DNA of 64,000 bases from the NCBI GenBank assembly GCA_964059195.1, contig CAXKWD010000009.1, positions 84,727,432 to 84,791,431 on the forward strand, given 5' to 3'. Within the stretch, counting starts at the first letter, position 1. Every line of letters begins with the position of its first letter. Position numbers and translations under genes: made by a program. This stretch comes from Ectobius pallidus. Its lineage: Eukaryota > Arthropoda > Insecta > Blattodea > Ectobiidae. Of the stretch, positions 1 through 64,000 are shown piece after piece. The notes beneath the pieces are model-generated. The model ran no database searches. It was not told the origin of the DNA and saw nothing but the letters and a program-made list of their open reading frames with translations.

Positions 1-941
1 TATATTCTAAGAAGACAAAAACTACTATAGAACAAATCCACATGTTTAATTTACATAATTTAGCAGTATTATGTGCAGTTTTTGAAATTTAAATATTTTA
101 AAAGAATTGTCTGTAGAGTAATGAAACTTGAAACAATCACCCCATCTTAGGAAATGTTCAAATAAAAATTCAAAATTTTTCTTGAGCTAGATTGAAATTA
201 TACGGATGATTACATGTCAACGATTTCTTCATGCGTAAAAGACGTGGGCTAAAAAAAGAAATAAGAACAACAATATTTACATTATGTGATGGTATATTTG
301 TGTGAAAGAAAGAAGGGGAAGAGAAACTGAGAGTGAGGAGTGGGAGGATAACGTGGGCGAGAGAGAAGGGTGGCGCAAGAAAGAAATGGGAAAATGAAAT
401 ACTGTGACGAGACCAAAATAGCTGAACGTAGATAAACAATGAAATTTCCCTGCGGCAGAGGCTCTGTATTTCAAATTGCAGGCAAGCTCTTGACAAGAGG
501 CCCTCCACAGTCGGGCGGTAATTTAAATGAGAGCACAAGCAGGCAAGAATGTGATTTTGCTCAAGCACATCAATTGAGTGCCTGCGTTTGCCTCTCTCTC
601 TCTCTCAGATAACATCAGACGCAAATTACAATTTCAACAGCACCACTGTCTGTGTGCAATGAAATTTGTACCCGGAATTTATTACAAGTACCGACTTGAA
701 AAGAAAATTTCCCATGCAAAGGCATGGCTTGTTTGAAAACGATGGAAATAAAGCTAGGCGTAATTCATTTATACTGTTCTATAACGAGCTTCAGTTCATT
801 TCCCCTGCTTCTACTGTAGTACTGGTAACGAAATTTATTTTCTTATGCCAATAAACGAATTAACTGTCAAGAGGATTGCTAATTTTGAACTTTATATTGT
901 GAAATATCTCGTAGAGGCTAATTACCGAGATGCATTGTTGT
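1..941. other. Unassigned AT-rich DNA
   Basis: No recognisable gene. Open frames on the minus strand at 170-568 come from a stretch rich in GA on the plus strand (300-380), which gives phenylalanine/serine/leucine-rich translations without any family signature. A short CT-dinucleotide tract lies at 591-606. I see no terminal inverted repeats or tRNA-like boxes here. Confidence 0.5.
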
Positions 942-1120
942 TGTTATTATTATTATTATTATTATTTTCCTTTCCATTAGGCCAGCTTAGGACCACGTGA
1001 AACAGTTCTCTTCTTCTTCTCTTCCCAAAACTTCTTCATTGTTTCGCGATGTTGCTGTTTCCGTTCTTCCGTCCATTTACTTCCCGTTTTCTTCTTAGGT
1101 TTCTCTAGAAATTCGCCATT
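942..1120 (-). mobile_element. 3' end of a non-LTR retroelement-like ORF with (TAA)n tail
   Basis: The minus strand encodes about 48 residues (codons from about 1120 down to the stop at 979-977) that are very basic: they include KPKKKTGSKWTEERKQQ and end in SRGPKLA-stop. Only about a dozen bases after the stop the sequence turns into a (TAA)n run (seen as TTA repeats at 942-965). A C-terminus followed by a very short 3' UTR and a TAA tail is the arrangement of I-clade non-LTR retrotransposons, which is why I read this as a strongly 5'-truncated copy. I do not recognise the protein family itself. A stop lies directly upstream of the fragment. Confidence 0.45.
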
Positions 1121-2702
1121 TTCTCAAAGGTGTAATCATAGGAATGGTTTAATTGGTAAATTGATAAATTCTACCAAGTGTGAAATTCCTCCCTCTTCGG
1201 CTTTTCATCAATATTTGTCCTAATATTAAACAATTAATTCTATTGAACAAAATTTGTGTGTGTCATGACACCTTTGGCATCACCTATGTCCACGCATGTG
1301 ACTGACAATATTAATTTACGATATGGTATTATGTACAATTTCTTGCGCCAGTTTTTTAAAATTATAATTTGGGCCATTAGTGGATAATTATCTCATGATA
1401 TTGTTAAGAGTTGATGAGATGTTACATTAATATTGTCTCTAGAAGATGTCTCTCCAATTTACTAAGACCCTAGACAGTTGTGTAATATGCCGCTGTTTCC
1501 TCATTACGCCCTGCCTGGAGTAATTAACGCTCTAACAATACGCTCGTTTTATGAGGGCGTCAAGAACGACCTCGTTATTATCTATCTATCGTTAGCACCT
1601 TGTTCGTGTTTTAGTAAGGTGGCTGCACAAAGATAATAGTCCCGTTAACAAAGAAAATACTGATTCTTATGAGCGTTACTTGAACTCAATATCTGTAACT
1701 CAATTTAAAATCGAATCTGGAGATCTGGTACCAGAGATTACCAGAACATCCACTAATGTGAACGTTCATCTTTCTATATTTAGGGCCTGTATTACTACCT
1801 GCCGACAATTCCTCCCGATACGTGACTTCCAGATAGCTTTACTGCTATCGGCAAGAACGCAGTAAAATTTTGTGAAATGATCCTTAGGTCGTTGAGCAGA
1901 GAGATGTGTTTGTTGTAGTTCGGTAGGTCTCCGCTAGGTGCGGCAGCTCGGATTTGTTTTTGTACAATTAAATTACATAACATATCGTTTTAAGTGCATT
2001 AATCGATTTGTGCAATTCTATTTCATTCATATTTGAGCCTAAAATTACATTTTTATGTAAATTAAATCTTCCAGCATCAATTCTGATATTCAGGTGGCCA
2101 GGAAGCTTCGGAGTACTGCCATCTTGTTTCAACCAAGCTTCCCTAACTAGAAGCCGTTCCATCGTTCTTGAAACACGGGTTTGGATGCGCAGTGGAGAAA
2201 AATGTTTCACTGTTGGGGAGGAAATATTGATTTTTCTAAACCACGTGCTTTTCCAGTGCTTCTATTGGTGTAGAGGGCTGAGGAGTGACAAGGACAGCAG
2301 TTAGCAAGTAAATCATCCCTCCCTATTCTGCGCGAGATTTCTAGGTCATGTTTCAACTGAAATGGAACAGACTCTAGCAGTTGGTACTTTGTCAGCCACT
2401 CCATCCTCCTGCTACCTTACCTTATATGGAAGTTGACTTCCCAGACAGATTTTGTCAGGAGATCATAATACGCAATTCTTGGCTAACTTCCAGCAAGGGT
2501 CCCTATCTGGCAGATAAATATGATATCAGGTGGTCGTCGCACAGGTCCTTAGTGTTATATCCTCATTGTGACTGTTTTAACGAGTCCGCAACACGTTCCG
2601 GTGGACTAATAAAAGTCTTATTAATTGCGAATGTCGAGAAACAGAGAATCCATGTTGACCTTTGCCTTAAGCACACCACAAGGCTCTGAAAGACGTTCAC
2701 GT
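1121..2702. other. Unassigned; higher-GC block at 2.08-2.69 kb
   Basis: 1121-2000 shows nothing recognisable. From about 2080 to 2690 the DNA is less AT-rich and both strands have moderate open frames (plus 2008-2304 and 2381-2689, minus 1968-2210 and 2207-2404). None contains a motif I can name, and the frames overlap antisense to one another, so this could equally be an old repeat or a decayed coding fragment. Confidence 0.4.
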
Positions 2703-2737
2703 CATATAGAGTATTGTGAGGCACACTAAGTTAGGTA
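2703..2737 (-). repeat. Fragment of palindromic tRNA-SINE spacer
   Basis: The sequence GTCATATAGAGTATTGTGAG continued by GCACACTAAGT is the reverse complement of the central spacer of the elements at 18.4 and 23.1 kb (there CACTACTTAGTGTGCCTCAT). Here the spacer is in the opposite orientation to the tRNA-like head 340 bp downstream, with another SINE lying between them. Confidence 0.5.
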
Positions 2738-2766
2738 CAAAATCACTAAATTAGTATGCCTTTCAA

Positions 2767-3013
2767 CACTGTAAAGTAAAGTAAAGTGGTCCCTATACAG
2801 GCCATGGAGGCCCAGAGGGTTGCAGGAGATTGAGGCTCCCAGATTTTGGACATTCGGCACCTGAAGATGGTAAGGTTGTCAGCCTTTACGCACCTGCCGC
2901 CTTTACCCCGAGGATTGCTCCTGGTACTCATTTCTGTTAAAGGCTGAGTCGACCCCAGGGCCATAGTGCCAACAGATGGATTAGGCCAATTGAAAAACTC
3001 CAACAACCTCATG
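2767..3013 (-). mobile_element. SINE-like repeat, family A, minus strand
   Basis: The block reading ATTGCTCCTGGTACTCATTT, then a GTCGACCCCAGGGCCATAGT core and ACAACCTCAT recurs almost unchanged at 18.08-18.18 kb, so it is an interspersed repeat. The left end carries a GTAAAGTAAAGTAAAGT run, which on the minus strand is a simple-sequence 3' tail. The tRNA-like part seen in the 18 kb copy is missing here, so this copy is 5'-truncated. I could not find a target-site duplication. Confidence 0.6.
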
Positions 3014-3044
3014 TATGTAAATGTCTTTTAGTGAGATAAATTAA

Positions 3045-3225
3045 GGGTAATTAGTCGTAGAAGAGAGAATCAAACTCTGACTTGCTCAGTTGGTAGAGCA
3101 TCGGCACGTGACGCCGAAGGTCGTTGGTTCGAATCCCAGTGTCAGAGGAATTATCCTAAAATATTCTCATGTAATGTTCGACAGAAACAATATTCTGTGG
3201 TTCTTGAACACATACCTACATCTTA
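3045..3225 (+). mobile_element. tRNA-headed SINE (single head)
   Basis: A tRNA-like head (3075-3147) is followed by a body ending near CTACATCT that matches the right arm of the 23.1 kb element (ATATTCTCATGTAATGTYCR, then AACAATA..CTGTGGTTC). Upstream, TAATTAGTCGTAGAAGAGAG matches the region just inside the 23.1 kb spacer, except that the 'TTCCATCTGGCGCTGTG' segment is deleted. This copy has lost or never had the opposing arm. Confidence 0.65.
3075..3147 (+). pseudogene. tRNA-like sequence, anticodon GTG (His), C33
   Basis: It folds as a cloverleaf of 73 nt with a perfect 7 bp acceptor stem (CTCTGAC/GTCAGAG), a D-arm GCTC..GAGC and an anticodon stem TCGGC/GCCGA. The loop is ACGTGAC, so the triplet is GTG, but position 33 is C where tRNAs have T. 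The T stem has mismatches although the box B motif GGTTCGAATCC is good. A Pol III promoter (boxes A and B) is plausible; a working tRNA is not. Confidence 0.7.
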
Positions 3226-3980
3226 AGACTGGGTTTCCACGAACAGTGGCTGGCCTATAACCATCCTTCAAGGAATTTTTGCGAAATATAATTTCAAATA
3301 AAAGTTTTTACTCATAGTATCAGCACTACAAAATTTTCAAACAAAATCTTTATATCCCTTTTTGAAAAAAACGCGAAAACTGAAATTTTCTTCAAGTGAC
3401 ATTAAAGAGTATTCCTAGGAGTTATCTAACCCAAATAGAACATTTTATTTTTGTTATTTTTCTTTCTCAATCTAAGCTGTTTATTTATTGAACAAATTTT
3501 GATGATTGAAGAAATTATGTTAGTGTATTTATTATTACTCCTGACCGGAATTATCCCAAGGGCGTCAGTATACAGTCATAATGGATACACTTTATCAGAA
3601 TTGCATGTGAACAAGACATAAAATGTAAAGTTGTGAGAAAAAACAAGCATTTAGGACCCATTGCTTAGATTCAATTAAATAATGATGGCAAATTATGTAA
3701 AACTCTATTTAAAAAATCTTATTAAAAATTATTAATACGATTTCACCAACCCTGGCACCTAAATAAATTTGTTAGCAATAAATAAAAAACACTCCTCTTT
3801 CTCCATTCTTCAGCTTAATATCTTTAACTCCAATTTTTTTAGCGTGTCTAGTGGATGTGAAGATAACTTGGTGTAATTGGTAGAGGCGATAATTGTAGAC
3901 AGGGTGATGGACATGCGTGCATAGCGATACAAGACATGAGTAGACAGTGCATTGTGTGTGCTAGGCAAGTGAGAGTGGTG
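3226..3980. other. Unassigned AT-rich DNA
   Basis: A/T-rich sequence with no open frame, terminal inverted repeat or tRNA-like box that I can see. Confidence 0.5.
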
Positions 3981-4070
3981 AGTGAGGGTGTTTGCAGCTC
4001 AGTTCCGCCATATTAGGAAATTAAAACTGGCGCACTCAACGGTACAACCTGACAACGGCAGTGAAGACTC

Positions 4071-4094
4071 CATGGCGGGCAACCAGATTGCGCA
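4071..4094 (+). CDS. Candidate first coding exon (very short, uncertain)
   Basis: An ATG in good context (CTCCATGG) opens eight codons, M-A-G-N-Q-I-A-Q, that run exactly into a strong 5' splice donor, CAG|GTCAGT. The frame is also open upstream, from about 3982. The surrounding 150 bp (3960-4100) is clearly richer in G+C than its flanks and contains CCGCCATATT, which resembles a YY1/Pho site often found near insect transcription starts. No downstream exon could be identified, and I do not recognise the peptide. A chance arrangement is quite possible. Confidence 0.22.
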
Positions 4095-4370
4095 GGTCAG
4101 TCCCCATTTCTTTACTTACGGAATTTGTCAAACCATGTACCTTGTAGTTTCTTGTCGTTTAGTTAAAAATTGGTTTCTGCCTTTCTTTTTGTGTACAGTG
4201 AACATGTCTGTGTGTGTTTTTTTTAGGTTGTTTTCCATTCCAACATTCTGATATTTTAGTCATAAGGTTTTTCCACAATTCTATAGTTTTACTCGATGAC
4301 CAATTGGAGAATCAAGGTTAACACACAAAAAAAACTCAAGTCATGGTGTTTACCAGGAGGCAGCCTCTTG

Positions 4371-5050
4371 TGGGTGCCACTTCTTAAAGACTTTTTTCCC
4401 CAAGAACTGCCTATACCTGCTGCCACCCTAATCCTCTTCGACCTGTCAATCAGTGAATAGAAAGGTAATTAGGCGTATTCACACTTGTCTGCAGTCCAGA
4501 AAAATGTTGCCAAATACGTACCACAGCACGTTTACTTCACGTGAGAAGCGTTGAATGACAGGGGCAACACTGGGGAGATCCATGCGACTACAAGAGCACC
4601 TGTTCTTTGTCGCTGACGGTGCAGATTTTCGGATTAGGGAACAATACTATTATATTCTTTTGTAGATAGATGATTGTTTGGGACGAGGTCTTCTTAAAAT
4701 GGCACGAACAGTACCCCCCCCCCCCCCCAGACCTTACACTCGGTCAACTGCTTACTGTTCATGCCATTTTAAGAAGTCCTCGTCCCAAACCATCGTCTAT
4801 CTACAAAATAATATAATATCATTGTTCCCTAATCCGAAAATCTGCACCGACAGAGAACAGGTACTCTTGTAGTCGCGTTGGTTTTCCCGGTGTTGCTTCT
4901 GTCATTCGCCACTGCACTGCTCAAGTCAACGTGCTGTGGTACGTTGGCAACAATGTACTGGACGCAAGACACTTGTGATTATGCCTAATTCCTTTCTATT
5001 CCCCGATTCACAGGTCGAAGAGGATTAGAGGATTAGAAGTGTCACCCACA
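4371..5050. repeat. Long imperfect inverted repeat (~300-340 bp arms)
   Basis: The left arm (4371-4713) is repeated in reverse complement as the right arm (4753-5050). Matching blocks include GGACGAGG..CTTCTTAAAATGGCA against TGCCATTTTAAGAAGTCCTC, GGTGCAGATTTTCGG against CCGAAAATCTGCACC, GCTACAAGAG-type blocks, TACCACAGCACGT against ACGTGCTGTGGTA, and AATCCTCTTCGACCTG against CAGGTCGAAGAGGATT. The loop of about 39 bp holds a run of 15 C. The left arm has about 40 extra bases near 4390-4430. The arms differ by scattered substitutions and small indels. I see no target-site duplication. It could be a foldback element, a fused pair of element copies, or a hairpin-RNA locus. Confidence 0.85.
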
Positions 5051-5170
5051 CTTGCTCTGGACAAACGTCTAAACTTTGTTCCACACATATAGGAACACCC
5101 AGGAGCAAGGCAACGAAACGCTTTATTAAGTTATACCACAGTATACATATTAATACGTATACTGTGGATA

Positions 5171-5335
5171 TACAGTCAAACCTCTGTGTAACGAAGATCG
5201 ATGTTACGATAACCCCGCATATAGCAATATTTTTGTTTGGTCCCAGAGAATTTCCTATCTTAATAATGTTAAATGTAACTCACTATAACGATTAAGCTAT
5301 TTTAGAATCACCCTTTTATAACATTATTTGGAGGT
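5171..5335 (+). mobile_element. Tigger/pogo-like terminal fragment
   Basis: TACAGTCAAACCTCTGTGTA followed by ACGAAGATCGATGTTACGAT is the typical outer end of pogo/Tigger-type Tc1-mariner elements, in which a TA target dinucleotide is followed by CAGT. I could not find the matching opposite end, so the extent is uncertain. A similar weaker end (TACAGTAAAACCTTCATTTA) lies at 7262. Confidence 0.5.
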
Positions 5336-5339
5336 TGAA

Positions 5340-6170
5340 TTATTACTGCAGACCATTAGCTTAGCCCTTTGGATGGTAGTTGGTATCAGATTACCATCCT
5401 TCCCTGCCACCAATATTGTGTCTTGGGTGCCTGATATCTGTTACGTTTCTTAGAAATTCCAGAAAAGGTTCATGCTGGATGGAAAATAGGATCAATGCAA
5501 GTTTGTCCCCTATTTCGCTTTATTTTTAGCACCTTTTCCCTTTCATTTTCCATGAGGAAATTGCACCAAAAAATCCTGACTCTCATTAGTAGTAAATTAC
5601 AGTAGTGTACTTTCAGTAATTATTGCTGTAAAACGTGCAAAATATGGCCTTTCAAAACGCAAATGTTAAATCTGTAGGTTTAATCGATTGTAACTTTTCC
5701 ATTGGGATTGCTAGCCAGAATTACGTATTAGCCTAAAAGCTTGCACATTCAGTATCGGTAAAACTAAATTTGAAAACATCATCGTTTGACAGTTCCCTTG
5801 TGAGAACTATTTCAAACGACCTGTCATTTGTGCACGCTCAGCGGTGGTCGCCAATATTTTGCTGAACATTGCAATTGCTATCAACTGCACCGCTAGCGAT
5901 CGTAGTTCTTTATTTGATGCCTGGAAATCAGCCGAACGGGTGGCTCTCATGCATGGTGGATGCCCTGTTAATTGCTCTCTGGTCGCCATGTCCAATTTCC
6001 ATGGCGTAATAAAGCACTTTGTGCAAGGTGGCGTGCATGATCTTTGATGTATTCAAACGCAGGTTTATAGTGATGAGTAAAAAATGTAACGGGCTTTCCT
6101 CCCTATTATTTGATTTGTCATTTCCTATATCCAATATATACTAATCAGGCTCACAATCAGGTTGCAAGAA
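5340..6170. other. Unassigned DNA
   Basis: No recognised feature. Short overlapping frames on both strands at 5807-6134 are antisense to one another and show no motif. Confidence 0.45.
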
Positions 6171-6215
6171 CAGTATTGTCAAATTGACACGTGCAGTCAG
6201 AATGAAAAATTCAAT

Positions 6216-6287
6216 GCCAAAGCCGGGATTTGAACCAGAATCTTCGGCTCTCCGTGCAGATGCTCTAACCAACTGAGCTACCATGGC
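6216..6287 (-). pseudogene. tRNA-like head (left arm), triplet GGA, C33
   Basis: On the minus strand it reads GCCATGGTAGCTCAGTTGG, then TTAGAGC, and ends in CCCGGCTTTGGC. Acceptor, D and T arms are recognisable, with box A and box B (GGTTCAAATCC). The anticodon loop is ACGGAGA, giving GGA after a C at position 33. It is nearly identical to the right-arm head. Confidence 0.7.
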
Positions 6288-6430
6288 AACGGGCCGGTAC
6301 TTAAGCCCGGGTCTTATTAAAGTACTTACAGGTTGTAAGTCGCCACTGGGTTAGTATCTCATATTGAGAACGCCTGGTGGTATACTGGGATTGTGAGTCA
6401 GTTGGAGAATTTAATGTTGTACCGGCACTT

Positions 6431-6502
6431 GCCATGTAGCTCAGTTGGTTAGAGCGTCTGCACGGAGAGCCGAAGATTCTGGTTCAAATCCCGGCTATGG
6501 CA
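6431..6502 (+). pseudogene. tRNA-like head (right arm), triplet GGA, C33
   Basis: It starts GCCATGTAGCTCAGTTGGTT, has box B GGTTCAAATCC and ends CCCGGCTATGGC. The anticodon loop ACGGAGA is the same as in the left arm, again with C33. The acceptor stem GCCATGT/CTATGGC is only partly paired. I read it as the Pol III promoter of the element and not as a decoding tRNA. Confidence 0.7.
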
Positions 6503-6678
6503 TTGAATTTTTCATTCTGACTTCACGTGTCCATCTTAGCCTACACACGGCCAGTGTGAAAGAATTATCATTCCAATATTGTCAAACTTTGTATCAGGAA
6601 GGGTTTTGTTTTTAAGCCAAGTCAAGACATTATCTCTGATATTAAATGATGTTTCACATTCTTACTAATACTCTATTA

Positions 6679-7085
6679 CGAGGGAGAATCAAATGAAAAT
6701 CGCAATTAATTTCTTTCCACTATTTTACTGCAGGAAGAATGCTTGCTTGTACATTATTTTTCCACATAGTCCCCTCCCAGTTCAATGCACTTACGCCATC
6801 TGATAGGAAGTGCTTCGATCCGCGTGAGAAAAATTATTTTGGTTGACGTTGTAACCACTCGTGCACTGCCGATTGGACGGTCTTCATCAGACTTGATATT
6901 ATGCCCTAGGTGTTCCTTTAATGGACCAAAGATGTGGAAATCTGATGGTGCCAAAGCGAAGGGGATTGCAGGTCTTTTGCTTCTACATGATAATGCCCGT
7001 CCTTATTCTGCTCGTGCAACCGTGAAAACCATCAATGACATTCGCTTCAGGTGCCTCCCACATCCGCCATACTCCCCTTTCTAAC
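6679..7085. pseudogene. Mariner transposase remnant with an internal inversion
   Basis: A mariner-type left end (CGAGGGAGAATCAAATGAAA after TA) starts the unit. The minus strand (6954-6754) encodes the transposase C-terminus beginning APSDFHIFGPLKEHL and ending WRKCIELGGDYVEK. The piece that should precede it lies on the plus strand at 6955-7081 (LLHDNARPYSARATVKT to PHPPYSP). In the mariner DD34D triad the second Asp is in HDNARP and the third in APSDF, so two catalytic residues of one transposase now lie on opposite strands, with the break between SPDL and APSD. The right terminal repeat is missing. It is dead as a gene. Confidence 0.85.
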
Positions 7086-7861
7086 TCTGCGCAGATTGTA
7101 AGACCTTCACATTTTCACGCCTAAGTACGATCAGTGTTTTTAATAATTCATATTAGATTTTTAACTGGCGAGCAATTAACTTATTAACTTATCAGGCAAT
7201 AAAATATTGTTATTAAAATACTTATCTGACTACCCCTGATTAAATCTTTGGCTCTTTATATTACAGTAAAACCTTCATTTATCCTGTGATGTCCACACCA
7301 CTTGAGTTAAGCCGAGCGAGACTTAATTATCAATTAGGCTATTAGAATAATTAATTGGCGCTCATACCCAACCCAACAATCTCAATCTGTGTAGCGTTTA
7401 TGACGTCTTACACATAATCCTGGTGTAACTTTTACCAGCTATACTAAAAAGGACCATTGGTAACTAAATTGGTTACGACTTATGCAGAACTTATGCAAAA
7501 CTTATGCAACAACCAATAGCAAACAACCATTCAACGTCCGTATAAAAATTGTATTAATGAGAATGTTAGAGTATATCTGTTAATTTCCATGTCTTTGAAA
7601 GTGTGTCTGTATATATTATGTAACTAGTGAAGACAAAGGCGGCATTTTGTCCCTTCATTATTCCATTATTTGTGCATCACTCAAACTTAGCTTTTATTAA
7701 TTAATTTGTCTCTCTTTCTGTTACAGGTAAGTTCTTTGACAACCTCCTTCGGAGTGTTTGGAGAAACACTTATTGTCTGTAAGTAGCCTAAGACTGTAAA
7801 TCACATTGCAGTTTATTAATATCGTGCATACAATGAAATGTGTATATGAAATATGTGTGTG

Positions 7862-7866
<5 letters not shown>
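7086..7866. other. Unassigned AT-rich DNA with a weak Tigger-like end
   Basis: Only TACAGTAAAACCTTCATTTA at 7262-7281 resembles a Tigger/pogo end; no partner end was found. Nothing else is recognisable. Confidence 0.4.

Positions 7867-7867
<1 letters not shown>

Positions 7868-7921
<54 letters not shown>
7868..7921. repeat. (TA)n microsatellite
   Basis: An almost pure AT-dinucleotide run directly abuts the left end of the CGATA element. The translated frames across it (runs of Tyr-Ile) are artefacts of the repeat. Confidence 0.95.
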
Positions 7922-7922
<1 letters not shown>

Positions 7923-7924
<2 letters not shown>

Positions 7925-8535
7925 GGGATGGGTCGATACCAGATTTTCTCGATACTCGATACCGATACATGATCATTTCCCCGATACTCGATACCGTCAA
8001 CATTTCCATTTTCAATAAATAGGTACATTAAAAATTAAAAGTTGAGAGAACTGTGTAATACCAACTGAATTAATTAAGTGCGCATATTTAATTAGACAAA
8101 ATTTAATATCATCAGTGGCCTACAATTATTTTTAAACTCTACATAAAACTAAAACTAGTTCTTGAAATAGTCCACTTAAAAGTTTTTGTTCAAAAATTAC
8201 AATGGGGTTTGGACAGTCAGCTTGCTTGTTGGTTGTTATTGAAACGTTTGGCAGGAAAATAATCTCTTCTGTTTGGATTTTAAAAGTTGGAAAGTCTTTA
8301 TTTATGACTAGACAAAAGTCACAGAGGGGTTTTCTCCATTTCAAGAAGAAATATAAGTATTTACTATATTTAGTAGACGACTAAAAGCAGAAAGAGATAC
8401 TGCATTTTCTTAAATTGCAGAGTTACCAAAGTATCGAAAAAGTACCGAGCGAGTTTTCTGAAGTATCCCTCGATGCCGATACCATGCAAGTATCGAGAGT
8501 ATCGAGGTATTGAAAGTATCGAGGACCCATCCCTA
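7923..8535 (+). mobile_element. CGATA-rich MITE, copy 1 (longest plus copy)
   Basis: Terminal inverted repeats TAGGGATGGGTCGATACC and GACCCATCCCTA bound the unit. Inside each end sit clusters of CGATAC (for example TCGATACTCGATACCGATAC on the left; the right end has reverse-complement GTATCGAG units). The AT-rich interior (TGTGTAATACCAACTGAATT) is shared with three other copies in this window. No transposase is encoded. Ends of this type fit non-autonomous hAT elements, but I could not define a clean 8 bp duplication because the insertion is in a TA microsatellite that continues at 8541-8571. Confidence 0.8.

Positions 8536-8540
<5 letters not shown>

Positions 8541-8571
<31 letters not shown>
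8541..8571. repeat. (TA)n microsatellite, right flank of CGATA MITE
   Basis: It continues the TA repeat found left of the element, which suggests insertion into a pre-existing microsatellite. Confidence 0.9.
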
Positions 8572-8574
<3 letters not shown>

Positions 8575-10046
8575 CAAATTATTTGCACCATTTTTATAAA
8601 AACACAAACATGTTTACTTGCATAAATTTGCAAACAGAACACATAAATACAAATACAAAAATAAAATGTTACAAGATAAAATGTTGAAAGAAGAAATATA
8701 ATAATAATAATATAATGAAAAACAGAAATTAGCCCCATGTGCAAGTAACAGTCGCATTCGGGGAGTAACCTACGTACGTTATAATTTGTGTAACGCTTAG
8801 AGAGGAGAGTAATGTCGAAAGACTAGAAACCTGTGGTCATGGGTAAAATGAGGACAAGAATCCTCGCAAAATACGAATATTACTTTAAAAGCAGTTTTAT
8901 AACGATTTGAACAATACTTCTGTCCGCGTTATATCTACAGCTTTTGTTCTAAGAGGGGCCCTTTTAGTAGGCATAAAATCTATTTGCTTTACTTTAGTAC
9001 ATACACATATTTTATAACCTTATTTACAAAGTACTGTAAAGTCAGATAATGTAAAACAAAATTTATTTTCTAAAATAATACAATATACGCGTCAGTGAAT
9101 TAAAATATTAAACATCATAACAAGTCTTTAAGATATATCATTGTCAGAATATAAAAATATTAAGGCGGATGGAAGTAGAGTTAAACGAAAATGAAATGTA
9201 TAACTAACAGTTTTATAACGATTTGCTTGTTCGAAGTTGTAAGATTTTATAATATAGAAATTTTATTTCGTTTTGAGAAATTGTTAGGAAATACTTTGTC
9301 TGTCTGATATGATTGCATCAATTTAGTCTTTGCCTTATTAGTTTCTTCTTTTTCTTCTTATTAAATATTATTAGGAATATTATTGTAATTGATATTCGTT
9401 TGTAAATTTTGTAATCAGTAATCATAGTTTTAGTAATTCTGATGGGCATTTCTTATTTAACGTTAAGTATTTTATATTTGCATATTAAAAATAATGTAAT
9501 CGAGGAAGATTCTTGATGAACATTTTTTACAGCAAGAGCGATCTAAAAATGCGATAGAAAAATAAATACCATACAATACAATACTAAATTTAAATGTGTT
9601 ATAATGGCGCTTCAGTTGAAATCGAAACATCTTTCTTGTGCTACAGATCCAGTATGAAATGTACTCCATAGATTTTGATTATGTTACACAGCAGGTACAG
9701 TACACTCGCACGGAGGGGGAAAAAGTATAAAACGGCGTCGCCAACCATTTTACTCTATAGTTTTTCTTTGTTGATATAAACGCGAATAAAGTTTTCATAG
9801 AACTTTAAAAGGAAATCAAGAATTACTGAAGCAGTGAGTTCAGTAGTTTGGCAAGAAACGTCAAACTAAAATTGCAGGATCTCCATGACTTTCACAAAGA
9901 AATGCTATAGATCAGATTTATTTCTGTACCACAAGTATTCAATGGCAGTTTCAAGTTAAAGCATTCTTCTTAAATTGTTCAATCTAGTGAAGAATACTTG
10001 CCAATAACAATTTTATGTAATAGTAGGTAGTTAATATAGCCTTCAG
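8572..10046. other. Unassigned AT-rich DNA
   Basis: No gene or element recognised. A TATA-like string (AGTATAAAACGGCG) occurs at 9726-9739 without further promoter elements. Confidence 0.4.
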
Positions 10047-10048
10047 TA

Positions 10049-10450
10049 CGAGGTTAAGTCAATAAGAAGCCTATCCGAACTCTTCTTTTAAATATATTTC
10101 AACAATACAAAACTCAGTTGCCTCAATTTTCAACATAGTCCCCTTCTCAATGCATTTGATCCATCGTTACACAAGCTTCCTGATGCCCTCAGAAAAAAAG
10201 TTTTTCTATTGAGTAGCAAGCCACGTATGCACCGCTTCCTTCAGTTCTTGCTCTGTGGCTAATTTGCATATGGTTTTCCACTTCATCGACAGTCACTCTT
10301 CGGTTTGTCTGAATCATGATACGCACTTGCTCAATGTTGGCGTCACTAGTGGATGTGGATGGGCGTCCTGTTCTTTCATCGTCCTTCACACTTATTCGAC
10401 CATTTTTGATCTTTTCAATCCATGATGTCAGAAACTTCACATTTTAACAA
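10049..10450 (-). pseudogene. Internally deleted mariner copy
   Basis: The plus-strand left end is CGAGGTTAAGTCAATAAGAA after TA, as in mariner elements. The minus strand encodes an N-terminal transposase part (SWIEKIKNGRISVKDDERTG to VENHMQISH), which lies in the helix-turn-helix DNA-binding region, and then jumps directly to the C-terminal part (AYVACYSIEKLFFS, with stop-disrupted RWIKCIEK further on). The whole catalytic core, including all three Asp residues, is gone. The right terminal repeat is not visible. Confidence 0.85.
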
Positions 10451-11106
10451 TAGAACACAACACACATGGTCCGATTTCGAAAAAAAAGCGGAAAAAATAT
10501 TTTAATTACAAATTGAAATACTCCTTAAATTGGCAGTACTCAATTTATCATGCAATTTATAAACCCCTGCTTTACAATTCAATGTAAAATATGTGAATAT
10601 TGAAAATTAGAAAAATAAATTCTCGTCTTATAAAATATATATAGTTCTAAGAATTGTTATGATTTGGTTGTGTCCTATTGGCGCCTTTAATTTATGGCAG
10701 CTATCTTAACAGGATTTCCTCCTATTATTTATTGTGCCTTATTCTGTAATTTTACATGAAATTGAAACGTTTCTTCCAATTTCTATTCCTTGTTTTATTA
10801 CAAATTTAAGACAAACTAATGTATCCTATACAATGCATTGCCAATTGAAGTGGTCGGGGGAAGATAGTGCTAACCGACACAACCCTCATTTTAAGCGGAA
10901 AAACAGCAAATCTTATTTTTACTTTTTCGGGTAGGCCTACATGTTATGTGCTAATTGGGCACTAAAAATACTTATTGACAGAATTAGTTATTGGAATAAA
11001 TAGTGACCAAGACAATATATAAATAGTGCAACGATCTCAACGTTTACAAAAAGAGGGTTAGCACTATCTTCACCGGCCCCTTCAGTTTAAGGTGTTGTTT
11101 TAGTTC
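10451..11106. other. Unassigned AT-rich DNA
   Basis: No recognised feature apart from one TAGGCCTA octamer at 10932. Confidence 0.45.
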
Positions 11107-11114
11107 ATTATAAT

Positions 11115-11761
11115 TAGGGTTCGGATGTTTATGACCAAAAAAAGTGGAAAAGATGACCGCAAATATGCCCTTAAAAATGACTAAATATGACCTAATAAAA
11201 TAACGTATTTTCAGAAAATAAATATCCCTATTTAAAACGTTTAAAGACACTAAATTCTGACCTCACATGATAACAATCAGATAATAACTTTTTAACAAAA
11301 TTGGTGATTTACAGTTTTACTTGTAATGAACTTCTAATTTTAAATAATTTGTTCCTCTTTGCTCGCTTCATCAGCTCCAAATACTCGTAATATTTTGTAG
11401 ACCTTGCGTGTCCCTATAAAATATGAACAATTGTATTAATTTTAAAAGTTAAGTTACCTATTAATTTAGTATAAACATTGAATTAATGAAATTAATTTCA
11501 AATTTAACTTGACTATATAGTACCGTACATACAATGTACAGTTGTGCTCTTTTATAGAATTTATAACTGAAATATGGCGTTAAATTTCAAATATGGCCAC
11601 GATATGACCAATACCATAAAGATGACCAAAATATGACTTTATATGCAAAATAAAAACAGTCCGATTAGGATAAAAAGCGTCCAATTCGTGTTTAATGTGT
11701 GTTTACGGCGAGAACGGACGTCAGGATAAAAATATGACTTGTCATAAACATCCGAACCCTA
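11115..11761. mobile_element. hAT-type MITE with exact 8 bp duplication
   Basis: The terminal inverted repeats TAGGGTTCGGATGTTTATGA and its complement (TCATAAACATCCGAACCCTA) are flanked by the identical octamer ATTATAAT at 11107-11114 and 11762-11769, the duplication length of hAT elements. Many ATGAC or GTCAT units are scattered just inside the ends (for example GACCAAAATATGAC), resembling the subterminal transposase-binding repeats of hAT elements. It has no coding capacity. Confidence 0.9.
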
Positions 11762-11769
11762 ATTATAAT

Positions 11770-14010
11770 ACTAACAACTGTTGATTGTGATAAAATTTAG
11801 GCGGAAATTTCAACCCCTGTTGTACCCAACGAAAAAGTCAGACCTGGAAAGAAAATGAATTTCCTATTATTAAAAGGGCTTCAAAATTCGGGCATTTCGG
11901 TGTAGACATTCTGTATAATTTTGAAACAGTCCCTTACTTCCCACGAGTGTTATCCTCAAAGCGCACATACATAATTGTATCCTTGGTATAATTGCCTTGG
12001 TATCCCTTCTCATTCACGCATCTGACGTGTTGGGACGATGAAACTTTTAAGGATGTATCTTCCAGACTTCATTTTAATAATTGCGTAGGTTTCAAGTTGT
12101 ACATAATATGCATACATTTTTTTATAAGTCAAGTAAAATTTATTTCCTGGAAGAAAATTTGGCGTAATGAAAATCAATATAACATTCCTTATAAGCGATC
12201 TAAATTCGACAATCATGCTATGAGTAAATAGAGCACTTCATAAAACGTAGCCTATACAGGTACAATATTGTAGACCTTAAGTTTAATTTTCAAGTGAGAA
12301 AGATGTTGCAAAGTTTATTTAAAGAAATGAGGAGCTCAAAACTGAAGACTTGTGTCACATTTGCAATATTATATGTGAGAAACCCAAAAGTAGTATCCAA
12401 GGAGAAAGTGAAATTAATGTATGCTGATAATCGAACTTGACTTGGAAGGTTGTATGATGTTTCTGAATTTCCCAAGTAGATTTTTGTCCGCTTTCTTCTT
12501 TCTTCGAATTCGGACCACTGTGCGACGCAGGCCAGTCCGGGTAGCCTATACTACCAGTATATATATATACATCATTATCGGAATGCAGAGTAAGGTAATA
12601 TTCTATATTTATGCATAGGCTACTGTACTGAACACCATGTTTATGGGATAGTAACGTCGTAAACAGCTTTTTGAACAATACCAAATAGACTGAAATGAAC
12701 GAAAAGTATTTTCCAGTTGAATGAGTTATATAGGGAATAAATTCTGCAACCCATATCCTGACGCAGCATTATTTGCAAACTGGATAGCACTGAAGCCCGA
12801 CAGTTAACGTTTTATTGAATTTCGTAAGACTGATAGCAGACCTTGTGTGAGAAAAATAATGCATCATGACCATATTTACTGGTCGGAGTCGCAGAATTTA
12901 TGTAACGCTTTTTCACATGTTGAGTTCCCACCGAAACGGGTGTTACAAAAATATGCTACTTGCACAGGTTGCAGATGGCATGTTGGCATTGCAGCATTGT
13001 AAAATGTGTTGTAGGATTACTAAATCTTCTGTATGAAATAGTGAACCTAAGTGCAGTACGGACATTCTATAGGCCTAAAAGATTAATTTTATATAATGTC
13101 GATTGCTACTTAAAGACAGCCAAACACCTTAAGAAAAAAATTGATCTTATGATAGTTAAACAGTAATTAGTTTTTCCCTTCAGTTTTCATATGCACAGTA
13201 CTCACAACTTATACAATTAACTTCTCTTTCGTTCTTGTTTCTTCTATGATTCTGTAAGATTTTCTTTGTAAATGAATAAATGAATTCTTTTCTGCAGAAT
13301 CGTTATTTCTTACTGTAGGGCTACGATCTTATTCGGGTAGAAACTGTACTTAAACTTATTTCATTAATGCATTGTAAGTGTTTTATTTTGTTTTTATTAC
13401 TTCGTAGTCTGTGTTTGGAGTCTTCTGTATCTGCATAAGTATAAAAGAAGTGACTTGCTAATCACAATTTGTAAGTTTATTAAATTGTATTACGGAAAGT
13501 TTATTACCGGTACTTGAGATAGTATATAACTTCGTATAGGCCTACGCATTTACAAAGTCTGTTCATTAATGTATTTTAGTCTGCCAGAATTTATATTAGA
13601 TTTTAGCTCACATCTTTCATACTACATGTTTCTTTATTTTAAAAAAATGAAAACTGTTGTTTGAATTAGTTCCCTGTGTTTTGCATGTTGCCAGATTAAT
13701 TTTATCCTCTGTTTGAAACAGAAACTAATGAGGATATTTCCACGAAATGTGAAACACGTAATAAAATTAATTACGCAACTCTTTGAAGAGTTTCCTAGAA
13801 TCACTTAGTACATATGCCCGTTCATTACAAAACTCTGCACACTTTAAATGTATTTTTCAATTTTCCAAGAAACTGTTGTTCAGCTTTTGTCCCTTTAAAA
13901 AAGTTTGAAAGTTAATTTTTACTTCCTCTGCCCGTACCATAGGTACTATAGATAGAGGAAGTATTGTTTTCGACCCCCAAATTCGAAGTTGAGTTTTTAA
14001 CATATAGCCT
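11770..14010. other. Unassigned AT-rich DNA
   Basis: No gene, inverted repeat or tRNA-like sequence recognised. TAGGCCTA octamers occur at 13070 and 13537. Short frames at 11992-12684 overlap on both strands and look random. Confidence 0.4.
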
Positions 14011-14540
14011 ACTAGCATGTGCCCGCGGCTTCGCCCGCGATAATTATTTCAAGAATTAAAAATTAAGAGCATAATAGTTAAATCATTACATTTGTTAACA
14101 CCTAAATCGCATGGACTACATACCACGATCAGATAGCATCGACTGGTAAAAGCGACCTCAGATTCGAGTTTCTTGACCAAGAAAACCTCTGTATAGTGAG
14201 ATCCGTCCAAATAAAACAACGCTTGACCATATTTAGGGCTTACAACATTCAAGCGATCGCGAAAGTTTTGTTTTCAAGGTTTGACAAAAATAGCCAAAGC
14301 CAACTGTAATTGATTTGACATTGAAATGTATAACTGAAAACTTATGTTTTGAAAACGCAAAAAATGCATGTTTTTTGCCCGTTTTTCACTCATAACTCAC
14401 GAACGAAAACTAAAATTAAAATTCCGGCTTCGAGGTGCATTTTCCGACCCTTCAGCACACCTATGTTTAAAATTTCAGATCTCTGCGTTCAGTAGATTTC
14501 GCTGGACATCGAGGACAATTCCTTTTATTAATACAGATAA
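14011..14540 (+). repeat. Dispersed repeat beginning ACTAGC..GCCCGCGGCTTCGCCCGCG
   Basis: The start, ACTAGCATGTGCCCGCGGCT followed by TCGCCCGCG, is a small GC-rich palindromic motif of a kind widespread at one end of insect repeats. The end near TTTTATTAATACAGATA is also typical. A similar opening (ACTAGCTTAAAAGACCCGGC) begins the next element at 14881. I cannot assign a superfamily. Confidence 0.5.
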
Positions 14541-14880
14541 TATGAATTATAATGATACCTTCTCTAATTTGTCAAACATCCATTTCATTTAATCCAAGCC
14601 CACCTGATACCACTGGTAACAATACGTTCTGTGAATTTGTTTTTATAATTCTATGTAAAAAGGGATTAAGTATTTTCAAAAACATTTAATTTTTGGCATT
14701 TAGAATCAGAATTTTTCAAAATCCTTTCTTAGTGAGCACCTACATTATGAAGCGAAGGTACTGTCAAAATTCCAAGTCTCTACCTGTTATAGTTTAGGCT
14801 GTACGTTGATTCCTGTCATTCAGTCAGTCATTCATTCTGTCAGTCAGTCAGGACAAAGCCTTTTATATATATATATATAT
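14535..14880 (+). repeat. 5'-truncated copy of repeat family X
   Basis: This segment (from ATGAATTATAATGATA to the TATATATA tail) is repeated as the 3' part of the next element (15399-15713), including AAAAAGGGATTAAGTATTTT, GGTACTGTCAAAATTCCAAG and a CAGTCAGTCAG run followed by GACAAAGCCTTTTATATATA. It lacks the 5' part, and it ends in the same AT tail. Confidence 0.75.
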
Positions 14881-15713
14881 ACTAGCTTAAAAGACCCGGC
14901 GTCGCCCGGGTTTTGTATTTTGTAATTGGAAATTAACTTATGAAGGATTTTCAATTTTAAATTCTAGGTCCTTATATAGGCATTTATAATTTGAAATAGG
15001 AAGAACGACTTATTACACTCAAACTATTCCCTCATAAAACGCTTGATATAGTTTTTTATGGCTCATAGAGGATCTAGAATTTTACATCCCATCGCTTGTA
15101 CAGTGCACAGCAAGCCTGGTAGAGGTTTAAATAAGAAGAAACAGAAATTCCTGTAACATAAAATTGTAATATCGAGGCGGGAAATTTCCCACTCTTATGT
15201 TACCATAAAGTCGTTTTGGGGATGAAATTAAACAGAAAGCATTATCACTTTCATACTTTTCTCTCCAAAAACCTGCGATATTATATAATAATATACACAT
15301 TACCATACCTCATTTTGTTTTCTCTATGTCCAGGGTAGAGAAAGTTATGTAATTCCATTATTTTAGTGGATTTCATTCTGTAATATTTATTTATAACATG
15401 AATTATTTTGATAACTTCTCTTATTTGTCAAAAGTGCATTTCAATTGTTTTTTCCAAGCCCATCATATAAAATTTGGCAACAATATATTCTGTGATTTGG
15501 AATTGATAATTCTATGTAAAAAGGGATTAAGTATTTTCAAAAACATTTAATTTTTGGCATTTAGAATCAGAATTTTTCAAAATCCTTTCTTAGTGAGCAC
15601 CTACATTATGAAACGAAGGTACTGTCAAAATTCCAAGTCTCTACCTGTTATAGTTTAGGCTGTACGTTGATTCCTGTCATTCAGTCAGTCAGGACAAAGC
15701 CTTTTATATATAT
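14881..15713 (+). mobile_element. Repeat family X, longer copy
   Basis: It starts ACTAGCTTAAAAGACCCGGC and ends GACAAAGCCTTTTATATATA. The same two ends and intermediate blocks occur in reverse at 40.78-42.0 kb, so the unit is a dispersed element. Constant 3' ends with an AT tail plus a 5'-truncated neighbour suggest a non-coding retroelement, but the class is not certain. No open frame is shared among copies. Confidence 0.65.
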
Positions 15714-15785
15714 AGAGATATAGAGATACAGGTTTCAAGGCCCCCTGAATCCAAAAATACTTATTTTGGAAACATGTCTGTGTGC

Positions 15786-15786
<1 letters not shown>

Positions 15787-15816
<30 letters not shown>
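15787..15816. repeat. (TG)n microsatellite
   Basis: About 14 uninterrupted TG units. His-Thr runs in the minus-strand translations here are products of this repeat. Confidence 0.95.
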
Positions 15817-15818
<2 letters not shown>

Positions 15819-15835
15819 CTGTGAACAGGCTAGCT

Positions 15836-16410
15836 CCAAAACGGAGAATAGTTTGAAAACAAAATTTCGTATTTGACTCAGGTACCTTCCGAAGATGTGA
15901 GCTGAAGATTGGCGACAAGTTTCTCTTATTCTTAAGGGGACTTTACATGAAGATTTTTTTTCGTTTTTCCCGATTTTCTCGAAAACGGGTCTAACGATTT
16001 TCTTTAAATTTTGCACATGGGTTGATTATACTAAGAGCTAAAACGTTTATTTGAAACATTTTTTCGAACAAATTCTCTGAAGGATAGTTATAAGCCACCC
16101 ACTGTGAATACACGCTCTTGGCAATACGGCCTCACGTAACGGAAAGTCGTACGAAAACAAAATTTTGTATTTGGGTTAGGTACCTCCTGAGGCTGTGACA
16201 CGAAGAGTGGCGACAACTTTCCCTTACTTTTAATGGGACTTGACACGAAGAAATTTTCGTTTGTCACTATTTTCTCAAAAAGGCTCTAACGATTTCCTTT
16301 AAATTTTGTACAAGAGGTAAAACTTTTATTTGAAACTTTTTTTTTATTTATTCTCTGAAGGGTGGTTGTAAGCTACCCACTGTTTGTAGCAACTCTGTCT
16401 TGCCTGAACA
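15836..16410 (+). repeat. Tandem duplication of a ~300 bp unit
   Basis: Two diverged units (about 15836-16133 and 16134-16410) share, in order, GAAAACAAAATTT, AGGTACCT, GGCGACAA, TTTTCTC, CTAACGATTT, TTTAAATTTTG, TTATTTGAAA, TTCTCTGAAGG and AAGC-ACCCACTGT. A third, more diverged copy lies at 22.50-22.87 kb, and a fragment at 61.89-62.06 kb. A following block (CACGTGAAGTGAGAAAGATG) also recurs after the 22.5 kb copy. It is non-coding. Confidence 0.75.
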
Positions 16411-16439
16411 AGTCAATACGTGAACATTCACAGCCTTTT

Positions 16440-18010
16440 ATTCTATAATAAGCACGTGAAGTGAGAAAGATGCATTGTTGGCCATGCTTACAGTAAAGGA
16501 ATATCTGAGGGGAATATTCTATGAATTTCGGATATTATTCTTAACGGTGGAAAGTTCAATAAACGTTTGCAGTCACTTGTTTTCTTCTTCTTCTTCTTTT
16601 TTTGTTTGTCCATAGCCTGTGTTTTGAGTCGCAACATTCAAATGAGGGGCTATAAGGTATTTACAGCATAATTAGCGTAAAATTGTGTCTTGCGATTCTG
16701 TACAAGGATATGTGAATACTGCTAATTTTTATTTGGGAAGAGGAAGTTATGTGACGTTCACATAAGATTTTTATAATTTATTAATGTCATGCCAGTGAAG
16801 CTCATATTGAATATCTCTTCCGCACTGTACCCTCATAAAAACTAGCTTTAAAGTGTTTAATACCCAAGAAAATCCTATATTAGTGTACTTCTTATTACAT
16901 GAAAAGTTGAATTAATTAATATTGTTTTACTAATTTTGAAGTTGCAAACAGTAATTTGACAAATTAATTGGTATTTTTAAAAATGCTGTTTGTGAACGAT
17001 TTGAAATATTGGAAATGTATTTTGTTTAAAAGTATAATTTTCACTTTTTTAAATGTACAGATATAATACAGCATCGCTGTCCGCTGCCTTCCCTTCATGG
17101 ACCAGATTTGGCCTCACCATGTTGTCCAACCAGGTCGCAATTTATTTCCACTTTCTGTTTCTCTCATAAGATATGTAACACATTCAAGACTAGTGAAAAT
17201 ATATCGTGGTAGTGAAATATAAATGAGACTGTAGGAAGTTGTAATGTGTGTTGAGATTTACAGTTGGTGCGTTTAGCGCGGCTCGCCCCGGAATTAGGCA
17301 GCCTTGTGAATCCAGTAGCCACAGCTTCCATTACCACAGAGAGTGAGATGGGCGACTTTAAAAAATGTTTCCGTACTAAGCACTTTTCTTGCTTTAATTT
17401 TGAATGAAGGATACTCTGCTGGAATACCAATTGAGTTTTTGCCCCTTATCAGCAACATTTAGTTTTATTTTACGAGAAGCAGGATCTCCTGTTCATTCCG
17501 AACCCGGTTTTAAGCACGTATATGACACTGTTTTAAAAACCCGTGAATATGCAAACATGAAGCAACCTTTTGTAATTTCTGCAAAGGTAAGATAGTGGAG
17601 AGAGGATAATGGGACTGGAAAAATTTAAACGATAATCTTTTACAAGTTTTGTGTCTCTTCTTTAGTGCAATAATAATTCGTCCGCAAGCTAAACTATGAC
17701 TGGAAAAATATTTCCATAAAATTATAACCAGAGACGGGATTATAAAGGTGATTCTTTTTTTATATTTCATCAAAAAACGTGATACATATAATTAAAAAGG
17801 GCATTACTGATTGCATTCCACCCACAAATCATGTGAGTTTCCCATTCCGTTTTTCTTTTTGATAATACATCTTTTAAAGGTAAATTAGTATTTTAGTTAT
17901 TTGAAAATGTTAAAATCATTTTCAGTATTCACCATTGTACCTAATAGTTTCTTTCGCTGCTAGTAAAGGCTTTACTGAGGAATCTGTACTGTATGCAGTA
18001 TACAGATTCA
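16440..18010. other. Unassigned DNA
   Basis: No recognised element. A minus-strand frame at 17164-17430 crosses a small GC-richer patch (17260-17345) but has no motif I know. Confidence 0.4.
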
Positions 18011-18019
18011 GATTTCTAC

Positions 18020-18235
18020 CAGGGCCATCAGGTGTCTGCAGGAGAAATGTTTATCTAAGCTGTCACGGCCGCATTTACCCCCCAGGATTGCTCCTGGTAC
18101 TCATTTCTGTTAAGAGGCTGAGTCGACCCCAGGGCCATAGTGCCACCAGAAGGATTAGGCCGATTGAAAAACAACAACCTCATCGGGGAACGGGGATCGC
18201 ACCCGTGACCTTCCGGTTTGTAGCGCAGCACCAGA
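18020..18235 (-). mobile_element. SINE family A, copy with tRNA-like head, minus strand
   Basis: It shares the ATTGCTCCTGGTACTCATTT and GTCGACCCCAGGGCCATAGT blocks with 2.77-3.01 kb. Reading the minus strand, GTAGCGCAGC..ACCGG-AGGTCACGG and GGGTGCGATCCCC form the end of a tRNA-like head with a degenerate box B (normally GGTTCGATCCC). The body follows. The 3' tail is not clean. Confidence 0.6.
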
Positions 18236-18414
18236 TAATAATGTAGCTTATACCAAATCATTCCAGGACAGGGGCCAGTAAGTATTAAAGTATTAAATAA
18301 ATAAAATAAAAAATACCAAATTATGGTGTATACATAAACGTAAAGAATACCACAGTGCAGAAATATATTGCACTTTTTAAATCATGTTATGTGTAAAAAA
18401 AAACTACCTTGTAT

Positions 18415-18732
18415 GTAAGATAGATATATAAGCATTCATGAACCACAGATTATTGTCTCTGTTGGACAATACATGAGAATATTATAGGAGAAATATTCCT
18501 CCGACACTGGGACTTGAACCCAGTACTACTTAGTGTGCCTCACAGTCCTGCATATGACATATCTTGTCCGTCTGTGAGGTAGACCATTAGGGCAATCAGT
18601 CATAGGAGAGAGGTTCCATCTGGCGCTGTGAATTGAACTTCGGTTTATCTCAGTTGGTAGAGCATTGGCGCGAATAGCCAAAGGTCCTGGGTTCAAGTCC
18701 CAGTGTCGGAGGAATTTTTCTCCTATAATATT
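18415..18732 (-). mobile_element. Palindromic tRNA-like retroelement, family 2, copy 1
   Basis: It starts GTAAGATAGATATATAAGC, the complement of the 3' tail of the 23.1 kb copy, and ends in the right arm at ATAATATT. The spacer (ACTACTTAGTGTGCCTCACA to ACCATTAGGGCAATCAGTCA) is the same as in the 23.1 kb copy. The left tRNA-like head is truncated by a deletion between its T arm and the spacer; the right head (18638-18711) is complete. CTACCTTGTAT occurs at both borders (18404-18414 and 18733-18743); 9 to 11 of these bases are the duplication. Confidence 0.8.
18638..18711 (+). pseudogene. tRNA-like head, triplet GAA, C33
   Basis: D arm CTCAGTTGGTAGAG, perfect anticodon stem TTGGC/GCCAA, loop GCGAATA with C at position 33, perfect T stem CTGGG/CCCAG and 3' acceptor GTCGGAG. 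The triplet would be GAA (Phe). Boxes A and B look intact. Confidence 0.7.
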
Positions 18733-18744
18733 CTACCTTGTATA

Positions 18745-20455
18745 TTATCTGTTATTGTAGCCTATGGTACCATGAAGTATTTACAACAATTGACTATGTG
18801 CTGATAATAAAATCTTAGATGAAATTGTTGACACGGAGCGAATGAGAGATTACTTCTGTCACTTCCATGTGTTACGTAATGTTGCAGAAATTGAAATTCT
18901 TGGAAATGTTAAGACATCTTGAACCTGAAGTGTTCTCATCTACCTGGAACGCGTAGAAAGGCTAAGTAATTTCTCGAGATTCATGTGAGATCTCTGCTCA
19001 TTTGAGGAACAAGCTATTAAGCCTCGCAGCATTGTCCCACCATCTATAGTTTCACTCCTCCAGCAAAGGGTACTTTACACTTACTTACTGCAGCATTGTC
19101 TACTTTTCTGTAGATAATGGTTTAAAATAAACACTTTTTTTATTATTATTATTATTTTGTTTCTTTCATGTAACACATGCATGCTGGCAGTGACAAGAGT
19201 ACCATTTCATAGATTTTAGATCCCAGCAACAATGGGTATATATATACAACATAAAACATAGATAAAATAAATACTGAAACATTAACAACGGTTATACCTG
19301 TATAAATCACAACAGAGAAATTTAAAACTGAGGTGGAAGTGGAAGGTGATGGTTGCGAAAAATGACGATGGATCCTTTCAGTGCCACAAGTGATACGTTT
19401 GCAAGGATGGTTTTGTGCAAGCCGAATTTTTTACTTTCTCGCATATAATACATAGTATAGAAAAAGTATTGTGATCGTGACAAAAAATCGAAATCTAGAT
19501 AACACCGGGAAAGCATGTTTCACGATGCCTAGAAACCGAAAAAAATGTTTTTGTAATGACGTCTGTCCGTCTGTCTGTGGACAAGCACAGCGTGTAAACG
19601 GTTCATTGTAAGTTTATTTACTTTATTTTTTGAATTTAGGACTTTTTCAGAATTTTGTCGAACCACCCAGAAATTGAGTTTTATAACTGAAATATTAAGG
19701 GGAATGTTCATGAAAGTTTTTTGAAAAATTTTGATTTTTTAAAATTGGCTCTAACGATTTTAATAAAAATGTAAAATTGCAAACTCTTATCTATGACTAC
19801 TAAAATAGCTATATCCGTTTTTCTGGGAAAATGACTTCGGGGGTACTTCACTCATATCTATTTTCAATTATTCTAGATTATCTCCATTGCTGTAGGCGAT
19901 ACACGAAAACATACCACAGTAAAGTTGTAGAGAAAATTAAATTGAACATTTTTTGTTAAACTCATTTTTTCATATAATTAATAGGTATCAAGATAAAAAC
20001 GAAATAAATACGACTTAAATGCGAATTTCGGAACATTTATGTTAATTAAAATACGAATGATACCTTGTTGCCCTTAGTAACAAGAAAACTAATTGAGGGC
20101 CTGAGAAGCAAAGTGATACAAGTGACATTTATTTACTTTCAAGATAAAGTACTTTGAAGTTGAAATAGCACTAAAAAAATAAATTGCAGGGCTATGGTGT
20201 TGTAACTTTACAGTGACGTACACTAGAACCTATACTTCCCATACAATAAAATTAAATCATGTAACCTAAATGCATCCAGGATACCTAAAGGCCTAAAATC
20301 ACTTGTATTATTTTGCGTTCAAAATGTTTTAGAGCTGAAGTGATATAAGTGCAGTTTTGTTCAAAGATTTTATTCAAAACAACGAACATTGAAACGTTTC
20401 TTTTTCTGAACAATATCTAGACACCTCTAATGTCATACATATACTTATAGGCCTA
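18745..20455. other. Unassigned AT-rich DNA; short repeat X trace near 19.7 kb
   Basis: A TTA run lies at 19139-19157. Near 19690-19800, AATTTTGATTTTTTAAAATT followed by GGCTCTAACGATTT resembles the 16 kb tandem units. A CTGTC-type run (19561-19580) is present. Nothing coding is recognised. Confidence 0.4.
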
Positions 20456-20457
20456 TA

Positions 20458-21178
20458 CAGTGCACGCCGCTTATTGTGATCACCTCGGGACGCAGCTAAT
20501 CGGATACTATTAACCGATTGATAACAGTAGCCGAAGGAATTAAATGAAGGTTATTCATGCATATATAAGGGAATACACTACAAAACAGAATTAAAAGCTA
20601 TTTATTCATAAAATAATAAGTAACTGTGAATCACTGAACCACTCGTAGGAAAATACAGTAATAAACTGCAAGCAACTATTTTTTCAACCAGTAACAAAGT
20701 TTTAAATTCTTTTACTTTCCTTTAGGATTCTATTAACCAATACGCCATACTCAGTTACGAGTTACGAGTGTTTTGGGGAGTCTATACTGATCTGTGGTGA
20801 ACACCGCGTAGCAAAACATCTAACGCCTGTCTGTTCAAGTCTTTTCATTTTACACTAGTCACCACTGCATGTCAACACTGTTATCTTCATAAATAAAAAA
20901 CTGCAGCTTAACTGTGGGGTGAAACATGTTTTATTCCTTAAAAGAAGTTAGTAATGCCACCCCTCGAACTGGTCATCCTGTGAGCTGAGAATAATATTGC
21001 CAGCACAACACAATACAGTTGGAAATAAAGCCGCAAAAGTAAAATGTGATAACATAAACCTAATCTTTGGATCTTCTCTGATAAATGTGTCGGTATAAAT
21101 CCGTACGGAACTTCATAAAAGTGATAACATTACCCGACTGATAACATTATCCGCGATTACATTAAGCGGCATTCACTT
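20458..21178. mobile_element. Tigger/pogo-like non-autonomous element
   Basis: The left end CAGTGCACGCCGCTTATTGT after TA (20456-20457) pairs with the right end ACATTAAGCGGCATTCACTT before TA (21179-21180). Subterminal GATAACA and CCGATT motifs recur on both sides. TA target sites and CAGTG ends fit Tigger/pogo-type Tc1-mariner elements. The interior (about 0.7 kb) has no transposase frame. Confidence 0.7.
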
Positions 21179-21489
21179 TAATACACTAGTCAAAATAAAT
21201 TGAAAAAGTCTTACTATTCTCCAGTGTTGCAAATAAATCAAATACGAGCAGTTTAACAGCAACAAGATCCACAATAATTCACTTATATTACTTTACCTCT
21301 CAGGAAAAATGCTAGAGTCATAGTAGTATAAGAGTTAGGACAATAGAGAGCAGAATTGACTGGACCTACACGTCTATTACTTTTTGCCTGAACAGAAGCG
21401 ATGTTATGTGTTTGGAATATGCACTTATATAACTTTTTTCAAATTTGTCACTTATATCACTTTGCTACTGAGTGCCTCAATTGTTGTGT

Positions 21490-21722
21490 AATGCAGTCAG
21501 TTTAGCTCAGTCGTAATGAACACACCAAAGCCAATTACAGCGAGGTGGTATAGGCTAATAGGGAAGAGGTTCTTGGTTCGAATGAAACCTCGTGGCCGCC
21601 CAAATTTACCAGTAGGCTATTGTAATAACTCATTAGTGTAGCATTTGCTTTATTCTTCGGCGATATCTCAGTATATCCTGTATTTTTTGCCTTCGAGATT
21701 GAGGAAACCATGCAAACCCCAA

Positions 21723-21770
<48 letters not shown>
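21490..21770 (+). mobile_element. tRNA-derived SINE ending in (TTA)n
   Basis: A box A-like TTTAGCTCAGTCGTAATGA and a box B-like CTTGGTTCGAATGAAACC start the unit at about 21495-21590. A body follows, with GAGGAAACCATGCAAACCCC just before a pure TTA run (21727-21770). Boundaries are approximate and no duplication was found. Confidence 0.5.
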
Positions 21771-21772
<2 letters not shown>

Positions 21773-22499
21773 AATTACAATTATTTCACGGTAAAAGCAT
21801 TGAACATAAAGATCGACCCTGATGCTTTCCGTTCTAGATACTTGTATACTTTTATGATAATGTAATAAATAAAATGTAATTGTCTCTGTAATTTACTTTT
21901 TTCTGCGGTAGCCGTTAATGTATATGCGAGAAAGTTTGTGCAACATATTTTTGCACCATTTATTTGAGAACTGTTAACAGTGGGATGGGACCACATGCTC
22001 CAGTCATTAATCCTGTTACTGAGATGCTATTTATCCTTATAATACTTAATGGTAAGTTCATAAAATGCGTTTTTTCTCGTCTTTCACTTCTTACGGTTGA
22101 TATTCATGGAGTATATTGAATATACAGTATAATGATTTCATATATTCTGCTTTTAGTCAATATTCTTCCTTTCAAAATATCTGGAAGCTACGATTGCACG
22201 GTTGCAAACTACAATGGGAGAGCAAAGTATGGAACGATTGTTATAGAATTTCGATAACCTCTGAATGGAAGCAACTCAGAACTTATGCTCCGTAAATCTG
22301 AATGACAGAAATGTACTCAAAGAAACATACTTCACTTCCATTCACTTTTTTCTCCCTGCTTGTGTCGCCTTCTCCTTCTCCTTCTCCTTCTCCTTCTCCT
22401 TCTTCTTCTTCTCCTTCCACCTGGTTCTTTATTACTTTTTTATTTGATTACCTCTATTGCCGTTAAGCATCAAACATACAATAGAATGTTAATATTAAC
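21771..22499. other. Unassigned DNA with pyrimidine microsatellite
   Basis: The only clear feature is a CTTCTC / CTTCTT run at about 22368-22416, which produces leucine- or serine/phenylalanine-rich spurious frames. Confidence 0.5.
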
Positions 22500-22870
22500 G
22501 TTACATTTTGTATTTGGGTCAGGTACCTACTGGGAAGATTGGCGAAGACTTTCTCTTATGTTTACTGCCTCTTTACATGGAAAAGAAAAATGCTTTTCTC
22601 GATTTTCTCGAAAACGGCTCTTCACGATTTTGTTTAAATTTGTTCATGATGTACTTACACTAAGAGTTAGAACTTTTAATTGAAATTTTTTCTGAAAAAT
22701 TTTCTGAAGGATTATTATAAGGCAGGCACCGTTCAGAAAAACTCAGTCTTCTAGTGAACGATAAATCTTTCCATCAACCTGAAACAACTGAATACGGGGT
22801 CCTTGCAACACGGCCTCTTTTTGTGTACATCAGAATGTGAAGTAAGAAAGATGTATTGCCCGTGCAAAAT
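22500..22870 (+). repeat. Diverged copy of the 16 kb tandem-repeat unit
   Basis: It shares TTTGTATTTGGGTCAGGTAC, GATTGGCGA, GATTTTCTCGAAAACGGCTC, TTTAAATTTG and TTTCTGAAGGATTATTATAA with 15.84-16.41 kb, and ends with GTGAAGTAAGAAAGATGTAT, matching the sequence after the 16 kb units. Confidence 0.65.
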
Positions 22871-22959
22871 TAAAAAGGGGATGGCAGTTAACAATCAGTT
22901 CGTGATTTCCCCCCCCCTTTATTTCCGTTATCTTTTTTCGTTGTTCTCTATTTTTCCTT

Positions 22960-23045
22960 ACAACACCCATGTCCTAGGCGGGGCTCGAACCCACAGTCTC
23001 CTTACCCACAGCTCCAAAGCCTTAGCTACCGGGGCTAAGGAGACA
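22960..23045 (-). mobile_element. tRNA-like SINE head, minus strand
   Basis: On the minus strand it reads GCCCCGGTAGCTAAGGCTTT, GGAGCTGTGGGTAAGGAGAC and GTGGGTTCGAGCCCCGCCTA: a box A-like and a good box B (GGGTTCGAGCCCC). CATGGGTGTTGTAAGGAAAA continues on the 3' side as the SINE body. The length of the body is not clear. Confidence 0.5.
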
Positions 23046-23095
23046 TTTTGAAATCAAAACGCATTTTAGTTGAGAATATTATAGGAGAAAAATTC

Positions 23096-23169
23096 CTCCG
23101 ACACTGGGACTTGAACCCAGGACCTTTGGCTATTCGCGCCAATGCTCTACCAACTGAGCTAAGCCGGAG
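23096..23169 (-). pseudogene. tRNA-like head (left arm), triplet GAA, C33
   Basis: Full cloverleaf on the minus strand: acceptor CTCCGGC/GTCGGAG (one G-T pair), D arm GCTC..GAGC, anticodon stem TTGGC/GCCAA, loop GCGAATA with C33, and T stem CTGGG/CCCAG. This is the best-preserved head in the window, and Pol III boxes A and B appear intact. Confidence 0.75.
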
Positions 23170-23341
23170 TTCAATTCACAGCGCCAGATGGAACCTCTCT
23201 CCTATGACTAATTGCCTATGACTAAAGCACTACTTAGTGTGCCTCATAGTACTGCATATGACATAACTTGTCTGTCTGTGAGGTGGATCATTAGGGCAAT
23301 TAGTCATAGGAGAGAGGTTCCATCTGGCGCTGTGGATTGAA

Positions 23342-23415
23342 CTCCGGCTTAGCTCAGTTGGTAGGGCATTGGCGTGAATAGACAAAGGCCCTGGGTGTAA
23401 GTCCCAGTGTCGGAG
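23342..23415 (+). pseudogene. tRNA-like head (right arm), decayed
   Basis: It matches the left arm but carries GTAGGGCATT, GTGAATAGACAA and GGGTGTAAGTCCC, so the D stem, anticodon stem and box B all have substitutions. The two arms of the same insertion therefore decay independently. Confidence 0.7.
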
Positions 23416-23865
23416 GAATTTTTCTCCTATAATATTCTCATGTAATGTCCAATAGAGACAATAATCTGTGGTTCATGAATGCTTATATATCTATCTCGCA
23501 TTTTAGTTGTTTACTCATAAAAACAATTTGATCCAAATTCTAGTTATACGAAAGAAGTGGTTCTCGAGATATACCTTGGTACGTTTGGTACTGCGCCATA
23601 ATAACGCTATAGGCGAATTCTTCTGGGGGCACTGTGTTCGTAGGGTCGTCTTAGCAGCGGGCTGAAGTGAGTGACGCCTGAGGATAATTGGTGTCTGCCG
23701 ACTGTCTAAAAATTGGGCGTCTAAACGTACAGATTCCCTAGAGCATCCTAGTACTATATGCAGGGAGTACTTTGCTATAGGCTACTTGACTTGCTAACGA
23801 TCACACTTACTATTGAAAGGTACCGGTAGTAGCAAATCTTGAATATCGGGGTCCAAACCAGTTTA

Positions 23866-24585
23866 TGCAGGACCTAGGTTCATGTTTCATAGAACTAGCT
23901 AATAATATTAGAACTCAAAATATTATTTATTAGTTAACAAAATCTTGTTTCATAGAAATATGTACACACTTATAAAATCTATTCACTAATATTATTAGTT
24001 CATTAGTCAGCTGTTTGATTTGGAGGTTATGTCTGGATTATTGTTTGTGTTTTTTCCCCGTCTAAGTCTTTTTGTCAATACTATTTCAAAGCAGCACAAC
24101 CTTCATATATCTTCATAAATCTTACAAATAATAACTAGCTCTAAGAAATCAATAAATCTGCAGGCACTTATTCATGAGAACAGTAGGCTTATGTACTAAA
24201 ATCTAACCTCAAATCTTAAAAACTTTTTATGACAAAAATTCATTTGATGGAGTATGCAAGTTTTTTTTTTTTTTTTCTAAATTGATAATGAAATCAGAGT
24301 GATTCATTTTCCATAAATTTAAGATCACGAAATCATAATTGCATGGGTTTGAGAATAAGCTATTGGTCCAAAAACACTTATAAAAAACCTAATATTATCA
24401 GTAGTCTATGATACAGTTTACTAATAATAATAGCAATATTTACTATAATAATTCAGAGTCATGAACTCATAACTAATATTATTAGAAAATATTATTATGA
24501 AACAGAAGACTATTAATAACATCCAATATTATTATGTATTTGCTAATAATATCAGTGTAAAAGTTCTTTAAAACAGGGCCAGGTA
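23866..24585. mobile_element. Probable hAT-like element rich in TAATATTA palindromes
   Basis: Left end GGACCT..GTTTCATAGAACT and right end AGTTCTTTAAAACAGGGCC are partly complementary, with an insertion of about 8 bases in the left repeat. Between them at least eight AATATTAT / ATAATATT motifs recur, several as CTAATATTATTAG. No frame is open. The flanking duplication is not visible, so the superfamily is a guess. Confidence 0.45.
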
Positions 24586-24769
24586 TGAACTTCCTAAAAG
24601 CAAACGAGTTGATGTTAATTATAGACTACTCTTCCTTCGTACGATTCATTCAATTTGCATACAGGTAATATTCGAATATTCCAAAGGCGAAATTTGGCAT
24701 TCTGAGGAATATGTTTAAAATAGTCTTGCTATTATTACCCTATTGTTAGATTCTGTCACAAAGTTAAAA

Positions 24770-25088
24770 AGAACTAAAACTCTACGGCGCTACGTCCCTT
24801 CAGGGACTGGCCTACCATCGGACTTGCGCGTCATCTACCATAGTGAGATGGCAGGATTGGGGGGGGGGGGGGCTTGTGATCAGGATGCGGACTCCCACTT
24901 ACGTTATTGATGCCTTACTGAACCGGAGCCGCTACTTTTTTTTAAATTAAGAAGCTCATTTTGTGTCATTAGGCTGAGTGTACCTCGTTCCAAATCTCCG
25001 TACACCAGAAATACCCGAGGAGGTACCGGGAATCGAAACCAGACCTGCGGTTCCGTAGTCAGCAACGCTAACCACTAGACCATGCAGG
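24770..25088 (-). mobile_element. tRNA-derived SINE, minus strand
   Basis: On the minus strand the head reads TGCATGGTCTAGTGGTTAGC with box A TGGTCTAGTGG, then GGTCTGGTTTCGATTCCCGG as box B, followed by a body ending in AGGGACGTAGCGCCGTAGAG then TTTTAGTT. The head looks derived from a tRNA with the GGTCTAGTGGTTAGC start. A run of 14 G lies inside (24858-24871). No clear duplication. Confidence 0.7.
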
Positions 25089-25585
25089 TAGTCGTCAGAA
25101 CAGAGATCACAATTATTATTCGATCTCGGTGTTATTATATGAACTTACATGTAATACATCCTCATATTCTTTAGAGTAAACGCTTTGCTATTAAATTATG
25201 ATGGATGCTGCAGAAATAATGCGCTGTTGTAAAATGCTGATGGACCGTATCAAAACGATGTCATTAGTGGGCATGATGGATGCAGCGAACATCTCTTGCA
25301 TATTTCTTGGAAATAAATCGTTGAAATATTGCAGGAAAGTGGAACGTAGAGAAGACGAAAAGATATTGAAAAAAAAGTCGGAAATAGTCTTCAAGAAGAC
25401 GAGATGAGGAAGAATACGAAAAATAAATTTCATAGCTAGAACTACTTGATTTATACTGAATATGAAACAATTTGAAAAGATTTCTATCTCCAAGTAAGCT
25501 AATGTAGGCCTATGTCATACAACTACAATGGATTTCTTCACGAACATTTCTGAAGTTCCGAGAAAATACGAGTATATAATATATA

Positions 25586-25816
25586 CAACGCCAAAGTGAA
25601 CTAAGCGCCAATCGTCAAAATATAGACTATTGGTAGTCCATGGTGCAGATTTTGATATCCTACGGTCTGCAATAACGAACTAAGTGATACTACGATAGTA
25701 AAATCAGTTGAGAAAAAAGGAAATTTCGTTTTGATCAAGATTTTTTTACAACACTCAAACTTCAACTTCAGTTTTCTCAAAATATGGAGTTTGGCGCTTA
25801 GTTCACTTTGGCGTTG
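25586..25816. mobile_element. MITE with TA target site and 26 bp perfect ends
   Basis: CAACGCCAAAGTGAACTAAG + CGCCAA at the left is exactly complementary to the right end, and TA lies outside both ends (25584-25585, 25817-25818). This fits a Tc1/mariner-type non-autonomous element of 231 bp. It has no coding capacity. Confidence 0.85.
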
Positions 25817-26223
25817 TACCGACCATATCACCGTGTTGATGAGTTCATTGTAAGATGGTGGCGCTGTAAGCTCAGTCACGAACCTATACTTGATTCAAGA
25901 TGTGTACGGAGCAAAAGTAAACAGCAAACTTGCCTTGACTAACTGTGTCCTGTGGTTTCATTGGTTAATCGCAGTAGCGCATACTTCACGATAGCGCGAC
26001 AAGCTCTGTCAGATGTTTACTTCTACTCCGCACACATCGTACTATTATTTATATCTTATGTAATTGTGAAAACGTAAGTTCTGTTAAGTGAGTTGTTTAC
26101 TTTCATATTTACATCATAGGCTTACATGTTTTACAACGTATCTCTAGCAAACAAGATTTCATTTGTTTTCTCGTTGCCTTGGCAAATTTGTTGATTCTGA
26201 ACAAAAGCAAATGACATATGTTA

Positions 26224-26609
26224 AGGCTAGTTTACACGACGAAATTAGGTTTCGTAAGTAAGTTTCGCAACTGTTTTTTGCAAGCGCAAGGTGTACTGGC
26301 GACAATGAGTTACGAAACGACGCAGTTTCGGCTGATTCCAACTTTTCACGAAACTATAATAGTAATTTTGAGATTATACGCTTATTTAGCTTGTTCGCGT
26401 TTCGTAAAATGAATTGGGGAAGTGAGGAAATTGTGAAATGCCTGTATTCATACGTGTTTCAAACGTTTATATGGGATTTTAATAACTTGAACTTCAGAAA
26501 TAACATGAAATGTGCGATCTCATTGGAATGAAAATGTGTGTAATTAGTTTCACGAAATCACTTTCATGAAAGTGGTTACGAAACCTAGTGTCATCGTGTA
26601 AACTAGCCT
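26224..26609. mobile_element. Harbinger-like MITE with TTA target site
   Basis: The ends AGGCTAGTTTACACGA and TCGTGTAAACTAGCCT are perfectly complementary, and TTA flanks both sides (26221-26223, 26610-26612), the 3 bp target preference of PIF/Harbinger elements. Copies of the motif GTTTCGT/ACGAAAC are repeated near both ends. The interior is non-coding. Confidence 0.8.
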
Positions 26610-26849
26610 TTACTAAATATAAGACGTATTTTATAACATATTTAATTCGTTGTACTTTTCATTTACAGTACAGTGTACAGTGTACATTTACAGTGATGAA
26701 GTACACCACATCTTGTAAGTAACACTAATAGGCATAACCTGTAATAATTTGTATTATAGAAGAAAATTGGGAACCAGGGCCTTCAGAACTTACGTCACCA
26801 ATAAAGATACGTGCGAGGAAAAGGTTTGTCCAGCGGCGAGAAAATAGAA

Positions 26850-27200
26850 GTACGATTACTTCCACAAAGTCTCTGGCCTTGAAGACTTAACCCAGCCAGC
26901 GAGCTTCTCGTTACGTCTCGCTACCAGCTTGCGCCGACTCGCATGCGCGAAAGATCACTTAGCTACTGTTGAGCACAGAGTGAAGATCATGCAGCACGTT
27001 GTCAGTCGTAGAAAATACTAATAGTTGAGTGGAGGGATAATGCCACGGCGAGACAGAGACAGACAACACGTGGAGTGAGATAGAAGAGCTGAGCCAATCA
27101 GGGTGCAGCTACCTCCCCTAGGCAGGAACTCCAGGAACGGTGACACTCGCTCCCAAGGTATATATGTTAAAACCCAGAGACTTTGTGGAAGAAATCGTAC
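26850..27200. mobile_element. Element with ~27 bp inverted ends, class unknown
   Basis: GTACGATTACTTCCACAAAG+TCTCTGG at the left is complementary (one mismatch) to CCAGAGACTTTGTGGAAGAA+ATCGTAC at the right. No duplication was found. The interior is GC-richer than its surroundings and includes GAGCCAATCAGGG (a CCAAT box). Confidence 0.5.
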
Positions 27201-27729
27201 TCTACATTGTAAATGTATACAAAACCCTCAAGTATCTGGACAAGATGTAGGAGTGAAAGTGGCGTCATCCGTGGGAATAGTTTCAAGTACGGTTTTAAAA
27301 GTCCTAAAAGATTAAAGATCTACAGGAGGTGTCAAGTCACCGGTCAAAATTAAACCAAAATCAAAGAAAAAAATTACTTGGCAGAATTGGGAATCGACCC
27401 TTGGCGCTTAATATAAAAAAGCAAATTTCAATTGACTTTACTCTATGTACTCGACTAAACAGTCGAAAACACTGTAATGAAATTAGATTTACTACAGACT
27501 TTTAAGGCAGAAACCAAATTCTGTACATAACATAACCATAAAAGAGAATGAAATATATAAAACAGTGGCATTATTTATTTTTGGGTTTGTTTGTAAGTTA
27601 ATATTTAGTTAGGCGTAACTTTGTTTGGAATATCAGGTTTAGCATAGTTATTATTCGAATGGGTCTGTAAATGTTTTCATATTGTAAGTAGCACCTCTTC
27701 CAATGAATGCAAAACCCAATTGCAGTGTG

Positions 27730-27935
27730 AACAAATACATTTATACATACGCATATATACATCCGTATGTGCATACATTCATACATTCATTCATTCATAC
27801 ATACATACATACGTACATACATACATACATACATACGTACGTACGTACGTACATACATACATACATACATACATACATACATACATACATACATACATAC
27901 ATACATACATACATACATACATACATACATACATA
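27730..27935. repeat. (CATA)n / (CGTA)n microsatellite
   Basis: Long tetranucleotide array, mostly CATA, with a block of CGTA at about 27836-27852. All three plus-strand frames stay open because the unit has no stop, giving spurious Tyr-Ile-His-Thr proteins. Confidence 0.95.
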
Positions 27936-28101
27936 GTATAGTTGGGCATTCCTAGGATAGTGTCAAGCCGTAGAAGCCCAGTAAATTATCTCGACATGAA
28001 TATCAGATTTTGAACGTCACAGCCAAAGAAAAATTTCTGTCGCGATGGTCTCCCCCCCCTCCCTCCTTGGTTTCTTTGGTTTTAATCATCCAAAACTATT
28101 A

Positions 28102-28751
28102 CCGTATTTTACGGATCATAAGACGCACTTTTTTACCTTGAAAACCGAGTCTTGAAAGTTGGGTGCGTCTAATGACCCGAAGTACACATACAAAAATTTA
28201 AAATTAGGGGTAAATATTGCCAGAATACCGTAGTTATAAACAAGGTGTTATAAACGATAACATAGTTACAAATTTTGGCACAGACTGTACATCAGTGTAC
28301 TTGTCACAATCGCAAAATGAGGGTAGCTGGAAGCCAGGTATACAATGCGAAAAGAAGGAATGTTGAGTTCTTTTATACAAAAGGAGTTGTCGCCGTCGGG
28401 TGGTTTAAATGAAGGGAATGGCATCTAAACAGCCTTGTCCCTTTCTCTTACCGTGTGGTGAATTTAGGATTAGAGGGTGTAAAAGTATTTTCAGTCTTTA
28501 ATGAGAAATCAATTCGGTAGTTAAAATTTACGCGATGCCACCTGTACAGAAGAGTTTTTCGTACAACGCAGGTTTTAAGTTAGAAGCGATTTACACTGAT
28601 TCCATGTACAAGGTTATAATTTGTTTATGCAATGAATTCTCTTTAAAATTTGTCGTTTAGAATCACATTAAATTTCTTTTGCTTTAAATGTCCATCCTAA
28701 AATCAAAGTGCGTCTTATGGTCCGGAGCGTCTTATAGTCCGTAAAATACGG
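28102..28751 (+). mobile_element. TA-flanked MITE (CCGTATTTTACGG ends), copy 1
   Basis: Left end CCGTATTTTACGGATCATAA+GACGCAC and right end GTCTTATAGTCCGTAAAATA+CGG are inverted repeats, with TA on each side (28100-28101, 28752-28753). The interior (AGGAATGTTGAGTTCTTTTA, GGCATC, TACAATGCGAAAAGAAGG) matches the copy at 55.5 kb in reverse. The two adjacent motifs GCGTCTTATGGTCCG and GCGTCTTATAGTCCG at the right end form a direct subterminal repeat. It is non-coding. Confidence 0.9.
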
Positions 28752-28753
28752 TA

Positions 28754-29238
28754 AATTATTTGATTACTTGAAAATGATTATAGTATTCAATGCCCGAAGC
28801 AATATAGTCTATTTTAATTCTCTTCGGTGCAATAAACAAAGACACAGTAGAGTAGAGATAGCCTTTAAATCAGCGAAAGGCTGGCGTCTGCCGTCAGTTT
28901 GACGTGTACTATGATGGACGAGGCGAGCGCCGGAATAACGTCTTCACGTGGCTAATCTTTATTCTGAAGGTATACCTTCTCGTCTCACGCTACACCGTCC
29001 GTTTATAGCCGCCCAATTTGCAATACATGCCTCTTGTTTTATCACTTAACACAAACTTCACCCCGGATGTTGTACTGAATCCTGTTGGCAAACTTTGTCT
29101 TCCAGCTCTCTAACTCATTTACCTGTACGTGATGTATTTATTTCATATCCTTCCTCCGAGTTAACATGGGAATTTACCTTTCAAATACGGTGCGAATTTC
29201 TACCATATCCGAGAATAGTATAACAATATAAACAATGA
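28754..29238. other. Unassigned DNA
   Basis: No element or gene recognised; a GC-richer patch at 28870-29000 has no long frame. Confidence 0.4.
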
Positions 29239-29543
29239 AACCCCCCCCCCCATTGATTAAAAAAAAGGAAAATTATATAATTTTTTTAAGTCTGCCCATA
29301 AATTACTTAATACATGTATAAAGCGTGGGAAGCTTAAAACTCGTTATTTTGCGTCTTAATTTTTAAAATTTTCGGGGGGGAGGACCCCCGGAAGCTTAAA
29401 ACTCGTTATTTTGTATCTTAATTTTTTAAATTTTCCGGGGGTGGACCCCCGGACCCCCCCCCCCTCCCTGGGGGGTATTCCATACCCCCCAGACCCCGCG
29501 GATGTTATAACCCCCCCATATGGTCGGCCTGGTTACGCCTATG
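29239..29543 (+). mobile_element. G/C-rich hAT MITE, left-truncated copy
   Basis: From CCCCCCATTGATTAAAAAAA to the right end GGTCGGCCTGGTTACGCCTA+TG it matches the complete copies at 57.0 and 62.7 kb. The left terminal CATAGGCGTACCGAGG is missing. Two internal units starting GGAAGCTTAAAACTCGTTAT lie at 29328 and 29390. Confidence 0.85.
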
Positions 29544-29745
29544 CTGTATTTTAGCCCTTTGTTTTGCATTTTTTTCAAATGTTAGAATCAATGGCGGCCA
29601 TGCCCAGGGAGATTTTATGCTGTAACAGGGAAAATTGAAACCATAGATCAAAAATCGCCGAATAAAATTTGCTTGTCTAGGCCTATGTCCCCTCTATACG
29701 CAGGTAAAATATTTCGGTGTTATTCATTAACACACTGCATATGCA

Positions 29746-29774
29746 TGTGTGTGTGTGTGCGCGCGCGCGCGCGC
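29746..29774. repeat. (GT)n(GC)n alternating purine-pyrimidine tract
   Basis: GTGTGTGTGTGTG runs directly into GCGCGCGCGCGCGC. Long alternating GT/GC sequence is the classic substrate for left-handed Z-DNA. Confidence 0.95.
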
Positions 29775-30707
29775 TCTTAAAATGCCCCTTTCATCCTGTA
29801 GAAATAATGTTGAAGTGCATATTATTTCCAATAAGATTTCCTTTTATTGTAATAACTTTATTGTAATTTATTGCTCGCTTAAAAGACTCATTTCTGAACA
29901 GTGAAGCTCTACATAAGAAACCTCATTAAACTCTAGCGGATATGTCTACGGTCCACCCACTTACAGTCTGAAACTTAAAGTGCGCAGTTGGAAGTTGAGG
30001 TGAATTATGGAGCTTGGTTAGAGGTTGGGAGTTCATAAGAAGTTCGGAGACAGTCTGGCTTCATAAATCCTGCATTGATTAAGAGCTCTAACCACTTTAT
30101 TAAATAGATCTAACATAACCAGCTTCACTGTAAATTCAATTAAACATTAATGATGCTTTATAGCTTAGGGTTTATATCCAGTACTAATTCGAATTAAATT
30201 CCCAGTTTATGTTATCCGTTTATAAATTGATATTAAACTCTACTACATGATAATTGCTCTTTGAAGTTTTCTTTTATTTGTAGCAGCTACTGAGCAGCTA
30301 AGGTGTTACTTGAAATAATCTGGCATAATAATAATATACTTTGCCTGTTTGTCATAAAAGCCACGAGACTCCTCACTTATACTAAATCTAGGATTATATT
30401 AAAATCTTACATAAATTATATCACTCTTGTGTGGACATAATTTTACTAAACAGTTTTAAATACTTTTTTCTAAAAGCCTTCAAGTCACTAGTATTTTTAA
30501 TTCCAAATCGTTGTACATTTTCAAAACATTTTCCGTGATATATTATTAAAATTGTTTAAATCTGATGAGGGATACTAACATCGTATTATGCATAGAGCCT
30601 ATAATGGCTTTTATAGTATCCTGGTATAGCATAGAATGTTTATGAAGCGAGCATACGGTTGCCTTTGTTCAGCCATGATTAAATTTCTAAATTTTGAGTT
30701 ATTAGAA
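29775..30707. other. Unassigned AT-rich DNA
   Basis: No recognised feature. Confidence 0.45.
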
Positions 30708-30715
30708 TACCTTGT

Positions 30716-31173
30716 GTCCACCGCTGTGGCAAAGGGGATGCATTCGCTCTTCTCACGCAGCGGGCCTGGGTTCAAATCCTGGTCGGGACAAGTTACCTGG
30801 ATGAGGGTTTTTCCGGGTTTTTTCCTCACCTGTGAGACAAATTTCGTGTAACTTTAGGCCCCCTTCTGGTCTTCTGATATCACTTGGCCGTCATTATCTT
30901 CTTCATCCCATCCTCGCCTTGTTTGGAGTATGTGTGTGAATGGTGTGTCTCGTCCTATGTGTTCGTGTTGTCTCGGAAGTGGCCCCGGCATTGGCTGATC
31001 ACTCATCCGGGAGGCCCTCCATGTCCTTGTCTGGTCAAAAAAGTATGTGTGTGATCCATAGATAATCCCTCTCCCGACAGGTCGCGGCCCTGTAAGGCCC
31101 GGGTGGCTTGGGTTGCTTAATGTTCCTATATGAGAGTGGTGAAACTAAGGTAAAGAAAGAAAGAAAGAAAGAG
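30716..31173 (+). mobile_element. Long tRNA-headed SINE, family B, copy 1
   Basis: The head CACCGCTGTGGCAAAGGGGA with box B CTGGGTTCAAATCCTGG is followed by a body (CTGGATGAGGGTTTTTCCGG, CCTCCATGTCCTTGTCTGGT, GGTCGCGGCCCTGTAAGGCC) and a (GAAA)n tail. The octamer TACCTTGT flanks it at 30708-30715 and 31174-31181. The same family is inserted on the minus strand at 58.84-59.31 kb. Box A here is weaker (GTGGCAAAGGG) than in the second copy (GTGGCTCAGGG). Long frames on both strands are passive. Confidence 0.9.
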
Positions 31174-31181
31174 TACCTTGT

Positions 31182-32903
31182 AATTAATCAAACATAAGAC
31201 TCTCTTATCTTAGCGATCAATTGTCGGTAAGTTCTCGTCGTTTGCGATAGGTGGCAGGTCGCGGCATAGAAAAGCATTGCACATTAAAACGCACGAAATA
31301 AACTAAGTTTAATGTAATATTAAAAGGATTTTATTTTAAATATAGTTTTTAACTGTACAGTTTGATTTACTGTATGAGAGTTCAGGACGTTAATTGATAA
31401 GGTCTTTAGGCCCAGTATTCATTTTTCTTACTCCATTGATCTCTCTGCCAGATAGATGTACTGGTCTGTGTAGCATATCTGGGATTGATTCTCATTAACA
31501 CAGTTACAATAAATTTTTGAAACTGATTTGATGCAATCTCATGGAACGAATAAAATTGTTTTGTATACGAATTTCAAAACATGGTTTTTTTTTTTTTATT
31601 GTTTTGAGCATAGTGGTTTCTGGTGAGTAATTAATTGCACTGCACTATATAGTCCTGCCAGTATTTTATGTGACACTTATCTTCTTTGCTGAGAGAAAAT
31701 CAGATTTTAGGGTATGTTATTTTTATTTTTTTTGGCGTACAGTTTACGTAAAACTCTAGGGGGCCGCATGTCGTAACGGAGGAGGCCGCATGTTTGACAC
31801 ACCTGCTCAAAGGCATGTTTTATTTTCTTCATGGGAAGTCATAAATATAGTACATAGATACTAAAAAAAATAGAAAAAATTAAAAACGTTATAAATCAGG
31901 AAAAAAAGTATGACTGATATACCGTGGGGTGTTCGATCTAAGCTTGCTTTGAAATTCAGTTTTTTTTCTTTATTTATTTTTTTTACGGTTATTCAACGGC
32001 GGATGTGTGCTGCTACTTTGGCTTGTACCGTCTTCGGTGAATCTACCGACAAGGGACTGTCGTGATTTCGCTCACGTAAAAGTCATTTGCCGGGGTCGAA
32101 GTCGCATACTTGAAAACAAAAAGCAAAGTAAGTTATCTCCAACCACTTTAATTTGTTGGAACTTTTAAAGGTGCAATATTCATAACAGTCTACTGGTAAG
32201 TGAAGTTATTCAAAATTGTATCCTTTTACATCCTCGTAGATAACCGAAGAGAATTTAAGGAAAGGGTAAAGGTAAAAAATAATGTAATCCAATTACGAAG
32301 TTATTGAACAGGCTTCAGAATTTTTAAGTTGAGGTTACAGCAGTCCTCAAAGTAATCGGATTGTTCCGGCTGGTTGGAGTAACTTGTTGTGAAAGGTTGT
32401 TTAATACCACGAGTGAATTAATTAGAGTTAGGTAAGTATGACGCAGGCAGACTTCTCTCTTCCGTATTATCTTTCAAGTGAAGCTTGATTGGTGGGCAGA
32501 AAACCAGATTATAAAGCCTGTTTGTGCGAGCAAACCACTCAGACGCGATGCGAAGCGATGTTCTTGCTTAATGAGTAAACACCATCAGGAAGCTGGTGCT
32601 TCACCGCTGCCAAAATGTTAACTTCTACTTCAGTGTGTGCTTCCCATAATATTACATGTAGGTTTCTGTAAGGAAGTATTCAGAAATATACTCCCTTAAC
32701 CTGATCTATGAGGCTTAGTAATTCGATGCGTCCAAACCATCATGTTGATAGAAATATTCACAAACGCTTTTCTTCATAAATGCTTTTTTTTAGGTAGATT
32801 TCGAAGAAAGTACCATATCATGACTTTCGAAAAATTCTTTCATATCTTTACGTTTCATGCCTCCCTAAGTACGAAACCACCGCCCGTTAAAAAAAGTTAT
32901 ACA
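31182..32903. other. Mostly unassigned; hAT-like right end at 31.76-31.80 kb
   Basis: GGGGGCCGCATGTC and GGCCGCATGTTTGACACACC+TG (31760-31802) look like the right end of a hAT element (terminal ...GTTTGACACACCTG), but no left partner was found. The rest shows no gene. Confidence 0.4.
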
Positions 32904-32911
32904 TATATATA

Positions 32912-33093
32912 CAGTGGCGGACGCAGAAATTTTTTTCGGGGGGGGGGGGATTTGAATAGGTAGAAAGAATACTAAGAAAAAATTAATCAACTTACATATA
33001 CAATTAGTTTATAAAACTGGCCACTTAGAGTACTTTTTTCAAATTTCGGGGGGGGGGGATGTAACCCCCTATCCCCCCCTGCGTCCGCCACTG
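32912..33093. mobile_element. Short hAT-type MITE (CAGTGGCGGACGCAG ends)
   Basis: CAGTGGCGGACGCAG and CTGCGTCCGCCACTG are perfect inverted ends. The flanks TATATATA (32904-32911) and TGTATATA (33094-33101) agree at 7 of 8 positions, consistent with an old 8 bp hAT duplication. Subterminal G-runs (GGGGGGGGG) face each other. 182 bp, non-coding. Confidence 0.8.
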
Positions 33094-33101
33094 TGTATAT
33101 A

Positions 33102-34540
33102 TATATTTACACGCTAGCGGCCGTAATTTTGAAGATATCTCAACCAAATTTTATTATGTTATTTCTAGGCCCAATAGTTCGGACATGTTCGTTAATGAGC
33201 AAAATTGGCCGAAGGGGAAGGGGGTTGAAATTTTGAAAAATTTATATCTCGGCCCCTATGAAGTATAGAGGAAAACTTTGTTTGAGTAAATTAGAGTACT
33301 CCCTTTGGAGTTCACAGTGACACTAACGATTCGGGGGTTTTGGGGGTACGAGTAGGGGTGGGGGGATGGAAATTCGAAATTTTTGAACCCATGTCTTGTG
33401 GGGTATCGTTGAAAAGCTCTTGATGAGTACTCTACAAATCAATAACTACTTTCTCGATAGTTCTCATATAAGGAGAGTTTTGAATGTTTGAAAAAGTGCT
33501 CTCTCTTTTTTGCAGTTATTATTACGGGTTTGTCATGCCAATGCTAAAGAAGAAGAGTGCTGCGCAGCGACAATAAATTAAAACAAAAGTACTTCGAAGT
33601 CTTCCTCAGCCTGTAGACCTGCCTAAAGGGATTTTTTTATTTATTTTCCGTTCATGCTATCATGGCGGAAACTCCAATTTCCCACAACCAGTGTTGATAT
33701 CCTATCTTACCGCACTATTTACCGCACAGGTGCTTTATTATGTCAAAACCTGTAACTTTTGATGCATCTATTATTGCATACACGGAATATAATTGTAATT
33801 GCTATCTGAAGTTTACAATTTAAATGTACCTTTGTCTTGACTTCCATCTTAATTCTTAATATTGAGTTTACTTAGTTGAATGTAACTTAGATTTTCTAAT
33901 CACCCTCTAAAACCATAACCAGGGGTTAGCCTTGCTGAAAAAGAATAATGCAATGGCGAGTAAGAACCTTAGTGATAATCTTATTAAAGTGGACTACAAT
34001 GGCAACCATACTGTAATTAATGAAATCACTTCCCATTATGAACTTTGTGAACGTTGGGTTTACAGGAGTGTCGCTTGTTTGTGAATAATGCCAGTATTTT
34101 GCTGTCAAGCAGATAATCTGGCTCTATTGATACTAAAGTACTGTCGTTCTCTAACCGTTCATTAAGGTCTGAAACAATTGCGAAAATCAGCAGGCTTCAT
34201 AATCCCCAGCTGGATCTTTCTCTCTGTCATATAACATTAATCTTTAGTCAAGTGTGCTGAGTTCTATCAATCATTGCTACACTGGTTTCCATTAATGCTG
34301 TCTTCGCATTTCTAACTGTAGAGAATTCTAGTGACAGGTATTACGTATTTCAGTCTAACTCAGTGTTATGTAAAGTGACATCTGCTTATTTCAGAGATTC
34401 AGGATGGTAGAGAAAGTAATATATCCTATATATACTGTATATAATTTGAAAATAAGAAAGCTTTTTTTTTTTAAACAGTCTTGTATGCGACAGAGGTTGT
34501 AGTGTTCTACTAAAGCTCTACTATAGTAACTAGTTGTCTT
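33102..34540. other. Unassigned; repeat-like block 33.1-33.5 kb
   Basis: 33.10-33.50 kb has phrases typical of dispersed non-coding insect repeats (GGCCGTAATTTTGAAGATAT, ATATCTCGGCCCC, GGGGTATCGTTGAAAAGCTC) but no partner copy was found in this window. The remainder is featureless. Confidence 0.35.
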
Positions 34541-34550
34541 AATAACTATT

Positions 34551-34743
34551 TTAGGCCGCCCCATGGCTGAGTGTTTTAGACAGCTGGGACCCGGGATCGC
34601 ATCTCGTTGGATCTATGTGGAATTTGTGGTGGACAAAATGGGGGTTGGGCAAGTTTTCTCAAGATTTTCTCATTTGCCATACATAATTCCGCCGTTCCTC
34701 CATTCATCATAAAAAACCATTGGTTGCAATAAAGGAATTATTA
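34551..34743 (+). mobile_element. Short tRNA-derived SINE with 10 bp duplication
   Basis: GGCCGCCCCATGGCTGAGTG begins a tRNA-like head (box A GGCTGAGTG; box B GGGATCGCATCTCG, degenerate). The body includes CAAGTTTTCTCAAGATTTTC and ends near AAAGGAATTATT. AATAACTATT occurs at 34541-34550 and 34744-34753 as the target-site duplication. Confidence 0.8.
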
Positions 34744-34753
34744 AATAACTATT

Positions 34754-35342
34754 AAACCACAGTTTTTATCTACTGTACATTCTCTATTCTTGTGGACGAA
34801 AACCAACAGACTATTTCTTTAAAATTGATCTAAGTTTAGTGTTTTCCTTAATAGCCACACTGCCATTGATAATTTAGTGTTGATTTTATCACTAAGTAGT
34901 CCGACCGAAGACTTGGAAGGTTGGAAGGTTTGTTTCGTTTGTATTTTGTTTAAAGCCAGAAATGTAATATGTGCAGCTTCTAGAATTTCGAACCGAGTAC
35001 TAGCAGTCTCTTCTATTTAATTTTTTTGCTCCATACTGTCAACACTCAATGGAAATATCACGTTCATGTTCTACACCAACAACGTTCGTTGATTTCTCCT
35101 AGTTACCACATCTACTAACCTAAAAAGTTGAATCGTATGCCTTTTTTGGTGATACTATATTACAAATTAATTTCCCGTTAATTCTTTTTAGCAATTTTGA
35201 CCTATTTTTGCAACAACACTAATGTGAGCTGTAGTAATTCGCGGATCTTGGCATACTCCCGTTTTTAACTTGACCCTTTAGTTAGTAACCTTCCCTTTGG
35301 TAACTAAATAACGATTGTCAGTTTTGACGAGTAGTAATAAAA
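34754..35342. other. Unassigned AT-rich DNA
   Basis: No recognised feature. Confidence 0.45.
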
Positions 35343-35868
35343 TAGGGCCCGGATTCTTAGGTTTTAAACTATTTTGTTCCTTGCTAATTAGTTGTAATAT
35401 TTTAACGTACTTTTCCGTTTCGATGTTATGGCAGTTACATAGATGTTTTAAACAAATAAAAAAAAGGCTAAATAAGACGTTAAAAACTAAATTAAATTAT
35501 TTAAAATAAGATAAAACACTTTACGAAACGTACACTTGTAGTTTATTCACTGTATTTGCTCAAGTAAGGTATCGCAAGTTAAGTATTCTAATAGTTGGAT
35601 GATTAATTGAAAAAACCTTCTTCTTGAGTTTATGTGGTGGAGTTGGAGAGGAAACGGGTAATTCCAAAATTAAAAACTGTGGAAAATTAAGCAAAGAATG
35701 TTCGTAAAATGTTGTGGTTCAGAGCCATGAAAATTGTAAGTAAAAATAAAATCAATATATTTCTTTGTTTATTCATTTATATAATGGTAAAGAAACTAAA
35801 ATAAAACTATTTTAATATGATTAAAAATACTAATACAGAGCTTATAAAACCTAACCATCCGGGCCCTA
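35343..35868. mobile_element. hAT-like MITE (TAGGGCCCGG ends)
   Basis: TAGGGCCCGGATTCTTAGGT+TTTA and TAAAACCTAACCATCCGGGC+CCTA are inverted with a few mismatches. AGTAATAA lies 3 bases left of the left end and AGTAATTA adjoins the right end (7 of 8), which suggests an 8 bp duplication with a small change at the left junction. Its ends resemble those at 60.94-61.49 kb (CAGAGCCCGGATTCTGATGA), so the two may be related families. Confidence 0.6.
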
Positions 35869-36021
35869 GTAATTATGAATACAGCATTGACTACCTGTTG
35901 AAATTTAATTACTCTAGTGACATCTGACACGAATCTTTTCCATTGTGAGAGTTGATTGTAATGAATTTTCTCCTTAGAGACTGTCCCTCTCTCCCTCTTA
36001 TCCGTCACCCTCCTTCTTCTA

Positions 36022-36335
36022 TTGATTTTCGTTCTCCCTAAGCGAGGCCGGGTGGCCGAGGAGGAAAAGAAGGGCATCCCTATGGTTACCATGGTAACGT
36101 GTCTGGATGGTTTGATTTGGGGAAAGCTGGAACCAGGTACGACGGTGGATGAGTACCTGTACCAAGTAGGCGTATTTGCGAAAATTGAATTGTCGACTCT
36201 GTGGCGCGCAACATGCTCAACTGTGACCTGGCTGCAATATGGTGCAGCACAGTGTGATTCACAACCAAATACCTGTGTACATGGATGTCCGCAGACATTT
36301 TGCCAATTGGGGCAAATGAACAAATTATCCCATCA
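36022..36335 (+). CDS. Unrecognised stretch open on both strands
   Basis: The plus frame is open from 36022; its first ATG is at 36082 (M-V-T-M-V-T-C-L-D-G) and a second in-frame ATG at 36091 sits in CCATGG context. It contains a Cys-rich tail (AQCDSQPNTCVHGCPQTFC) before running into the (ATT)n microsatellite, which extends it artificially to 36441. The minus strand is also open over the same interval (36323-35796, Cys-containing VCGHPCTQVFGCESHC). G+C is clearly above the surroundings. I do not recognise either protein. It may be a coding exon, an old element, or just a low-stop patch. Confidence 0.25.
36085..36098. promoter_or_regulatory. Perfect X-box palindrome (RFX-type site)
   Basis: GTTACCATGGTAAC is a fully symmetric match to the X-box bound by RFX transcription factors (half-sites GTTRCC and GGYAAC with a short spacer), known from ciliary genes in animals. 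It overlaps both in-frame ATGs of the neighbouring open stretch, so it may instead be incidental coding sequence. Confidence 0.4.
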
Positions 36336-36339
36336 CTGT

Positions 36340-36350
36340 GCTATTATTAC

Positions 36351-36387
<37 letters not shown>

Positions 36388-36475
36388 CATTATCATCATC
36401 ATTACCATCATATTATCATCCACATCCTTGATTTACTGTAGTTGGACCTATGATTATGGATACATAGTCACTCAC
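36340..36475 (-). repeat. Repeat 3' end with (TAA)n tail, minus copy
   Basis: On the minus strand TATCCATAATCATAGGTCCA+ACTACAGTAAATCAAGGATGTG leads into GAT- and TAA-rich simple sequence. The plus-strand segment 36815-36990 repeats this (GTATCCATGGCCATAGTCCA..CTACAGTAAATGAAGGATGTTG then (TAA)n). The two form an inverted pair, each ending in a variable TAA-type tail, as expected for two retroelement 3' ends. Confidence 0.6.
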
Positions 36476-36490
36476 ATGACATTTTGTACC

Positions 36491-36926
36491 CATGGACGTC
36501 CGGAAGGGGGGGCAGGGTAGGGCCGCTGCCCCTCCCTGGAAATTTTGTTTACACTTAAACCTCTAAATTAAATGACTATAAGCAACTAACGTGAAGTGAT
36601 GTTTAAGTCTCTTCGCGTTGTTTGGATGTAAACGAGCTCTAACAGCTGACTAGGTATGAGTGTATAGGAATAATTACTTCCCCTAAACTTGAAACCATTT
36701 ATACCCAAACATTTTATTACAATGAAGATAAGGCATTTTATATTTTATACGAGTATGAATAGTAGAAATTGTAAGGAGTAAGAAAAGTAATGTGAGTGTG
36801 TACATCAGATGTTTTCTTTGTATCCATGGCCATAGTCCAGCTACAGTAAATGAAGGATGTTGATTATATAATAATAATAAATAACAATAATGTGAATAGT
36901 AATAATAATAGCAATAATGTGATAAA

Positions 36927-36988
<62 letters not shown>

Positions 36989-37073
36989 GTGGTTGTAGTA
37001 ACATAGTGATGGTGGTGGTGGCGGTAATTCGTTCATTGGCCCTCCCTTGACAAAATTTCTGCGGACGCCCATG
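36491..37073. mobile_element. hAT-type element (CATGGACGTCCG ends) with nested repeat
   Basis: Left CATGGACGTCCGGAAGGGGG and right GACAAAATTTCTGCGGACGC+CCATG are imperfect inverted ends. Flanks TTTGTACC (36483-36490) and TTTATACC (37074-37081) match at 7 of 8, consistent with a hAT duplication. Inside lie the plus-oriented repeat 36815-36990 and a long (TAA)n run (about 36930-36987). No transposase frame. Confidence 0.75.
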
Positions 37074-37081
37074 TTTATACC

Positions 37082-38683
37082 CCTTACAATTTCACAGTCA
37101 GGTCTTCTATTCATATAAAATGGGATAGTCTACATCCATTGCTTTACCATCATTACATCAATTGCTTGACTGGAGATGATTTCAAGTTTAGTGGAATTAA
37201 TCATTCCTATATGCTCATATCTAAGTTGTTACCATATTTGCTTATAGTAAATTATTTTACAAATTTACGTGTAAACAAAATTTCCAGGGCGGGGGCAGCG
37301 GTCCTACCCTGCGATCCCAACCTCTGAAATATCAGGGCCTCCTTGAAATACGGTACTTATTTTGTTTTAGGAGACCCCATGAAATATTTGCATAAATTGG
37401 GCTTTTACAATTTTTCTTACACTACATATTAGGCCGACTATTAGGCTAATGTTTTATATTTATAACGCTCTTCTGAAAACATATTTCACTTAGTTTAATC
37501 CTATTCATAACAATAAAATAGGAATGTGGCTATAGAATATTGCGATACAAGAATTGTAAGTGCATCATTGGAGAATGGAGGAATAATTTGAGATTCTCTG
37601 ATGCACTTAACGCAATTTTTCTACGATAGGAAATAATAAAAAGCTTACGTGAGAATCAGTGACCATTATCAGCTGTTCTGAAGTTGCAGTGGATACCAAC
37701 CTTAAAAAGAAAAACCAATATTCGAATCTCTGTGGCGATCGATGCGCGTGGTCAACTATAGTCGCATCATACTTAACTATTGGATGAACTAAATCGTAAA
37801 GCAATATTAAGAAATAAAAAAGAAGTAAAGACACAAGTAAAATTGAAATGGTAAAATTCAACCAGATAGTGTGATTTGATTACAACCCATGTGTGTGTGT
37901 GTGTGTTTATATATATATATATATACAAAATAGTTTAATATTTCGATTAATTACACAGTTTTTGTATAGTTTTAGTATTTTAATTACAGGATATACTGTT
38001 ATACAATATGTACAATTATGTTTTGAAATTCATTGTTATTGAACATATTTTTCTGTATTTTTGTAAGGATTTAAAGTAAATAATAGTAAAGTATATAATA
38101 ATGTTTGAGAAATCCAAACTTCCTGAAACGTTTAGCCGTTTTGGTCAAGAAGTTGATATTTTTTTTAAACATCAATATTAAAGGTTGTTAAAAATTCGAA
38201 TTTCCGTCAATATACAATTTATACATCGTTTTCGGATACGTACCTGCACCGAACATTTAACCATTTAACCTGCACCATTTTTAACGTGAATTGAATACTG
38301 AAATTCTTCTTTCCATTTGGGTATTCTCTTACTTGAATATTCGGCGGGAGATAGAAGTAGTGGAAGTAACTAAAATCTGTCGTGGAGATCGGCCACCTGA
38401 TTCTCAGTGAATGCCGCGCTCTATTTACGGTAGAAGTCCGGTGGCTTAATGTTTGTTTCATACTCTATATACATACATATACCGGTATATATGTGCAGTT
38501 ACTTATGTACAGTAAATATAACAATTATATACGTATGTATAGTAGACTAAATATTATAAAAAGAAGACTTTTCTTTAAATCTTCAGAGATGAAATTCCTC
38601 TTAGTGGTTGACTTTAATGTAGCTTTTTGATTGCCGTACTCTTTTTCTGGTTGTCTAATCTATCTTTTTCCTTTTTGCAGGTA
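37082..38683. other. Unassigned DNA
   Basis: (GT)n followed by (TA)n at 37890-37924 is the only clear feature. No inverted ends recognised. Confidence 0.4.
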
Positions 38684-38751
38684 AGTAAAATGGAGCTCAC
38701 TGATTCATATTGTTCTTCAACGCCTGGTTGTGGCACTTACCAGTGTAAGTA
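38682..38751 (+). CDS. Weak candidate exon flanked by splice-like sites
   Basis: A pyrimidine-rich tract (TTTTTCCTTTTTGCAG) precedes GTAAGTAAAATGGAGCTCAC, and the frame from the ATG at 38691 reads MELTDSYCSSTPGCGTYQ before GTAAGTAC, a good donor. The same frame continues to a stop at 38826. Note that GTAAGT directly after the acceptor is itself a donor-like string. I know no matching protein; this is probably chance. Confidence 0.15.
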
Positions 38752-38829
38752 CATAGATAAAAACGACGTTCAAGTTTTTTCACAGTGTATTCTTAATAAG
38801 CATCATTCTGAGTTATCTGAATCCTGAAT

Positions 38830-39375
38830 TCATGTTCTTATTATGAACTGTATTCTATTTATTTATGCTGTATCTTAAAGGGCTTTATTTTTACTTAATT
38901 ATTTACAGATCTTCGTGATATTATCCCATGGTTTTGTGGTAATGCAAACATAATAATTGCAATTCATGGAGCAAGGTTAGGCAATCCTGATTATATAATT
39001 TAATAGAGCTTAACAGAAAGTCAGCATCCTTCGTCTTTCATCCTCTGAAGAGGACGGAGATGAAATCTTGTTTTGATATTTTTAGTAATTTTTTCGAGTT
39101 TTGCCTTAGGCCTATAAATGCACATACAAACACGATTTTACTTACCCTGCCTGTACCACAGTTATTGTACTAGGCCTATTATATTCAACTCTAAAATTTA
39201 ATGTTGAGTTTTCAGTATTACTACTCGTTTTAATTTTTAGGTTTTAGGGTCACCATTAAAATTAAATTAAATTAAACTTGTACCCACCATTATGTAGCAT
39301 GGAGTGTTACAAAATATGTTTTCTCCTGACAGGAGTTCTCATAAATTTGACACAAGCATAATCATTTTAGTCTTT
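38830..39375. other. Unassigned AT-rich DNA
   Basis: No recognised feature; two TAGGCCTA octamers only 64 bp apart at 39107 and 39171. Confidence 0.45.
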
Positions 39376-39383
39376 CCTTAGAC

Positions 39384-39633
39384 CAGCGTTTCTCAACCTA
39401 TGGTCCGCGAAGATGGTGCAGATGGTCCGCAGACAAAATTAAAAAATATCATAAAGCGATTGGAAAGCAAAGAAGTAAAATTTTTACACATATTTCGTTA
39501 AAATGACCTATACTTAATACCCCAAATATTAAGAATATAGGCCTTCTTTTAAAAATGGGATGTAAAAATAGGGGTCCGTAAAATTTTTTAGACATTTTAG
39601 AGGTCCTCTGGTTCAAAAAGGTTGAGAACGCTG
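39384..39633. mobile_element. hAT-type MITE with exact 8 bp duplication
   Basis: CAGCGTTTCTCAACC at the left and GGTTGAGAACGCTG at the right are hAT-style inverted ends. CCTTAGAC flanks both sides exactly (39376-39383, 39634-39641). TGGTCCGC is repeated near the left end (39401, 39421) and GGGGTCCGT near the right. 250 bp and non-coding. Confidence 0.95.
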
Positions 39634-39900
39634 CCTTAGACCATTGGCCTGTTCAACCTGATCACACCACCTTTCTAACGAACGATCCGAGCTCCATCTT
39701 CCCTCTGGTATATTGTCCCTAGCTGACACACCAATCTTTCTTAATTCATTCTTTCTACATGTTTGTTCCACTCTTTTCTTCTTTATAACATGTCACCAAT
39801 CATTGTCTTGTACTCCACACTCTTGCCTTGTATCACAGTTCCTTACCTTGTCCATTAAAAGTCCTTCCTGTGATTTGTCTGGGGGCATGGAATATATGAG

Positions 39901-40390
39901 TCGGGACCCCCCAGGATCCCTCATAAATACATCCTTGGGTCAACCTGTAACAGAGTAGAGAAGTAATGTTATTTACACACAGCTTCTTATTATATATCAG
40001 CCTATGAAGTGATAAAGTTGTATTGTCCATGCACAGGATGGAGAAAGTTTTGAGACTTTAAAATATATTTTTAACGACATTTCCATATTCAGGAAACTCA
40101 AAACACGTAGAGCGTACTTGTAAAAATTGTCCATTGGACACAGTAATTCTCATGTCTGTAAAAGGGACAACCAAGTACTATTTAGAAATTAATTTCTGGG
40201 GGGGGGGTTCAAAACTGATTGACCGTAAATTACTGACATCTTCCCTTCCTGACTGACACAAGAACATTGATTTTTTCTAACTAATGCTTTAAAATCTCAT
40301 ATTTTAGGGGGTTCCGGTCCCCCACGATCCCCTTAAAAGTGTCCTTGGATCAACCTATAATAGAGAAGAGAAGTAATGTTATTTACACAC
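39901..40390 (+). repeat. Diverged direct duplication, ~80 bp units 410 bp apart
   Basis: 39901-39980 and 40314-40390 share CCTTGGGTCAACCTGTAACA / CCTTGGATCAACCTATAATA and AGAAGTAATGTTATTTACAC+AC, preceded in both by a GG(G/A)CCCCC-type motif (GGACCCCCCAGGATCCC / GGTCCCCCACGATCCCC). They look like two ends or two copies of an unrecognised repeat. Confidence 0.6.
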
Positions 40391-40779
40391 TATTTTCTAA
40401 AGAAAAGAGATCCTACACTGCTCGAGTTCCTGGCTTTTACACATGAAATTAAATCGTCAGCACGACATCAGGATGGTAATGGTCTGACTGGTGAAATTAG
40501 TGAAACGGCATCAGGGGAAACGGCTGTACGTGTGTGTCACTAACGACCACATGGCCACCACAAATGTCATCCAGACTGACCTGGTTTCAAATCAGAGTCG
40601 CGATATCGACAAACTGATACTTCAGCTGCAGAATTAAGAAGCTTATAGGCCTTCTCCCCCTCATAAAAGTAAAAAGTAACAAGGAGAGAAACATGGACCA
40701 TAAAATTAGCTATTGAGCAAGAAAATTATTTTGAGTGTTCCTTAATGTTTAACAGAAAGCATAAAACGTGTATATGTAT

Positions 40780-42000
40780 ATATAAAAGTGGCTTTGTCCT
40801 TACTGACTGACTGACTGAATGATTGAATGAATAAATGAATGACTGATTGGCAGAGAATCAACGTAGAGCCTCCATAATAGGTAGAGACTTGGAATTTTGA
40901 CAGTACCTTCGTTTCATAACGCGAATGCATACTAAGAAAGGATTTTGCAATTTTTTTATTTTAAATGCCAAAAATCAAATGTTTTCGAGGAGATGAAATA
41001 CCTTATTAGCCTACAAAGAATTAAATCACATTGTACTGGGTATGTACAGTTCTCAAGACAACAGTGTAGGTCTATTGTTGGCAGTGTTCACAGGTAGCTT
41101 TGGAAGTGCATGATACGGGACTTTGACAAATTAGAGAAGCTTTCGATGTAATTATTCATTGGTGTAAATAGATAATAAAGAATGAAATCCACGAAACTAA
41201 TGCGCAATATGATGTAGTCACGTAACTTTCTCTACCCTGGACATAAAGAATACCATTTTCTCACTTCACATTTTGATGCAGAATAAGAGTTCGTATTGCA
41301 GGAACAGCATTTTCAGTTGTCTCAGCCTGAGGGTGCCAACGAGTATGCCACATCAGAAGTCGGAAAAAAAATTCTATCCACTGATATATTATTCACAACT
41401 GTAGGCTTTGTATTTTTAGTTGAGAAATATGGATGTTTATCATAGGCCCTAAGTAGGCGTATGTAAAAGGAGACAAAACAGGATGGAACCTTTTTAGTCC
41501 TATGCCCGCAGTTATTATTATGTCCTAGTTTTTGGGGGAGGAAAGTATGAAAGTGATATTGAATTTCTTTTTTATTTCCATCCCGGAACGGTTGTATGGT
41601 AACATGAGAGTAAGAAACAAAATATTCCGTAAAGGCAATACAATTCTATGTTACCGGAATTTCTTTTTCTTATTTCAACCACTACTAGGCTTGGTGTGTA
41701 GAAGCAATTGGGTACAAAATTCTACATCCTCTATGAGCCATAAGAAGCTATATCAAGCGTTTTCTGAGGGAATAGTTTTTTAATTTTAATTTAATTTAAT
41801 TTAATTTTTAATTAGTCGTTAGCAACACTGTGCTGCTATAGACATCGTCAGGTAAATAAATGTGATAAGTCGTTCTTCCTCATTTCAAAATCTAAATACC
41901 TATATAAGGACCTAGAGTTTGCAAATCGAAAGTCCTTCATAAGTTAATTTCGAATCACAAAATACAAAACCCGTGTGACGCCGGGCATTTTAAACTGGTT
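40780..42000 (-). mobile_element. Repeat family X, minus-strand copy
   Basis: Read on the minus strand it starts near GCCCGGCGTCACACGGGTTT (compare CCCGGCGTCGCCCGGGTTTT at 14.90 kb), contains AAACGCTTGATATAGCTTCT, GTCCAGGGTAGAGAAAGTTA and CGAAGGTACTGTCAAAATTC, and ends in a CAGTCAGTCAGT run and GACAAAGCCACTTTTATATA. It is about 400 bp longer than the 14.88 kb copy, with extra internal sequence between 41.25 and 41.65 kb. Confidence 0.65.
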
Positions 42001-42009
42001 AGAATATAC

Positions 42010-42670
42010 AAGCTATTTAAACTTTAAAATTACATACAATATAAGTGTAATTTACAATAGATGTGTATAAAAGTGGAACTTGACCTCCTCGCTATGAGTT
42101 CTGGTTTGGTTTGTTTTGATTTGAAAAAACTAGCGATGATCTGCACGATGAAATTTGCGATTTTTTAATTCTCGTTTTTGCAACACATTGCGCTAACGGT
42201 AAATATTAAAATATTAATTATTCTCTAATTTATTTAACTTTATTGAACCATAAAATGAGCATAAACTAGTGCGTGTCGATCGTAGAACTTTAAGTTGTAT
42301 TTAAAAAATTACGAAAAAGTTCAAATTTGTCAATTTTATAAACTAAGTGCGATGCGCCATCGGAAATGGTCGACCAATTTTTTATTTTTTGCGTCGGTTT
42401 TCTTATCATTAGTGGCAAGTTTTCCTGAATATAACGATTCGAGAAAAAAAAATTTTTGTCGACCCACCCTAGTGTCACTATCTGATTCATTGTGATAATC
42501 CACTGCTCCATGAAATAATGTGAACATGTGGGATGTGAATGGGAGAAGCTGCTCATATAGGCCTACGTCCTCGTCCTTCTTACAGGAAACGTAGCTAATA
42601 TTCTTCCCATTAATAAATACGTACTTACTCAATGCCAATATACAATTCATAAGTAAGCTATAGGAATATT
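42010..42670. other. Unassigned AT-rich DNA
   Basis: Small overlapping frames on both strands, no recognisable motif. Confidence 0.45.
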
Positions 42671-42677
42671 ATCTATT

Positions 42678-43300
42678 TTATGAAACCCGAAGGTTCATTG
42701 CCGCGCTTACCTGAGCCCGCCATTTAACCCTATTTTGTGCTAATTCCACCCAACCATCCCTCGCAAATCCTACTTCTCTTAAATATATCCTAATATTGTC
42801 CTCCCACCAGCGTCTAGGTCTTCCGAGTGGTCTTTTCCTTCGGGTCTCCCCGTCAATATTCTTGAGTTATGTCTTTCCTCCCCAATGCGCGCAACATGTC
42901 CAGCCCATTTCATCATCCGTGATTTAATTACCCTTACTGTATCCGATGACGAGTTCAGGTTATGTAGCTTATCGTTATGCATTTTTCTCCAGTCCCCACT
43001 TTTATCTCTCTTAGGCCCAAATATTTTCCTAAGCACCTTGTGAGTAAGCGACCATGTCTCACTTTCATATAATACAACCGGCAGGATAGTTGTCTTATAC
43101 ATTTTTATTTGTAGATTTCTGGACAGAAGACGAGAAGAAAGAGTTTCTGAACTGCGTAAAAGCAGGCATTTCCTAATTTGAGTCTACACTTAACTTCGGG
43201 CTTAATATTATATGTATCTGTAATTACTGTTCCCAGATATTTGAATTTGTCCACTTGTTCGAACGATTTACCGGCTATTCTTTTAAACAGAGTTGAATAT
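42678..43300 (-). pseudogene. Non-LTR retrotransposon reverse transcriptase, C-terminal fragment
   Basis: On the minus strand, pieces in shifting frames read in order: RIAGKSFEQVDKFKYLGTVI, KCRLKLGNACF, KMYKTTILPVVLYESETWSL, KVLRKIFGPKRDKSGDWRKM, VRVIKSRMMKWAGHVARIGE, TGRPEGK, and finally SAAMNLRVS-stop (stop at 42680-42678). FKYLG, LP(V)VLYG/ESETWSL and KWAGHVARI are hallmarks of the thumb and post-RT region of many insect non-LTR elements. Upstream palm motifs including the catalytic YADD are absent, so the copy is 5'-truncated, and frameshifts show it is dead. The clade (RTE, Jockey or I) cannot be set from this part. Confidence 0.9.
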
Positions 43301-43321
43301 TTCTACCACTTAAGCTTAAAA

Positions 43322-45120
43322 GATGTATGGCAATGAACTTTGCTCTTTCCTTGAGAACTATAAGACGGTGTGGCAGCTGGTTGCTTGCAATATATGTATC
43401 GGTCTGAAAACGGCTGGCGGGGCGGGGGGGCTCTTCTCGATCGACTGCATTCACTGGCTGATGGATCGAGTTGGCCGGCAATCAATCTTCCTCCAGATAT
43501 CGGGCATTTGTACATGAGCATCTTCTCCCTCCCCGTGAGGAGAAGCGGGCCGTTTACTTAATTCAGATCCCGAATACGGATATGATACATATTGGACTCA
43601 ATAACTGTCATATTCTGACGTCTTTGTTGTATGGCTTGTCACATACACTACTATAGGCTACGTTTTAAAGCAGCGGTTACCAATTTGCGGTGCGCAAAAG
43701 GGTAGTATGTGCGAACATTTTATGGTATGGAGCTAGGTCATGGCACCTGTAAAATTTCTGTTGGCATCTAAAATTTCCCCTAATGGTAAAGCCGCAATTT
43801 AGCGGGCCCCTATTTTTAAACCGAGATTCTCTTCATAAAATACCTAATACCACACTTATTTTGTTATAGATCGTTCTGTGGAGAGGAGATGTCTTGACAT
43901 ATTTTCTAATCCAACCGTTCTAAATTATACACTTGTTTCATACACGATCTGCCAAAAAATAGCGAAATTTATGCCATATTTACTTCGCCGGGGTGAAGAA
44001 ACTCGTGATTGGACGTTGGAAGTTTGACGTGACGTCTGAACAACTAGAATTCTCGGTAAACAGGTTGACAAACATAACACGCGAGAGATATAAAAATATG
44101 GCAATTTACAAAACGGGAGAATTCTGTATGCGCTACTATTGTAAACTAGTATCACTGTTCATAACCTAGCAGAACCTATCACTAACACTAATATCACTAT
44201 TCCTAACCAAACTGCCAATAACCTAGGATAAAATCCAGATTGTACTGATTCCTTCATACGCGGTGCAAGAAAGGCATAGTTGGTCATCCTGCTTCGGTGA
44301 AAAACAAAAACAAATCATCACATTGTCCGTGAAAACTTGCATATCGCGAAAGGGGCTCGCTACTTTGCGCTAACCCCCCAATTTTTGTTCTGATTGTCAA
44401 AGAACTGAACAGTTTGTGAAACTTTCACTCTGTGCGGTCAAGAGGTATAATTTTTTTTTTCTCCAAGACAATTTAGCAAGTCTTGCTAAGAGAATATGGG
44501 ATATTGCAACTTGGGTGGAATGTCAATATGAACGCCATTGCAATAGTGGGGATTCCTACGTTTTTGAACAGGCTCCTGGATCTAGAGAAATTTATTTTTC
44601 CCTGTCATAAAACTTACTTTTGAGATAATTGACTTTTGAAGTCTTTGTAGAAGTAACATTTTTTGCTGAGAACTTCCGACATTGGCCCCTAAGGTTTCTG
44701 TATTATGTCTATCAATAGCAACAGACTTTGACACTTTTATTATATGAAAGATAAAGACTGGCCGAGCTCAATAATGCATAGATCTCATTTTTGCAAGAAA
44801 TTGACATTGCCCCTTTTAGAACCAAGCCACAGAGTTAGCTTTGCTTACTATGGAACCACATGCCTAGATTCGATCCTGGGTATTTCCTTGGACTTTAGAA
44901 AGGACTGGAAATGAGTACTGTCAACCTCGTGAGGACAACTGAGGATTTACTTGACAAATAACTACAGCCTCTTATCAATAAAACCATACATAACGAGGAC
45001 AACGCGGAAGATTTTGCAAAAAAAATTGCACGTAAATCGGTCCAGTAGTTTAACTATAAAGGACATAGATACTAACATTGCCTTCTATACAGCATTGTCT
45101 TCTATACATGTATATTATTA
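43322..45120. other. Unassigned DNA; possible lone hAT-like end at 43.67 kb
   Basis: CAGCGGTTACCAATTTGCGG at 43671 resembles a hAT left end, but no partner was found. AAATCGGTCCAGTAGTTTAA near 45034 resembles a common dispersed repeat tail. Nothing coding. Confidence 0.35.
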
Positions 45121-45127
45121 TTATTAT

Positions 45128-45547
45128 TAGGGATGGGTCGATACCAGATTTTCTCGATACTCGATACTCGATACCGATACATGATTTTTTCCTCGATACT
45201 CGATACTTCGATACTCGATACCTTCAACATTTCCAGTTTCAATAAATAGGTACATTAAAAATTAAAATTTGAGAGAATTGTGTAATACCAACTAAACTAA
45301 TTAAGTCTGCATATTTAATGAGACAAAATTTAAGATCATCAGTAGCCTATAATTATTTTTAAACTCTACAATGAAACTAAAATTAGTTTTTTAAACAGTC
45401 CACTTACAAGTTTTTGTTAAAAAATACTAGCATTCTCACTTAATTGCAGAATTACAAAAGTATCGAAAAAGTATCGAGCGAGTTTTCTGAAGTATCGTTC
45501 GATGCCGATACCATGCAAGTATCGAGAGTATCGAGAGCCCATCCCTA
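45128..45547 (+). mobile_element. CGATA-rich MITE, copy 2 (internally deleted)
   Basis: TAGGGATGGGTCGATACC to CCCATCCCTA with CGATAC clusters at both ends. The left cluster is longer than in copy 1 (extra CTCGATACTTCGATACTCGA). The middle segment found at 8.18-8.40 kb of copy 1 is missing. The left flank is a (TTA)n run. Confidence 0.85.
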
Positions 45548-48000
45548 TACGTAACCTTAATTCAAACTCGTATGCACTGATATAAGAATTTCTTAAAATA
45601 TGTCAACATTTCACAGAATACACTAGCAAAGAACTCCGCTTAATGTATATAGGCCTAATTATTTCACCCTAATATAACTTGTGTATATAACAGTATTAAT
45701 GTAGTAGGCTACTCATTTCAACTTGATCAACGAAATAAACAAACATCTGATTAATTTCATAACCATATGTTTAGGAATATGTTGTGGGTAACTGTATTGC
45801 AACTTCAAAAGCAGTATATGAACAGTGTAAAACAGTATGTCAAGATAACTAATTTGCATTTGATAAATTCTTTCAAATAGGTCTATACAAGTTCACAAAA
45901 CAATGTATCTACATCTACAATATATCATATTTCTGGGAGGTCATTTGAGATTACTTACGAGATGAAGTATCATCATAGACCCACGATATCACTAGCACCC
46001 GGCATTTTATCGTCGGGTTGCGCGAGTTAAGTGACGATTATGATGTCACTGGCACATGGGACACTAATGCACTAAAGCCTACAAACACCTCAACTGCTTT
46101 TAGTTGATGTCACGTTGACGTCAATCGGTGTTAGGGCGCGTTTTTCCGTTAAAGTGGCGCATTTCTATCAGTTGTAAATTGGTAGTTGCACATGGAGGAT
46201 CGAATCCGTGCCTCTAAGCTGGAGTTGAAGGTAATTTCTGACTAGTGGTTACAATATGTGTTATATTTTTGAGATGTTATGGTTTGTAATCACTATTACG
46301 CTAGGTATTTCGAACAAACGCTTTTCAAGTAGCCTAGTTCAATAGTGGTTAGTACTTTGTTCTTCTTAGAATTCCGAGTCTCAGACCCTGTTTTTTTAGT
46401 GTTTTTGGTTCAAATTAGATTTACTGTATTTTGTCCTTGAGTGGAAACACGAACTTTCATCTTGTAAAGGAACCGGAAACTTTCCAATATAAATGAGCGA
46501 AGTGATTTAGATAGGTCTTGGTTTTTAACGAGAGCAACCCACATTATGCCTTATTTTATTTAGGCTAGTTTAGATTTAGATTTATTTTGTCCGTAAATCA
46601 ATACAAGACTGATATTGGACGCGTAATTTAACTTACATATAAGAAGCCACAATTACCCCGCCCCGCTCAACACAGGATCTACAGGACGAGATATCTACAT
46701 CTACATCTACATCTACAATAATTCTGAGTGTACAGAAACTTAAATATAGTTATATTTACAAAGTACCTATGTTTCACTACTACAAACAGAGTTAACAAAT
46801 TTCTTAAATACAGTATAATATACAACTTTCATTGTTAAAAGCAGTTGTAGTAGAAAGAATAGCTTACAGTATATCTGACAATAAAAATATAAGATATAAC
46901 TTTTTATTGAATGTAGTGTTCGTATTTAAAATAATAATTTACATTACAGTCTTGTGCTCTATTTACTGTTCATAACCTATTTAATTCGTTCAATGGTTTT
47001 ATATATATTGGGAAGTTTATAGTATAAGTTAGTTTTATCCCAGACTCTTTCCAAAAACAGCTAATCTGTGCTTCGTTAATCTGTAATCATGTTTGTTTCG
47101 TATATACTATTCCTATCCATCCTTAAACGTTTAATTTCGGAAAACATGATGTGGAATACCAGCCATGCTTGAGGTTATGTTATGAGTCTAGTACAGGTTG
47201 AGTACAATGTAAGCCTACATTATAGTTTGTATGGGATCTGATTCAAACTGTTAAATTAACATTCTGGTAGTTTCATATTAACTTTCCTTCAGGCAACATT
47301 TTTTAAAAGTATAATACAGCTTTGTTAGCTAGTTTGTTAGTTTTATTTGCTTACACAGTTCAGTGTTTGTTATTATACAAGAACGTTTATTATCAAAATT
47401 TAAAGTTACTAAATTAACCTCTAAATACAAAATATGGAATATACAATGAATATTAGGCCTACAATATTTTAAACGTGCTACATTTTTATAACTTTATACT
47501 TCATTAGCACTAGGCCTATACGTTTGAATATTTTACATTTACATTTTTTCTGCACGTTGAAAATTAATCTGTGAATAAACTTAACTTATCCTTGCTAATG
47601 CAAAATGATAGGACATTTTAAATGTAATACAGAAGTACACACATCTTATGCTATAGTTGAAGGTTCGTAAGCCTTGTGGTTTAATTATATAATTTGAATA
47701 TCCATTTCTGATTAAATGAGAATTTGAGATTAATTTTCAAGAAGTACGCTTTATTTCCTGTATATTGAGATGTTTAAATTAGAATTTATTAAATTATGAT
47801 ACTTGAATCAGGGTACCAACCATGTCAAGCCCAAACTGGGGTTAGCTTATTTCTGTTATGGTTTTGGATTGCAATAGTTAATAGTAGTGATTGCCTGAAA
47901 TAATTTATTCGCTTTGTTTTTTTATATAGTATTAAATTATATTTTGATAGTTAATTGTATTAAAATATAAATACAAAATACTGATATAATAATCATGATG
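45548..48000. other. Unassigned AT-rich DNA
   Basis: A short CATCTA run at 46693-46717. A box B-like GGATCGAATCCGTG at 46198 has no convincing box A. Three TAGGCCTA octamers (45650, 47454, 47511). No gene recognised. Confidence 0.4.
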
Positions 48001-48030
48001 TCATATTATAAGTTTAGAAGAAAAGATTTG

Positions 48031-48153
48031 ATTGGTTATCAAAACGGAAATGAAACCTTCTCTGTGATTGGCTGAAAGCAGTAGCAGTTTAAAGCAGTTT
48101 GATTGGTTAAAGTAAGATGAGCTGTGATTGGTTGTTGAAATTTGCTATATAAG
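48031..48153 (+). promoter_or_regulatory. Promoter-like block: four CCAAT boxes plus TATA
   Basis: Four inverted CCAAT boxes (ATTGG at 48031, 48067, 48102 and 48127), most within TGATTGGYT, precede CTATATAAGG (TATATAAG at 48146-48153). CCAAT spacing is 36, 35 and 25 bp, and the last box lies about 20 bp upstream of TATA. NF-Y binds such arrays, and TATA would place a start near 48175-48180. Downstream sequence (from 48176) is GC-richer for about 20 bp. It could belong to a cellular gene or to the LTR of a retroelement; no coding sequence is visible after it. Confidence 0.55.
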
Positions 48154-48267
48154 GCCGGTATGACCCGGATGGTTTGGGCGGTATGTTACAATTCACTGAC
48201 CGATCAACACCTCAACACCAATTCCAATATATAATATGCACCACCTCAAACCTTTAACTAGACACCA

Positions 48268-48574
48268 TAGTAATGCCAATAGTAAAATATATTCTTCCTC
48301 TTCTATAGGTCATAGTAATGCCAATAGAACAAAAATTTCTCACTAATAGTAAAATAGCTTCTTCTTCCTCTTTTTCCTAGATGTATCACAAAGTACCAAA
48401 AACATTCTGACCAATAGTAAAATATCTTCTTCCATTTCTTCTCAGACATATAACAAAGTACCAAAAACATTCTCACCAATACTAAAATAGCTTCTTCCTC
48501 CTCTTCTTCTCAGACCAAGTACCAAAAACATTCTCACCAATACTAAAATAGCTTCTTCTTCCTCATCTTCCCAG
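48268..48574 (+). repeat. Tandem units, each ending in a 3' splice-site-like module
   Basis: Five diverged units end at 48308, 48380, 48445, 48513 and 48574; the last four are 72, 65, 68 and 61 bp long. Each contains CAATAGTAAAATA or CAATACTAAAATA, a branch-point-like adenine region, followed by CTTCTTC-rich pyrimidines and (C/T)AG. Between them AAGTACCAAAAACATTCT recurs. The order branch-like A, pyrimidine tract, AG is that of a 3' splice site, repeated five times in about 300 bp, starting about 100 bp after the promoter-like block. Whether any is used is unknown. Confidence 0.7.
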
Positions 48575-48599
48575 ATGTATCACAGAGAACATATTGTTT

Positions 48600-49690
48600 T
48601 TTTTTTACATATTCCCCTAATATATATCTTTCACGGATTTAGGTAGCGATACCGAAGAAAGCTCTTTACGGTCGAATTTCTTGGCTTACTTCAGTAAATT
48701 CTACACTGTAAATTCCCTATGTTACTGTACCTAGCGTAATGCTTAAAACCTAAAAATTGCACAAAAACAATATAAATATCAGAGTGGGAGTGGTTCTCAA
48801 GAAAAAAAAAACGTACAAAAAATAAAAATAAAAATACATTTTTATATAGCCTATACAAGGGTTTCTTATATTTACTTCAATTGATCAGGATAAGCGTGAA
48901 TGGACCGTAGTAAATATACTCCTATGTACATTCACTTTTATTATAATTATTATCGTCATTATTATTATTATTATCATCATCATTGTTATGATCAATATTG
49001 TTGTTATGTGCTGATACTTCCCGAGCCAATTTTAGGCCCTAGTCATTCCTGATGTTACCACTATGTTTAAGGAATTGAGGACGCAAATTTGAATAGTATG
49101 ATTCTGTTTGCACAATATTGGAATCTGAAACTCTATGTAAACGTTGTACTTCTAGTAAGATACTGGTAGAATAAGAAATAAGCCTTAAAGCCAAATTTCC
49201 CAGCAGTTCTTCATTAACTTTTGGGGGGGGGGGGGGAATTCGCAAGACTGAAGAAATACAAACTTTAACCTGTTCATTGCTACTGACGTACAGTATAAGT
49301 GGGACGCCTCAAGAACTGTAAAAGAGGAAATATCAGATTAATTGAGTTACGTTTTAAGTGAAACATGAGGATTTTCATTTAAGTGTCAAGTTTGTCATTC
49401 AAGGAAATTTCATTGAAAATTTTCTCGTCTATTTTGAACTTATGAGCCCTCTAATGTTTTCATTTCACTGTCTTATTACGAATGATTAATGTTTATGTTT
49501 ACAACCTTGAAAGAAACCTAAATAAATAAAATCAGATGTAACAAAGTACCAGAATGCTTTTGTTTAATCAGTGATAATTGCAATATTATGATATGCAGAA
49601 AATAAGTTATTTTTGTAATCTATATCCAAGTTAACCTTTAGATCAATTAATTAAGGAGGGCTTGAGGAAGAACAAAGGTCTAAAGTTTGA
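48600..49690. other. Unassigned AT-rich DNA
   Basis: An ATT/ATC run at 48950-48985 and a run of 14 G at 49222-49235; otherwise nothing recognised. Confidence 0.45.
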
Positions 49691-49698
49691 TACGTAAC

Positions 49699-50086
49699 TA
49701 GGGATGGGTCGATACCAGATTTTCTCGATACCGATACATGATATTTTCCTCGATACTCGATACCTTCAACATTTCCAGTTTCAATAAATAGGTACATTAA
49801 AAATTAAAATTAGAGAGAACTGTGTAATACCAACTAAATTAATTAAGTCTGCATATTTAATGAGACAAAATTTAAGATCATCAGTAGCCTATAATTATTT
49901 TTAAACTCTACAATAAAACTAAAATTAGTTTTTTAAACAGTCCACTTAAAGTTTTTGTTAAAAAATACTAGCATTCTCACTTAATTGCAGAATTACAAAA
50001 GTATCGAGCGAGTTTTCTGAAGTATCGTTCGATGCCGATACCATGCAAGTATCGAGAGTATCGAAAGTATCGAGGACCCATCCCTA
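49699..50086 (+). mobile_element. CGATA-rich MITE, copy 3 (shortest)
   Basis: TAGGGATGGGTCGATACC to GACCCATCCCTA. The interior matches copy 2 closely (GAGAACTGTGTAATACCAAC; ACTAGCATTCTCACTTAATT) with the same large deletion relative to copy 1, so copies 2 and 3 share a subfamily. An (ATT)n run starts immediately at the right end (50087-50114). Confidence 0.85.
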
Positions 50087-50114
50087 ATTATTATTATTAT
50101 TATTATTATTATTA

Positions 50115-51068
50115 TTTTATTTATTGAGCATATACGGAACATGTGTGAAATCGATTTGCTTCAATTTTATTGTCTTCATTGTTATTGTTGTTTATTTGTT
50201 GTTATTTGTTGAGATTGCGTGGGGGACGGGGAAATGTCTGTCCGCGCGATAACTCAAATACGCTTTATCGGATTTTCATGAAACTTGGTATACGCAATGA
50301 TTACGTCCATAAGAAGAAGCCTATTGATATTTGACCAAATCAGTTGACCGGTACCGGAGTCATGCCCAATTTAGTGCCTATTTTATGGTAATATATTAAA
50401 AAGAATTTATCAAATGGAAATCCGTTCTTATGGCAACATATTGTTTTACCGTGTTCGTATACGACTTTGGAAGTTGCAATACAGGTAGCTTTGAAAAATA
50501 ACATTATTCTTTCACATATGCTTATCAAACTACACCTTTCTTCTTCCGTAAGCCCTGCTTAATTAAGCGATCTGGAGCTTTACTCGGAAATCGATAAAAA
50601 AAAAAACTTATTTTCTGCATATCATAATTGCTATTATCTCTGATTAAACAAAAGCATTCTAGCACTTCGTTATATTAATTTACCTGATTTTATTATTATT
50701 TATTATCATACTATTGTATATTCCCTAAAAAAAAATAAGTAGTTTCTTTTTTAAATCTTTATGTAGTATTTTCATAATTTTAAGATAATTTTATAGGTCA
50801 TTTTTCAGGCATTTTTAAGCCATCAACTTCCAAGCTCTACTTATAAGAATCAATTTTTTTTAGAGAATGGTTAACATTTATGGGGCTTTCAGCTCATGTG
50901 TATGTCTGTTATGGTCTGAATCATGCCCAAAATTCTGTGTATAAATTAATGAAAATTCGTATTTTGAATTTTTTAAAGGCCTATTCCCAGGAAAGTTTTA
51001 AGACACAATTTGTTTGTACGAAATTATACTATCGACGAAAAATTCACATGAGTGTTTTGCATTTTTTA
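50115..51068. other. Unassigned, with a dispersed-repeat fragment
   Basis: GTCTGTCCGCGCGATAACTC with CGGATTTTCATGAAACTTGG (50237-50290) resembles a widespread insect repeat fragment. TTATAGGTCATTTTTCAGGC near 50792 resembles the GTCAT-rich interior at 61.44 kb. Confidence 0.4.
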
Positions 51069-51724
51069 TAGGGTTGGGTCCTCGATACTCTCGATACTTG
51101 TATGGTATCGGCATCGTGCGATATTTCAGAAAACTAGCCCAGTACATTTTCGATACGTTGGTAATTCTGCAATAAGCAAATGCTGTATCTCTTTCTGCTT
51201 TTAGTAGTCTACTAAATATAGTAAATACTTCTATTTCTCCTTGAAATGGAGAAAACCATTCTGTGACTTTTGTCTAGTCATAAATAAAGACTTTCCTACT
51301 TTTAAAATCCAAAGAGAAGAGATTCTTAATTATTTCGTTTCCTGTCAAAGTTTCAATAACAACCAACAAGCAAGCTGACTGTCCAAACCCCATTGTAATT
51401 TTTGAACGAAAACTTGTAAGTGGACTGTTTCAAATCTAATTTTAGTTGTAATGTACAGTTTAAAAATAATTACAAGCTATTGATGATATTAAATGTTGCC
51501 TCATTAAATATGCATACTTAATTAATTTGGTTAGTATTACACATTTCTCTCAACTTTTAATTTTTTAATGTACTTATTTATTGAAACTGGAAATGTTGAC
51601 GGTATCGAGTATCGAAGTATCGAGTATCGAGAAAAAATCATGTATCGGTATAGAGTATCGAAGTATCGAGTAAAAAATCATGTATCGGTATCGAGTATCG
51701 AGAAAATCTGGTATCGACCCATTA
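51069..51724 (-). mobile_element. CGATA-rich MITE, copy 4, minus strand
   Basis: It is the reverse-orientation counterpart of copy 1, including the middle segment (GACTTTTGTCTAGTCATAAA, CAAGCAAGCTGACTGTCCAA) deleted in copies 2 and 3. At its right end the CGATA cluster is enlarged by an internal duplication (AAAAATCATGTATCGGTAT occurs twice, at 51634 and 51675). The final ATCCCTA of the terminal repeat is decayed to ATTATTT. Confidence 0.8.
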
Positions 51725-52625
51725 TTTTTACTGTTCTGAAAAATTAGAAAACGGGTTGTACTTATTATGGAAGCGTAATTTCCATTATGTAAGGGTAAGG
51801 GGAGATTTACTGCAGAGTAAAATGATGGGAAGCAGAGCGCTAATATAGCTCGAGAAGGAGTTATTCCGCGCACAAATAACATCACACGTTTTCTTAAAGC
51901 ATCCTCTCTGTGACATAAATCTAAGTTACACGAGCTTCGAAGAGAGACGTTACGTTAATAATGTCAATTGACCTTCTCTGAGAAACACCCCCCTTCATTC
52001 AACCCCCTTCTCCTTAAGCTATGTGACCTTATAAAATATGGCAGCAACCTTTTAGTCATTCCTCTATTGATGTCACACTATAATGTATGCATACTCCTTC
52101 AAGCTACCTTCTCAGCACATTATATTGATATACTTAACGTAGATTGCTATTCATAAAAGCACTATCAGCTATTATACACAGTGAGTCAATACTGTATTAA
52201 GCTACCACTCAAATAGTAAGACATCAATGATAAATATTTTACATTGTTGTGTCAACCTGTTCGCCATCATGTTCAATACATAAAACCAGCGATTATGAGT
52301 AGCATTTTAAGACCATGCACACATTTCGCGGGAATGGATATCATTTCCCGGATCACTTGGGCATGAAGATTGCTATTTAGAAGCACTGTTAAATTATAAA
52401 TGTCACAATTCTTGAACACAATACCTTTAGTTAAAGGTAATAAAATTATCTTCGAGATGGCTAAATCTGTTTAGTATAACCACATGAAGCTTGATTCGAT
52501 GAAGAATTTATATCTGAATGTTTCTCAGATTATATTGAATAATGAATGACGTACCTTTTTCTTGAAGTATTTATAATTACCTCTTCCTGATATGTATGAT
52601 GGAATTATTTGAGACCACCTTCAGT
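51725..52625. other. Unassigned AT-rich DNA
   Basis: No recognised feature. Confidence 0.45.
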
Positions 52626-52631
52626 CATCAA

Positions 52632-52830
52632 AAATATTTAGGCATTTAAAGCCTAAAATTATATCTTGAAGAGTTAATTGCTTCAGCAAATGAGAATTGA
52701 GGCCATCAAAACTGTTTAATGGGTAAAATATAGGCATTTATAAGCCTAGAACTCATATCTTGGTGAGTAGAATGAAGAAGGGTTGAAGAAAAAGCCTTAT
52801 TGGCTATTAAAACAATGAGAAAAGATAATC
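52632..52830 (+). repeat. Diverged tandem duplication with TAGGC..GCCTA palindromes
   Basis: Two units of about 100 bp each open with a small palindrome (TTAGGCATTTAAAGCCTAA; ATAGGCATTTATAAGCCTA), continue with ATATCTTG, and end with GGC-AT-AAAAC. The duplication is old, with only scattered identity remaining. Confidence 0.55.
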
Positions 52831-52971
52831 CAGTCTCTGATTGGATATAAAATACAATGAACATAATTAAAATCACAATAGGAGTAAACAGAATTAATTG
52901 AGATTCAATTGTTAAATAATAAATAAATACATAATACCAAGCAAAGCCTGATATACATTGAATTATAGAAA

Positions 52972-53354
52972 CAGGGTGTCCACTGGTCGGGAAAATCCGG
53001 GAAACGGCCGGGAATTTCGAATGGTCGGGAAAATCCGGGAAAAGTCAATGAAATTGTTAAAATATCCGGGAAAATTTGATAAATTGCAAAGTATGATCAA
53101 AAAGACTTCTAGACAATAATAGGCCTATATGAAAGTATATTTAATTTATTTTACTGTTCCTAATTTTGTATCTGTTATAGCCTAAGCAATTATTGTCTGC
53201 AATTACTTTTGTTACTAAAAGTTTTTCTTATTTAAAGTATGTATAATCCTATAATTTTTCTTACACAGAAAGTGCTTCATATTTTGGTCGGGAATTTCTG
53301 AAATGATCAATGAAAATCAGGGAATTTCTTCAGCATTACTTGGTGGACACCCTG
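52972..53354. mobile_element. MITE with CAGGGTGTCCAC ends and 6 bp flanking repeat
   Basis: CAGGGTGTCCACTGGTCGGG and TTACTTGGTGGACACCCTG are inverted ends. TAGAAA flanks both sides (52966-52971, 53355-53360). The motif GGTCGGGAAAATCCGGG occurs twice at the left, and GGTCGGGAATTTC near 53284. A 6 bp duplication does not fit the usual hAT length of 8, so the superfamily is open. Confidence 0.75.
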
Positions 53355-53835
53355 TAGAAAGCATGACCTACTAAGAAATTAATACATAACGGAACAAACT
53401 TCTTCATGGTTTGCAAAGAGATATATTGCACAAGCACAGTACTACGGAGGAAAGTATTTCACTAAAATTGCTATGTAGATTGGCTTTCTCCTAGCGCTTT
53501 GTGCATGTCGTCATATTATCTCTGCCACCAAGCTTGTTAGAGTGTTATCTTTGCAGTCTTTCTAAGTGACGTGAATAAATGAGCAACAGTTTTCTTTGTA
53601 CCACTCAGTACATGTTCCATACACTACTTACCTACACGCAATAATAGAACTACCTCGCTGCAAATTGACGCTCGTCACTGCAATAAAGAAGTCATTCTGC
53701 CTGTGTAGAACATCAAAACTTAAAACAGTTGTGAAGTGAGAAATTGCTTCCATTTTACTTGAGAGGGAAGATGACTAATTCTGTAATGATTTTTCCGTTC
53801 TCTGACCATACCATAGATACTAAGAAAGAAAAGTA

Positions 53836-54699
53836 CGAGGTGTGATAAAAAAAAATACGGTGAATAATTTTATTACAAACAAAGTAATAAGCTTACTTAG
53901 AATTTGAATTAGTCTCCTTCAAAGTACTGTCCTTGTCTAGCGATGCACTTGTCCCAACGTTGAATCCATGACTGGAAGCATTCCTGGAAGGCTTCTTTCG
54001 GAAGGGCGTTTTTTGCTGCTTTGTCGTGGCCATCTCAATGTCGGGAATGGTGTCAAAACGTTTTCCTTTTAGCACGATTTTTATTTTTAAAAAAAGAGCC
54101 AAAGTCACAGGGTGCTAAATCTGGTGAGTAAGGCGGATATGGAAAGACAGGAATACTTTTTCCGCCAAAAACTCGCGAATCAGAAGCGAGGTGTGGCACG
54201 ACGCGTTGCCGTGATGAAGAAGGAAGCCACTGGCCCATTTTCTGGTCTCTTTCTTAGATGTTCAGTTCTTTGGTAAGCGCTCAAGTAGTCATTCGCCTGT
54301 TTAAACGAACAAGGGCTGACACTTTCGGACGTTTTCATCTGTTTTTGAGGTCGACGGACGTCCCGACCCTTGACGCCTTCAACCGACTCATTTCCGCTTT
54401 TAAATCGCTCATACCGCTTGTAAACAGTCTTCTTAGTTGCCACATCATCGCCATCCACTGATTCCAACATATCATGAGCTTCTTTGGCATTTTTTGTAAC
54501 TTAAAACAAAACTTAATGTTGACGCGTTGTTCGAAATCCAGGATGCGCGACAAACACAGTCTGGAAGCTGACAAACGAGTCAGAACGTGTTCACACTTGA
54601 CCCAGCCTATCTCAATAGATCAGATATTAGATCAAATTGATGTAGCCTCAGCAGTTTCTCATAAAAAAATCATTCACCGTATTTTTTGATCACACCTTG
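53836..54699 (-). pseudogene. Mariner-like element with both ends, degenerate transposase
   Basis: Inverted ends CGAGGTGTGATAAAAAAA..TACGGTGAAT and ATTCACCGTATTTTTTGATC+ACACCTTG sit between TA dinucleotides (53834-53835, 54700-54701). The minus strand encodes, across frameshifts, an N-terminal helix-turn-helix region (DFEQRVNIKFCFKLQK, TVYKRYERFKSGNESVEGV) and a C-terminal region with PPYSPDLAPCDF, holding the third catalytic Asp. The middle section with the first two Asp residues is deleted: the unit is 864 bp against about 1.3 kb for full mariners. No functional protein is possible. Confidence 0.9.
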
Positions 54700-54701
54700 T
54701 A

Positions 54702-55480
54702 TATTGTTCGACCTTGAAATTCAGGTCTAAAAATATTGTGTTTGTATGCCTATGTATGAATTTCCCTCTCTCCCTAAATAACATAGCTCGAAAACGAAAA
54801 ATCTTATCACAGGTAATGTATCGAGAAATCCGACTTTTATCGATTCATACGCCGCGTGTTTGATATTGACCAATAACGTTGAGCAATTCCTCGGATATAG
54901 ACCAATCACAATCGTTGGGAAAACTTTCAAACACAAACATTGACAAATGAAACTCAAAATTATTTTCCCCCCTCTTTCTCTGTAAACCATGTTAATATCG
55001 ACTATTACCAGTATCTTCAAGCCGCGTCGTCATAACCACTGGTAAACGTACAACTACAGGTGCTTGCTATTGCCTTCTATGGTATAGCATGAGTTTTTAT
55101 TTACTTCTGAGTTTTCAATGCCCGAAGAAGAACGCGTGCTAAATGTTTCCCCCTTTCATGAAGAAGCTTGATTCCCACCCTGAGGTTAACTGTTTCTTGC
55201 TCAACACCCAATGGTTGGTATCGTGACAGTGGATTGACAGTTTTGGCCTCCAGATAGGTGAATAACTTTTTTCAGTTTTGTGGATTTACTCATTTTTTGC
55301 ATAACACCGTCCACCTAAAAACAGCTAAACAAATTTTTGAAAAAAAAAATTAATATTACAAAACAGAACTCTTTTACATATAGGTTTATATGTATGTTAG
55401 CCATTTAGAAATAGAAATAGATAGAAGAAATTAAGATGAAACAAATAAAATCAAAATAAGATAATTGAGTATGAGATACA
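54702..55480. other. Unassigned DNA
   Basis: No element ends or named protein motifs found. Confidence 0.45.
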
Positions 55481-55482
55481 TA

Positions 55483-56117
55483 CCGTATTATACGGACTAT
55501 AAGACGCTCCAAACCATAAGACGAACCTTGATTTTAGGATGGAAATTTAAAAGAAAAAAACTTAATGTGATTCTAAACAAAAAATTTAAAGGGAATAATA
55601 TAATTCATTCCATAAACAATTCTAACCTTGTACAATAAAATTAGTGCAAATTACTTTTAACTTAAAACCTGCGTTGTACGAAAATATCTTCTGTACAGGT
55701 GGCATCGCGTAAATTTTAACTGAACTGATTTTTCGTAAAAGACAGAAAATACTTTTACACCCTGTAACCCTCAATTCAGCATAAAGTAAGTGTAATGGGA
55801 CCAGGCTGTTTATAGGTCAATTGCCTTTATTTAAAACACCCGGTGGAGAAAAACTCCTTTCATATAAAAGAACTCAACATTCCCTTCTTTTCACATTGTA
55901 TACCTGGCTTCCAGCTATCCTCATTTTACGATTGTGACAAATCCACTGATGTACAGTCTGTCACAAAATTTGTAACTAATCGTGTATAACACCTTGTTTA
56001 TAACTGGTATTATTGGCAGTATTTACCATAATTATAATTTTTTTAGTGTACTTCGAACCATTAGACGCACCCAACTTTCAAGGTAAAAAAGTGCGTCTTA
56101 TGGTCCGTAAAATACGG
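55483..56117 (-). mobile_element. TA-flanked MITE (CCGTATTTTACGG ends), copy 2
   Basis: CCGTATTATACGGACTATAA and TTATGGTCCGTAAAATACGG lie between TA dinucleotides (55481-55482, 56118-56119). The interior is the reverse complement of the 28.1 kb copy (TATACCTGGCTTCCAGCTAT, GGTGGCATCGCGTAAATTTT). 635 against 650 bp, with many substitutions. Confidence 0.9.
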
Positions 56118-56119
56118 TA

Positions 56120-56690
56120 CACGTAAATGTTATTCGTGAAGTGTTAATATAATTGAGTTTCTATTGCTACTTGGCATGGTATTACCCCCAAGAGAATGAG
56201 TCCCTCTAAATCAATGTAATTACATCAGCTCAGGTACCTGTTGTATTAGCGACGTTATGAAGTATACTAGACACGTCTTGTCTGGCGTTATGAATGGCGT
56301 GTAGTTGTAGAGTGTCTACAGGTGAGAGCAAGGAGACGGATGGGCCTCTGGGGTGTACGTGTGTGCAATGTTTATGTTATACATTCAGTGCATAATCGAT
56401 GGGATTTGTTTAGTTTGTTATATGTACACTGACTCATTGTACGAGTTTTCCTGGTAGATATAAAGCTGCTCCCCAGGTATTCCTCATACATCATCTGAAT
56501 CTACTCTTCTTTCTGCCAACCTACAAACCTTTCTGCATTCACTCAGCATACTGTTTTGCCGTTGCAATAATTTCCACGTTATAGCAGTAAAATATTATGT
56601 GCTGTTCTCCAGCATGGTCGCATTGTAGACCACTTTTAAAAAATAAAACTTAGTATTTTATCATAACCTTCAGTGTTCGTCTTGAACTAT
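56120..56690. other. Unassigned DNA
   Basis: No recognised feature. Confidence 0.45.
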
Positions 56691-56693
56691 GAA

Positions 56694-56780
56694 CAACATA
56701 ATCTAGGATCTTTAAAATATCTTCAGTATAAGTATTTTTTAAATCATTTTTTAATTTTATTTTTCGTTAAATAATATATG

Positions 56781-56834
<54 letters not shown>

Positions 56835-56876
56835 ATACTTATACTGAAGATATTTCAAATATCCTAGATTATGTTA
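56694..56876. repeat. Inverted repeat with 48 bp arms around (TA)n
   Basis: AACATAATCTAGGATCTTTA..ATATCTTCAGTATAAGTATT+TTTTAA (56694-56742) is complementary, with few mismatches, to TTAAAAAATACTTATACTGA+AGATAT..ATCCTAGATTATGTT (56828-56876). The loop is mostly a TA microsatellite. It is a foldback or MITE-like structure; no duplication was identified. Confidence 0.85.
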
Positions 56877-57013
56877 TTCACATGATATTAACAAACACAC
56901 AGAAAAATAATCACTCAGAAATATCGATATTTGTGGAAGTTATCAGGGAAACGGCTGTTCAGTGCATGAAACATGGCAGACATTTTGAAACGATAATTAT
57001 CCGTAACTGTAAC

Positions 57014-57320
57014 CATAGGCGTACCGAGGGGGGGGGGTTTGGGGGTTTAAACCCCCCCCCCATTGATTAAAAAAAGAAAAATTGTATAGTTTTTTAAGTC
57101 TGCCCATAAATTACTTAATACAAGTATAAAGCGTGGGAAGCTTAAAACTCGTTATTTTGCGTCTTAATTTTTTAAATTTTCCGGGGAAGGGATCCCCGGA
57201 AGCTTAAAACTCGTTATTTTGCATCTTAATTTTTAAAATTTTCCGGGGGAGGACCCCCTCTCCCCCCCCCCCGCGGATGTTATAACCCCCCCCCATATGG
57301 TCGACCTGGTTATGCCTATG
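57014..57320 (+). mobile_element. G/C-rich hAT MITE with exact 8 bp duplication (2-unit copy)
   Basis: CATAGGCGTACCGAGG and GGTTATGCCTATG are the ends. ACTGTAAC flanks both sides exactly (57006-57013, 57321-57328). Next to the left end, long G-runs (GGGGGGGGTTTGGGGG) face C-runs across TTTAAA. Two internal units start GGAAGCTTAAAACTCGTTAT at 57136 and 57198. No coding capacity. Confidence 0.95.
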
Positions 57321-57328
57321 ACTGTAAC

Positions 57329-58185
57329 AGTTTGATTAATTTCGAAAATAGTATGCAATTGTAGAAACAGTAAATAAAGAGTATGTCAGATTGCAAGACT
57401 GTAGAGCAATTCATTGCTGAGAAAAAAAAATAATGAAATTCACATATTTCTCACCAATGAATTTCATCGAAAGCTGTATGTCCCTCCTTACAACAGCTTA
57501 AATTATTTAAGTTCCTCTTGTGTGAACATTCTGATTTCAGGGTGAAAAGTAATTTCAGAATTTTTTTTTTTTTTTTAATTGAAAGCTTTGGCTACTCGCA
57601 GCGGGTTTGCGATACCCATTCCAGAGTTTGAGAGTAGCAGAAGAATGGCTAGAAAGGGAAGATACATCTATAAAGATATATCCTGACAATAAAAAGAAAT
57701 GACTCCATATTCTTCTTGCGAAACAATATGCATACTCTCCAGTAGGATCTGTATGACCACTTATATGCATGCGACCGCAAAGAGTGGCTGTTGTAACAGC
57801 ACTCGACGGACAAAGGCAGATGATTGTGAGCTGGATGAAGCCAATAGGCAATCACTGTGTATAGCTCCCTCAGGTCACATACATACAATTCCTTCCTCAT
57901 ATCTTGGACCACTCGTAACTACTTTTGGATTCGCGAGCTTCCCATACCGTACGTCAGTTTTATCTCTGAATAAGAACCCTTCAAATTGCAATTACATTAG
58001 TATTGTAACTTCCCCTCAGGCATTGATAAGACTTCTTTCTTTCTTGTTTACTAGAAATATGATTTGACATTTTGTTCCTATTCGTTCCGTTCATTTTTCT
58101 CAAAGAATTTTTCTAATGCCCTTTTTCCTTAACTTCTTTCCTTACCAAATTTTTTTTATAAAATACTAGTGTCTACTTTATTTCA
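57329..58185. other. Unassigned DNA
   Basis: Overlapping open frames at 57555-58067 occur on both strands. None has a motif I recognise, and I do not treat them as genes. Confidence 0.4.
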
Positions 58186-58270
58186 TTTTCATGGAAACCA
58201 TTTTGTCTGAATTGCATTTTCATGGAAACTATTTTGTCTGAATTGTATTTTCATGGTAACCATTTTTCTT
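58184..58270 (+). repeat. Three-unit minisatellite (TTTTCATGGAAAC..)
   Basis: Units of about 36 bp: TTTTCATGGAAACCATTTTG+TCTGAATTG twice, then TTTTCATGGTAACCATTTTT. The third holds ATGGTAACCAT, a small palindrome resembling an RFX half-site pair. Confidence 0.8.
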
Positions 58271-58699
58271 AAACTTCAAAATTTCATAGCATGTTATTAT
58301 TAATAAGAAGAATAGTAGAGCGTAATAAAATATTCTAAATAAAGTTAATATTTTCGCGAAAAATGAAAACAGTTATTTGTCTTCATTTTTCGCAATAATT
58401 ATAATTATTAATAAATATTAAGAACATGGGTTTAAAAATTGAAACGCCGTCCATCCCACCAGCACGAGCGCAACTACAATATTCACTGCATAATGCTGAC
58501 TGATTCAAATTCCGGAAGTAGTGTTACTTCCTCTTGATGTTTCTCTGGTAAGGATAAAAACTTTGAAAGTGATTTTTCACTTGTACGAAGGACGATTAAC
58601 CGGCTAGTGTGTCAATAAATTTAAATTAAAAAAACTGTAGTTTACTTCAAGTCTTGCCAAAAAGTGGGTTGATACCAATTTGTTTCTCCCACTGGATTC

Positions 58700-58834
58700 T
58701 ACGGCACAGAAATAATATGTTCCACTGAACTTTCACCACAACCGGCGTTGTAGCCGTTTTTACTTTTCCCGTCCCGGTTGCCGTTTAATCCGAACTGCCG
58801 GGTTATCGAGTACCGAGTAGGCGGGATTCTACTG
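58700..58834. mobile_element. Tigger/pogo-like right end
   Basis: GTTATCGAGTACCGAGTAGG+CGGGATTCTACTG followed by TA (58835-58836) fits the outer end of a Tigger-like element (CAGTAGAATCCCGCCTAC inward). The left end was not found. The adjacent TA-containing sequence became the target-site duplication of the following SINE. Confidence 0.5.
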
Positions 58835-58841
58835 TATAATT

Positions 58842-59307
58842 CGTTCGTTCGTTCGTTTTCGTAGTTTTACCTCTCCCTTTTTTAGGATTTAAGCGACCCA
58901 AGCCACCCGGGCCTTACAGGGCCGCTACCTGTCGGGAGAGGAATTACCTTTGGATCACATACATACTTTTTTGACCAGACAAGGACATGGAGGGCCTCCC
59001 CGGATGAGTGATCAGCCCAATGCCGGGGCCACCTCCGAGACAACACGAACACATAGGACGATACACACCATTCACACACACACACTCACTCACTCACTCA
59101 GAACAAGGCGAGGATGAGGATGAAGATGATAATGACGGCCAGATGATATCCGGGGACCACAAGGGCCTAAAGTTACCTGACATTTGTCTCATAGGTGAGG
59201 GAAAACCCCGGAAAAAACCTCACCTAGGTAACTTGTCCCGACCAGGAATCGAACCCGGGCCCGCTGCGTGAGAGGATTGGACGCATCCCCTGAGCCACAG
59301 CGGTGGA
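58842..59307 (-). mobile_element. Long tRNA-headed SINE, family B, copy 2, minus strand
   Basis: On the minus strand the head TCCACCGCTGTGGCTCAGGG (box A GTGGCTCAGGG) and CCCGGGTTCGATTCCTGG (box B) is followed by the same body as the 30.7 kb copy and an (AACG)n tail. CTACTGTATAATT, 13 bp, flanks it exactly (58829-58841, 59308-59320). It is inserted at the outer border of a Tigger-like end. A CA-rich stretch inside (59071-59100) expanded relative to the other copy. Confidence 0.95.
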
Positions 59308-59320
59308 CTACTGTATAATT

Positions 59321-59490
59321 ATGATTATTAATAAATTATAATAATTATTAATAATTTATTATTATAATTATTACACCTTCGTAACCTGTACTCTTCGATA
59401 ACTCCGGATTTCGCCACATCGCAGTTTCTAACGGAGCACGGATCATTCTTAGCATATCTAGCTAGATTTAATTTAGCAGAAGATTCATTA
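59321..59490. other. AT-rich palindromic stretch
   Basis: ATAATTATTAATAATTTATT and neighbours (59330-59372) form short overlapping AT palindromes. Confidence 0.5.
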
Positions 59491-59496
59491 TATTGC

Positions 59497-59708
59497 TGCG
59501 AGAACTGTGACTTTCCATGTACCATGTTTTATATACGTGTGCCAGACATGAGGAGGCCAGGAACATGCCCAGAGCGGCTGCGATGACTGAAGACGAACCC
59601 TGGGCCCCGGACTTAACCTTCTGGGTAAGGAAGAACAACTTCAAGGTACTCGAAACTTTTGCACAGAAAGTTCTTGATGACGGGCGAGAACAGGACGAGG
59701 AAGACTGA
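59497..59708 (+). pseudogene. C-terminus of a non-LTR retrotransposon (zinc-knuckle region), probable
   Basis: One frame reads CENCDFP, and after a frameshift the next reads MYHVLYTCARHEEARNM and continues to KVLETFAQKVLDDGREQDEE-D-stop at 59706-59708. Together these give C-x2-C..H-x4-C, the zinc-knuckle pattern near the C-terminus of many non-LTR polyproteins. G+C is higher than in the flanks. A UTR-like region follows. Only the last ~65 codons are present, and the frameshift means it is not functional. A cellular exon is the alternative. Confidence 0.5.
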
Positions 59709-59956
59709 AGACTGAAAAACAAGGGTGAATAAGTGTAGTGTGAAGAACTGTATCATTTTTGTTTTCTCACTTGTTTTTGTATATTCAGGACTGTAATTGT
59801 GTTTGTAACAAAGGACGAAAGAAACACCCCACAGCCAAATGAAAAGAAACAGTTGAGTAATAAATGTACATACAAATTGTAAATGTACAACATGTAGCTT
59901 GTCTAGGGCTATAGCCTACGGGACCCCAGGGACCCTGGCCAATAAAAAAATTAAAA

Positions 59957-60235
59957 ATGCACTCTTCGACGAATATAGTAAGGGTAATTAAATCACGGAG
60001 GATAAAATGGGCTGGACATGTTGTGCACATGGGGGAGGAAAGACATATCTAAAAAATATTGACTGGGAGACCTGAAGGAAAAAGACCACTTAGAAGATCT
60101 AGATGTAGGTGGGAGGACAATATTAGGATATATTTAAGGGAAGCAGGATTTTTGAGGGTTGGAGGGAGATGGCACAGAATAGGGTTGAATGGTGGGCACA
60201 GGTAAGCGCGGCAATGAACCTCCGGGTTCCATCAA
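59957..60235 (+). pseudogene. Non-LTR retrotransposon 3' end, same family as 42.7 kb
   Basis: The plus strand reads IVRVIKSRRIKWAGHVVHMG, an in-frame stop, KILTGRPEGKRPLRRSRCRW, EDNIRIYLREAGF and, after small shifts, SAAMNLRVPS. The nucleotide sequence matches the minus-strand fragment at 42.68-42.97 kb (GTGGGAGGACAATATTAGGA; GGTAAGCGCGGCAATGAACC). It is 5'-truncated and carries a stop plus frameshifts. Confidence 0.9.
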
Positions 60236-60239
60236 AGAT

Positions 60240-60928
60240 ATACTGTTCCTTTAGCTTTCTTAGGAATTGTCTATTGCCAAAGTACTTTTTGCGGAGAAGA
60301 AAGAAAATTAATTCTTACATGCTAGTCATTGGTCATAATATGCAATAACGTTTCTACAATTTTTTTTTTAGATAATAGGCTACATATCAAAAATTAAAAT
60401 AACGCTTTTTACATGTTTTCCCTCTTCAAGTTCCAAATAAGTTAATTTTTACACTTTTGTTATAAATTATACAACTTATTTTCAGTTTATATTGAATTTT
60501 TAACTCGAACTGTGCAATAAATTCCATTCTTAATGGTATGTCTAAAGAGCAATATGTCGTGTCCTCGTTAAAATAATTCCTTGGGCTTTCCGGGGAAACT
60601 AATTAGTTTGGTCCAAACTTCATTATCCAGTGACAAAAGAAAATCCAGTTCTTTGAATGACTACGAGAGGGATGCATAAACTAGCGGGCCCAGTTTCTAC
60701 GTATCGGTAATACCATGGGAATTCATCTCAGTTTCGTTGTTCTGTGGCTGTGTTTCTCAAGTGTATAATGTGGAATGCTGAAAATAAACGGTAATTCATT
60801 ATGAAGCTTTGTAAAATGTACACACTGACATTCTGATGTAAAACAGCGTACTACATAACAGTGATAGTAATATGGGTCCGAATTGTAGGCCTTTATATTC
60901 TCGTGTACTGTTTGGTCCTTGTTATTTG
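60240..60928. other. Unassigned AT-rich DNA
   Basis: No recognised feature. Confidence 0.45.
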
Positions 60929-60936
60929 ATCATGAT

Positions 60937-61490
60937 CAGAGCCCGGATTCTGATGACATGTCATCTTTTTATTGATGCTGCATAGACATTGCCAACTTGT
61001 AGATAAATCGTAATCTTAGACTCTAGTTTATAGAAATGCATTTTTATTAGGTCATTTTTTGTCATTTCGTGCAATTTTATATTTTTAGGACATTTATTTC
61101 ATTTTTACGTAATTATTTTGTCATTTTCATGTCATTTGCTTCCTTATTTTGTCATTTTCATGCATTTATTTTAAATAAATGACTAAGTTACTATAATGCA
61201 ACATTTTTTGTACAATCTACTTTAAAAACATTTTTCCTACTTTTCTTCTCAAATGTTCCCATCAAGAATAGAGTTTTTAGACCTACAACATCCTTTCTAT
61301 ATTTACAGTTTTTGCAATTACGTACACATTAGTCTAGCCTATATCTTTGTGTGCACAATAATAATTTTTATAAATGAAGTATCAGTTTTTAGGTCATTCT
61401 TTGTAATTATTAAGTCATTTACTTTAAAATTTAGGGTCATTTTATAGGTCATTTTTCAAACAATTTTAGGTCATCAGAATCCGGGCCCTG
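60937..61490. mobile_element. hAT-type MITE with many GTCATTT repeats
   Basis: Ends CAGAGCCCGGATTCTGATGA and TCATCAGAATCCGGGCCCTG are complementary except at one position. ATCATGAT and ATCGTGAT (60929-60936, 61491-61498) match at 7 of 8. GTCAT occurs more than ten times inside, mostly as GGTCATTTT or TGTCATTTTCATG, consistent with subterminal transposase-binding sites that have spread through the interior. Non-coding. Confidence 0.85.
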
Positions 61491-61499
61491 ATCGTGATC

Positions 61500-62640
61500 A
61501 TTGATGAGTGGGAATACGAATAAATAGGCCTATAATTCTGTATAATAGGTGAGATATTTAAGAAAATTGCCTACTTAAATGGAATTGGCGATTTTATAAT
61601 AGAGCCTATTTTCTGATCTTTACTGCCTACTTCCTAAAAATTAGAGGCTATTTTAGGCACCTAAAATTTAATTTTATGAACCTAGAAAGTAACATAAAAC
61701 TTCGAAGTCTACTTATAAGTCGCTCATTTAATATAAAAACCTAGGATTTAAGTCTTGTCTCGCTGATAATGCAACTTTGAACGAGGCTAAGACAACTGAA
61801 TGCGCACTACTGCACTACATCCTTGTATTCTGTGCAGGAATATATTAGGGGTAGAGGAATTATGTGAATGTCTCACATCAATTTTTTTTCGTAAAATTAT
61901 CTGAAGGGTAATTATAAGCTAGCGTCTCTTCCACATATTCAGACTTGTCTGGCGAACAACAAGGCTTTTCTGTGCAGCGAAGGCAATTGAAAGTCCTAAC
62001 CTACTCTGTCGGAATGAGAAGTGAAAAAATTGCAAAATATATGCTTAGGATAGAGAAAGTCTTGCCAGAGTTCAAATAAATTTTCACCCACTGTATTGGA
62101 ATAGACTAATATTAAAATTAAGTACGCCCTATTGAGAACCCGGCTTTTAACCAACCCCATATAAAACAATTGAACAGACAATTAATTTAAGCCAATAGTA
62201 CAGTAGCTTGAATGCAAAATTAACATAATACGAACGTTGTGACTATTTCAGATATAAACACGGAATACATCTTAATAGATTCCCTTTCTTAATGGCTGTG
62301 TCTAAATTAAGAATCCAGGGTATCTGCGAAGAAAATCTTTTACATTGACATTGGAAAGGGAAGAGTAACAAAAACAAGAGAGAGTTCGTAAGCAATAGAA
62401 TAACATAACACAATAACATAAGTTACATGTCTTATAAAATGCCTCGCCCTAACTCGTGTTTCATTTCCATCGTCTTTTTTCCCAACTCACATATCCAGAA
62501 TTCCATTCATGACCTACTCGTATATTCCACTTTTAAATTGAAATTACACTTTTAACTTAATTTTTTTGCGAGCGTCCGAATGGATGCCACCTAGGCCTAT
62601 ATATTTTTATGCTTGTTCTGTAAAAGGTTGCATTTATTAA
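61500..62640. other. Unassigned, with a decayed repeat fragment
   Basis: 61890-62060 (TTATCTGAAGGGTAATTATA; GGAATGAGAAGTGAAAAAAT; AGGATAGAGAAAGT) resembles pieces of family X and the 16 kb units. The rest is featureless. Confidence 0.4.
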
Positions 62641-62651
62641 GTGCAAGAGTG

Positions 62652-63048
62652 CATAGGCGTACCGAGGGGGGGGGGTTTGGGGGTTTGAACCCCCCCATTG
62701 ATTAAAAAAAGGAAAATTGTATAATTTTTTAAAGTCTGCCCATAAATTACTTAATACAAGTATAAAGCGTGGGAAGCTTAAAACTCGTTATTTTGCGTCT
62801 TAATTTTTAAAATTTTCCGGGGGAGGATCCCCGGAAGCTTAAAACTCGTTATTTTGCCTCCTTAATTTTTAAAATTTTCCGGGGGGGGGGGGACCCCTGG
62901 AAGCTTAAAACTCGTTATTTTGCATCTTAATTTTTTAAATTTTCCGGGGGAGGACCCCCGGACCCCCCTCTCCCTGGGGGGTATTCCATACCCCCAGACC
63001 CCGCGGATGTTATAACCCCCCCATATGGTCGGCCTGGTTACGCCTATG
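62652..63048 (+). mobile_element. G/C-rich hAT MITE with exact 8 bp duplication (3-unit copy)
   Basis: CATAGGCGTACCGAGGGGGG and GGCCTGGTTACGCCTATG, flanked exactly by CAAGAGTG (62644-62651, 63049-63056). Three internal units start at 62772, 62833 and 62899 (spacings 61 and 66 bp), one more than in the other two copies. This is the most intact of the three members. Confidence 0.95.
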
Positions 63049-63056
63049 CAAGAGTG

Positions 63057-64000
63057 GTACTTTATAAGAGTAGATGGTGGACGGGTGATCTACTTATAGC
63101 TTTTAACCTATAACCGATGGGAGAATCCAAGAAGTTCGAATATTTAATTTTTTTACCCTCCAAAAGAAACTTGATGTTTTGACTGAGTATTTATACGCCT
63201 TCAGATGTTTTGACAAAAGTAAATTAATATTGCTGACGAGAGGATGTTTTTGTAAATCCGTTCTGTTAATATTCTGGTTATCTCTATTAGGCTATTTCTT
63301 CACATATGCTTATCAAACTCCTTAAAAAAACCATCATCTAAAACTCAATAGTTTCTAAATATGGCCTATTAACTCCATATGGCACTTCGTTTTATCAGTT
63401 TCAAAAGAGCCCGTTCTTCTCACTGATGCCAGTGTTGTGAGTACAACGTATTGGTAAATAAGTACAGTATTGTGCTAGCAAAAGCGCCCGTTCTTCTTAA
63501 GGATACCAATGACGTTCCATACGCTTCGTGGAATTACTCTACTGAAAAATCCCCGGCGGTAGTGGACCACTGTATAGTCATAGGGAATCCCACGAGAAAT
63601 TACGAGTTACTGAAAAATTTACGAGAACGAAGATCGAGCAAATTTATCTGATGAAACTCATAATCTCGACTGGGATTTATTAAGAAATAAAATATAATGG
63701 ATCATGTCAATAATTTTGTTCTTACTTAGTTATCAGTATTCTTTCAGCTGTGAGATCACGGCATACTAAATGAAAGGACAGTCGATGAATCTATTCGAGT
63801 TACCAATGCTACCAGTAGTGCGTATCACAAGATAGAGAGCGTCGTTGTCGTTGCTAACATAAGAACACTATAAAAGTACACGCACTGATTTGCATCTAAT
63901 TGGAATTTTGTTTTTAATCATTGTACATTTATATTACGTATTTCAATTTCTAAACAAATTACGTTGTATAAAATATGTCTTTTCCTGTTCATTCACATAT
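63057..64000. other. Unassigned; open stretch 63451-63653
   Basis: A plus-strand frame (63451-63653, starting TTG) encodes about 66 residues with balanced composition (SPAVVDHCIVIGNPTRNYEL..LRERRSSKFI) ending in a TGA. No splice sites or family could be assigned; it may be a decayed coding fragment. Confidence 0.3.

Follow-up and report, generated by a model that had tools for sequence, protein, structure and literature searches.

Head-to-head palindromes of a tRNA-bearing repeat unit in Ectobius pallidus, probably formed by Penelope-type reverse transcription

Penelope-like elements (PLEs) are among the described systems that come closest to the repeats reported here. A study on rotifer Penelope elements describes copies that carry an inverted pseudo-LTR at the 5' end and that occur head-to-head and as partial tandems; one inverted copy bears a 31-bp tail, duplications are 8-10 bp long, and palindromes are found at the inverted joint (PMC3846280). 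For the head-to-head copies, the same study discusses self-priming on an antisense template, which the authors leave unsettled. Inverted pseudo-LTRs with short 3' extensions also appear in a curation guide (PMC8969392). According to the literature, a minimal hammerhead ribozyme is usual in the pseudo-LTR. Work on Blattella germanica describes nine SINEs (Sbg1-9), whose A boxes begin 11 bases into the element and whose duplications are 10-15 bp long (PMC9191728). A paper on animal retrozymes describes small tandem units with hammerheads and a model of their spread via circular RNA (PMC7761336). Twin priming on a second RNA is set out in an snRNA paper (PMC4476161). In our search of the literature, neither a tRNA-bearing repeat of the PLE type nor a palindromic SINE came up, which, with subscription journals poorly covered, does not amount to absence. 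No match emerged when collections of viral, phage, plasmid, and prokaryote sequences were searched by pattern and by similarity.

The locus studied here lies in a window of 64,000 nucleotides, the whole stretch of DNA that was analyzed (Ectobius pallidus assembly GCA_964059195.1, contig CAXKWD010000009.1, positions 84,727,432 to 84,791,431). A sequence-only reading of this window had proposed two near-identical tRNA-like heads on opposite strands, with arms of about 100 bp, enclosed by a 10-bp duplication, and both proposals hold. Between positions 6174 and 6586, two tRNA-like arms lie head to head on opposite strands (6183-6300 and 6419-6534), with 94% identity over 118 bp and 96% complementarity over the central 99 bp. 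Their heads, at 6215-6287 (minus strand) and 6431-6502 (plus strand), have canonical, intact A and B boxes, and score 43.1 and 35.2 bits, respectively, against the Rfam tRNA model, both above the gathering score of 29. A T5 run is found a few bases after each head, at 6205-6209 (minus strand; similar to a Pol III terminator) and at 6508-6512 (plus strand), in agreement with the earlier expectation that the right-hand Pol III promoter alone would not give the whole unit. The predicted RNA fold of the palindrome reaches -247 kcal/mol, versus -109 kcal/mol in shuffles (z -23).

Both arms are bracketed by TATTGTCAAA, present on the plus strand at 6174-6183 and 6577-6586; the match widens to 12 of 13 bases, the left 13-bp form spanning 6171-6183 with one mismatch. 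Within the window, random pairs of places shared an exact 10-mer in 0.1-0.4% of draws, and an exact 10-mer abutting both ends within 2 bases was seen in 0.008% of random draws. Because neither arm alone has an inner duplication (best 7 of 10 matches), two separate SINE insertions side by side were ruled out. When placed on the repeated unit of 298 bases described below, the left part is an inverted fragment covering unit positions 259 to 142 (6183-6300, minus strand), the short outer end of which (S) lies at 6184, and the right part is a direct unit covering positions 29 to 298 (6303-6573, plus strand). The right arm outruns the left by about 40 bases, and this extension, the tail (6535-6576, plus strand), is present at the long outer end (T) only. 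The first part of the direct unit had been taken for a unique spacer, but it is the leader of the repeated unit and is present at many other places. The palindrome is real, and the phenomenon is broader than had been stated.

The window also contains a second family, distinguished by its head, which forms two head-to-head loci, each with its own exact duplication. Relative A (23060-23509) is flanked by 13 bp, CGCATTTTAGTTG, at 23060-23072 and 23497-23509 (plus strand), and consists of an inverted unit fragment that ends at the S end (23073-23216, minus strand; head 23096-23168) and a direct unit with tail (23217-23496, plus strand; head 23343-23415). Relative B (18404-18743), of the same family, is flanked by 11 bp, CTACCTTGTAT, at 18404-18414 and 18733-18743 (plus strand), and consists of a tailed fragment cut inside the tRNA (18415-18523, minus strand) and another fragment with leader and head (18639-18711) that finishes at the S end (18525-18732, plus strand). 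In both, the end point of the short arm agrees to within two bases. Leader and tail share a strand in one of the two loci and are on opposite strands in the second, which already argues against their being copies of one palindrome. The arms of A differ in their private changes (0 versus 7, p 0.016), which could point to two templates or to error-prone copying; we give this little weight, since units of the same locus are on average closer to each other than to units of other loci. Directly beside relative A, at 22981-23037 (minus strand), lies another tRNA-like promoter pair with 2 mismatches, which perhaps belongs to a further SINE family.

An old relative (F3) comprises an inverted leader fragment (2656-2731, minus strand) and a direct unit (3013-3212, plus strand; head 3076-3147), and a duplication was looked for around it and not found. 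By eye, its leader seems to be interrupted at about 2776-3011 by another repeat (TGAGTCGACCCCAGGGCCATAGTG...), which also occurs at 18060-18190. Other features of the window include a 600-bp near-complete palindrome at 4428-5028 (79% over 621 columns), which has a poly-C center and no tRNA, and which is foldback-like with no duplication visible by eye. A unit of 61-66 bp (GGAAGCTTAAAACTCG...) forms tandems of two to three copies at 29328-29453, 57136-57252, and 62772-62962, and a remnant of a Mos1-like transposase is found at 54183-54500 on the minus strand (Pfam HTH_48, 26.2 bits).

The 2.12-Gb host genome yielded 3,180 first-look candidates with the palindrome as query (40 scored, 177 matches) and 3,065 with the second family as query (40 scored, 98 matches). 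The loci analyzed represent, for each family, the 40 top-scoring of about 3,000 candidates; 80 were examined, five rows were dropped, and 75 were kept, with boundaries called automatically. The queries held both arms and favored two-armed copies with a similar joint, so that the genome-wide share of two-armed copies cannot be read from the 64 head-to-head loci among these 75; among the 23 loci that came from one-unit matches, 13 were head-to-head. The mobile unit is 298 bases long in the family of the palindrome (family U) and 314 in that of relatives A and B (family A), and is made up of a leader, the tRNA, a short stretch, and the tail. Family U has no poly-A or regular microsatellite tail, and family A ends in TATATATCTATCT. 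In complete heads, the A box was found in 70 of 78 (U) and 72 of 75 (A), and the B box in 74 of 78 (U) and 65 of 75 (A).

In addition to the 64 head-to-head loci, 11 had a single orientation and none was tail-to-tail, and wherever both orientations occurred, the order was always minus then plus. Same-strand neighbors were present in 34 of the 75 loci, and 47 of the 52 joints between them were seamless, head-to-tail. The outer ends of the head-to-head loci were of one S and one T type in 55 cases, T/T in 1, S/S in 0, and unclassified in 8. The S end falls close to unit position 258, and the T end at 298 (U) or 314 (A), giving an offset of 40 and 56 bases, respectively, and the S end was found on either side (right 13 and left 12 in family U; right 16 and left 14 in family A).

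Exact duplications of 10-16 bp flanked 47 of the 75 loci, including 46 of the 64 head-to-head ones, compared with 0.2% of 2,000 mispaired controls; the remaining 28 loci had no 10-bp duplication. Paralogous empty sites were found for 5 of the 47 joined flanks, in the form of alignments that cross the join and follow an unbroken copy of the matched repeat. Three of these were ungapped around the join, and two had a gap or simple sequence near it. Two-armed copies with spacer and their own duplications thus exist elsewhere in the genome, as do empty sites at the predicted join, both as the sequence-only reading had anticipated. At C8:57881210-57932268, a stretch of about 50 kb contains several long arrays of the 298-base unit, each in one orientation, and the repeat may be on its way to becoming satellite DNA there.

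The inversion points varied widely: 61 distinct pairs of unit positions were found in the 64 head-to-head loci, with one pair occurring three times and one twice (five loci sharing). This variation between loci makes it likely that each palindrome arose at the time of its insertion. The inner joint showed a gap or overlap of at most 5 bases in 42 of the 64 loci. In family A, the sum of the two inner coordinates was nearly constant, which we judge to be a probable effect of the query, as a one-piece alignment needs a similar joint. In both families, units diverged by 3.0% within a locus and by 4.7% between loci, and none of 1,000 permutations reached so low a within-locus value; the closeness of units from one locus indicates that a single RNA, or closely related RNAs, usually gave rise to both arms.

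Two groups of elements from the same genome provide a comparison. A search for GIY-YIG domains gave 8,401 first-look candidates, of which 150 were scored, with 149 matches. At one match, a 756-aa open frame contains both RVT_1 and GIY-YIG, and therefore has the make-up of Penelope-like elements. Neighboring matches within 10 kb, among the 149 scored, formed 27 pairs, of which 26 were minus-plus, 1 was minus-minus, and 0 were plus-minus. Ten of the 26 minus-plus pairs were examined, chosen for short spacing. In nine of these, the duplication measured 10-13 bp and one of the two ends was longer by 33-41 bases, on either side; for the tenth (L089), no duplication was found.

The other group is an ordinary SINE, two copies of which are present in the window (58842-59308 and 30716-31171), in each of which the head is preceded by 11 bases at the 5' end and the tail is a simple repeat. 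Its genome search gave 40 matches at 40 places, with about 50 bases of flank, which say little on companions; 19 of the 20 copies examined were single copies directly enclosed by a duplication, again with about 50 bases of flank each. The duplication of one ordinary-SINE copy (30708-30715) and that of relative B (18404-18414) have TACCTTGT in common, probably by chance.

The sequences flanking the duplications differ between these groups. AA was found at flank positions -3 and -2 in 23 of 46 tRNA repeats, 6 of 9 Penelope-like elements, and 0 of 19 ordinary SINEs; by Fisher's test, both the repeats (4e-5) and the Penelope-like elements (2e-4) differ from the SINE, while the repeats and the Penelope-like elements do not differ from each other (0.48, with 9 Penelope-like sites only). 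TT at the far flank was present in 21 of 46 repeats, 4 of 9 Penelope-like elements, and 2 of 19 SINEs (0.009 and 0.06), and a T precedes the duplication in 15 of 19 SINEs. The target signature of the tRNA repeats can be written as AAN, a duplication of 10-16 bp, and NTT, similar to that of the host Penelope-like elements at the 9 sites analyzed. Taken together with the common anatomy, this signature suggests that the tRNA repeats are likely mobilized by Penelope-type machinery.

The anatomy that the repeats have in common with Penelope-like elements consists of head-to-head inverted terminal copies, partial tandems, an extra tail at one end, and short target duplications. In contrast, the tRNA repeats are about 300 bases long, their loci hold only copies of the unit, with no gene for a reverse transcriptase (RT) or nuclease, and they carry a tRNA-like gene. 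The offset of 56 bases in family A, as opposed to 33-41 in the Penelope-like elements, also counts against the link. Comparison of the end regions of the repeats with the tails of two host Penelope-like families gave no significant similarity (239 to 741 of 1,000 shuffles were at least as good), and one of eight controls, the leader of A, scored better (0.006). A motif, CTTCAC..TCCATC, that by eye seemed common to these tails and the repeats was rejected as not significant. No hammerhead ribozyme was found in the units of the window, nor in the loci L027, L061, and L073, and scanning the window for the pattern returned 7 matches, where 3.8 were expected, none of them inside units. For the units this is a weak test, as Rfam called no hammerhead in four host Penelope-like loci either. 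In one host Penelope-like element (L081), a hammerhead-like core (CTGATGA...GAAA) can be seen by eye at about 1257-1284 and in its mirror, where Rfam made no call. Because the tRNA repeat has no gene and, within the comparisons made, neither a hammerhead nor common ends, we do not class it as a Penelope-like element, yet it works like one.

We consider it probable that the palindrome consists of two head-to-head pieces of the 298-base tRNA-bearing unit, laid down by a Penelope-type RT that copied the RNA of the unit from both nicked target strands. The seamless succession of units suggests an RNA template that is multimeric or circular. Each of the two nicks in the target would prime a cDNA of its own, at points on the RNA separated by about 40 (or 56) bases; these cDNAs would run in opposite directions, each stopping at its own point, and would then be joined at their ends, frequently at a few bases common to both. 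The machinery would be supplied in trans by the Penelope-like elements of the host. The tRNA part may act as a promoter or as a signal for RNA processing.

The sequence-only reading had instead proposed a palindromic master element, the hairpin RNA of which is copied whole. It was right in describing a mobile, many-copy, non-autonomous family, and the fixed end of the short arm in many copies, the very strong predicted hairpin, the full-length two-armed alignments to other copies, and the few loci with a common inversion point would all suit a master. Nevertheless, copies of one master would have a common inversion point, and the 61 distinct points in 64 loci contradict this model in our sample, as do the leader on either strand relative to the tail (A versus B), the head-to-tail arrays, and the copies in one orientation, so that we consider it highly improbable. 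We give equally little credence to an origin at the DNA level, either as a MITE with long terminal inverted repeats or as a tandem satellite rearranged by recombination and inversion, even though the inverted repeats are long and some longer unit arrays exist (C8:57.88-57.93 Mb). The duplications vary from 10 to 16 bp and one end is longer than the other; tail-to-tail pairs, an order that recombination would also give, number 0 in 64 loci; and the loci are dispersed, with separate duplications and some empty sites. A MITE, which should have matching terminal inverted repeats and a duplication of fixed length, was rejected on account of the variable duplications and the two unlike ends (S and T) of the repeats.

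An ordinary tRNA SINE moved by a LINE, with frequent twin priming in which the second nick primes on the RNA and yields an inverted 5' piece, would match the overall geometry. LINE twin-priming products likewise have an inverted piece inside one duplication, and the joints of the present repeats, with few shared bases, would also fit. Twin priming is common for L1: in one survey 639 of 2,068 L1 copies were 5'-inverted (PMC2912911). In the same source, however, only 1 of 5,554 Alu copies was. Moreover, the outer ends of the present repeats are mostly fixed, with a constant offset, their pieces have a long overlap that covers the tRNA, and their units run in tandem from 298 to 1 without a seam. 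The repeats do resemble the tRNA SINEs Sbg1-9 in being non-coding and numerous, in having A and B boxes in a tRNA-like head, and in the length of their duplications. They differ in that 121-136 bases precede the A box in three window pieces, as against 11 in Sbg1-9 and in the two ordinary-SINE copies of the window, in the T5 run after the head, in the lack, in family U, of a poly-A or regular microsatellite tail, and in a target signature unlike that of the ordinary SINE in the same genome. Overall, we regard this explanation as unlikely. A retrozyme-like element, in which a small circular RNA is reverse-transcribed as multimers and the tRNA replaces the hammerhead, concerns the template and is compatible with copying by a Penelope-type RT from both nicks. 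The seamless, non-coding tandem units of about 300 bases with duplications would fit, and animal retrozymes are small non-coding tandem units with repeats of 150-300 bp, thought to spread by reverse transcription (PMC7761336). The tRNA repeats differ from them in their tRNA-like gene and inverted pairs, no hammerhead was detected in the units tested, and the RNA circles are putative; we consider a retrozyme-like template possible, if rather doubtful.

With copying by a Penelope-type RT as the preferred reading, we tentatively put forward, without going so far as to call it probable, that these repeats represent a new non-autonomous class: a tRNA unit that borrows a Penelope-type RT, and the circular or multimeric RNA of which is copied at both nicks (double-ended target-primed reverse transcription), such that each insertion gains its own palindrome. 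Such a class would be the Penelope counterpart of a SINE, with the tRNA taking the role that the hammerhead has in PLEs and retrozymes.

The integration of Penelope-like elements, and whether it involves self-priming, is a matter that the authors of the rotifer study leave unsettled (PMC3846280). With about 3,000 candidate copies per family, the tRNA repeats offer many insertions, and the 75 examined permit counts of inversion points, joints, and offsets beyond what full-length Penelope-like elements allow. If the link is true, Penelope-like elements would be accompanied by small parasites that depend on them, in the way that SINEs depend on LINEs, and reverse transcription, rather than a transposase or recombination, would be the origin of many palindromes in such genomes.
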